From Desulfuromonadales bacterium (GTDB taxonomy: Bacteria > Desulfobacterota > Desulfuromonadia > Desulfuromonadales > Syntrophotaleaceae): a DNA stretch of 39,026 nt. The notes beneath the pieces were generated by a model. The model saw only the letters and a list, made by a program, of their open reading frames with translations, made no database searches and was not told the origin of the DNA. Below, piece by piece: positions 1-39,026 of this stretch. The DNA is taken from assembly GCA_013619105.1 (NCBI GenBank), contig JABXKU010000017.1:1-39026 (forward strand), written 5' to 3'. Every line of letters starts with the position of its first letter. Position 1 is the first letter of the stretch. Both the position numbers and the translations under genes were made by a program.

Positions 1-174
1 TCTGTTGACGGCTGCCTGCAGGCTGATCCAATAATAGGGGAGCTGACAACGAAGCGGCTTGGCTGCAATATAGCGATATTGTGGAGTCAATTCGCCGACT
101 TGCGCGACAGAAGTCCGGCGACAGCCAGGCCCTTTCTTTGGTTCCTTTCTTTGGGTCCAGCAAAGAAAGTAACT

Positions 175-525
175 CGGCTGCCGGCCGAGACCGGCGAACT
201 ATAGATTGCAGATTTCATACAGTTTCGCAGAAGCAAGACCGACGGGTCGCGTCCCGTCAGACGCCTCCCTTTTTATCCAAGCGGCAACAAAAAGGAAGCA
301 AAAAATGCCTTGCCACTGCGTGGAGCATGCCGTCACGCAGATACGGAAAAGGTTAACATCCTAATGCCATCCCACAGCGACAGAGATTTCTTTGCGCGGC
401 CCCTCTTTCGCAAGTTAGTTGCTGAAACGCTCGCTCCGTTTTTCTTGCCTACAGTGATCGAAGGGGCTGTTGGGTTTTAAAACCAACAATGCATCTGCAA
501 CGTGGCGGCGCTACCCTCTGTTGAC
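175..525 (+). repeat. Dispersed intergenic repeat, copy 1
   Basis: Positions 234-519 match 9207-9490 in inverted orientation, with many substitutions but the same order of blocks throughout. Positions 175-199 and 241-320 match 38881-38904 and about 38946-39026 in direct orientation. The element contains a hairpin with CCTTTTT/AAAAAGG arms around a CAAGCGGCAAC-like loop (about 269-297) and a GC-rich block with CGACGGG/CCCGTC arms. No transposase or terminal inverted repeats are visible. An open frame at 81-356 runs through it but has no ribosome binding site or recognisable protein and is probably spurious. Positions 1-204 are also open in frame 1 from the window edge, so the tail of an upstream gene cannot be excluded. 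Confidence 0.8.
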
Positions 526-570
526 TTCGGCCCACCGGGAACAAAATCACCGTTGCCTTCTCCCGTCCCC

Positions 571-599
571 TTGGGTAAGATGTCGCGGTTATCATAAAT
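571..599 (+). promoter_or_regulatory. Candidate sigma-70 promoter for cysM
   Basis: TTGGGT at 571-576 and ATAAAT at 594-599 are separated by 17 bp, about 35 bp before the chosen cysM start. The match is moderate and the assignment is inferred from spacing and position alone. Confidence 0.35.
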
Positions 600-634
600 A
601 CACTAGGCCTTCACCAAGCCTCGAGGATAGACCC

Positions 635-1564
635 ATGAAAATCATAAACAACAAGCACAGCCTGTGGTCCGCTATTGGCAATACCCCTTTAGTAGAACTG
701 AGCCAGATGCACAGCAACCCCCGGGTGCGGATACTTGCCAAACTAGAAGGCAACAATCCCGGCGGCAGCGTTAAAGACCGTCCGGCTAGTTTTATGCTGC
801 AAAAGGCCGAGGAATCGGGCGCCCTGCGTCCGGGTAAAATCATTCTCGAGCCGACCTCCGGCAACACCGGCATCGCCTTGGCTATGATCGGTGCCGCCAA
901 GGGCTACCGGGTCAAGCTAGTCATGCCCGGTTGCGTCAGCAGCGAACGGCGGGCAGTACTTGAGGCCTACGGTGCAGAAGTCATCCTGTCACCGGCGGCC
1001 CAAGCGACAGACGGTGCCATTCGCCTGGCCCACCAGGTTCTTGCCGAAGAACCGGATAAATATTACATGCCGAATCAGTACGCCAACGAGAACAATCCTC
1101 TTTCTCACTATTACACCACTGGCCCGGAGATCTACGCCCAGACTGATGGTAAGATCGACATGTTTGTGGCCGGCATGGGCACCTCTGGTACCCTGATGGG
1201 CATGACCCGCTTCCTCAAGGAAAAAGATGCGCGCATTCAGGTGATCGGCGTCGAGCCGACCCTGGGTCACAAGGTACAGGGGCTGAAAAATATGAAGGAA
1301 GCCATCGTACCCGCTATCTACAATGAGGCGCAACTCGACGGCAAGATCGTCATCGACGACGACTTAGCTTTCGAGACGGCCCGTCAACTGGCTGTCAAAG
1401 AAGGCGTGTTCGCCGGCATGTCGAGTGGCGCGGCAGTCGCTGGGGCCCTACGCATGGCCGAGCAGATGAGTGAAGGAACCATCGTCACTCTGCTGCCCGA
1501 CCGCGGGGACCGCTACCTGAGCACCACCCTATTCCGCTCTACCTGCGCCGGCTGCCCCCCTTAA
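635..1564 (+). CDS. cysM: Cysteine synthase B (O-acetylserine sulfhydrylase)
   Basis: PLP-dependent enzyme that makes cysteine from O-acetylserine and sulfide or thiosulfate in the cytoplasm. The 309-residue product has the family's normal length. It opens with the IGNTPLVEL motif, carries the PLP Schiff-base lysine in GGSVKDRP (K47), the substrate loop SGNTGIALAM, the phosphate-binding GMGTSGTLMG loop and the C-terminal CDRGDRYLST-like motif (here PDRGDRYLST). The motif set GNNPGGSVKDR plus DRGDRYLST fits CysM better than CysK. The frame stays open upstream to 470, but the ATG at 635 is preceded by a GAGG ribosome site and begins exactly where family homology starts. It lies just inside repeat copy 1 and is followed by a hairpin at 1585-1617, so it looks monocistronic. 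Confidence 0.93.
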   Translation: MKIINNKHSLWSAIGNTPLVELSQMHSNPRVRILAKLEGNNPGGSVKDRPASFMLQKAEESGALRPGKIILEPTSGNTGIALAMIGAAKGYRVKLVMPGCVSSERRAVLEAYGAEVILSPAAQATDGAIRLAHQVLAEEPDKYYMPNQYANENNPLSHYYTTGPEIYAQTDGKIDMFVAGMGTSGTLMGMTRFLKEKDARIQVIGVEPTLGHKVQGLKNMKEAIVPAIYNEAQLDGKIVIDDDLAFETARQLAVKEGVFAGMSSGAAVAGALRMAEQMSEGTIVTLLPDRGDRYLSTTLFRSTCAGCPP

Positions 1565-1584
1565 TACTACCTTTTGGAATCCAC

Positions 1585-1622
1585 TACCGCCCTTCCTAGG
1601 CTCCACTCAGGGCGGTATATTT
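1585..1622 (+). terminator. Probable terminator after cysM
   Basis: A perfect 9-bp stem (TACCGCCCT / AGGGCGGTA, 1585-1593 and 1609-1617) with a 15-nt loop is followed by a weak T-rich stretch (TATTTT). It sits 21 bp after the cysM stop. Confidence 0.6.
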
Positions 1623-1698
1623 TCGAACCTTCCTTTGCTTTTCAGAGCACACCGCACCCACCAACCCAGATTACTTTCCCCACCAATCAAGATCCTCA

Positions 1699-1727
1699 TT
1701 GACAAACCATGCGCTAAGCCAGATAAT
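1699..1727 (+). promoter_or_regulatory. Sigma-70 promoter of the MarR-type gene
   Basis: TTGACA (1699-1704) and GATAAT (1722-1727) are separated by exactly 17 bp. The start point would fall near 1734, inside the AT-rich block 1731-1747 that resembles the palindrome downstream of the gene, which would suit autorepression. Confidence 0.75.
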
Positions 1728-1730
1728 TCG

Positions 1731-1747
1731 TTAACCTAACTAATTAA
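1731..1747 (+). promoter_or_regulatory. Putative MarR operator, site 1
   Basis: The block contains CCTAACTAATT (1735-1745), which differs by one base from CCAAACTAATT at 2210-2220. It overlaps the predicted transcription start of the regulator gene. Assignment as an operator is inferred from this repetition and the location on both sides of the regulator. Confidence 0.45.
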
Positions 1748-1763
1748 TTTGCAGGCAAGGTCT

Positions 1764-2183
1764 ATGACTGAAAAAAAGAGAATGAGTGAGATCATCGAAC
1801 GCGTCGGCCAGGCGCTGGTCAACGCCAAGGTGGACAAACTGAAAAAAATCGGCGCACCTGAAATCAACCTGACCCAGTTTCAGTACATCAGCGTGATCAA
1901 TCAAAACCAAGATCTGACCTTTACCGACATGGCCCAGGTACTGAAGCTCAGCAAACCTGCCGTCACCTCGATTATCCACAAGTTGGTCGACCAGGGTTAT
2001 GTCACCAAGAAACAGTCGGCGAATGACCGGCGGATGTTTCATATCTACCTGACGGAATCCGGTAAACAAATTGCCGAAGCCTACGAAGACTCGCGACGGG
2101 AGTACGTAAACGGCATCCATCGCCGGCTAAATGATGGCGAGTTCAAACAGCTGCTGGAATTGATGGAAAAGGCTCTACACTGA
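1764..2183 (+). CDS. MarR-family transcriptional regulator
   Basis: A 139-residue protein with the size and winged-helix layout of MarR repressors. An N-terminal dimerisation helix is followed by the recognition region (LTFTDMAQVLKLSKPAVTSI) and a wing with the family's D-R-R signature (SANDRRMFHIYLT), then C-terminal helices. Such proteins are dimers that release DNA on binding small phenolic or drug-like ligands. The frame can start at a TTG (1749), but the ATG at 1764 is preferred; the AAGG ribosome site is close (3 nt), so the start is not certain. It precedes the RND efflux genes in the same direction with a palindrome in the gap, so it probably controls that pump and itself. The ligand cannot be read from sequence. 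Confidence 0.9.
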   Translation: MTEKKRMSEIIERVGQALVNAKVDKLKKIGAPEINLTQFQYISVINQNQDLTFTDMAQVLKLSKPAVTSIIHKLVDQGYVTKKQSANDRRMFHIYLTESGKQIAEAYEDSRREYVNGIHRRLNDGEFKQLLELMEKALH

Positions 2184-2201
2184 TTCTTTTTATTATTTTT
2201 G

Positions 2202-2220
2202 TTAGTTCGCCAAACTAATT
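2202..2220 (+). promoter_or_regulatory. Putative MarR operator, site 2 (palindrome before efflux operon)
   Basis: TTAGTT (2202-2207) and AACTAA (2213-2218) form a perfect 6-bp inverted repeat with a 5-nt spacer, a geometry typical of MarR dimer sites. The 3' half lies within the 11-mer shared with site 1. It sits between the regulator stop and the first efflux gene, about 75 bp before its start. Confidence 0.55.
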
Positions 2221-2292
2221 CATATCGGGTCCAGACGTCGGCAGGGCTTCTTCCTTCAGCCCCGCAAAGACCCCTTGAAAGGACAGCTCACT

Positions 2293-4731
2293 ATGGCCAG
2301 CCTCCCGATGCGCAATACGGCCGCTCCGAACCTTTTGACTCATACGGGTCGCAGGATCTGCATGGCAGTCTGGCTACTGACCCTGCTGTTCATGGCCCAG
2401 CCGGCCGCTGCCGCTCCTCTGCGTATCGGTGTAATCATGGATGGCCCTTGGGCCGGAAACGCCCCGCTGCTTGAGCTGTTCAAGACAGAAGTCATCGCCC
2501 TGACCAGTGGCGAATTCCCGATCAGTTTTCCGGCCGACAAAACCATCACCAGCGACTGGACCATGGCGGGAGTTAAAGGTGCAGCCGACCAACTATTGCA
2601 AGACCCAGACGTTGACCTGCTGTTGGCTATCGGAGTTCTGACTTCCCACGATCTGGCCCACCGCGGCCCGCTACCCAAACCGACGGTGGCACCCTTCACC
2701 GTCGACCGCGCGATTCAAAACTATCCGTTGCTGCATGAAGCCAGCGGAGTATCCAATTTCTGCTACCTGGCCTCACCCTCACCGATCCGCCGGGACATCC
2801 AGGCTTTTAGTGAACTTCTTCCGTTTAAACGACTGGCGGTTCTGTCCAACCGCCCTTACCTTGAAGCCATTCCCGCCCTTACAGACGAGCTTTCTGCCAA
2901 CCTGGCCAGCAAGGGCATCGCCATGACCTCCGTCGCTGTCGATAGTTCAGCCGAAGCAGCCCTTGCAAACCTGCCGCAAGATATCGATGCGGTTTATGTC
3001 ACCCCTCTGTTGCGCCTGCCGCAAGCAGAACTTAAGCTTTTGATCGAAGGACTCAAGTTGCGGGGCTTGCCGAGTTTTTCCTATTTTGGGCACAGCGAAG
3101 TAGAACAGGGGATCTTGGCCGGGGCCGCACCAAAGTCGGATTTTCCGCGGCTGGCCCGTCGCACTGCCCTGACGATCCAGAGCATCCTGCTAGGCAAGAA
3201 TGCCGGAGAACTGCCGGTTTTTTTCTCCCAGGAAGACCGACTCAGTATCAATATGCGCACCGCCCGAGCCATCGACTTTTCCCCCACCTGGGAACAACTT
3301 ATTGAGGCGGAGTTGATCGCCGAAGACACCAATGGCCCGACCCGGGAAATGACCCTAGCCGGAACCGTCAAAGAGGCCCTAAGTATCAATCTCGACCTAG
3401 CAGCGGCCGATCGCCGCATCGCCGCCGGTGAAGCCAAGGTACGTAAAGCCCGGGCAACCCTGCTGCCTCAGCTGACCGTTATCGCCAATGGCTTGCTAAT
3501 CGATAAAGACCGTGCCGAAGCCAGCTTCGGCAGTCAAGCCGAACGGTCTGTAACCGGAGCCTTGGTATTGGAACAATCCCTCTATTCCGAATCACGGCGC
3601 ACCAACTATCACCTACAGGGGCAACAGCAGGAGGCTAGGCAGCAGGAACGTCGCCAACTGCGTCTCGACATCGCCCAGGCGGCGGCAGCTGGTTATCTCA
3701 CTGTGCTGCGCGCCAAGACCCTGCAAACCATCCAGACCAATAATCTACTTGAGACCCGTTCCAACCTGAATTTGGCCCGCCGCCGCCAAGCCGTCGGCTT
3801 TAGTGGCCCTGCTGAAGTCTATCGTTGGGAGAGCCAATTAGCGCGGGACCGTAAAGCAGTTGTGCAAGCGGCCACCCAACGTTCTTTGGCCGAAATCGAC
3901 CTCAACCGGCTTCTGCAGCGTCCCGCAGAAGAGGCCTTCACCACAGCAGAAGTCAAGCTGGGCGCTCCTGAGTTTCTTGTTTCTAATCAACGACTCGAAC
4001 CCTATTTGGCCACCCCCGCTGCCTTTGCCCGTTATCGTGACTTCATGGTCCAGGAAGGCCTAGCCGAGATCCCGGAGCTGCAGCGTATCGACCGGGCTAT
4101 CGACGCTCAAGAACGGATCCGGCTGGCGGCCCGCCGTTCTTTCTGGACCCCGGAAGTCTCCTTGCGCGCTGACATCAGTCAACATTTCTACGAAGGAGGT
4201 GCAGGGGTTGACTCTCCCTTCACGGGCAGCCTGCCCATCGAGATCCCCCAGTCCAACGACACGGATTGGAGCGTCGGCCTCAATCTGGCTCTACCCCTGT
4301 TCACCAGCGGTGCCCGCAGGGCCGAGCTAGAGCAAGCCAACGAAGAGTTGGCACAGCTGCACATCGAGCGCAAGGCATTGTCCGACCGATTTGAACAACG
4401 CATCCGCTCGGCCTTGCAGCGAGCCCGAGCTTCTCAGACCATCATCCGCCTGTCGGCTCAGGGAGCTACCGCCGCCCGTAAGAACCTGGACCTGGTAACG
4501 GATGCCTATTCCCGTGGTCTGGTATCGGTTGTCGAACTAATCGATGCCCAGAATGCGGCCCTGGTCGCCGATAGCGTGGCGGCTAGCTCTGTCTACGACT
4601 TTTTTATCGATCTGATGGAAACACAACGTGCTGTCGGTCGTTTCGACTTTTTTCTCGGCCCGCAACAACGGGAAGACTGGTTCGGCCGCCTGGAAGAATT
4701 CTGGCATCAAGACGCCACCTCCGCCCCCTGA
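2293..4731 (+). CDS. Periplasmic substrate-binding-like domain fused to TolC-family outer-membrane channel
   Basis: An 812-residue exported protein, first gene of a tripartite efflux operon. After a signal peptide ending near PAAAAPL, residues about 40-335 resemble ABC-transporter substrate-binding proteins of the PF04392 type: RIGVIMDG at the mature start, a Rossmann-like LLLAIG strand, the PAFSYFGHSE-like segment and the closing NMRTARAIDF block, which in that family marks the C-terminal lobe. Residues about 350-800 form a standard TolC/OEP repeat pair: VKEALSINLDLAAADRRI opens the first coiled coil, LPLFTSGARRAELEQA and LVTDAYSRGLVSVVELIDAQ mark the second. Ordinary TolC proteins are about 450 residues, so the N-terminal lobe is extra. 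The ATG at 2293 follows AAAGGA at a 9-nt distance; an upstream in-frame TTG (2275) overlaps that site and is less likely. What the binding lobe recognises is unknown. Confidence 0.88.
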   Translation: MASLPMRNTAAPNLLTHTGRRICMAVWLLTLLFMAQPAAAAPLRIGVIMDGPWAGNAPLLELFKTEVIALTSGEFPISFPADKTITSDWTMAGVKGAADQLLQDPDVDLLLAIGVLTSHDLAHRGPLPKPTVAPFTVDRAIQNYPLLHEASGVSNFCYLASPSPIRRDIQAFSELLPFKRLAVLSNRPYLEAIPALTDELSANLASKGIAMTSVAVDSSAEAALANLPQDIDAVYVTPLLRLPQAELKLLIEGLKLRGLPSFSYFGHSEVEQGILAGAAPKSDFPRLARRTALTIQSILLGKNAGELPVFFSQEDRLSINMRTARAIDFSPTWEQLIEAELIAEDTNGPTREMTLAGTVKEALSINLDLAAADRRIAAGEAKVRKARATLLPQLTVIANGLLIDKDRAEASFGSQAERSVTGALVLEQSLYSESRRTNYHLQGQQQEARQQERRQLRLDIAQAAAAGYLTVLRAKTLQTIQTNNLLETRSNLNLARRRQAVGFSGPAEVYRWESQLARDRKAVVQAATQRSLAEIDLNRLLQRPAEEAFTTAEVKLGAPEFLVSNQRLEPYLATPAAFARYRDFMVQEGLAEIPELQRIDRAIDAQERIRLAARRSFWTPEVSLRADISQHFYEGGAGVDSPFTGSLPIEIPQSNDTDWSVGLNLALPLFTSGARRAELEQANEELAQLHIERKALSDRFEQRIRSALQRARASQTIIRLSAQGATAARKNLDLVTDAYSRGLVSVVELIDAQNAALVADSVAASSVYDFFIDLMETQRAVGRFDFFLGPQQREDWFGRLEEFWHQDATSAP

Positions 4732-4856
4732 GCTACCGAGCTTAACAAAGAAACTGGCAGATATATCGCAACCCGACTTAAACGCATTTGACCGATCTGA
4801 GTTTTCAGTTTTATTTTGGCAGCCAAGCCATAATGGCCATCAAGGAGAGATACCCC

Positions 4857-5957
4857 ATGTTAAACCGCACCCTGCTGGTGTTACTGTTGCCTCTATGTCT
4901 GCTCGCCTGCGGAAGTGAACCCACTCCGCAACCGGAGCTGATTCGACCAATTCGTTACCAAAAGGTCAAGCCGGGCAGTAGCCAGCTGAAACGGACCTTT
5001 TCCGGCATGGCCCAGGCGGGTGTGGAGTCACGACTTAGCTTTCGTGTTCCCGGTGCGGTGGAAGAATTGGCGGTTCAGGTGGGGGATAAGGTCAAACAGG
5101 GGCAATTGATCGCCCGACTGGATGCTACCGACTATCGACTACAGACACAGGAAGCACAAGCGGCCTTGGCCAACGCACGAGCCCAGGCCCGTAACGCCGA
5201 AGCCAATTACGAGCGGGTGAGAGGACTGTACGAAAACCGTAACGCTTCGCGCAATGACCTGGACGCCGCTCGAGCGGCTAGCGAATCGACCGAAGCGCTG
5301 GTCCGGGCCAGCAACACCCGCCTGGAGCTGGCCCAGTCCCAGCGGGGCTACACCCGGCTCACCGCTCCCAGCGCCGGCGCCATCGCCAGCGTGCCCATTG
5401 AGGTCAACGAAAACGTTGCCGCCGGCCAGATGGTGGCACTGCTGACCTCTGGAAGGCTGACCGAAGTCGGCTGTACCGTTCCAGAGAGCCTCATCACCCA
5501 GATCACACAGAAGATGCCGGTCCGCGTTGTGTTTGACGCCCTATCGGAACGGACGTTTGCGGCCAAGGTCACCGAAGTCGGCGTCGCGGCTACCGGCCAA
5601 GGAACCACTTTTCCAGTCACCGTGCGCCTTGATCAAAGCTCCGGTCAGATTCGCCCCGGCATGGCAGCGGCTATTATTTTCCTCTTGCCTAAAACCGGTG
5701 ACGACACTCCAGTTTTAGTAGCACCTGAGGCTATTGGAGAAGACCGTAAAGGGCGCTTTGCCTTTGTAGTCGAATCCGCCAAGGATGGGCTAGGGATTAT
5801 CCATCGGCGGGCAGTTACCATCGGTGAACTGACTTCGGACGGCCTGGAAGTGTTCAGCGGCCTACAAGACAGTGACCTGGTCGTCACCGCCGGAATCAGC
5901 CGCATCCACGAAGGCCAGCAGGTACAGATTCTTGCCAGCAACGAGGTTCAGCCATGA
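4857..5957 (+). CDS. RND efflux periplasmic adaptor (membrane fusion lipoprotein)
   Basis: A 366-residue AcrA/MexE-type adaptor that links the inner-membrane pump to the TolC-like channel. It is a lipoprotein: a hydrophobic leader ends in the lipobox LLAC before GSEPTP. The order of parts is typical: lipoyl half-motif (GAVEELAVQVGDKVKQGQLI), alpha-helical hairpin (ALANARAQARNAEANYERV), second lipoyl half (LTAPSAGAIASVPIEVNENV), beta-barrel and membrane-proximal domains. The frame extends upstream to a TTG at 4788, but the ATG at 4857 has AAGGAGA at good spacing and begins the leader. Its stop overlaps the pump gene start by 4 bp (ATGA), indicating translational coupling. Confidence 0.92.
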   Translation: MLNRTLLVLLLPLCLLACGSEPTPQPELIRPIRYQKVKPGSSQLKRTFSGMAQAGVESRLSFRVPGAVEELAVQVGDKVKQGQLIARLDATDYRLQTQEAQAALANARAQARNAEANYERVRGLYENRNASRNDLDAARAASESTEALVRASNTRLELAQSQRGYTRLTAPSAGAIASVPIEVNENVAAGQMVALLTSGRLTEVGCTVPESLITQITQKMPVRVVFDALSERTFAAKVTEVGVAATGQGTTFPVTVRLDQSSGQIRPGMAAAIIFLLPKTGDDTPVLVAPEAIGEDRKGRFAFVVESAKDGLGIIHRRAVTIGELTSDGLEVFSGLQDSDLVVTAGISRIHEGQQVQILASNEVQP

Positions 5958-8900
5958 ATCTGACCCGGGCCGCTCTAGAAAAAAACCGGGTCACCCTGGT
6001 CGCCCTGCTAGTCATCACCCTGGCCGGGCTGTTCCACTTTTCTACCCTGCCCCGCGCGGAAGACCCCGGATTTGTGGTGCGGGTAGCCCAGGTACTGACC
6101 TACTTCCCCGGGGCCAGCCCCGAACGGGTGGAGCAGTTGGTCACCGACAAGCTGGAAAAGGTCATTCAGGAAATCCCCCAGATCGACTATATCGAGAGTG
6201 AGTCGAAGCCGGGCGTTTCGATCATCTGGGTCAACGTCCTTGAGCGCCACAAAGAGATGCGGCCCATCTGGGACGATTTGCGGCGCAAGGTTACTCGGGC
6301 CACTGGCGAACTGCCTGACGAAGTGGTCGGCCCCTTTGTCAACGATGAATTCGGTGATATCTTCGGCATCATCGTCGCCATCAGCGGCGAAGATTTCAGC
6401 TACGCGGAACTCAAAGAGGTTGCTGACGATTGCCGCAATGAGCTGCTGCTAAGTCCGCACATCGCCAAGGTTACTATTCAGGGTATTCAGCAGGAACGGA
6501 TCTTCGTCGAGTATCAAAACGCCCGACTGGCGGAACTTGGGCTGTCGCCCTTTCAGCTCAAAGGCATTCTCGAAGCCCGCAATATTATCATTCCCGGTGG
6601 TGAAATCTTTACCGATCGCGAGCAGATCGTCCTTGAACCGACCGGCAACTTCGATTCGGTAGCCGATCTCAAGCGCACCGTTATCACCCTGCCCGGCCGC
6701 GACGACGTCGTCTATCTAGAAGATATTGTCAGCATTCGCCGCGACTACATCGACCCGCCGACCAAACGCGTACACTATAAAGGCAAGCCGTCCCTGACCC
6801 TGGCTCTTAACCTGCGCGAAGGAGGTGACATGCTGGCCCTCGGCGATGAGGTTAAGCAGTCCCTGGCACGCTTTCGCCAAGCCTACCCCATCGGCGTCGA
6901 TTTCGACATTGTCGCTTTTCAGCCCGAGCACGTTAAACGCAAGGTCGATGAGTTCGTCACAAACCTGCTGCAGGCGATGGTCATCGTATTGGCTGTGATG
7001 CTGGTGTTTCTCGGCCTGCGCACTGGCTTGGCGGTTTCCAGCTTGATCCCTATGGCCATGATCATGGCCTTGCTGGTGATGGGCCTGCTCGGCATCGGCA
7101 TCGACCAGATGTCTTTGGCGGCCATGATTATCGCCTTGGGCATGTTGGTCGACAATGCCATCGTCATGTCCGAATCGATCATGGTGCTGATGGGCGAAGG
7201 AAAATCAGCGGTCGAGGCGGCTATCGAGTCGGCACAGGAACTGAAGATTCCGCTGCTGACCTCCTCCCTGACCACTGCCGCCGCCTTTCTGCCCATCTAC
7301 CTGGCCAAGTCGTCGACGGGCGAATACACCGCACCGCTATTCAAGGTGGTCACCATCACCTTGCTGTGCTCTTGGATTCTGTCGCTGACTATGACCCCGC
7401 TGTTTTGCGTCTATCTAATTCGCATCAAACCTTCTTCCAAAAAGAGCGGCTACAATACGGCCTTTTACCGCCGCTATCGTGGCTTCTTACTGTTGATGCT
7501 ACGCAACCGATTCATGACTCTGGCCGCGATAATGCTGGTCTTTGTGGTCGCCATGGCCAGCTTCCGCTTTGTACCGAAGATGTTTTTTCCCCCTCACAAC
7601 AAGCCGATCTTCAGTGCCGAACTGCGCCTGCCCGTTGGCACCCCGTTGAAACGCATGGAAGCGGTAGTACAGCAGATCGAAAACTTCATGCAAACGGAAA
7701 TGATGGCTGACCCGAAACAGGACAAAGAAGGTCTGGTCAGCTGGGTCAGCTATATCGGCTCGGGAGCGCCCCGTTATATGCTGCCCTACTCCCCCGAGGC
7801 GCCTAGCCCCGAATACACCTATATGCTCATCAATGGCACCAGCCGCGACCATAATCTTGCAGAAATGATTCCGCGCCTGGAGGCCTACTGCCTGAATAAC
7901 TTTCCCGACCTGACGCCGAAGATTCGGCCGCTGATTCTCGGCCCGCCCATCGATAACCCCGTCGAAGTGCGCCTTTCGGGCAAGGATACGGACCGTCTTT
8001 TCGAGCTGGTACAACAGACCAAGGATCAATTGGCCCAGATTCCCGGCACCCGCAACATCACCGATAACTGGGGCGCACGCACTAAAAAGCTGGTGGTTCA
8101 GATCAACCAGCCGAGAGCCCTGCGGGCCGGCCTTACCAGCCGCGATATCGCCGTATCTTTACAGACGATCCTGAGCGGCATTCAAACCACCGAATACCGC
8201 GAAGAGGACGAGCTGATTCCCGTCACGCTGCGCTCCGTGGCCGCCGACCGCAAAGATATCGGTAAACTAGAAAGCCACAACATCTTCGTACAACATACGG
8301 GGCAATCGGTGCCATTGAAACAGGTGGCCGACATCAACCTCGCCTGGCAGCCCGGTAAAATCATTCGTCGTGATCGAGTCCGGACCGTCACTGTACAATC
8401 CAACATCGACAGCGGTGCCAACGCCATCGCCATCGGCCAACAAATCGAAGGGTGGCTAAAAGAGCAGAGTCAAAGCTGGCCCTTTGGCGACAAATATCAA
8501 CTCGGCGGGGAGATCGAAACCTCCGGTAAAGCCAACACCTCGATCGCTGCCAATCTGCCCTTGACCGCGCTTCTAATTCTGCTACTGCTCGTGGCCCAGT
8601 TCAACTCCCTGCGCCGTCCGCTGATTATTCTGCTGACCATCCCACTGGGAATGATTGGTGTAACTTTCGGCCTACTGGTGACCGGTTCTTATTTCGGTTT
8701 TATGACCCTGCTGGGCATCATCGCCCTGTGCGGGATCGTTATCAACAACGCCATCGTGCTGATCGACCGTATCAATATCGAGATCGACAAGAACGGTCAG
8801 GATCCGGCCATGGCGATCCTTGAATCGGCCCAGCGTAGACTACGGCCGATTCTACTCACCACAGCGACCACCATGGGCGGCCTGATGCCCCTGTGGTTAA

Positions 8901-9058
8901 GTGGGGGACCCATGTGGGAACCGATGGCCATCTCCATTATTTTTGGCCTGCTGTTTGCGACCATTCTGACCTTGGGTCTGGTGCCGGTCCTTTATAGTCT
9001 CTTCTTTCGCGTCAACTTTCGCGACTTCTCCTATCGGCCGCCCGGCGGCACGATCTGA
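5954..9058 (+). CDS. RND-family efflux pump, inner-membrane permease
   Basis: A 1034-residue permease with the RND plan: an N-terminal membrane helix, a large periplasmic porter domain, a block of helices at about 330-530, a second porter domain and a second helix block to the C-terminus. The sequence fits the HAE1-like efflux group rather than the heavy-metal group. In the TM4 proton-relay motif the text reads LVDNAIVM (D400-N401), where AcrB has two adjacent aspartates. The TM10 position that holds lysine in AcrB reads INNAIVLID, so asparagine replaces it. This suggests a simpler proton relay, also seen in related uncharacterised pumps. It is the last gene of the operon before a strong terminator. 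The substrate is unknown; the upstream MarR gene suggests an inducing organic compound. Confidence 0.93.
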   Translation: MNLTRAALEKNRVTLVALLVITLAGLFHFSTLPRAEDPGFVVRVAQVLTYFPGASPERVEQLVTDKLEKVIQEIPQIDYIESESKPGVSIIWVNVLERHKEMRPIWDDLRRKVTRATGELPDEVVGPFVNDEFGDIFGIIVAISGEDFSYAELKEVADDCRNELLLSPHIAKVTIQGIQQERIFVEYQNARLAELGLSPFQLKGILEARNIIIPGGEIFTDREQIVLEPTGNFDSVADLKRTVITLPGRDDVVYLEDIVSIRRDYIDPPTKRVHYKGKPSLTLALNLREGGDMLALGDEVKQSLARFRQAYPIGVDFDIVAFQPEHVKRKVDEFVTNLLQAMVIVLAVMLVFLGLRTGLAVSSLIPMAMIMALLVMGLLGIGIDQMSLAAMIIALGMLVDNAIVMSESIMVLMGEGKSAVEAAIESAQELKIPLLTSSLTTAAAFLPIYLAKSSTGEYTAPLFKVVTITLLCSWILSLTMTPLFCVYLIRIKPSSKKSGYNTAFYRRYRGFLLLMLRNRFMTLAAIMLVFVVAMASFRFVPKMFFPPHNKPIFSAELRLPVGTPLKRMEAVVQQIENFMQTEMMADPKQDKEGLVSWVSYIGSGAPRYMLPYSPEAPSPEYTYMLINGTSRDHNLAEMIPRLEAYCLNNFPDLTPKIRPLILGPPIDNPVEVRLSGKDTDRLFELVQQTKDQLAQIPGTRNITDNWGARTKKLVVQINQPRALRAGLTSRDIAVSLQTILSGIQTTEYREEDELIPVTLRSVAADRKDIGKLESHNIFVQHTGQSVPLKQVADINLAWQPGKIIRRDRVRTVTVQSNIDSGANAIAIGQQIEGWLKEQSQSWPFGDKYQLGGEIETSGKANTSIAANLPLTALLILLLLVAQFNSLRRPLIILLTIPLGMIGVTFGLLVTGSYFGFMTLLGIIALCGIVINNAIVLIDRINIEIDKNGQDPAMAILESAQRRLRPILLTTATTMGGLMPLWLSGGPMWEPMAISIIFGLLFATILTLGLVPVLYSLFFRVNFRDFSYRPPGGTI

Positions 9059-9123
9059 TTCTGACTTACTTCCCTTGTCATCCTCCCTTGAAGGGTATCC
9101 ATAAAAGAGATCACCGACACAAT

Positions 9124-9155
9124 AAGGCCCCGGCAATAGCCGGGGCCTTTTTCTT
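9124..9155 (+). terminator. Rho-independent terminator of the efflux operon
   Basis: An 11-bp GC-rich stem (AAGGCCCCGGC / GCCGGGGCCTT, 9124-9134 and 9139-9149) with an AATA loop is followed by a T tract. It is 65 bp after the pump stop codon. Confidence 0.9.
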
Positions 9156-9206
9156 ACAAGGAAGTTTCTCATTCTGAAAGTTAGTAACCCACTCAGCGGG
9201 AACGAT

Positions 9207-9490
9207 AGAGGGTAACGGAGCGGTATTGCAGATGCGGCATTGATTTTAAACCCAACAGCCTCTTCGATCAATGTTGGGAAAAGAATCGAAACCAAGAATT
9301 TTAGCCACCAACTTTCGGAAGAGGGGCCGCGCAAAGAAATTGCTGCCGCTGTGGGATGGCACTAGCGTTGTTAGCCTTCTCCATATCTGCGTGACAGCAT
9401 GCTCCACGCAGTGGCAGCCATTTTTTGCTTACTTTTTGTTGGCTTGGACAAAAAGTATGGCGTCTGGCGGGACGCGACCCGTCGGTCTTG
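9207..9490 (-). repeat. Dispersed intergenic repeat, copy 2 (inverted)
   Basis: This block is the reverse-complement counterpart of 234-519. The shared segments run in the same order: GACCGACGGGTCGCGTC-like block, AAAAAG hairpin, TGCCACTGCGTGGAGCATGC-like block, TGGGATGGCA, TTTCTTTGCGCGGCCCCTCTT and the GCTGTTGGGTTT block near a TACCCTCT end. It occupies the whole gap between the efflux terminator and the distal end of the ATPase operon. No gene is supported inside it. Confidence 0.85.
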
Positions 9491-9534
9491 TTTTTTGTTT
9501 GGTTTATAGGTCGCCTCTTACAAACCCAGCAAAT

Positions 9535-10431
9535 TCAGAACTCTCTACCATTCTGCGCATCAACCAGAGCCTCAAAACCAGCAATCACATCAAACAGTTC
9601 TTCGGTCACACTGTTCTGGCGCAAAGTATGATAATCAGCGCGAAAAACAGCACACATCTCTTCGATATTTTTTTCGGCCCGCTGCATGGCGGCCAAGCGA
9701 GCGGCGTTCTCCGCAGCCAGGGACGCAGCAAAGGCCCGAAACAAAGAGACAAACAGATACTCGGCGATCAGAGCGGCAAACAGGGGCTGCCAGGGCGGGG
9801 AGTAAAGGGGTAGGCAGCGCCCCGGCCACGGTTGGCCACTCATAGTGGCCAGCCAATCATCGTCGGGAGGCAGCAGGTCCACCTGAAGTTGTTCATAATG
9901 GGTGGCCTTAGCGGGGGCATTATGAAACAGCAGCAGACGGGTTTCACCGTGCTGGCTTCGCCATCCCTCGAAACGGAGCAACACCTGTTGTACAGCTCCG
10001 GTGATCGCCTGGGCCGAAGAGGGCAACCGAAAGAATTCCCGCGCCTCCTCAAGCCGTTGAGCAAGCCCCGCAGCCACCTTTTCACCGACCGCCCAAACCA
10101 GGCAACAGCCACCCTCCTGGCACATCTGGCGATAAACCTCTTCGACCCCATCGAGCAACAATTCGTTAAAACGCCCGACCATACCCTGATCCGAGCCAAA
10201 GACCAGCAACACCGTCTGGCGGGGCCGTTTAATTGACCCAACCAGCGGCCGATCACGCAAAACAGCCTGCAAGCCCATTTCAACGGTCCGATAATAATCG
10301 TCCAGAGATCGTAGCGATCGTTCGTACTGATGGATATTGACCGCGGCCATGGTCTTCATGGTGCGCACCACGGTATACAGATCGTCGGCGCTGCGAATGC
10401 GTCGCTGCAGTTCCAGCAGAGCCTGGCTCAT
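9535..10431 (-). CDS. atpG: N-type ATPase gamma subunit
   Basis: A 298-residue central-shaft subunit, last gene of the ATPase operon. The N-terminal helix keeps the family pattern ([23 protein letters not shown]), equivalent to the RI..KAMKMVAAAK region of ordinary gamma subunits, and the C-terminal helix ([10 protein letters not shown]...[20 protein letters not shown]) matches the coiled-coil partner. The middle is strongly diverged, as usual for N-type gammas. Its start overlaps the atpA stop by 4 bp. No clear terminator is seen after it; the sequence passes into repeat copy 2 within about 45 bp. Confidence 0.88.
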
Positions 10432-11939
10432 GGTGCTTCCTTCAGCGCCTCGGCGGCAGCTTGCTGGAGTACCCGCAAATCGTCGTCATCGAGTTTTTCG
10501 CCCCCCTCTATTCTGGATGTGATCTCCGGCAGCAACACCAGCGCTTCGCAAACCCGATTCTCGGCCCGGGCCATGTCCCCTTCGCCGATGTCGTCGAACA
10601 GACCACAATTGACTGCATGCAGAACCATCACCTGCTCGACGGCCGTACGGGGCGCACACTGACCCTGTTTGAGTACGGCCCGTACCCTCCGACCGCGATT
10701 CAGCAGCTGGCTAGTCGCATCGTCGAGGCGAGTTCCGAAACGAGCAAAGGCTTCCAGTTCGGTGAACTGGGCATAGGCCAGGCGCAGATCACCGACCACG
10801 GCGCGATAAGCAGGCAGTTGAGCCTTGCCGCCGACTCGGGAGACCGAACGGGTGATATCGACGGCCGGCAGTAGCCCCTTCTGGAAGAGACCGGGGGACA
10901 GATAGATCTGACCGTCGGTGATGGAAATCAGGTTGGTGGGAATATAGGCGGCCAGATTCTGCGCTTCGGTTTCAATGATCGGCAAAGCGGTGAGGGAGCC
11001 GCCACCGAATTGCTCCTTTAGCCGGGTGGCCCGTTCCAGAAGTCGCGAATGAATATAGAAGATATCGCCTGGAAAGGCTTCCCGACCGGGGGGCCGGCGT
11101 AACAACAGGGACAATTCACGGTAGGCCCGAGCATGGCGGGTCAGGTCGTCATAGACCACCAACACATCCCGCCCCTGTTCCATAAAATATTCACCAATGG
11201 TGGTAGCGGCATAGGGAGCAATGTACTGCTGGCCCGGCGGATCATCCCCTTCGGCGACTACCACCGTGGTGTAATCCATCGCCCCCCGTTCCCGTAACTG
11301 GGCCACCACCGAAGCGACACTGGATGCCCGCTGACCAATAGCACAATAAACACACAAGACCCCCTTGTCGTGCTGGTTAAGAATGGTGTCAACGGCCAGG
11401 GCCGTCTTACCGGTCTGCCGGTCACCGAGAATCAACTCGCGCTGACCACGACCAATGGGGACCAGAGCGTCGACCACCTTGATGCCGGTCATCAGCGGTT
11501 CAGTGACCGGCAGCCGCTCCATGATAGCCGGGGCCGGTCGCTCCACCGGCCGGCGCTCATGATAGGGAACCGGCCCACTTCCGTCCCGCGCCTGTCCCGT
11601 CGGATCAACCACCCGGCCAAGGAGCCCCTCGCCCACCGCCACATCCAGCACCCGGTCGGTGCTGATCACCTCATCACCGGCTTGCAAGGCGCTATAATCA
11701 CCGAGCATGGCCACCCCGATCTCCCGAGAGTCGAGGTCTAAAGCCAGCCCCAGTACGCCTCCGGGAAAAGCCAGCAGCTCTTCGCTGCGAACCCTTTGCA
11801 GGCCTCGAACCCGGGCGATGCCCCGCCCGACATAGGAAAGCCGTCCGACCTGCTGAAGCAGCAGCTGCGGCTCCATGGTGGTTATGGTCCGGCGCAAAAC
11901 TCCGAGGGTTTCGTCCAGCAAGCCACTGAAGCCGCTCAT
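10428..11939 (-). CDS. atpA: N-type ATPase alpha subunit
   Basis: A 503-residue F1 alpha subunit (non-catalytic nucleotide site). It has the beta-barrel N-domain, the P-loop GDRQTGKT at 172-179, the [10 protein letters not shown] Walker-B region, and the [14 protein letters not shown] motif followed by the VGGKAQ signature segment. The N-terminus lacks the usual delta-binding extension seen in housekeeping alphas. It overlaps both neighbours by 4 bp. Its context in the order D-C-Q-R-B-E-F-A-G identifies the N-type subclass. Confidence 0.95.
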
Positions 11940-12721
11940 AAACTCCTCCGTCCCCCTTCCCCAGTCCCGTCAACCTCTTCTAGCTGCAGGTCGATCTGCC
12001 GCTCCAGTTCGGCAAAGTAGCTGTCCACCCCCCAAGACAGCTTCAGTCCGCCGAGGATTAATTCGATACCCAGGGGCATATCGTCTGCGATGCAATAGCT
12101 GATCGCCGCGTCGGGACCAAGTAGCGGTTGCAGGCCGGCTTCAAGACGGCTACGGATGGGATCCTCCAGAGTTACCGCGCTTCGCACCAGGACCCCGGAG
12201 GTTTCCGCCGCCGTGCGACAACTCGACTGCTGCTCCTGGTCCAAAGCGGCGAAACGGGCGACAAAACGCTCCGCTAACAGCGTAGCCAGATCGCAACCGG
12301 TTAGATCGTTGAGGGCTTTACGGGCGATCTGCAACACTTCGCTGCCGATGCGCTTTTTCAGGTCGGCCATGAACAGCTGACGGTCTCGACAGACTGCGGC
12401 CTTCCAGGCTTCGGTTAATGCGGAGGCTTCAGCTCGTCCCTGGTCGATCAATTGCTGACGGTGCTGACCAGCTTCTTCGGCTACCTGGTGCAGACTCTCC
12501 GTCCGCGTTTCTTCCAACTCCCGATTCAGGCGCTGATATTCGGCGGCCTCTTCTCTAGCGACCTCATGCTCCTGGCGAGCCTCCTGCAGCCGACCTTCGA
12601 TGCGGGCCTCGCGCCGCTCCATAGCCTGCAGAATCGGCCCGTAAAGAAACCGCTTTAACAGCCAGATCAGCAACAGAAAGTTGACCGTCTGGGCTGCGAC
12701 GGTAAACCAGTCGATAAGCAT
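11936..12721 (-). CDS. atpF: N-type ATPase b subunit with delta-like C-terminal domain
   Basis: A 261-residue peripheral stalk protein, longer than the usual 160-residue b subunit. One N-terminal membrane helix ([20 protein letters not shown]) leads into a long charged coiled coil (about 30-130). The last roughly 90 residues look like the delta/OSCP C-terminal domain: [19 protein letters not shown] followed by [22 protein letters not shown]. No separate atpH (delta) gene occurs in this operon, which supports a fused role. It starts 4 bp after the atpE stop and overlaps atpA by 4 bp. Confidence 0.88.
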
Positions 12722-12724
12722 CGT

Positions 12725-13006
12725 CTAGCCTCCCGCCGACTGGCCGACAAAGTACTGCCAGAAGGGATTAGCAAAGATCAGGATCATGGCCACGACAAAA
12801 CAGTAGATAGCCGTCGACTCGACCATTGCCAGCCCGACAAACAGGGTGCGGGTGATGGTATTGGCTTCATCGGGTTGCTGAGCTAGAGCGCTTAAAGCCT
12901 GAGCCAGAGCTCGCCCTTCACCGAGGGCCGGGCCGATGGCGCCGATAGCGATACACAGTCCAGCCGAGATAATTGAGGCAACGGCCACCCATCCGAGACT
13001 ATCCAT
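12725..13006 (-). CDS. atpE: N-type ATPase c subunit (rotor ring)
   Basis: A 93-residue two-helix hairpin forming the ion-carrying ring. The polar loop reads LAQQPDE. The outer helix carries the ion-binding carboxylate in VESTAIY (E63-S64-T65), the pattern linked with sodium binding. The inner helix has GPALGEG with a second glutamate, E30, where the sodium F-ATPase of Ilyobacter has glutamine. Such two-carboxylate c subunits occur in N-type ATPases, and one has been reported as proton-coupled, so ion choice is open. The frame extends to an ATG at 13027 inside atpB, but the ATG at 13006 has a perfect AAGGAGG 5 nt upstream and is preferred. Confidence 0.92.
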   Translation of the reverse strand: MDSLGWVAVASIISAGLCIAIGAIGPALGEGRALAQALSALAQQPDEANTITRTLFVGLAMVESTAIYCFVVAMILIFANPFWQYFVGQSAGG

Positions 13007-13703
13007 GTAAACCTCCTTGTCCGTCATCTTCCCGAACCCGTTGCACCTTGGCTGCGGCCGCGATATAGACCGCCGCTAGAATGGCAAAGATATAGGCTTG
13101 AATAACGCCGGTGATCAGTCCGAGAAGTTGCATGACCACCGGAAAAAACAGCGGCGTGACCGTCAGCAAAATGCCGGCAATCATACTACCGCTCATGATA
13201 TTGCCGAACAGGCGCACCGCCAAAGCCAAGGTACGGGACAGTTCGCCGAGAATGTTAAAGGGCAGCATGAAGACAGAGGGTTTGATATACATCCCGAAAA
13301 AGCCACCCCAGCCCCGACGCCGAATCCCCCACCAGGGCACCGCGACAAAAACACTGATCGCCAGAGCCGCGGTGGTCGATAAGGAGCCGGTCGGCGGCCG
13401 ATAGCCCGGAACCACCGCCAGCAAATTGGCAAACAGCACAAATATGAATAAGGTGCCGAGAAATGGCAGAAACTCCCGGGCTGGAGACAGCCCCATATCG
13501 GCAATCTGCTGCTCGATTCCAGAGACCAACACTTCGAGCAAATTTTGCCAGCGGCTGAGTTTGCCGTCGTCTCGCAAACGCCGGGTCACCAGGGCCGAAC
13601 CGACTGTCAGCAGCAGAATATTCAGCCAAGTTAGAACAATGGTGAGGTTGAGCTTAGCGAAGCCTGCCTGCCAGAGGATAATACTATCGGGGCTGAGTTC
13701 CAT
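12999..13703 (-). CDS. atpB: N-type ATPase a subunit
   Basis: A 234-residue inner-membrane stator channel. It has about five to six hydrophobic segments and the essential arginine in LALAVRLFGNIMSG (R164), equivalent to R210 of the E. coli protein. The ATG at 13703 overlaps the atpR stop as TGATG; a GTG directly before it (13706) is the alternative. It ends 8 bp inside atpE's chosen start, so translation is coupled. Ions enter the c ring through half-channels formed here. Confidence 0.92.
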   Translation of the reverse strand: MELSPDSIILWQAGFAKLNLTIVLTWLNILLLTVGSALVTRRLRDDGKLSRWQNLLEVLVSGIEQQIADMGLSPAREFLPFLGTLFIFVLFANLLAVVPGYRPPTGSLSTTAALAISVFVAVPWWGIRRRGWGGFFGMYIKPSVFMLPFNILGELSRTLALAVRLFGNIMSGSMIAGILLTVTPLFFPVVMQLLGLITGVIQAYIFAILAAVYIAAAAKVQRVREDDGQGGLHG

Positions 13704-14014
13704 CACGCATCCTGCTTATCGTCACGAACCGGTTGCACTCTTGGAGATCGCTTGGCCATCAGCCATAGTTGACGGGACACCAGGAAGCCGACACCGGCAG
13801 CCAGTAAATTCTCATAGCCTCTGGATGCCAGCAGATAGAAGCCGGCCAACACCAGCATCAACCGCAACAGTAAACTCAAGCTGTAGAAACGGTAGGGCGT
13901 CCGAGTGTTGGCTAATCGACAAACGGTCAGCCACAGCCCGGCAAAGTAACCGGCCCCTAATGCCGCACCGGCAGCCAGCGCCATGCCTAACCCTGTCAGG
14001 TCAGTCCCGGTCAT
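13703..14014 (-). CDS. atpR: N-type ATPase accessory membrane subunit AtpR
   Basis: A 103-residue protein with three predicted membrane segments (LGMALAAGAALGAGYFAGLWLTV, LLLRLMLVLAGFYLLA in two parts, NLLAAGVGFLVSRQLWLMA). By size, topology and position between atpQ and atpB it is AtpR, found only in N-type ATPase operons. The intramembrane arginine in SLLLRLML fits the idea that AtpR contacts the c-ring carboxylates during assembly. The ATG at 14014 follows GAGGAGG at good spacing; an ATG far upstream (14101) lies inside atpQ and is unlikely. Confidence 0.85.
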   Translation of the reverse strand: MTGTDLTGLGMALAAGAALGAGYFAGLWLTVCRLANTRTPYRFYSLSLLLRLMLVLAGFYLLASRGYENLLAAGVGFLVSRQLWLMAKRSPRVQPVRDDKQDA

Positions 14015-14365
14015 CTTGATCCTCCTCGTAAGGTTCACCACGATCCTTGGTAATTTCGCGGCGCTCTCGGCTGACCCAGAACCAGGCATTGAGACAGCCA
14101 AGAGCCATTCCGATCACCAGCAACATCAGGGTCCAGGAATGGGGACCGGGCCAGCGCCGGTCGACCCAGACGCCTAGGGCCGTCAGACTCACCGTCGGAA
14201 TAGCCACCGACCAGCCGACCAGGCCGAACATACCGAGCCCGAACCAGGCCGGACGCTCTCCCTGCTGTCTAGCCCGCAGAAACCGGCTGCGTCGGGCTAC
14301 CAAACGGCGGCGAAATTGTTCCTCTGCAAGAGACTTGCCCCGGTCGGCGGGCTGCTTATCGGGAT

Positions 14366-14369
<4 letters not shown>
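14001..14369 (-). CDS. atpQ: N-type ATPase accessory subunit AtpQ (AtpI-like)
   Basis: A 122-residue protein with a charged N-terminus, two membrane helices (FGLGMFGLVGWSVAIPTVSL and SWTLMLLVIGMALGCLNAWF) joined by GVWVDRRWPGPHSW, and an acidic tail. This is the AtpI-like family; such proteins help ring assembly or ion supply. It overlaps atpC by 4 bp upstream and atpR by 14 bp downstream, consistent with a tightly coupled operon. Confidence 0.87.
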
Positions 14370-16478
<2,109 letters not shown>

Positions 16479-18887
16479 ATGAAGATACTGTCCGGCAAGT
16501 CCTGGGGCATGATTCTGTTGCTTTTGCTAATACCCTCGCTGCTTTTTTCTGCCGAAACGGTCGTACCACAAGAGCCGCTACCTCTGCCCGGGACGATAGA
16601 AATCATTCCGCGGCTGGGGCTTTTGAACGAGCAGGCATCCGCCCTGCAAGGCCGACTTGTCGGGTTAAGTGAAACAGAGTCCTTTGAAAAACCCCTGGAG
16701 ACGCTCAGCGAGACACAACAGAAGTTGAGCGAAGGGATCACCCAGTTCGAAGCCGACGGCTGGAGCTTCGACCGCTTGCTCGCAGGGCGGGAACATGGAG
16801 TGGAGCAGAAAAACAATCTCGCCAAATTGCTAAACACCATCTCCGGCAAGCTGCTCGAACTGGACGGCCTGCGTCAAGGCTGGCAGGAGCAGCAGGATTT
16901 TTGGAAAAAATGGCATCGGGCCGGCCTACCCGACCTGCCCAAAGATCAGCAGGAGACTTTCAACAAAGCCACCGGCACTATTGAAAGTGCGCTCAATCAG
17001 ATCAACGCAGCCAGTAAACCCCTGGTGGCGCTACAGAACGAGGTGTTTCAACTACAGGAGCAGAACCAGCTGTCCCTTGGAAAAATCGAAGAAATGCTGC
17101 AGGTCATGCGCGGCAAAGCCTTTGAGAAAACCGATAGATCCTTCACCAACCCGTCCTTTTATCGCCAGTTCAACCGGGACCTGATCAAAGAAGCACTCAA
17201 GAACCTGCGTCAGGTGACAAAATTCGACCAGGGATTTTTTCGCCAAAAGGGCTGGGTTGTTGCTTTGCAATTTCTCCTCGCCACCGGTCTGGCCAGTTTC
17301 ATTATGTTCAGGCAAGACAAAGGGCGAGTCTCCGAAGAATGGCAATTTCTTATTCAGCACCCCCTGGCCACCGGGGTCTTTGTCGCCGTGGCTGCCCTTA
17401 GCTTCCTGTATGGGGCCATTCCCGAACTTTGGCGATTATTGATGATTTTCCTGGCAGCTTTTTCCTCTGCCACTCTGGTTTCGGGCCTGCTGAAAAGCCG
17501 CTGTAAGATCCTGATGGCCTACCTGATGGCCACTCTGCTGGTCGTATCCACCGCCATGCAGATTATCGCCCTGCCGACGCCCCTCTACCGGCTCTACCTG
17601 ACCCTACTCTCTTTAAGCGGAATCCCCTTTCTGCTGCTGCTGGCTACCCGTTGCCGCAAAACCCTCCATGGTAGAATTGACGGTTTCGTTCTGGCCCTGC
17701 GCCTCGGGGCGGCTATCCTGAGCTTGGCTTTTCTGGCTCAGTTCGGCGGTTTCATTAACCTTTCGGCACGGCTTTTCGAATCCTCCAACAAAACCGTCTT
17801 TCTCGGCCTGTTTGCAGCTATGACCATACGTCTCTGCCGGGGGGGCCTCGACTATCTGTTCGGGCAGCCATTTTTTCGTCGCCAGCATTTTTTCAGTCAT
17901 TTTGGTGATGAACTTCGTGGCCACCTGAAAAAGGCCTTGCAGGTCTTCATTCTCGGCAATTCGTTCCTCTATCTGTTAGTCATCTGGGGGCTCTTCGATG
18001 CACCCGGCGAAGCCTGGTCACTGTTCATGCAGTTTGGTATCACCCTGGGGCAAACCAGAGTAACCCTGCACATGGTTCTGATCGCTATGCTTGCCATGTA
18101 TGCCGCAGTACAGATCTCCTGGCTGCTGCGCGCCCTGCTAGAATCCGAATTTTTTCCCCGCAGTGCCATCGACCGGGGCATTCGCGACTCGATTAAAAAG
18201 CTGCTGCATTACAGCCTGGTTCTTGTCGGCTTTATTTTTGCCCTGAGCCTGCTGGGGGTAACCCCGCAAAACTTTGTGGTCTTAGCCGGCGCCTTCGGCA
18301 TCGGCATCGGTTTCGGACTACAGAATATTGTCAATAACTTCGTCAGCGGTTTGATTTTGCTCTTTGAGCGGCCCATCAAACTTGGCGACATGATCATGGT
18401 CGATAATGAATGGGCCTATGTCAGAAATATCGGCCTACGCTCAACGACCATTGAGACCTTTGATCTGTCGGAAATCATTGTCCCCAACTCAGACCTGATA
18501 TCGCAAAAGGTCACCAACTGGACCCTGTCCAGCGAACAGAGTCGGGTCACGTTGCCAATCGGGGTTGCATACGGTAGCGATATACAGCTAGTCCTTAAAA
18601 TTCTAAAAAATTGCGCCGAACGGCACCCAAAAGTCCTCAAATCCCCAGAACCTTCTGTCCTCTTTACTGAATTTGGCGAAAGCTCCCTCGACTTTCAACT
18701 GCGGACCTGGATTGCCAATGCGAACGGCCGACTGGAGGTAAAAAGTGATCTGCTGCAAGCTATAGACGATCAGTTCCGCCTGTCTGGGGTAGAAATTCCC
18801 TTTCCACAACGGGATCTACACCTGCGGTCCATTGATGAAGCCCTGCTGGATCGACTTTCCGGCGGTCACAAGGATCCGCAAACCTGA
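16479..18887 (+). CDS. Large MscS-family mechanosensitive channel
   Basis: An 802-residue inner-membrane channel that opens on membrane tension to release solutes. A signal peptide (ILLLLLIPSLLFSAE) leads to a coiled-coil periplasmic domain (about 30-240), then about eight extra membrane helices (about 260-540), as in MscK/YnaI-type large members. The MscS core follows: pore helix rich in Gly/Ala (LAGAFGIGIGFGLQNIVNNF, about residues 600-620), the beta domain (FERPIKLGDMIMV...IIVPNSDLISQKVTNWT) and the alpha/beta cage ending with GVEIPFPQRDLHLR. The ATG at 16479 has GGAG 7 nt upstream; the frame extends to 16323 without support. It is monocistronic between the ATPase operon and fabH. Confidence 0.92.
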   Translation: MKILSGKSWGMILLLLLIPSLLFSAETVVPQEPLPLPGTIEIIPRLGLLNEQASALQGRLVGLSETESFEKPLETLSETQQKLSEGITQFEADGWSFDRLLAGREHGVEQKNNLAKLLNTISGKLLELDGLRQGWQEQQDFWKKWHRAGLPDLPKDQQETFNKATGTIESALNQINAASKPLVALQNEVFQLQEQNQLSLGKIEEMLQVMRGKAFEKTDRSFTNPSFYRQFNRDLIKEALKNLRQVTKFDQGFFRQKGWVVALQFLLATGLASFIMFRQDKGRVSEEWQFLIQHPLATGVFVAVAALSFLYGAIPELWRLLMIFLAAFSSATLVSGLLKSRCKILMAYLMATLLVVSTAMQIIALPTPLYRLYLTLLSLSGIPFLLLLATRCRKTLHGRIDGFVLALRLGAAILSLAFLAQFGGFINLSARLFESSNKTVFLGLFAAMTIRLCRGGLDYLFGQPFFRRQHFFSHFGDELRGHLKKALQVFILGNSFLYLLVIWGLFDAPGEAWSLFMQFGITLGQTRVTLHMVLIAMLAMYAAVQISWLLRALLESEFFPRSAIDRGIRDSIKKLLHYSLVLVGFIFALSLLGVTPQNFVVLAGAFGIGIGFGLQNIVNNFVSGLILLFERPIKLGDMIMVDNEWAYVRNIGLRSTTIETFDLSEIIVPNSDLISQKVTNWTLSSEQSRVTLPIGVAYGSDIQLVLKILKNCAERHPKVLKSPEPSVLFTEFGESSLDFQLRTWIANANGRLEVKSDLLQAIDDQFRLSGVEIPFPQRDLHLRSIDEALLDRLSGGHKDPQT

Positions 18888-18969
18888 GCTTTGGCAAAGC
18901 GCTTAACCGAGGCCAAGTTTGTTCACATCAAACAAGCGACCGTGCAGGCTTAAAAAAGCTGCCGCCCCC

Positions 18970-18998
18970 TTGAGGGAACGATCTAAACATGTTAAGTT
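18970..18998 (+). promoter_or_regulatory. Candidate promoter for fabH
   Basis: TTGAGG (18970-18975) and TAAGTT (18993-18998) are 17 bp apart, 37 bp before the fabH start codon. The -10 match is poor, so this is tentative. Confidence 0.35.
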
Positions 18999-19034
18999 GG
19001 CAGCGTTTTTTAACGTCTTTGCCAGGAGAGCAAG

Positions 19035-20024
19035 ATGACTAATACACCTCAGACCATGATTCTCGGTACCGGCCGTGCCGTACCGGAAAAAATTCTTACC
19101 AATGCCGATCTGGAAAAAATAGTCGACACCAACGACCAGTGGATTGTCGAACGGTCCGGTATTCGTGAGCGGCATGTTGCCGAAAAGGGTGCCCCCCTTT
19201 CCGAATTGGCAGCTGAAGCAGCCCGCAAGGCTATTGAAGACGCCGGTCTTGAAGCGAAAGATATCGATCTCATCATTCTCGCCACCGTTACCGGCGACAT
19301 GAAGTTTCCGGCTACCGCTTGCTTTATTCAAGAACTGCTCGGTGCCAAAAATGCTGCGGCCTTCGACATCGCCGCCGCCTGCTCCGGTTTTATCTATGGA
19401 CTGCAGATTGCGGAAAGCATGATGCGCAACCAGACCTATCGCCACGCCCTAGTTATTGGAGGCGACATACTGACCTCCATAGTTGACTGGGAGGACCGTA
19501 ATACCTGCGTGCTCTTCGGAGACGGAGCCGGAGCCGTAGTTCTCGGACCCAGCCAAGACGAGCGCGGCATTATATCTACCTATATCGGTAGTGACGGCGG
19601 TTACAGCAACTTGCTGTACAATGCCGGTTGCGGCTGCATCAATATGCCGACAGAGGAAAACATCAAGGAAAAAATCCACACCGTTCGCATGGAAGGTAAA
19701 GAGGTTTTCCGCCATGCTGTTGTTGCCATGAGCAAAGCCATGAAAAAAGTCCTCAAGCAGGCCGACATGACCAGCGACCAGCTCGATCTGGTTATCTCTC
19801 ACCAGGCCAACCTGCGCATCATTGAGGCCTTGGCCAAACGACTAAAGCTCAACAGCGAACAGACCTATGTCAACGTTGACCGTTTCGGCAACACATCAGC
19901 GGCTTCCATACCTATCGCCCTCGACGAAGCCAGACGAAACGGTGTCATTAAGCCGGGCTCTCTGATTGGCCTGGTCGCCTTCGGCGGCGGTTTCACCTGG
20001 GCGTCCGGTATTATTCGGCTCTGA
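19035..20024 (+). CDS. fabH: Beta-ketoacyl-ACP synthase III
   Basis: A 329-residue FabH-type enzyme that condenses acetyl-CoA (or another acyl-CoA) with malonyl-ACP to start fatty acid synthesis. The catalytic triad is visible: C116 in AAACSGF, H256 in ISHQANLRI and N286 in FGNTSAAS. The glycine-rich end VAFGGGFTWASG matches the family C-terminus. The ATG at 19035 follows AGGAG at good spacing. It stands alone between the MscS gene and a strong terminator rather than in a fab cluster, so it may be a second, specialised copy; this is inference since the rest of the genome is not visible. Confidence 0.94.
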   Translation: MTNTPQTMILGTGRAVPEKILTNADLEKIVDTNDQWIVERSGIRERHVAEKGAPLSELAAEAARKAIEDAGLEAKDIDLIILATVTGDMKFPATACFIQELLGAKNAAAFDIAAACSGFIYGLQIAESMMRNQTYRHALVIGGDILTSIVDWEDRNTCVLFGDGAGAVVLGPSQDERGIISTYIGSDGGYSNLLYNAGCGCINMPTEENIKEKIHTVRMEGKEVFRHAVVAMSKAMKKVLKQADMTSDQLDLVISHQANLRIIEALAKRLKLNSEQTYVNVDRFGNTSAASIPIALDEARRNGVIKPGSLIGLVAFGGGFTWASGIIRL

Positions 20025-20053
20025 TTTAATACCGCTTTTAATCTAGATACTCA

Positions 20054-20098
20054 AAAAGAAAGCCCTTTGCCAACCAGGCAAAGGGCTTTCTTTTTGTT
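20054..20098 (+). terminator. Strong bidirectional-type terminator after fabH
   Basis: A perfect 19-bp stem (arms 20054-20072 and 20077-20095, centred on GCCCTTTGCC/GGCAAAGGGC) with a 4-nt loop. The stem itself has A-rich and T-rich outer parts, so it can act in both directions. Confidence 0.92.
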
Positions 20099-20133
20099 CA
20101 AATGAAGCTTTCTGACCAGACCCGACTCAGCCT

Positions 20134-20169
20134 ACAAAAAAAGAGAGCCGGCGCAAGCGCCGGCTCTCT
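20134..20169 (-). terminator. Terminator of the AmiS/UreI gene
   Basis: A 12-bp stem (AGAGAGCCGGCG 20142-20153 / CGCCGGCTCTCT 20158-20169) has an A run on the plus strand at 20136-20142, giving a U tract for minus-strand transcripts. It lies about 43 bp after the channel gene's stop. Confidence 0.88.
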
Positions 20170-20211
20170 AAAGGTAAACCACGGGGACAAGTCCCCGCTA
20201 TTCAACTTGTC

Positions 20212-20715
20212 TTAGAAAGGCATGGGCCACAGACCCAGAACGGCGAAAGCAGGAATCATCAAGCCAACAAATGCCCAGATGATCAGCGAGTAAGCCAGCA
20301 GTTTGGCGCTGAGCTTGCCGTAGCAAACCAAGAATACTTCCAGGGTCAGCACCACGTAGCCTGCCGAGCAAAGGGAGAAGTAGGTGAACTGACCTTCGGG
20401 TGTCTTAAACACGAAGATAAAGAAGAAGGAGATGATCATGGCGACCAAGCTGACGTTACCAACGGCCTTCAGGTCTTCCAGGCCAGCCAGCAGGGCATAA
20501 GCTACGGTGCAGTACAACAGTCCATGAGCAAACAACAGTGCGCTAACCGCGCCATTACCATCGACACCGTGCAGGAATGCACTGATAAGAACGCAGGCAC
20601 CTACAAATGCAGTAACGGCTCCGGTGCCTTTGGCGTCTCCGTGGCCCAGATACAGAAATGCTACGGGAATCCACATGGACATAATAAGGATAAGTGTTGG
20701 TGCTGTTAAGTTCAT
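20212..20715 (-). CDS. AmiS/UreI-family membrane channel
   Basis: A 167-residue polytopic protein with six to seven hydrophobic helices, matching the AmiS/UreI family (urea or short-chain amide channels) in length, topology and features such as the FLYLGHGDAKGTGA loop and LHGVDGNGAVSALLFAHGLLYCTVAYALL. UreI homologues are hexameric, some opened by acid. No urease or amidase gene is adjacent, so the substrate is unassigned; a small neutral amide or weak acid is possible. The ATG at 20715 is preceded by GGGAGG at good spacing. It is monocistronic with its own terminator, and upstream lies a long gene-poor stretch. Confidence 0.85.
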   Translation of the reverse strand: MNLTAPTLILIMSMWIPVAFLYLGHGDAKGTGAVTAFVGACVLISAFLHGVDGNGAVSALLFAHGLLYCTVAYALLAGLEDLKAVGNVSLVAMIISFFFIFVFKTPEGQFTYFSLCSAGYVVLTLEVFLVCYGKLSAKLLAYSLIIWAFVGLMIPAFAVLGLWPMPF

Positions 20716-21780
20716 TTCGGCTTTCCTCCCATACAGTTGTTAAATAAATACAGCGCTCCTAATCCAATACAACGGCAGACCCTGACCAATATCGACTATC
20801 CAACCGCTTCATGCCATCGTCTGTACCCTGACCGACCGCCCTCCCAAGCGGTAACCGATCAATGGAACTATAAAACCATAGCAACGGTTTTGAAAAATCG
20901 ATGCCGGCCAAAAGCAGCGATACATCCGTCCAATCGTAAAAACGATCAATGAACAACATAGCAAGGGGCTTGTTCTCTAACAACGAACCTGCAGATTTCT
21001 ATCCCGTACCCGGCAAGGATTTCGCCTGCACCCCGACAATAGGATGTCTCTGCTTTTAATACTGCTGGCCTGCTTTGAACATTTCGATCGACCGAGTCCT
21101 CAAGCACCATACCAGATTGCACCCCACGTGACGTAACACCCAACATTAAACCCCTTAACGGGACCAACCTAGACGTTACGCTTTTCCACTGGCAAATTCT
21201 TGTTGGCTCCGATCCCCCGAAAATAAACCATTGTTTTAAGTGTCCGCAGTATCGATGCCACAACTACCCCAAAAATGCAAGCTGTTAATTTACATCTCTG
21301 CCTATTCTTGCCGAAGAAATAAACCACAAATTCGCAAAATTGCAAGTACTCAATGTCGGCCCAAACCGTCTAAACATTGCGCGTAATGCAACGCCCAACA
21401 AACCATTCCCTGGCTGAGCACCTTTCTCAAAAAAATCGCCCGTACCATAAACATATCAATACAATAGGTGTTTTTTCTTCTTCTCTGCCTCCCTACTTTT
21501 CCCAGAAACGGGCCTGCATATCCCTTAGACAATTCATTGCAACCCTTAACACCGCCTATCCGTCCGTACCTCCCATGAAAAAACATGCCCAAATGATTGA
21601 TAAGACATTGTTCCATTGCTCACTATAAAAACCAAATCATGAGACGTCTTCCAGCCATCCTTTGCCTCTCGGCCAGGCAATAAATAAAACAATCTTGGTA
21701 TTAATTTAAAGATCGCCGTTTCTCCAACGACAATCCATTTTTCTTAACAGTGCAGGATTTTTTCTCTGCGACTTTGCCAT
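20716..21780. other. Gene-poor region between the channel and cytochrome genes
   Basis: About 1.06 kb with lower G+C than its surroundings and no open frame that combines a ribosome site, coding-like composition and a recognisable product. Small frames on both strands (for example 20946-21263 minus, 21377-21628 plus) look random, being rich in Cys, His, Arg and Ser. The stretch must hold the promoter of the minus-strand channel gene. It may contain decayed genes or a non-coding RNA, but nothing specific is visible. Confidence 0.55.
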
Positions 21781-21808
21781 TTGCCCAACATGCCCGCTAT
21801 GTTATAGT
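21781..21808 (+). promoter_or_regulatory. Promoter of the diheme lipoprotein gene
   Basis: TTGCCC (21781-21786) and TATAGT (21803-21808) are separated by 16 bp. The predicted start lies about 36 bp before the start codon. Confidence 0.6.
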
Positions 21809-21850
21809 TTCAAAACGAATTCATCATTTTCTTCGGAGGTTTTGGTCCCT

Positions 21851-22171
21851 ATGAAAAAGTTAGGTTTTGCCGTACTCGCGGCAATCGCTCTCTGCGGATG
21901 CGCCATGTTCACCGCCTGGAAGGCCATTCCACCTCCGGGGGGCTGCGATCAGTGCCATACGTTGCCGATCAATGCCAACTGGACCGTCGCCTACACACCT
22001 GCAACCTTAAGCGATGAAAGCGGCAGGTATTCCTGGCAGACGGAAGCGGCGGTCCTGCCGGAGCAAGAGTCGCCCATGCAGCAACAAAAAGTTTCCGAAG
22101 AGCCCTGCTTTCGCTGCCACCGCGGACCGAGCAAAGCTCACACGGAACGCGTGGGACGTTACCACCACTAG
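21851..22171 (+). CDS. Small diheme c-type cytochrome lipoprotein
   Basis: A 106-residue exported protein with a lipobox (ALCGC, lipid-modified C17) and two covalent heme motifs, CDQCH at 32-36 and CFRCH at 86-90. Extra histidines (H96, H105, H106) could supply sixth ligands. About 50 residues without cysteine lie between the hemes. It should be lipid-anchored in the periplasm or outer membrane and carry electrons; no partner oxidoreductase is adjacent. I do not recognise a named family. The ATG at 21851 follows GGAGG by 11 nt; the in-frame TTG at 21842 is too close to that site. It has its own promoter and terminator. Confidence 0.88.
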   Translation: MKKLGFAVLAAIALCGCAMFTAWKAIPPPGGCDQCHTLPINANWTVAYTPATLSDESGRYSWQTEAAVLPEQESPMQQQKVSEEPCFRCHRGPSKAHTERVGRYHH

Positions 22172-22191
22172 GCCAGACCATTTAACTTCTT

Positions 22192-22230
22192 AAAAAGGAC
22201 CCTCCCTCACCGGCAGGGTCCTTTTTGCTT
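22192..22230 (+). terminator. Terminator of the cytochrome gene
   Basis: A 12-bp stem (AAAAAGGACCCT 22192-22203 / AGGGTCCTTTTT 22215-22226) with an 11-nt loop begins 21 bp after the stop. It ends in the T run of the right arm. Confidence 0.9.
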
Positions 22231-22270
22231 TCTCTTTAATGAGCAGGTCTTCTTATCGCAGGATACATTG

Positions 22271-23725
22271 ATGCCTATTGTCCGTCACACCAAGATCGTC
22301 GCCACCGTTGGACCCGCCTGCGAGTCGGAAGCACAACTGCAGAGGCTGATGGAAGCAGGGGCCGACATCTTTCGCCTCAACTTTTCTCACGGTGATCACG
22401 CCAGCAAAACAAAGGTCATCGCACGCATTCGCCAACTTTCGCAGCGGCGGCGGCGGGCCGTGGCCATTATCGGCGACCTGCAGGGTCCAAAAATACGTAT
22501 CGGAGACTTGGAAAACAATGAGGTAACGCTTTCCGACGGCCAGGATCTGTTACTTTCGACGAAAGAACTGATCGGCAATCGACAGCGCATTCCGGTGCGC
22601 TTTGCCAAACTGGCCAACGAGGTCCAGGCGGGCCAGCGCATCCTCCTCGACGACGGCCTGATAGAGCTGGAAGTCCGTGCCATCACCGACGGCGAGGTTC
22701 GCTGCACGGTTCGCAGCGGCGGCTTACTGAAGAGCCGCAAGGGGGTCAATCTGCCTGAAACCCGCCTGTCGCTACCGGCCTTCACCGAACAGGACCGAAA
22801 AGACATCGACTTTGCCATTGCCGCCGACCTCGACTACCTGGCCCTGTCCTTTGTACGCACCGCAATCGATATACAGGCCCTAAAAGAGCATCTTTGCACC
22901 CTTCAATCGGACATGCCGATTATCGCCAAGATCGAAAAGCCCCAGGCCGTCGCTGACTTTGCGGCGATTCTTAAAGCCGCCGATGGGATCATGGTGGCCC
23001 GAGGCGATCTGGGGGTTGAGATCGGCCCGGAGCAGGTACCGCTGATCCAGAAGCAGATCATTCGCCAATGCCGCGAAGCAGGCAAACCGGTTATCACCGC
23101 CACCCAGATGCTCGAGAGCATGGTCAGTCAGCCGCGACCGACCCGGGCCGAAGCCTCCGATGTGGCCAATGCCATCCTCGACGGCAGCGACGCAATCATG
23201 CTTTCAGCGGAGACGGCTGTAGGGAAATATCCTGCGGAAGCCGTCGCTTTCATGGACCGCATGGCACAACGGGTTGAAAACGACCCTACATTGCATAGCT
23301 CAATTTTCAATTTCTATCCGGCCGACAGCGGCTCACGCAGCCTGTCCGATGCGATCGGCGAGGCGGCCTGCCGAACCGCGACCAGTATCGAGGCTGCCGC
23401 CATTCTGGCCTTCACTCAAACCGGTGCCACCGCCGCCCGAGTGGCCCGCTACCGCCCAGCCAACCCCGTCTACGCCATCACCCCTTCGCGCAGCGTGCGC
23501 CGCAGACTGACTCTCTACGCAGGCGTCCGTTCCCTGCAAGTCGATTTTCAGGGGGACACCGAGGCCCAGATTCGCTCTTTGGAAAAAGTAGTCCTTGAGG
23601 CGGGCGCCCTGAACCGAGGGGACCTGGTCATCATCACTATGGGCAGCCCTTTAGCCGCCCAGGGAACCACCAATCTGATGAAGGCCCACCGACTCGGTGA
23701 CAGCTTTGATGATCCGGTCGACTGA
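22271..23725 (+). CDS. pyk: Pyruvate kinase
   Basis: A 484-residue glycolytic enzyme transferring phosphate from phosphoenolpyruvate to ADP. It has the N-terminal TKIVATVGPA and FRLNFSHGDH motifs, the barrel lysine in IIAKIEKPQAV, the metal/phosphate segment MVARGDLGVEIG and the TATQMLESM signature, followed by a C-terminal allosteric-type domain (ILAFTQTGATAARVARYRP). The B domain lies at about 70-165. The ATG at 22271 has AGGA 7 nt upstream; the TTG directly before it is not needed. It may be cotranscribed with queC 70 bp downstream, although no metabolic link is obvious. Confidence 0.95.
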   Translation: MPIVRHTKIVATVGPACESEAQLQRLMEAGADIFRLNFSHGDHASKTKVIARIRQLSQRRRRAVAIIGDLQGPKIRIGDLENNEVTLSDGQDLLLSTKELIGNRQRIPVRFAKLANEVQAGQRILLDDGLIELEVRAITDGEVRCTVRSGGLLKSRKGVNLPETRLSLPAFTEQDRKDIDFAIAADLDYLALSFVRTAIDIQALKEHLCTLQSDMPIIAKIEKPQAVADFAAILKAADGIMVARGDLGVEIGPEQVPLIQKQIIRQCREAGKPVITATQMLESMVSQPRPTRAEASDVANAILDGSDAIMLSAETAVGKYPAEAVAFMDRMAQRVENDPTLHSSIFNFYPADSGSRSLSDAIGEAACRTATSIEAAAILAFTQTGATAARVARYRPANPVYAITPSRSVRRRLTLYAGVRSLQVDFQGDTEAQIRSLEKVVLEAGALNRGDLVIITMGSPLAAQGTTNLMKAHRLGDSFDDPVD

Positions 23726-23794
23726 GGACGTCTTGACCCCACACCCCCTGCTGGCTTATGCTCCAGCTTCAATCGACCGTGAAAGGCTTAAACT

Positions 23795-24481
23795 ATGAAC
23801 AAAAAAGCGATAATACTCTACAGCGGTGGGCTCGACTCAACCACCTGTCTGGCCATTGCCCGGGCCGAAGGCTTTGATCCCTACACCATGAGCTTCGATT
23901 ACGGTCAGCGCCATACCGTGGAACTGACCAAGGCGGCCCACTACGCCCCCCAACTCGGCGCCATTGACCATCAACTGGTCAAAATCGACCTGCGTCGAAT
24001 CGGCGGCAGCGCCTTGACTTCCGACCTGGCGGTACCCAAAAACAGTGTCGACGAAGGCATTCCGATTACCTATGTACCGGCCCGCAACACCATCTTTCTC
24101 TCCTTTGCCTTGGCCTGGGCCGAGGTTCTCGGCGCTTTTGATATCTTTATCGGCGTCAACGCCCTCGACTATTCGGGCTACCCCGACTGCCGACCGGAAT
24201 ATATCGCCGCCTACGAGACCATGGCCAACCTGGCCACCAAGGCTTGCGTCGAAGGCCAGGGGCGCTATCGCATTCACACCCCGCTGATTGATCTCACCAA
24301 GGCCGAGATTATTCGACGCGGCTTGGACCTGGGTGTCGACTATGCCCTGACCCATTCCTGCTACGACCCGACGGCCGACGGCCAGGCCTGCGGCGCCTGC
24401 GATTCCTGCCGCCTGCGGCTCAAAGGCTTTCGCGAAGCCGGCATCGAAGACCCCGTACCCTACATTCAGAAAGAGCAGTAG
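23795..24481 (+). CDS. queC: 7-cyano-7-deazaguanine synthase
   Basis: A 228-residue enzyme converting 7-carboxy-7-deazaguanine to preQ0 with ATP and ammonia, in the queuosine pathway. The PP-loop ATP motif SGGLDS is at 10-15, the family YGQRH segment follows, and four zinc cysteines occur near the C-terminus (C189, C199, C202, C205 in CYDP...ACGACDSC). The ATG at 23795 follows AAAGG. It is 3 bp from folE2, which provides the pathway's first intermediate. The other pathway genes (queD, queE, queF) are not in this window. Confidence 0.95.
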
Positions 24482-24484
24482 ACC

Positions 24485-25297
24485 ATGAACACCATGCGCG
24501 ACATACAGATGGAACGGGACACCCGCAACATTCCCATCGACAAAGTGGGGGTCAAAGACATCCGCTATCCCATCGTGGTGATGGACAAGAACAAGGACCA
24601 GCAACACACCGTGGCCCGCATCAATATGTATGTGGATCTGCCCCACCACTTCAAGGGCACCCACATGAGCCGCTTCATCGAGATACTTAATCAGTACCGC
24701 GGCGAAATCACCATGCGTAACATGGGCAGCATCCTGCAGGAGATGAAGGACCGCCTGGAAGCGACCTGCGCCCATCTAGAGATGGAATTCCCCTATTTCA
24801 TTGAAAAGGAAGCTCCGGTCTCCAAAGCCCGCAGCCTGATGGAATACCAATGCCGACTAAGCGGCACCTTGGACGAGCACAAAGATTTCGTGCTCGGCGT
24901 GGAAGTACCGATGACCTCACTCTGCCCCTGTTCCAAGGAGATCAGTCAGCGTGGTGCGCACAACCAACGCAGCGCGGTGCGGGTCGAGGTCCGCTCGGAG
25001 AAATTCGTCTGGATCGAGGACCTGATCAGCTGGGTGGAAGACTGTGGCAGTTCCCCGGTCTACTCCCTGCTCAAGCGTGAGGACGAAAAAGCGGTCACCG
25101 AGCAGGCCTATGACAACCCCATGTTCGTCGAGGATATCGTACGTGCGGTGACTGAAAAGTTAAAAAGCGTAGAGGGCATTCAATGGTTCCGGGTCGAATG
25201 CGAAAACTTCGAGTCGATCCACAACCATTCCGCCTATGCCCTAGTGGAACACCCCTCGGCCTTTTCCGGCCCGCACAACGCCCCTGGCCAAAGCTGA
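24485..25297 (+). CDS. folE2: GTP cyclohydrolase FolE2 (type IB)
   Basis: A 270-residue enzyme that opens GTP to 7,8-dihydroneopterin triphosphate, the shared entry to folate and queuosine. The family signatures are clear: RNIPIDKVGVKDIRYPIVV, LPHHFKGTHMSRF and the catalytic/metal motif SLCPCSKEISQRGAHNQRS, with the cysteine of PCSK and histidine of GAHNQ. FolE2 works with metals other than zinc in many bacteria. It is unrelated to QueF despite the queC neighbour. Placement directly after queC argues for a queuosine role. ATG 24485 is used; ATG 24494 is a possible alternative. Confidence 0.95.
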   Translation: MNTMRDIQMERDTRNIPIDKVGVKDIRYPIVVMDKNKDQQHTVARINMYVDLPHHFKGTHMSRFIEILNQYRGEITMRNMGSILQEMKDRLEATCAHLEMEFPYFIEKEAPVSKARSLMEYQCRLSGTLDEHKDFVLGVEVPMTSLCPCSKEISQRGAHNQRSAVRVEVRSEKFVWIEDLISWVEDCGSSPVYSLLKREDEKAVTEQAYDNPMFVEDIVRAVTEKLKSVEGIQWFRVECENFESIHNHSAYALVEHPSAFSGPHNAPGQS

Positions 25298-25304
25298 ACA
25301 GCCG

Positions 25305-25952
25305 ATGGCGAATCACATTCTGGGGATTTTTGCCAAACAACCGGTAGCCGGTCGGGTCAAGACCCGCCTCTGCCCACCTCTGAGCCCGCAACAGGCGGCA
25401 CGACTCTACTGCACCTGCCTGCAGGAGACGGTCGCTGCCATGGCCAAAGCACCGGCGGAACGGGTACTCTTTTTCGCTGGCGAGCGGACCTATTTTGCAG
25501 AGACCTTTCCCGGCCTGCGCCTGATTCCACAAAGCGACGGCGATCTGGGCCGCCGCCTCGACCGAGCGTTCGCGCAACTCTTTGAAGAAGGCTGCCAAGC
25601 GGCAGCTCTGATTGGCTCTGACAGCCCGGACCTGCCGATCCCTCTAGTCGCCAACGCCTTTGCCGTTCTGAACAAGGTCGATTTGGCCGTCGCGCCGGCC
25701 CGGGACGGCGGCTATGTGCTCATCGGCCAAAGCAACCATAGCCCCGAACTGTTTCGAGATATGCCCTGGAGCAGCGCGGACCTCTGGCCGGCCACCCGCC
25801 AGCGAGCCGAACAGCTCAGCCTGAGCTGCCGTGAACTGGATACATGGGAAGACCTCGACGACCTGGCCAGCCTGCAGCACCTCTGCCAGCGCTGCCCCGC
25901 ATCGCCCACCGCTCAACTGGCCCGCCAGATTCTGGCGCCCGACCCTTTTTAG
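25305..25952 (+). CDS. TIGR04282/DUF2064-type nucleotidyl- or glycosyltransferase-like protein
   Basis: A 215-residue GT-A-fold protein of the family often annotated TIGR04282 (DUF2064, related to CofC-like nucleotidyltransferases). Typical motifs are present: FAKQPVAGRVKTRL near the N-terminus, QSDGDLGRRLDRAF, the metal-site-like LIGSDSPDLP and PARDGGYVLIG. Its substrate is not established for most members; an arsenosugar role has been proposed for some. It begins 7 bp after folE2, so it probably ends the queC-folE2 transcript. No role in queuosine is implied by the sequence itself. Confidence 0.85.
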   Translation: MANHILGIFAKQPVAGRVKTRLCPPLSPQQAARLYCTCLQETVAAMAKAPAERVLFFAGERTYFAETFPGLRLIPQSDGDLGRRLDRAFAQLFEEGCQAAALIGSDSPDLPIPLVANAFAVLNKVDLAVAPARDGGYVLIGQSNHSPELFRDMPWSSADLWPATRQRAEQLSLSCRELDTWEDLDDLASLQHLCQRCPASPTAQLARQILAPDPF

Positions 25953-26011
25953 AGGCATCCAGTCTTTCGAACTCGAACCGTAAACCGGCCCATTCCATGC
26001 AGTATATGCAG

Positions 26012-26041
26012 TTGACTTGCCCCGACCGAATAGCCGATAAT
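26012..26041 (+). promoter_or_regulatory. Promoter of the tol operon
   Basis: TTGACT (26012-26017) and GATAAT (26036-26041) are separated by 18 bp, about 40 bp before the tolQ start codon. Confidence 0.65.
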
Positions 26042-26081
26042 CGTCTCCGGTTCTAACCCATCCTTTAAAGGAGGCAACCCC

Positions 26082-26753
26082 TTGGATCTGATTCTCAATG
26101 CCGGACCGGTAGTCAAACTTGTCATACTGGTACTGGCCTACTTTTCCGTGGTTTCCTGGGCTATCATTTTCTTCAAATTTCGGGTAATCCATCGGGCCAC
26201 CCGAGATTCAGCTCAATTTCAAAACTTTTTTTGGGCTAAAAAGCGTTTCGACACCATCAATCAGGGACTCAAAAACTACCAGCATTCGCCCCTGACCGTA
26301 TTGTTCCGCGAAGGCTACCAAGAGCTGCTCCGCAACCAGAGCGATCGTAATGTCGACGACGAAAACCTCTTTACCGCCGACCTGGGCCAGAGCGAAAATG
26401 TCGGCCGCGCCCTGCGCCGGGCCACCACCCTTGAGCGCCAGCGCCTGGAAAAGTTTCTGACTTTTCTGGCCACCACCGGCTCCACCGCTCCCTTTATTGG
26501 CCTCTTCGGCACTGTCTGGGGCATCATGGATTCCTTTCAGGGCATCGGCCAGACCGGCAGCGCTTCGTTGGCAGTCGTCGCTCCCGGTATCTCCGAGGCG
26601 TTAATCGCTACCGCCATCGGCCTGGTTGCCGCAATTCCAGCGGTAGTTGGCTACAACCACTTCGTCAACAAAGTCAACCTGCTGACCGGCGAAATGGATA
26701 ACTTCAGCCAGGAATTCCTTAACATCGTAGAACGCATGCTGCGGAGGGGATAG
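26082..26753 (+). CDS. tolQ: Tol-Pal system protein TolQ
   Basis: A 223-residue inner-membrane motor subunit (MotA/TolQ/ExbB family). One helix lies near the N-terminus (VVKLVILVLAYFSVVSWAIIF) and two near the C-terminus. The conserved segment LATTGSTAPFIGLFGTVWGIMDSF and the ISEALIATAIGLVAAIPAV helix are diagnostic. It forms the proton-driven motor with TolR that energises TolA. The start is TTG at 26082, chosen because AAAGGAGG stands 7 nt upstream and no ATG precedes the first helix. It abuts tolR with no gap. Confidence 0.95.
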   Translation: MDLILNAGPVVKLVILVLAYFSVVSWAIIFFKFRVIHRATRDSAQFQNFFWAKKRFDTINQGLKNYQHSPLTVLFREGYQELLRNQSDRNVDDENLFTADLGQSENVGRALRRATTLERQRLEKFLTFLATTGSTAPFIGLFGTVWGIMDSFQGIGQTGSASLAVVAPGISEALIATAIGLVAAIPAVVGYNHFVNKVNLLTGEMDNFSQEFLNIVERMLRRG

Positions 26754-27188
<435 letters not shown>

Positions 27189-27203
27189 CTTTGCAGAATA
27201 ACC

Positions 27204-28094
27204 ATGGCTGACAACCACTTCCAACGCAGGGGCGCAGACTTTCATTCCGATCCGAAAATCGGCTGGATAGTCCTGCTGTCGCTAATTTTGCACCTGGTCC
27301 TAGTGCTGGTTTTCTCCGGCAGCTTCGGCCATCACAACCCACCGCCCAAGCGCCCGGTCTATTACGTCGATCTCACCCAACTGCCGGTGGCCAACCCCCG
27401 TGCCGGTCGTCCCGATGGTCAGAGCGGCGCTCCCAAGGCCGTTAAAAAAAGTACACCGGCACCCATTAAAAAGACACCGCCAACGGTTAAGAGGGCGGCT
27501 CCGCCGACACCAGCCAAGAAGGCTGTCCAACCAAGCCGCCCAACAACCAAAGCGGTAAAAAAGACCGCTACCAAAGCCGTCAGAAAAGCCCAGCCCGCCG
27601 CAAAAACAACCGCCACCTCCAGCCAAGCGTCCGCTAATAACGACACAAACTATCAAACGGCCATGAGCGCCGTGGAAAAGATGCGGCGGAACCAGAAGAG
27701 GGCAGCCCTCAAAGAGAAACTTGCCGCTTTGGCCAGCAGCGACAGCCGGACCGGTACGGTGGCTGGCGGTGGTTCCAACGCCCCCCTGGGCATGCCCGAT
27801 GGAACCGGAGATCAGGCCGGGGTCAGTCAGGAACGCTGGTTGCAAGCAAGGCTAACCAAGAACTGGAGCCTGTCCAAATATCAGGTCGTGCGCCGCGACC
27901 TGGAATGCCGCGTGCGCATAACCTACAACTCCGCTGGAGTTCTCACCGGAAAAGAGTTCATTAAAACCTCCGGTGACAGTACCTTCGACGACTCGGTCAC
28001 CCGAGCCATTCTCAAGAGCCGGCAACTGGAGTTCAACCCGGGCCGGCAACTGCAAGTGACCGTTACCTTCAACCTTAAAGACCTAATGGATTGA
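27204..28094 (+). CDS. tolA: TolA / TonB-like energy transducer
   Basis: A 296-residue protein with one N-terminal helix (IGWIVLLSLILHLVLVLVFSG), a PVYYVDLTQLP segment common to TolA/TonB proteins, a Lys-Pro-Ala-Thr-rich spacer (about 70-150) and a C-terminal domain beginning near EKMRRNQKRAALKEKLAAL. The final part, LECRVRITYNSAGVLTGKEF...NLKDLMD, resembles the TolA/TonB C-terminal fold. It spans the periplasm to reach TolB/Pal. Position between tolR and tolB supports TolA rather than TonB. The start has no strong ribosome site, consistent with coupling to tolR. Confidence 0.9.
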   Translation: MADNHFQRRGADFHSDPKIGWIVLLSLILHLVLVLVFSGSFGHHNPPPKRPVYYVDLTQLPVANPRAGRPDGQSGAPKAVKKSTPAPIKKTPPTVKRAAPPTPAKKAVQPSRPTTKAVKKTATKAVRKAQPAAKTTATSSQASANNDTNYQTAMSAVEKMRRNQKRAALKEKLAALASSDSRTGTVAGGGSNAPLGMPDGTGDQAGVSQERWLQARLTKNWSLSKYQVVRRDLECRVRITYNSAGVLTGKEFIKTSGDSTFDDSVTRAILKSRQLEFNPGRQLQVTVTFNLKDLMD

Positions 28095-28098
28095 ATCG

Positions 28099-29385
28099 AT
28101 GCGCCTTTTAGCCCTGCTCAGCCTGGTTTTTCTGTTGCTTACCGCACCGGCGGCGGCCGATATTGAGATTAGCGCCCCCGGTCAACAGACCATTCCCCTG
28201 GCTTCGACCAAGCTGCTAGCCCAGGGCATGGTTCCGGCGCAAATCGTCAATGACTTTGACCAGACTCTGAACGATGACTTACTACTATCCGGGCTGTTCA
28301 GCCTTGTGGAGCCCAACTCCTTTCTGTCCGATGCTCGCCGAATCGGCCTCAACAGCAGCAAGGTCGATTTCGGCCAGTGGCGACTGCTCGGGGCCGAGGG
28401 GGTGATTAAAGGCGTCTGCCGCCTGGAAAAGGGTAAGTTGGTGGTCGAAGTCCGCCTGTTCGATGTCACCCACCGGCGACTATTGACCGGGCGTCGCTAT
28501 GTCGGCGCTCAAACCGATGTCCGACGCATGGCCCATCGCTTTGCAGATCAAATTTTAAAAAGCCTGACCGGAGAAGAAGGCCCCTTCAACAGTCGCATCG
28601 CCTATATCAGCAATACCAGCGGACATAAAGAGCTCTACCTGATAGATGTCGATGGCCGCAATGGCGTACGCCTTACCAACCACCGCTCTATCGTACTCAA
28701 CCCCGACTTTTCCCCGACCAGCAAAGAGCTGCTGTTCACCTCTTACCGGGCCGGCAATCCTGACCTGTATCGCAAAGCGATCTATTCGGGCCAGGAAGCC
28801 CGCGTTTCCGCTCGCCCAGGTCTCAATATCGCCGGTCGCTTTCGGCCCGATGGCCGGGAAATTGCTTTAACTCTATCGAAGGAAGGTAACTCGGACCTGC
28901 ACCTGCTCGGCACCGACGGCAGTCACCATCGGCAGGTGACCAAGCATTGGAGTATCGATGTCGATCCAAGCTGGAGTCCGGCAGGTGACAAACTAGCCTT
29001 TGTCTCCGACCGCCAAGGCAATCCGCAGATCTTTATCTTCGATATCTTTACCAAACAAGTTAAGCGACTTCCCACTGCCGGCAAGTACAACGCCACTCCG
29101 GCCTGGAGTCCTAAAGGGGACCGTATCGCTTTCAGCCGTTTGGAGAAGGGACGCTTTGATATTTTTACCGTCGCAGTGGATGGTAGCGATGAGCGCCGCC
29201 TGACCTTTGGGCCAGGCAACAATGAGCATCCACGCTGGAGTCCTGATGGCCGCTTCATCGTCTATTCATCGGACCAGAGCGGAGCCAAGGCTATTTACAT
29301 CATGCGCGCCGATGGCAGTGGAGTCACTCGTATTTCACCGGCTGGTGGCGACTGCAACCATCCGGCCTGGTCCGGACGCTGGTAA
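28099..29385 (+). CDS. tolB: Tol-Pal system protein TolB
   Basis: A 428-residue periplasmic protein. A signal peptide (LLALLSLVFLLLTAPAAAD) is followed by the TolB N-domain and a six-bladed beta-propeller. The propeller shows repeated blades with the pattern N/D-P-x-W/F-S-P-x-G/S-x-x-(I/L)-x-F, for example DPSWSPAGDKLAFVSDR, TPAWSPKGDRIAFSR and HPRWSPDGRFIVYSSDQ. It binds Pal and is recycled by TolA. It begins 4 bp after tolA. Confidence 0.96.
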   Translation: MRLLALLSLVFLLLTAPAAADIEISAPGQQTIPLASTKLLAQGMVPAQIVNDFDQTLNDDLLLSGLFSLVEPNSFLSDARRIGLNSSKVDFGQWRLLGAEGVIKGVCRLEKGKLVVEVRLFDVTHRRLLTGRRYVGAQTDVRRMAHRFADQILKSLTGEEGPFNSRIAYISNTSGHKELYLIDVDGRNGVRLTNHRSIVLNPDFSPTSKELLFTSYRAGNPDLYRKAIYSGQEARVSARPGLNIAGRFRPDGREIALTLSKEGNSDLHLLGTDGSHHRQVTKHWSIDVDPSWSPAGDKLAFVSDRQGNPQIFIFDIFTKQVKRLPTAGKYNATPAWSPKGDRIAFSRLEKGRFDIFTVAVDGSDERRLTFGPGNNEHPRWSPDGRFIVYSSDQSGAKAIYIMRADGSGVTRISPAGGDCNHPAWSGRW

Positions 29386-29544
29386 AGATAGGTGCATCCG
29401 CAATATCTCATAGGATGGCTAAGCTAAAATTACGTCCTGCAAGACATGGTGTTTTTTCAGGGACGAAAGCATACATCCCGTATGTCGAGGTCCTGAAAAA
29501 AGGCCACAACGCCGTAGGCAGATTTTTTGCGACGCCATCAAAGA
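29386..29544 (+). other. Hairpin-bearing intergenic element between tolB and pal
   Basis: The tolB-pal gap (259 bp in all) contains a long hairpin: outer arms TTTTTTCAGGGAC (29452-29464) and GTCCTGAAAAAA (29490-29501), then an inner CATAC/GTATG stem (29470-29474, 29480-29484) around ATCCC. An open frame (29415-29630) crosses it but lacks a ribosome site and a recognisable product. The layout looks like a dispersed structured element or mRNA processing site; only one copy is in the window. Confidence 0.5.
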
Positions 29545-29572
29545 TTGTCTTTAAAGTTTGTTCCTGTATAAT
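29545..29572 (+). promoter_or_regulatory. Promoter of pal-cpoB
   Basis: TTGTCT (29545-29550) and a perfect TATAAT (29567-29572) are separated by 16 bp. The predicted start is about 65 bp before the pal start codon. It gives pal expression independent of the tolQ promoter. Confidence 0.75.
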
Positions 29573-29644
29573 GAAGCCGTTTAAAGGATGCCAACAGAGG
29601 TCATTCCTTACGCCAACATTCAAATCATAAAGGAGCGGATCAAA

Positions 29645-30217
29645 ATGAAATCTTTTTCTAAGAAAGCCCTGTTACAATTGGCCCTGCTGCTCACCGCCAC
29701 ACTTCTGCTTGCCTCTGGCTGTGCCAAAAAACCGGCAGCTACAACAACCGCAATCCCAGAGACCACCGTCAGCGAAGACATGGGCCAAGACATGATACAA
29801 ACCGAGGGCCTGGATGAAATGGACCTTAGCGAAACCGCCATCGATGAGAGCGCTTCAGAATATGGCGTCACCACGGCCGCGGTTTCGGCTCTGCAGAATA
29901 TCTCTTTCGAATTTGACCAGTATACCCTGAGTGCCGAAGCTCAGGATCTGCTGGTTAGCAACGCGGCCTACATGCAAGCCAACCCCGAGCTGAAGATCCG
30001 CATTGAAGGCTATTGCGACGAGCGGGGCTCCGATGAATACAACCTGGCCCTAGGCCAACGCCGGGCCCTGGCAGCCAAGAGCTTCATGGTCTCCCTGGGC
30101 ACCGATCCGCAGCTCCTTTCGGTCATCTCCTACGGCGAGGAACTGCCACTCGACCCGACCAGCAGCGAAGAAGCCTATGCCCTCAACCGCCGCGCCGAGT
30201 TTAAAGCCGAACGCTGA
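29645..30217 (+). CDS. pal: Peptidoglycan-associated lipoprotein Pal
   Basis: A 190-residue outer-membrane lipoprotein. The leader ends in lipobox LASGC (C26), a Thr/Glu-rich linker follows, and the C-terminal OmpA-like domain (ISFEFDQYTLSAEAQDLL ... EGYCDERGSDEYNLALGQRR ... LNRRAEFK) carries the meso-DAP-binding Asp/Arg pattern. It anchors the outer membrane to peptidoglycan and binds TolB. The ATG at 29645 has AAGGAG upstream; an in-frame ATG at 29588 lacks one and would bury the signal peptide. Confidence 0.96.
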   Translation: MKSFSKKALLQLALLLTATLLLASGCAKKPAATTTAIPETTVSEDMGQDMIQTEGLDEMDLSETAIDESASEYGVTTAAVSALQNISFEFDQYTLSAEAQDLLVSNAAYMQANPELKIRIEGYCDERGSDEYNLALGQRRALAAKSFMVSLGTDPQLLSVISYGEELPLDPTSSEEAYALNRRAEFKAER

Positions 30218-30229
30218 GTGGCCTGTCTG

Positions 30230-30268
30230 AAATCGGCCGCAAGGCAGATTGCCTGCGGCCGATTTTTT
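30230..30268 (+). terminator. Terminator/attenuator between pal and cpoB
   Basis: A 15-16-bp GC-rich stem with one bulged A (30231-30246 with 30250-30264, around GGCCGC) is followed by a T run. It lies 13 bp after pal and 22 bp before the cpoB start, so it probably lowers cpoB expression relative to pal. Confidence 0.85.
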
Positions 30269-30290
30269 ATTAATTGAAGGAGAAGTAACC

Positions 30291-31079
30291 GTGATCATTT
30301 GGAAAAGACTGTTGCCGATACTGGCATTGGTCGCGCTGTTGGCCGGCTGCATTCCCACCCAACGCCAGCTGACCATGGAGCGAGACCTGGAAGAAATGAA
30401 GCGGCGACTGGCAGCATCGGAGCGGGCCACGGCCAGCCAGCAGAACCAGCGCGGCGACGAAACCAGCAACCGCCTTGAAGCCCTCAGCCGCCGCCAGGCC
30501 GAATTTCAGGCCACCCTCGACGCCTTGCGTCTTGAACAGCAGGCCCTTAATGGTCGACTGGCCGATCTTTCCCAAGCCGACAACGAATTGCGCGACGAGC
30601 TATCCTTAGTGCGGGACGATCTCGGCCTCAAGATTTCTGCCATCGAAGACCAACTGGCCAAGCCGGCAGCCAGACCGCAGACCACCCAAGCCCCGGTAGC
30701 CGAATCCCCCGAAGATCTCTACCGCCGCGCCGTAACCATGATTCGCACCGATGAGCGCTACGCCGACGGACGGGACCTGTTGCAGCGTTTTTTAAAACAG
30801 CACCCGCAGCACTCCTTGAGCGTCAATGCCAGCTACTGGGTCGGCGAAGCCTATTACGGCGAAGAAAAATATGAAAATGCTATCCTGCAATTTCAAGATG
30901 TTATCGACAAACACAGTGACCACCCCAAGGCCGCGTCGGCTCAGTTGAAACAGGGCATCACCTTTCAGACCCTGGGAGACAACCAGAGCGCCAAAGCCAT
31001 CTTTAACAACCTGATCGACACCTTTCCCCTTTCGGCTGAAGCCAAAGAGGCCAAGAGGCGTCTTGCTTCAATGTCATAA
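30291..31079 (+). CDS. cpoB: Tol-Pal cell division coordinator CpoB/YbgF (lipoprotein form)
   Basis: A 262-residue exported protein. An N-terminal leader ends in LLAGC (C20), so this version looks like a lipoprotein. A coiled coil spans about 25-110 (ERDLEEMKRRLAASERA... LRLEQQALNGRLADL). A C-terminal TPR region runs about 135-260 (DLYRRAVTMIRTDERYADGRDLL ... YWVGEAYYGEEKYENAILQF). YbgF/CpoB links Tol-Pal to peptidoglycan synthesis at division. The GTG at 30291 is chosen because AAGGAG precedes it and it starts the leader. It closes the tol-pal cluster. Confidence 0.9.
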   Translation: MIIWKRLLPILALVALLAGCIPTQRQLTMERDLEEMKRRLAASERATASQQNQRGDETSNRLEALSRRQAEFQATLDALRLEQQALNGRLADLSQADNELRDELSLVRDDLGLKISAIEDQLAKPAARPQTTQAPVAESPEDLYRRAVTMIRTDERYADGRDLLQRFLKQHPQHSLSVNASYWVGEAYYGEEKYENAILQFQDVIDKHSDHPKAASAQLKQGITFQTLGDNQSAKAIFNNLIDTFPLSAEAKEAKRRLASMS

Positions 31080-31122
31080 GAACCGAGTTTCTGCTCAAGG
31101 TAGGCAATCAAATTTCAAACAC

Positions 31123-31152
31123 AAAAAGGGCGGTCACTTGACCGCCCTTTTT
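31123..31152. terminator. Bidirectional terminator between cpoB and the fasciclin gene
   Basis: A 14-bp perfect stem (AAAAAGGGCGGTCA 31123-31136 / TGACCGCCCTTTTT 31139-31152) lies between two convergent genes. A and T outer tracts let it serve both strands. Confidence 0.9.
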
Positions 31153-31180
31153 CGTCTAGATGATTCTTTGTCCAGGATTC

Positions 31181-31609
31181 TCAGGCAGTTGTTTCGTACC
31201 AACCGGAGTGAGCCGGGGTAAAAACATTATCTACAATGTGGATCAGGCCATTGCTGCACTCAATATCCCCCTGCACAATATGGGCATTATCGATCATAAT
31301 CTCGTTTTCATCGAGATAGACCGATAAACTTTTTCCGCATTCGGTGATCAGCGCGTCGATGGTTCTGACATCGAGGGTCGCCTGCAAATTGCTGCCACTG
31401 ACCAGATGGTACTCAAGCTTGGTTTTGAGCTTATCAATATCCTTAAGCATTTCGTCCATGTTCCGCTTGGAGAAGGCCTCTTCGTTGGGGGCGAAGAAGG
31501 TAAAGGGGCCGGCCGCTTTGAGGCGTTCGGCAAAACCGGCCACCTCGATGGCCTTTGCCAGGGTCTTCAACGAGTCATTCGCCGCGATGGTTTCCATGAT
31601 ATCCGACAT
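31181..31609 (-). CDS. Fasciclin (FAS1)-domain protein
   Basis: A 142-residue single FAS1 domain. The first conserved box is GPFTFFAPNEEAF and the second is the C-terminal NGLIHIVDNVFTP. FAS1 domains are usually secreted adhesion modules, but this one begins directly with the domain (MSDIMETIAANDSLKTL) and has no signal peptide. The ATG at 31609 has AAGGAG 9 nt upstream, so the short form is probably genuine. Its partner is unknown. It is monocistronic, converging on cpoB. Confidence 0.9.
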   Translation of the reverse strand: MSDIMETIAANDSLKTLAKAIEVAGFAERLKAAGPFTFFAPNEEAFSKRNMDEMLKDIDKLKTKLEYHLVSGSNLQATLDVRTIDALITECGKSLSVYLDENEIMIDNAHIVQGDIECSNGLIHIVDNVFTPAHSGWYETTA

Positions 31610-31763
31610 TCCAGGCTCCTTTTTGCAAAAGTTCCTTCCAAGATGATCTACTCACCGCCCTCTATTGCATTAATGATATCTATCAACAATAAACCCACCG
31701 AGAAAAAAATCCAGTCAAAAGTGAGTTCCATCATCTCAGGCCTCTAGTTTTTTAGCCAGAGAC

Positions 31764-33272
31764 CTAACGGCCCACCTGAATCAAGAGATGGGCGGCCCCT
31801 TTACCGTCTTCTCGATCGTTAAGCAGTAAAATAACCGCGGGCTGCTTTCCCGGTCGCTCCAGTAAAGCAAAATCAAGGATATAGGCATCAACCCCGGCAA
31901 AAGGCTCCGCCAACAAAAGGCGATGGTCTCGCGGCAGCACGCGCACGATCCGATCCTGGCCAGAAGGCTTGCCCAACAGAGGCAAGCCGGCGCTGCGACC
32001 TCGCCGTACCGTATAGGCTGATCCGTCCGCCGCAATAGCCATACGCGGAGGCAGGGCATGATATGTCTCCCGCACCAGGTCTTCTTTTGCAAACCCGGAA
32101 CGGTACTGGGGGCTCTCCAGTGAAACCGCCAGTTGAGGGCCGCTAAAATCACCCAAATCGTGCAGCAGCAGGCCCCCGGGAAGTGGCTGTCCCTGCTTTC
32201 TGCCCACCAGTTGCAGGCGACCCTGGCCATCATAACCAAGAGCCAACCGTTCATTGAGAGGAGTACTGGCAAAGATAGCCCCACCCCAATCCAGAGGCTG
32301 GTCATCGACAGACCAGGCTCCATCCTTCTGACTGAGACTCAACACCGGCCCCTTAAAGGGCACGTAAGGGCCGCGCCTCTGCAACACTGCCTGCTGACCG
32401 TGCAGACGAAGATAACCGGCCAGGTCGGCGAGCAGAGGCTTTAAATCAGCAGCAAGTAGCCAGGCATGGGGTTTGGAATCAGTGCCCTGATAAATTCCCT
32501 GTACATCTTCAGCCCACAAAACCGCCAGCTCCCTGATGCCATCGGAATCCAGGTCGGCGGCATCGAGATGCAATCCCCTTTGGGTTCCTAGCTCCGGACT
32601 GAATTCTCCAACCGACTCCAGGCCGAACTCCCCTAGCCGATTGAGCACCAGCTTGTCATCGTAGAGCAGGCCCAGTTGCAGATCGTTGATATCACTGCCG
32701 GCCAGCAGAGCCAAACTGCGAGGCTGACCGGAAACAGCCAGCGGGCCATATAGTGGACCGGCCATGATTTCCGCCCGAACAACAGTAGCTGCGGCCGAAG
32801 GTACTGCGGCTACGGGCAAAGAGGGCAATGTTGTCGGCAAAGCTGCGGCTACCGGTTGAACCTTTACCGATGGGGCCACTTGTGGATCAACCGGCTCTCT
32901 TCTTGCCACAACCGATGGTAAAGCCTGAGCGCCTCGGCGCTCAAAGGCGATGATCGCCCCATCTTCGGCCCGTCGCAGAGCCAGAATTTCGCTGTCATCA
33001 GTGACTCGCAGATCAAGCATCAAACCTGACTTGGCTATGGCCTGCGCCCCTGCCGGCAAAACAATATAACCCGCGCCCAATAAATCCTCTAGCAGGTCCT
33101 GCACCACTGGTGACAAAAGCGGATCAGTAAGGGTGCTGCGCAACAGGATCTGCTTTTCACCTTGCCAACTCTGTAAAGACCGCTCAATATTCGGCCAACT
33201 GCCGGCCACAACCGTCACCGGGATCAACAAAATGACCACTAAACAGCAGACCGCTTTTCTGAATCGCTTCAT
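31764..33272 (-). CDS. Exported FG-GAP-like protein of unknown function
   Basis: A 502-residue secreted protein. After a signal peptide (AVCCLVVILLIPVTVVAGS), an N-domain (about 25-110) resembles the periplasmic domain of the second FG-GAP protein at 35055-36746 (shared GYIVLP/GYVVLP segment). An Ala/Pro/Val-rich linker (about 115-165) follows. The C-terminal half has propeller-like strands, including the FG-GAP-type calcium-loop motif DAADLDSDGIRELAV. The ATG at 33272 follows AGAGGA; the upstream frame to 33311 is not needed. I cannot assign a function; a surface or periplasmic binding role near the barrel proteins is the only inference. Confidence 0.75.
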   Translation of the reverse strand: MKRFRKAVCCLVVILLIPVTVVAGSWPNIERSLQSWQGEKQILLRSTLTDPLLSPVVQDLLEDLLGAGYIVLPAGAQAIAKSGLMLDLRVTDDSEILALRRAEDGAIIAFERRGAQALPSVVARREPVDPQVAPSVKVQPVAAALPTTLPSLPVAAVPSAAATVVRAEIMAGPLYGPLAVSGQPRSLALLAGSDINDLQLGLLYDDKLVLNRLGEFGLESVGEFSPELGTQRGLHLDAADLDSDGIRELAVLWAEDVQGIYQGTDSKPHAWLLAADLKPLLADLAGYLRLHGQQAVLQRRGPYVPFKGPVLSLSQKDGAWSVDDQPLDWGGAIFASTPLNERLALGYDGQGRLQLVGRKQGQPLPGGLLLHDLGDFSGPQLAVSLESPQYRSGFAKEDLVRETYHALPPRMAIAADGSAYTVRRGRSAGLPLLGKPSGQDRIVRVLPRDHRLLLAEPFAGVDAYILDFALLERPGKQPAVILLLNDREDGKGAAHLLIQVGR

Positions 33273-33331
33273 GGTAAGTCCTCTTTTAACAACCCATGGA
33301 CAGGCTGACAAATAAGCCCGACTTAAAACTA

Positions 33332-33355
33332 CGGGGCGCCCCTAGGGACGCCCCG
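33332..33355 (-). terminator. Probable terminator of the outer-membrane protein gene
   Basis: A 7-bp GC stem (CGGGGCG / CGCCCCG, 33332-33338 and 33349-33355) extends inward through CCC/GGG. The minus-strand tail has only a short T run (AGTTTT), so efficiency is uncertain. Confidence 0.55.
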
Positions 33356-33379
33356 CATATGACAACTGACGATGGTTAA

Positions 33380-34852
33380 TTAATAAGACCAGGCCAGAGT
33401 TAAAGCATTGACGAACGCGGTATCGTCACCAAATTGATCTTCAATCCCCTCGCCTGGGATAAAGGCCGAGAAGATATAGTCGATGCTGAAGTTTTTGGAG
33501 AATGCGTAGAGCAACTGCAGATCGAAGGTCGTGCCGGCATAGTCGTCAACCTTGTCACCCGGGTTGGCCACATTGTCCAGGTTGCCCGTTTCGTCATACC
33601 AAATAAAGAAAGCCTGGGTCTTGTAGAGCAAATTCGGCACCAAAGCCGAAAGGTCGCCGCGGGCACCGATCGCGATCAGTTTCTGGCCGGGGTTGTCGCC
33701 ACTGCCGCCGTTGCCGATACCACCATAGCGATTGCCTCCAGTGGCCCGCTCCGGCGAATATGAATAGAGCGTAGCGCCATAACTCTGCCCCAGATCCTCA
33801 CTGAGAACATTGCCATCCATACCCATCAGGCCAGTAAAGCGACCGATGTCGGTGATGCCGACCCAGCCATCAACATCGTTATCGTCTGCATCGTCATCAC
33901 CCTGCGTATAACGGAAGGCAACGTAAGGGTTGAAGGCTTTATTAACAGCCACCTCCAGGCCGGCAAACATGGCCCAAGCGGAGATATCCTTACCATCGTC
34001 AAACTCACCATTAGCGGCCAGGACCTCAAAGTAGGGCTTGAACCAACCGACTTGACCGGTGGCCTCCAGTCCAAAGTAATGGATCTGGGCTTCTTTGGAA
34101 TCGTTGTCGCTGTAAGCGTAGATTGGATTCAAGCTAAACTGGAGCGTGCCGTTCTTCCCGTCGGAATTGCCAAAAAAGGAACTTTGCGGCAGCACGGCGT
34201 TCTTGCCACCAAAACCCTGGGTCAGCTTGAGAGTATAGACCCGCCAGTCATCCGCATCGGAACTGCGAAGATATTTGCCATCGTCATTCGCCGTCGGCAG
34301 ACTAGTGCGATTCTGAATCGGCATATAAAGCAGTTCGTAGCGCAACGAATCGGTCAAGTCGCCGCGAAAACCGAGAAAGGGATGATCATCGCCGTATAGC
34401 AATCCGCCGGTTTTGATATCCAAAGCACGAATATCCCAACCGGTCTGTAACTCCAGCCAAGGGTAAAAACGATACAGCAGTTCGGCCCGCTCAATGCCAA
34501 ACTCGCCGCCGGAGTTGGGCTTGCCTTCCGCATTAGTCGCGCCACCATAATAGGACCGGTCAGCACTGTCCTTCTCCATGATGACATCGGCTTCAGCGAT
34601 CATTTTGACCGACCAGCGTTCGCCGGTAGCCTTCCAGCCAAGGCGCAACTCGGCACGCACGTGCTGTTCACCGGTCAGACCGCCTTCGTTGATAATAAAA
34701 GCGTCATTCTCGCTGTCGTTGAAATCGAAATTGCTGTAAAAGGTCGGTTTGACTTTAGCCGTACCAAAAAAATCGATTTGCGCCCATGCTGGCGAAACCA
34801 GTAGCATTAAAGCGGCTAGCCCCAATAATATTCTATTCCCCTGTCGCTTCAT
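33380..34852 (-). CDS. Outer-membrane beta-barrel (porin-like) protein
   Basis: A 490-residue exported protein. A signal peptide (LLGLAALMLLVSPAWAQ) is followed by alternating amphipathic strands such as FFGTAKVKPTFYSNF, VRAELRLGWKATGERWSVKMI and IERAELLYRFYPWLELQTGW. It ends in an aromatic residue (LTLAWSY), as outer-membrane proteins do. Acidic Asp-rich loops (GDDDADDNDVDG) could bind calcium or cations. I see no named family beyond a general porin or alginate-export-like barrel. The ATG at 34852 is 6 nt after GAAGGAG; an ATG at 34858 is directly adjacent to that site and a TTG at 34867 is upstream of it. Confidence 0.85.
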   Translation of the reverse strand: MKRQGNRILLGLAALMLLVSPAWAQIDFFGTAKVKPTFYSNFDFNDSENDAFIINEGGLTGEQHVRAELRLGWKATGERWSVKMIAEADVIMEKDSADRSYYGGATNAEGKPNSGGEFGIERAELLYRFYPWLELQTGWDIRALDIKTGGLLYGDDHPFLGFRGDLTDSLRYELLYMPIQNRTSLPTANDDGKYLRSSDADDWRVYTLKLTQGFGGKNAVLPQSSFFGNSDGKNGTLQFSLNPIYAYSDNDSKEAQIHYFGLEATGQVGWFKPYFEVLAANGEFDDGKDISAWAMFAGLEVAVNKAFNPYVAFRYTQGDDDADDNDVDGWVGITDIGRFTGLMGMDGNVLSEDLGQSYGATLYSYSPERATGGNRYGGIGNGGSGDNPGQKLIAIGARGDLSALVPNLLYKTQAFFIWYDETGNLDNVANPGDKVDDYAGTTFDLQLLYAFSKNFSIDYIFSAFIPGEGIEDQFGDDTAFVNALTLAWSY

Positions 34853-34928
34853 CCCCATCTCCTTCAATTGAATGTTTTACCAGTTTCACCAGACCTACAG
34901 ACTCTTCTAGTAGAGAGAAATTTTTTAT

Positions 34929-34957
34929 TTTGTAGCAGGATTCAACTACCAGGTCAA
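34929..34957 (-). promoter_or_regulatory. Promoter of the porin-like gene
   Basis: On the minus strand TTGACC (34957-34952) and TACAAA (34934-34929) are separated by 17 bp. A short dyad AAAAC/GTTTT (34964-34976) lies just upstream of the -35. Confidence 0.65.
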
Positions 34958-35004
34958 CACAACAAAACGTTGTTTTATGTACCCACATGATGTTTGCGGC
35001 AACA

Positions 35005-35034
35005 AAAAAGGCTCCGGAAAACCGGAGCCTTTTT
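35005..35034 (-). terminator. Terminator of the second FG-GAP gene
   Basis: A 13-bp perfect stem (AAAAAGGCTCCGG 35005-35017 / CCGGAGCCTTTTT 35022-35034) with a 4-nt loop. It lies about 20 bp after the minus-strand stop at 35055 and has a T tract on that strand. Confidence 0.9.
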
Positions 35035-35054
35035 GATCATTCATCCGCTTTTAA

Positions 35055-36746
35055 TCAGGGAGCCAAAGGAAAGACCAACACCTGACTGTCGCCACCTCCA
35101 CCGAAAACCGAACCGGTTTCGGTAGCCACGAACAGCGCTCGATCACCAGCCACGGTCAAGCCTTGCAGGGGTACGTCCAACTGCTCACCAAGGGTGCCCT
35201 TGACGATCATGCCGTCACGCACCTTCAACACCGCCAGCCAGCTCTTTTTAACTCCGGACCCGATGCCAGGCGCCGATAGCAGGGAGCTGTCGGAGGCCAC
35301 CGCCAGCAATTCCAACTGACCGTCACCATCTAGGTCGGCGGCCACCGGCGGCACCTCGAAGGCGGCGTAGTTGGTCTCAGTCTCACGGGCGTTCGGATCT
35401 TTTTCGAACAGAAAGCGCGACAGGGTGCCACCCATGACCTTGGGCGACTTGTAGAGCTGCTTGGTGCCGGCAAAGATATAAAGCAGCCCGCCGCGAACAA
35501 AGACCGTCTCAGGTTTGCCGTCGCCGGTTAGATCGGCCATCATGCTGCCGCCGACAGTAAAGCGCCTCGGCAACTTAAAGGATAGTTCCTCTTGGGAAAA
35601 TTTCCGGCCGGTCAGACGGCCTTCCCGGATCAGCGTGCCCCAGACCATATCCCGGTCAAAGCGCTGGGTGAGAAGCAGCTCCCGCTGGCCATCGCCGTTG
35701 CGGTCAAAGCTACCGAAAAAGCAAGGCAGAAATTCATCTACCAAGGTCAGGCGACCGTCGGCGAATAGGTAGAGGGAAGAGCTTAGCTTGTTATCCTTCC
35801 AACCGCTCACCGCCAGGCAAAGCTGATCGGCAGAGGGCTGCCACCAAGACAGGGCCAGGATCTGGGCCAGGTCGGAAGACATAACTTCGGCCAGCGGGGT
35901 AGTGGCCTCACCAACCTCGAGGAGTTTGATGGTCTTGCCGTCGGTGGCGGCAAGAAGCAATCGTCCATCGGCATCGACAAAATCAGCCATCACCGCAGGA
36001 AAGCCGAGGGTGCCGAGGGATTTAAAGCCGGGGAACGTCACATCATAGAGTACCCCCGACCCGGACAGGGCCTGAGGAGCCGCCTCGAGCCTGTAGGGCG
36101 CAGTTGGCTGCAAGGGGGCGGAGACGGCGGGCTTGAGCCCAGCTGGGGGCGGATAGGCATGCAGGATACCGAAAGAGCCGTCCCTTACGGTCAGATTGTT
36201 GCCATCGAGAATCAGCAGCAGGTCGAGGCCCGCCGCCGCGGATGCGGCCGGCGTAGCTGGTTTAGCGGCCTGGGCGGCGGCATAGTCCTGCCAACTGAGG
36301 GCGGGCAGAGCTTCCTTGACCTGGGCGAAGAAGGCTTCGCCCTTGCCGGTGTAGTCCCAGAAGCTGGCCCGAAGATTTTCAAAGCGACGGATCTGATCGC
36401 CCCGGGCGATTTTTCCGGCCGAACCGATGGCCCGAGCCTGAGAGTAACCGGCCTTGACCTGAGTCACCTGCAGCAAGCCCTTGCGCACATCGAGGGTGCC
36501 GAGCACCGCGCCGGTCACTGGGTGGACGATCTTCTCGCCAGGTTGGACCACGGTAAACAGGTCACCGACCGCAACGCCGTGGCTGGCATCGAGATCGATG
36601 AGAAATTCATTTTGCGACGGCAGCACAACATAGCCGGAGACCGGCTGAAAGTCCTTGACCAAATTCTCCAGAGTGCCGGCCAACAGCGGGCCAGCGGTTA
36701 ACAGCAGCATACCGGCTGCGAGCAGCGTCAATCGTTTGATAAACAA
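35055..36746 (-). CDS. Exported FG-GAP/VCBS-like protein of unknown function
   Basis: A 563-residue secreted protein. A signal peptide (LTLLAAGMLLLTAGPLLAG) precedes an N-domain (about 25-110: FQPVSGYVVLPSQNEFLIDLDASHGVAVGDLFTVV) that resembles the C-terminal domain of FlgT-type proteins. After an Ala/Pro linker, the C-terminal half carries FG-GAP-type metal loops: FDRNGDGQRELLL, ADLTGDGKPETVFV and ADLDGDGQLELLAV. It is related in layout to the protein at 31764-33272. The start is TTG at 36746, set by GGGAGG 6 nt upstream. The role is unknown; co-location with barrel genes suggests envelope work. Confidence 0.78.
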   Translation of the reverse strand: MFIKRLTLLAAGMLLLTAGPLLAGTLENLVKDFQPVSGYVVLPSQNEFLIDLDASHGVAVGDLFTVVQPGEKIVHPVTGAVLGTLDVRKGLLQVTQVKAGYSQARAIGSAGKIARGDQIRRFENLRASFWDYTGKGEAFFAQVKEALPALSWQDYAAAQAAKPATPAASAAAGLDLLLILDGNNLTVRDGSFGILHAYPPPAGLKPAVSAPLQPTAPYRLEAAPQALSGSGVLYDVTFPGFKSLGTLGFPAVMADFVDADGRLLLAATDGKTIKLLEVGEATTPLAEVMSSDLAQILALSWWQPSADQLCLAVSGWKDNKLSSSLYLFADGRLTLVDEFLPCFFGSFDRNGDGQRELLLTQRFDRDMVWGTLIREGRLTGRKFSQEELSFKLPRRFTVGGSMMADLTGDGKPETVFVRGGLLYIFAGTKQLYKSPKVMGGTLSRFLFEKDPNARETETNYAAFEVPPVAADLDGDGQLELLAVASDSSLLSAPGIGSGVKKSWLAVLKVRDGMIVKGTLGEQLDVPLQGLTVAGDRALFVATETGSVFGGGGDSQVLVFPLAP

Positions 36747-36987
36747 GGCGAACCTCCCTTTTACACATAAAGAGCTTTATTGCCAACAAGCGTTAGCAGG
36801 CTAAAAAAAGTACCATAAACCAACTGCTATTCTCGAACCATCTCTTCTCTGATGGTCAAAAGGTCCTGTTTTTGTGGCGACCAGTGTACCAAACAAACAT
36901 CAAAAAACGTCCTGGTAATCCATGGCAAACCGCACCAGCAGCTGACATTCAAACCACACCGACAGCCACGATCTGCCATCAATTACC

Positions 36988-37017
36988 AAAAAAAAGGGCC
37001 GGGCAAAAGCCCGGCCC
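36988..37017 (-). terminator. Terminator of the distal porin gene
   Basis: A 9-bp GC stem (GGGCCGGGC 36996-37004 / GCCCGGCCC 37009-37017) is followed on the minus strand by an eight-base U tract. It lies 34 bp after the porin stop. Confidence 0.9.
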
Positions 37018-37050
37018 AAAAGTATCACAAACCAACTAATTCAGGCAATC

Positions 37051-38406
37051 TTAGAAGGAGAATTTCAGACGGGCATCGGTACGGAAGATGTCGTCAGCAT
37101 CGCCGTCGGTAGCGAGTGCATCAAGAGCATCGCCAGCCACCAGGTAACCGGCGTTGATTTCGGCTTTGAGGCCCTTCATGATCTGGTAGCTAGTACCAAC
37201 CACGAACTCGTGACCGACTGCATCGTCGCCGAGCAGTTCGTCTTCAGCGGTATTGTGCCAGAAGTACTTAGCCCAGACATTGGTCTTGGCGTTGACAGCA
37301 TACTTGACGCCGGCATAGATGATCTTGTAGCCCTGGTCGAAAAGGTAAAAGGCCTGGCTTGGGGAGTTGTCGTCAGCATAGTTGTCGAAGATAACCACGG
37401 AGCCGAGGACTGCGGTGGACATGTCGATGTGGTCGAAGTTCTCCAGCTTGTCATCGTTGGCATCATCATCGCCGGAAGCGTAGAGACCGCCGAGGGTGAA
37501 GGTGTACTTGTCCATCTTGTAGTCGCCCTGGACGTGCATCAAGTAAGCTTGGCGATCGAGCTCGTCAGTGGTGACAGAGTCGGTCTTGACGGTGCCGCCC
37601 AGGTAGATGCCGGTGGCCATAACGGACAGATCGCCCCAAGCGTTGCTGCCGGACAGGCCGAGCCAGTAGGAGTTGTCGCGGGTAACGTCAACAGACCCTA
37701 CAGCCGCATCAACACCCTTGTCACGGAAGATAGCAAAACCATTGATTGCACCGGTGTCGAACTTGTAGGTGGCATCGGCGGCGTAGAGGTCGCCGTTTTC
37801 ACTGCTGTCGGCAGTGGTACCGGTTTTGCCTGCAGCATCCCAGTCGGAACGCCACCAGCCGAGGGAGTATTTCATGTTGCCTTCAGCGCGGGTCCATTTA
37901 ACACCGGCGGCATTGTCGGACCAGAGCAGCATATTGTAACCCACGGGCTGCAGGCCGATGCTGACGCGGGAAGCGGCGTCGAAGGGCAGCTCGATGTCGG
38001 TGTAAGCCCAACGCAGTTCGAGTTGACTGGTCTTATCTCCGCCATTAACAGCGGCACCGGTACCGAACTTGTGGCTACCGATCTCCAGACCGATTACACC
38101 CTTGACCTTGTTCTCGTCGTCGGATACCACCAGGTGGGTGCGGTACTTGATCTCGGCGAAGAAGTCAGCGTCGCCGCTCTTCTTGTCGGTAGTGACGCCA
38201 GCGGGGAGGCCGCTCACGATATTGTTTTGGCCATCGATCTGATAGTAGCTTTTGCTGTCACTGGACAGGCGGGTGGACATGTCGCCCTGGGTGCTGAAAG
38301 AAGCGCGGTTGTTCAGGTCTCCGTGCCATTCAACGTTGAGGGCCAGGGCAGGGGCTGCCATGGCCAGGGCGATAAAGATCGCCAAAACAATTTTAATCTG
38401 TTTCAC
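37051..38406 (-). CDS. Outer-membrane porin
   Basis: A 451-residue porin. A signal peptide (IVLAIFIALAMAAPALA) precedes a mature start LNVEWHGDLNNRASFS, and strands alternate throughout (FFAEIKYRTHLVVSD, LELRWAYTDIELPF, KYSLGWWRSDWDAAG). It ends in phenylalanine (ARLKFSF), the usual assembly signal. The pattern fits the trimeric porins of deltaproteobacterial-type organisms. The GTG at 38406 follows AAGGAG by 8 nt; a longer frame to 38457 lacks support. The long structured leader and the upstream dyads suggest regulated expression. Confidence 0.88.
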   Translation of the reverse strand: MKQIKIVLAIFIALAMAAPALALNVEWHGDLNNRASFSTQGDMSTRLSSDSKSYYQIDGQNNIVSGLPAGVTTDKKSGDADFFAEIKYRTHLVVSDDENKVKGVIGLEIGSHKFGTGAAVNGGDKTSQLELRWAYTDIELPFDAASRVSIGLQPVGYNMLLWSDNAAGVKWTRAEGNMKYSLGWWRSDWDAAGKTGTTADSSENGDLYAADATYKFDTGAINGFAIFRDKGVDAAVGSVDVTRDNSYWLGLSGSNAWGDLSVMATGIYLGGTVKTDSVTTDELDRQAYLMHVQGDYKMDKYTFTLGGLYASGDDDANDDKLENFDHIDMSTAVLGSVVIFDNYADDNSPSQAFYLFDQGYKIIYAGVKYAVNAKTNVWAKYFWHNTAEDELLGDDAVGHEFVVGTSYQIMKGLKAEINAGYLVAGDALDALATDGDADDIFRTDARLKFSF

Positions 38407-38880
38407 AGGTCTTTCTCCTTCCATCTCGGAAAAAATAAAAAGTGAACATGCCGCCAAGGCGGCCGGGGCCAGACCCCAGTGGCCTGCAATACCCCGTGTT
38501 TCTTACGACGCTTGTTGCTGCGCCTAAACCTGCAGCAGCGCGTCATCTTCATATTTACATTTCACACATCGTGAGCTTGGCACAGAGCTTAACTGTGCAA
38601 AACCACACAACCGCCGGAATTCTATTCAACAACAGTGCCAAAAGTCAAACATCTTTTGAAGGCCCTGTTTAGCGCTATCCATTTTTTATACAGCCAAGCA
38701 ACTGTATGCTTTGCGACACAGGGCTGTGGTGCATGGGCCACAAAAGTGTTTGTGCACATGCACACTGTAAGGATCGAGGGGCACTATAGACCACAATTGT
38801 TAGAATGGGGTTAAAAAATTTGAACTTTTAGTATGAGGGGGAGGGTTTGGAATGGTGGGCGCTACATAGAATGTATGTAC
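38407..38880 (-). promoter_or_regulatory. Long upstream control region of the porin gene
   Basis: Without coding content, this 474-bp stretch holds four inverted repeats built on a CACAG/CTGTG-like half-site: GCACAG-N7-CTGTGC (38580-38598), ATACAG-N8-CTGTAT (38688-38707), CACAG-GG-CTGTG (38717-38728) and TGTGCA-CA-TGCACA (38751-38764). A TATAAA on the minus strand (38685-38690) may be a -10 but has no good -35. GC-rich hairpins lie in the leader at about 38450-38500. Confidence 0.5.
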
Positions 38881-39026
38881 GGCTGCCGGTCGGGACCGGC
38901 GAAGTAAGAATTTGGTTTTTAACAGGTTTTGATGAGCATTAACACCGGCGGGGCGCGTCCCGCCAGACGCCTTCCTTTTTATCCAAGCGGCAACAAAAAG
39001 GAAGCAAAAAGTGCCTTGCCACTGCG
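38881..39026 (+). repeat. Dispersed intergenic repeat, copy 3 (cut by window end)
   Basis: The GGCTGCCGG...ACCGGCGAA block at 38881-38904 and the block from about 38946 to 39026 match 177-200 and 241-320 in the same orientation. The last 80 bp are nearly identical, including the AAAAAGG hairpin and the GCCTTGCCACTGCG end. The 40 bp between the blocks differ. The copy runs off the window. Confidence 0.85.

Follow-up and report, generated by a model that had tools for sequence, protein, structure and literature searches.

In the window, by which we mean the whole stretch of 39,026 nucleotides that was analysed, a gene joining a predicted substrate-binding protein (SBP) domain to a TolC-type exit duct stands in the order marR, fusion, RND adaptor, RND permease, with the following features:

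1699..1727, + strand: promoter-like site (TTGACA-17-GATAAT) 5' of marR, matching 11 of 12 consensus positions
1767..2183, + strand: MarR-family regulator (PF01047, 7.7e-15)
2293-4731, + strand: SBP-TolC fusion gene, a single uninterrupted ORF of 812 residues
4788..5957, + strand: RND periplasmic adaptor (TIGR01730, 232 bits, above the cut-off)
5954..9058, + strand: RND permease (PF00873, 538 bits)
9124..9149, + strand: terminator-like hairpin 3' of the RND gene (11 pairs, 9 of them G-C, with a T-rich tail)

A sequence-only reading of this DNA had placed here, at 2293-4731, a single-frame product of 812 aa with an RND pump and an adaptor as partners and without adjacent ABC transporter genes, and all of this proved correct. 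The open frame of the fusion gene extends over 841 codons (841 aa) with zero stops, the TIGR01730 and PF00873 matches lie directly 3' of it, and none of the seven annotated neighbours (between 635 and 12721) is an ABC transporter gene. An importer permease and ATPase were not found beside the fused SBP in the window, which holds an adaptor and an RND permease. Concerning the adaptor, its coding start is uncertain (the stretch searched was 4851-5957), and a lipobox-like LLAC occurs close to that start. The promoter-like site and the terminator-like hairpin bracket the marR, fusion, adaptor and RND genes; both are consensus matches only, with 7 such sites found against 3.5 expected in shuffles for the former and 10 against 8.2 for the latter.

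The fusion protein divides as follows:

2293..2415, + strand: N-terminal signal region, residues 1-41, signal-peptide-like sequence with no lipobox
2416..3318, + strand: predicted class I SBP-fold domain, residues ~42-342, distant relative of PF04392 (profile, fold)
3319..3348, + strand: short linker, residues 343-352, of variable sequence (2.88 bits, the highest column entropy of the protein)
3349..4728, + strand: complete TolC/OEP exit-duct module, residues 353-812 (two PF02321 repeats, fold)

Residues 19-33 of the signal region form a predicted helix with flanks of low confidence in the AlphaFold2 model. A lipoprotein anchor on the fusion was considered and rejected, since a lipobox-like pattern (simple pattern only) is found in one of the 46 rows of A2 (L052) and is absent from the window protein.

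Two-lobed SBP domains normally catch small molecules for import. The N-terminal half had been read as an SBP of the PF04392 type, which holds for the predicted fold but not at the level of the Pfam model: the window protein scores 14.7 bits as a whole and 18.0 bits as an isolated domain, below the gathering cut-off of 25.9. Among its relatives, PF04392 is matched by 31 of 42 fused N-domains at E <= 0.1 (best 2.1e-10) and by 25 of 46 whole proteins at E <= 0.01, and the fusion of Sulfuricurvum passes the cut-off with 38.6 bits. The A3 profile, made of 42 fused N-domains that we selected from the 46 rows of A2 (A2 omits L034 and L079, and A3 omits L034, L036, L038, L039, L051 and L079), matches the PDB entries 3lkv (3.7e-11), 3lft (4.6e-7) and 6hni (1.5e-5). 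Prediction of the full structure, which had been proposed as a check, gave confident AlphaFold2 models matching TolC and TrpX-type SBPs, with a mean pLDDT of 88.2 and a pTM of 0.74 for the full length and of 95.2 and 0.90 for the N-domain alone. With the full model, Foldseek returned TolC-type structures at the top and 3lkv, 3lft and 6hnj/6hni from rank 39; with the N-domain alone the latter lead, with E-values down to 1.8e-17. VIA-align of the N-domain named 3lkv as the nearest structure (Z 26.0, rmsd 3.3, 288 aligned), with 3lft and 6hni at Z 24.9, 6hnj at 20.9 and all others below 18. On these models the N-terminal half is a class I SBP fold, a distant relative of PF04392 and not a Pfam member, and the PF04392-like fold on which the original proposal depended is predicted to be present. 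According to the available text of PMC6816091, CD0873 (6hni) binds tyrosine, and the bound ligand is phenylalanine in 3lkv and tryptophan in 3lft.

The C-terminal half is a complete TolC/OEP repeat pair, as had been read from the letters alone. PF02321 gives 125.3 bits over two stretches, or 61.9 and 78.2 bits separately against a cut-off of 22, and it matches all 46 rows of A2. The TolC fold was confirmed by Foldseek (E-value down to 4.1e-18, target TM up to 0.84 among the matches listed), while the score for TIGR01844, the type I secretion TolC subfamily, is 98.1 bits, below the 225 of that model. Residue D751 aligns with the Asp of the TolC LDA motif in the inner helix, an Asp with a role in the aperture. 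Compared with outer membrane factors such as E. coli TolC, OprM, CusC and MtrE, the fusion shares the two OEP repeats, the TolC fold, the adaptor and pump genes alongside and the conserved LDA-motif Asp; it differs by carrying an SBP fold of about 300 residues on its mature N-terminus, by having no visible lipobox and by forming its own clade. Since TolC residue 3 aligns with profile position 340, the module begins approximately at the start of mature TolC, and the SBP would therefore be joined to the first helix at its equatorial end, given the positions of the TolC N-terminal helix and of YbjP on TolC in the available text of PMC13082787 and PMC13095208. Across the join, the fixed columns 339-355 are 17 residues apart in 38 of 46 rows (range 15-18), and the confidence of the model dips to a mean pLDDT of 69 at residues 341-350. 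A tight mechanical coupling of the SBP to the duct is at most possible, given that the linker varies more than any other stretch and is modelled with lower confidence.

A frameshift joining two separate genes, which the sequence-only reading had named among the findings that would undo it, or a misassembly, has practically no probability left as the origin of the long product. We rejected this artefact because fusions of similar length (50-91% identity) occur in 12 relatives, three of them with one-contig genomes (G003, G006, G026). In addition, a stop-free single frame passes through both halves, the same architecture recurs at 46 of 47 loci and the length of the join is near-constant across the family; nothing was found in favour of an artefact, and the 812-residue fusion is a single gene.

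Within the genus and family of the source genome, the fusion was found in 11 of 13 other genomes (the copy of G004 is split over two contigs), and the two genomes in which it was missed are the least complete ones (67% and 78%). It is patchy in the rest of the order, with 4 of 84 genomes. A species-level scan (one genome per species), which finds only members keeping both peptide patterns used, led to 111 pattern matches, 48 of them confirmed, at 47 loci. Forty-six of these loci are SBP-TolC fusions, L034 and L051 being cut by contig ends, and the 47th (L079) is a stand-alone SBP. By record titles the fusion occurs in 12 named phyla or lineages: Thermodesulfobacteriota, Acidobacteriota, Pseudomonadota, Planctomycetota, Zixiibacteriota, Myxococcota, Hydrogenedentes, Gemmatimonadota, Rhodothermia, Eisenbacteria, Latescibacterota and Bacteroidota. 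As most records are MAGs, the label of an individual phylum could result from a binning error; the Planctomycetota row clusters tightly with gammaproteobacterial rows in the TolC-module tree. Records not marked as MAG include Desulfuromonas sp. CSMB_57, Porticoccus sp. W117 and Desulfoluna spongiiphila. A search of a plasmid collection gave six records (Sulfuricurvum, four of Cetobacterium, Aureimonas), and those of Sulfuricurvum and one Cetobacterium add a fusion in Sulfuricurvum kujiense (Campylobacterota) and one in Cetobacterium somerae (Fusobacteriota) whose N-domain is shortened and degenerate (19.5 and 7.7 bits). The Cetobacterium copy retains RND partners.

A search for the same fusion next to RND genes in other genomes had been proposed, and it is found there: an RND-type adaptor lies directly downstream at 37 of the 46 fusion loci, with an RND permease in view at 33. 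Five further loci bear an HlyD-type adaptor (downstream at L048, L049 and L051, upstream at L054 and L057), raising the loci with a pump adaptor to 42 of 46, and an RbbA-like ATPase is in view at four of the five; the context of the Sulfuricurvum fusion is also of this HlyD/RbbA kind. ABC genes seen beside any fusion accompany an HlyD-type adaptor and an RbbA-like ATPase, and these systems are taken as probable exporters because their adaptor is HlyD-type. Three loci (L045, L058, L063) showed no match to our seven pump and regulator queries, an AbgT-family transporter gene being next downstream of the fusion at L045, and the contig of L034 ends at the fusion locus. Among the rows labelled by engine, 35 are RND and 6 ABC, with two engine changes on the tree; L048 was counted as ABC from its HlyD-type adaptor alone, at a contig end, and seven fusion rows with no engine in view (L045, L053, L058, L063, L065, L068, L071) carry no label. 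The exit duct thus keeps its fused domain through a change of engine, which argues against a feeding of ligand to the RND pump. An accessory role specific to RND systems was likewise rejected as not general, since ABC-linked fusions exist. Concerning regulators, a MarR gene precedes the fusion at 6 of 46 loci (L034-L039) and in the window, and a TetR gene does so in Sulfuricurvum; no lead to a ligand came from these genes annotated upstream of fusions.

Conservation was compared between the two halves. Mean column entropy is 2.09 bits in the SBP half versus 1.92 in the TolC half, and the hinges are the best conserved part of the former, with 1.41 bits versus 2.11 and 2.19 in the lobes (the borders of lobes, hinges and cleft loops were set by us from predicted strands and from knowledge of the class I fold). 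For two close pairs, dN/dS is 0.078 (SBP) and 0.116 (TolC) against L033, and 0.110 and 0.065 against L003, so purifying selection seems to act on the SBP half much as on the TolC half in these pairs. Against L035, L037 and L040, pairs in which synonymous changes are near or beyond saturation, dN in the SBP and TolC halves is 0.332/0.228, 0.420/0.316 and 0.485/0.309, respectively, i.e., 1.3-1.6 times as many amino-acid changes in the SBP half. A set of residues distinguishes the fused domains from the 11 stand-alone rows, which represent nine proteins, as two of these are tandem proteins with two rows apiece:

2440..2442, + strand: D50, near-invariant in fused domains, D in 2/11 stand-alone rows
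2488..2490, + strand: E66, near-invariant in fused domains, 0/11 stand-alone rows
2677..2679, + strand: K129, invariant in fused domains, 1/11 stand-alone rows
2716..2718, + strand: Q142, near-invariant in fused domains, 0/11 stand-alone rows
2764..2766, + strand: Y158 of the first hinge, invariant in fused domains, 0/11 stand-alone rows
3157..3162, + strand: R289-R290, R289 invariant and R290 in 45/46 rows (R in 2/11 and 0/11 stand-alone rows, respectively)

The signature D-E-K-Q-Y-R-R is exact in 41 of 45 complete rows, with L058, L060, L073 and L074 as the exceptions. By our reading of the topology, all signature residues except Y158 would belong to the lobe with the N-terminus (lobe 1). 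In S. suis TrpX the amino-acid-binding residues are T108, A127, T129, D152 and N233, according to the available text of PMC9382623. Their equivalents here, which were mapped by eye through the profile alignment to PDB SBPs, are variable in the 46 rows: position 115 holds V/L/I/A, 135 F/G/L, 137 I/L/V, 161 L/F/S and 241 R/Q/S or a gap. The known ligand chemistry therefore appears to be gone, and a TrpX-type amino-acid-binding SBP was rejected. Conservation of ligand-pocket residues, suggested beforehand as support for a binding role, is hence negative for the known amino-acid pocket; what is found instead are separate, family-specific near-invariant charged residues and conserved hinges. Cleft-facing positions also vary widely across the fused family, which is what the lack of a shared ligand would lead one to expect. 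Two explanations are then left: lobe 1 and the hinge would bind a different ligand, or an interface would be formed by the conserved residues. With PF04392 SBPs such as TrpX, VC_1101 (3lkv), SP1069 (3lft) and CD0873 (6hni), its nearest structures by Foldseek and VIA-align, the fused domain shares the class I fold and the last hinge motif (aligned iN...A), but it is not stand-alone, has no importer genes seen beside it, lacks the conserved amino-acid pocket, carries its own signature and is below the Pfam cut-off in the window protein.

In the TolC-module tree the fused TolCs, including the window's own protein (row L132), form one clade (SH-aLRT 100) to which none of 18 unfused TolCs from the same order belongs, nine of these being from this genome, and this tree shows one change between fused and unfused. 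In the N-domain tree a branch splits 43 fused from 22 stand-alone domains (SH-aLRT 100). A single fusion event is likely, because fused TolCs and fused SBPs each form one clade; these are quick trees with SH-aLRT support only, in which several end branches are long and the joining of two long unfused rows carries a warning. The nearest stand-alone SBPs in the N-domain tree, whose root we chose to set on L116, are those of L110, L079, L111, L113, L112 and L114. Histidine-kinase genes adjoin four of these six loci (L110, L079, L111, L113), which suggests that the SBP branch nearest to the fused domain is often used for sensing elsewhere; no kinase was present among the nine neighbouring ORFs tested at L112 and L114. 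The fused domain has in common with such kinase-linked sensors its nearest stand-alone relatives, although the latter are separate proteins or tandem pairs and are not attached to a channel. A two-gene, unfused version of the system was rejected, as no ORF at nine stand-alone-SBP loci matched the fused-TolC profile (E 1e-3).

TolC-type ducts are usually regarded as passive tubes that are opened by the adaptor. From the sequence alone, sensing or capture of a periplasmic ligand, or gating of the channel, had been put forward as possible roles of the binding lobe. We favour, with as much doubt as belief, a role in control for the fused domain, in which the SBP senses something or modulates the readiness, stability or assembly of the duct upon binding in the periplasm. 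The fusion protein would trimerise like TolC, and its three SBP-fold domains would form a collar outside the duct near the equator, at about the level of YbjP, because the SBP is attached at the free N-terminus of TolC, in the YbjP region. Having lost its original transport job, the SBP would have retained its bilobed fold as a control element with hinges still able to move. A periplasmic ligand or an envelope partner would bind the conserved site of lobe 1 and hinge, and this binding would change or stabilise the readiness of the duct for opening by the adaptor, the same exit duct serving RND or ABC engines. We count in favour of such control the fold and homology, the linker of near-constant length, purifying selection in the two close pairs, the conserved hinges, the seven-residue signature, the engine swap and the kinase-linked SBP relatives. 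Counted against it are the lost amino-acid pocket, the variable cleft and linker, the faster SBP half in the three distant pairs and the degenerate domain of Cetobacterium, which is kept together with RND partners, so that a binding site may not always be needed. Its closest precedent, E. coli YbjP, is moreover not required for efflux under standard laboratory conditions, as stated in the available text of PMC13082787. In YbjP-TolC, as is predicted for the fusion, a globular module sits in the periplasm at the equator of TolC, and YbjP at this place is compatible with the AcrAB and MacAB engines according to the accessible parts of PMC13082787 and PMC13095208. YbjP is, however, a separate, lipidated protein, whereas the fused SBP is a covalent part of the channel, and no homology is claimed. 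A more specific mechanism, in which three SBPs close upon a ligand, the linker signals to the TolC equator and opening is licensed or blocked, is rather doubtful.

Two other roles have to be weighed against control. The SBP may have lost ligand binding and serve only as a structural collar, either keeping the duct stable or in place in the outer membrane or peptidoglycan or guiding the adaptor, and so replacing the lipid anchor of OprM/CusC or the accessory lipoprotein YbjP; this view is a possible one, towards which we lean less than half-way. It accommodates well the near-absence of lipobox-like patterns in the family, the loss of the amino-acid pocket and the variable cleft, the degenerate domain kept in Cetobacterium and the near-constant linker length, and E. 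coli TolC recruits YbjP at the same region (available text of PMC13082787 and PMC13095208). However, the invariant charged residues and the conserved hinges look like more than a spacer. Zero matches to the fused-SBP profile among this genome's other TolCs also weigh against it, as a domain of this type is then not a general need of TolC. Alternatively, the SBPs could bind the substrate of the pump in the periplasm and raise its local concentration for export. RND pumps of the AcrB type can take substrates from the periplasm, and the fold is nearest to binders of aromatic amino acids. Such capture is nevertheless improbable, because the domain would sit at the exit duct and not at the RND entrance, judging by the alignment to TolC, and because the same fusion is also found beside HlyD/RbbA-type ABC genes; the residues of the known pocket are lost as well.

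Among the papers listed by searches of open PubMed Central text, no description of an SBP-TolC fusion was found. Neither half is new, and what we rate as new is their combination, an outer membrane factor into which an SBP is built as a presumed collar. A family with an SBP in the duct, spread over a dozen phyla and kept through a change of engine, suggests that the outer-membrane end is subject to additional control or anchoring, and bears on the question whether the outer-membrane channel itself can sense. If ligand gating were true, efflux would be controlled at the outer membrane, independently of an RND or ABC engine. Finally, none of the five NCBIfam models matching the window protein covers the fusion, and the only annotation of the Sulfuricurvum copy reads 'ABC transporter substrate binding protein'.

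The TolC fusion carried by a Cetobacterium somerae plasmid (Fusobacteriota) retains a well-preserved TolC half, with a profile match of 261 bits, and its substrate-binding protein (SBP) half is shortened and degenerate, with matches of 19.5 and 7.7 bits.

L032:7440-9617, TolC fusion, C. somerae plasmid

Around two further fusions, L045 and L063, RND, adaptor and ABC queries found no match within the 18 kb searched per locus. The next gene downstream of the L045 fusion encodes an AbgT-family transporter, and the next gene upstream of the L063 fusion is cytochrome c-like.

The SBP branch of the fused domain is put to a further unusual use in two loci, where stand-alone SBP proteins of 750 residues are adjoined by dCache-HAMP hybrid histidine kinases.

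L111:8376-10625, SBP protein, 750 residues, two matched stretches
L113:7055-9304, SBP protein, 750 residues

Outside the window, the window's own genome also encodes four tandem domains of the distantly related SBP family PF04392 in a single ORF (638 bits, four stretches); an ORF resembling ABC ATPases by sequence similarity lies in the same stretch (L117:3663-4472).

G000:C185 about 72700-76440 (L117:6699-10442), - strand, four-SBP-domain ORF, 1248 residues

Within the window, the efflux unit is flanked by a cysteine synthase gene, upstream of marR, and by convergently oriented 'alternate' F1F0 ATPase genes.

635-1564, cysteine synthase (TIGR01136, 374 bits, above cut-off)
9538-12721, - strand, 'alternate' F1F0 ATPase subunits gamma, alpha and B (TIGR03323, TIGR03324 and TIGR03321, each above cut-off)

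At the fusion locus L035, the start of an upstream ORF resembles that of the window's cysteine synthase ORF.
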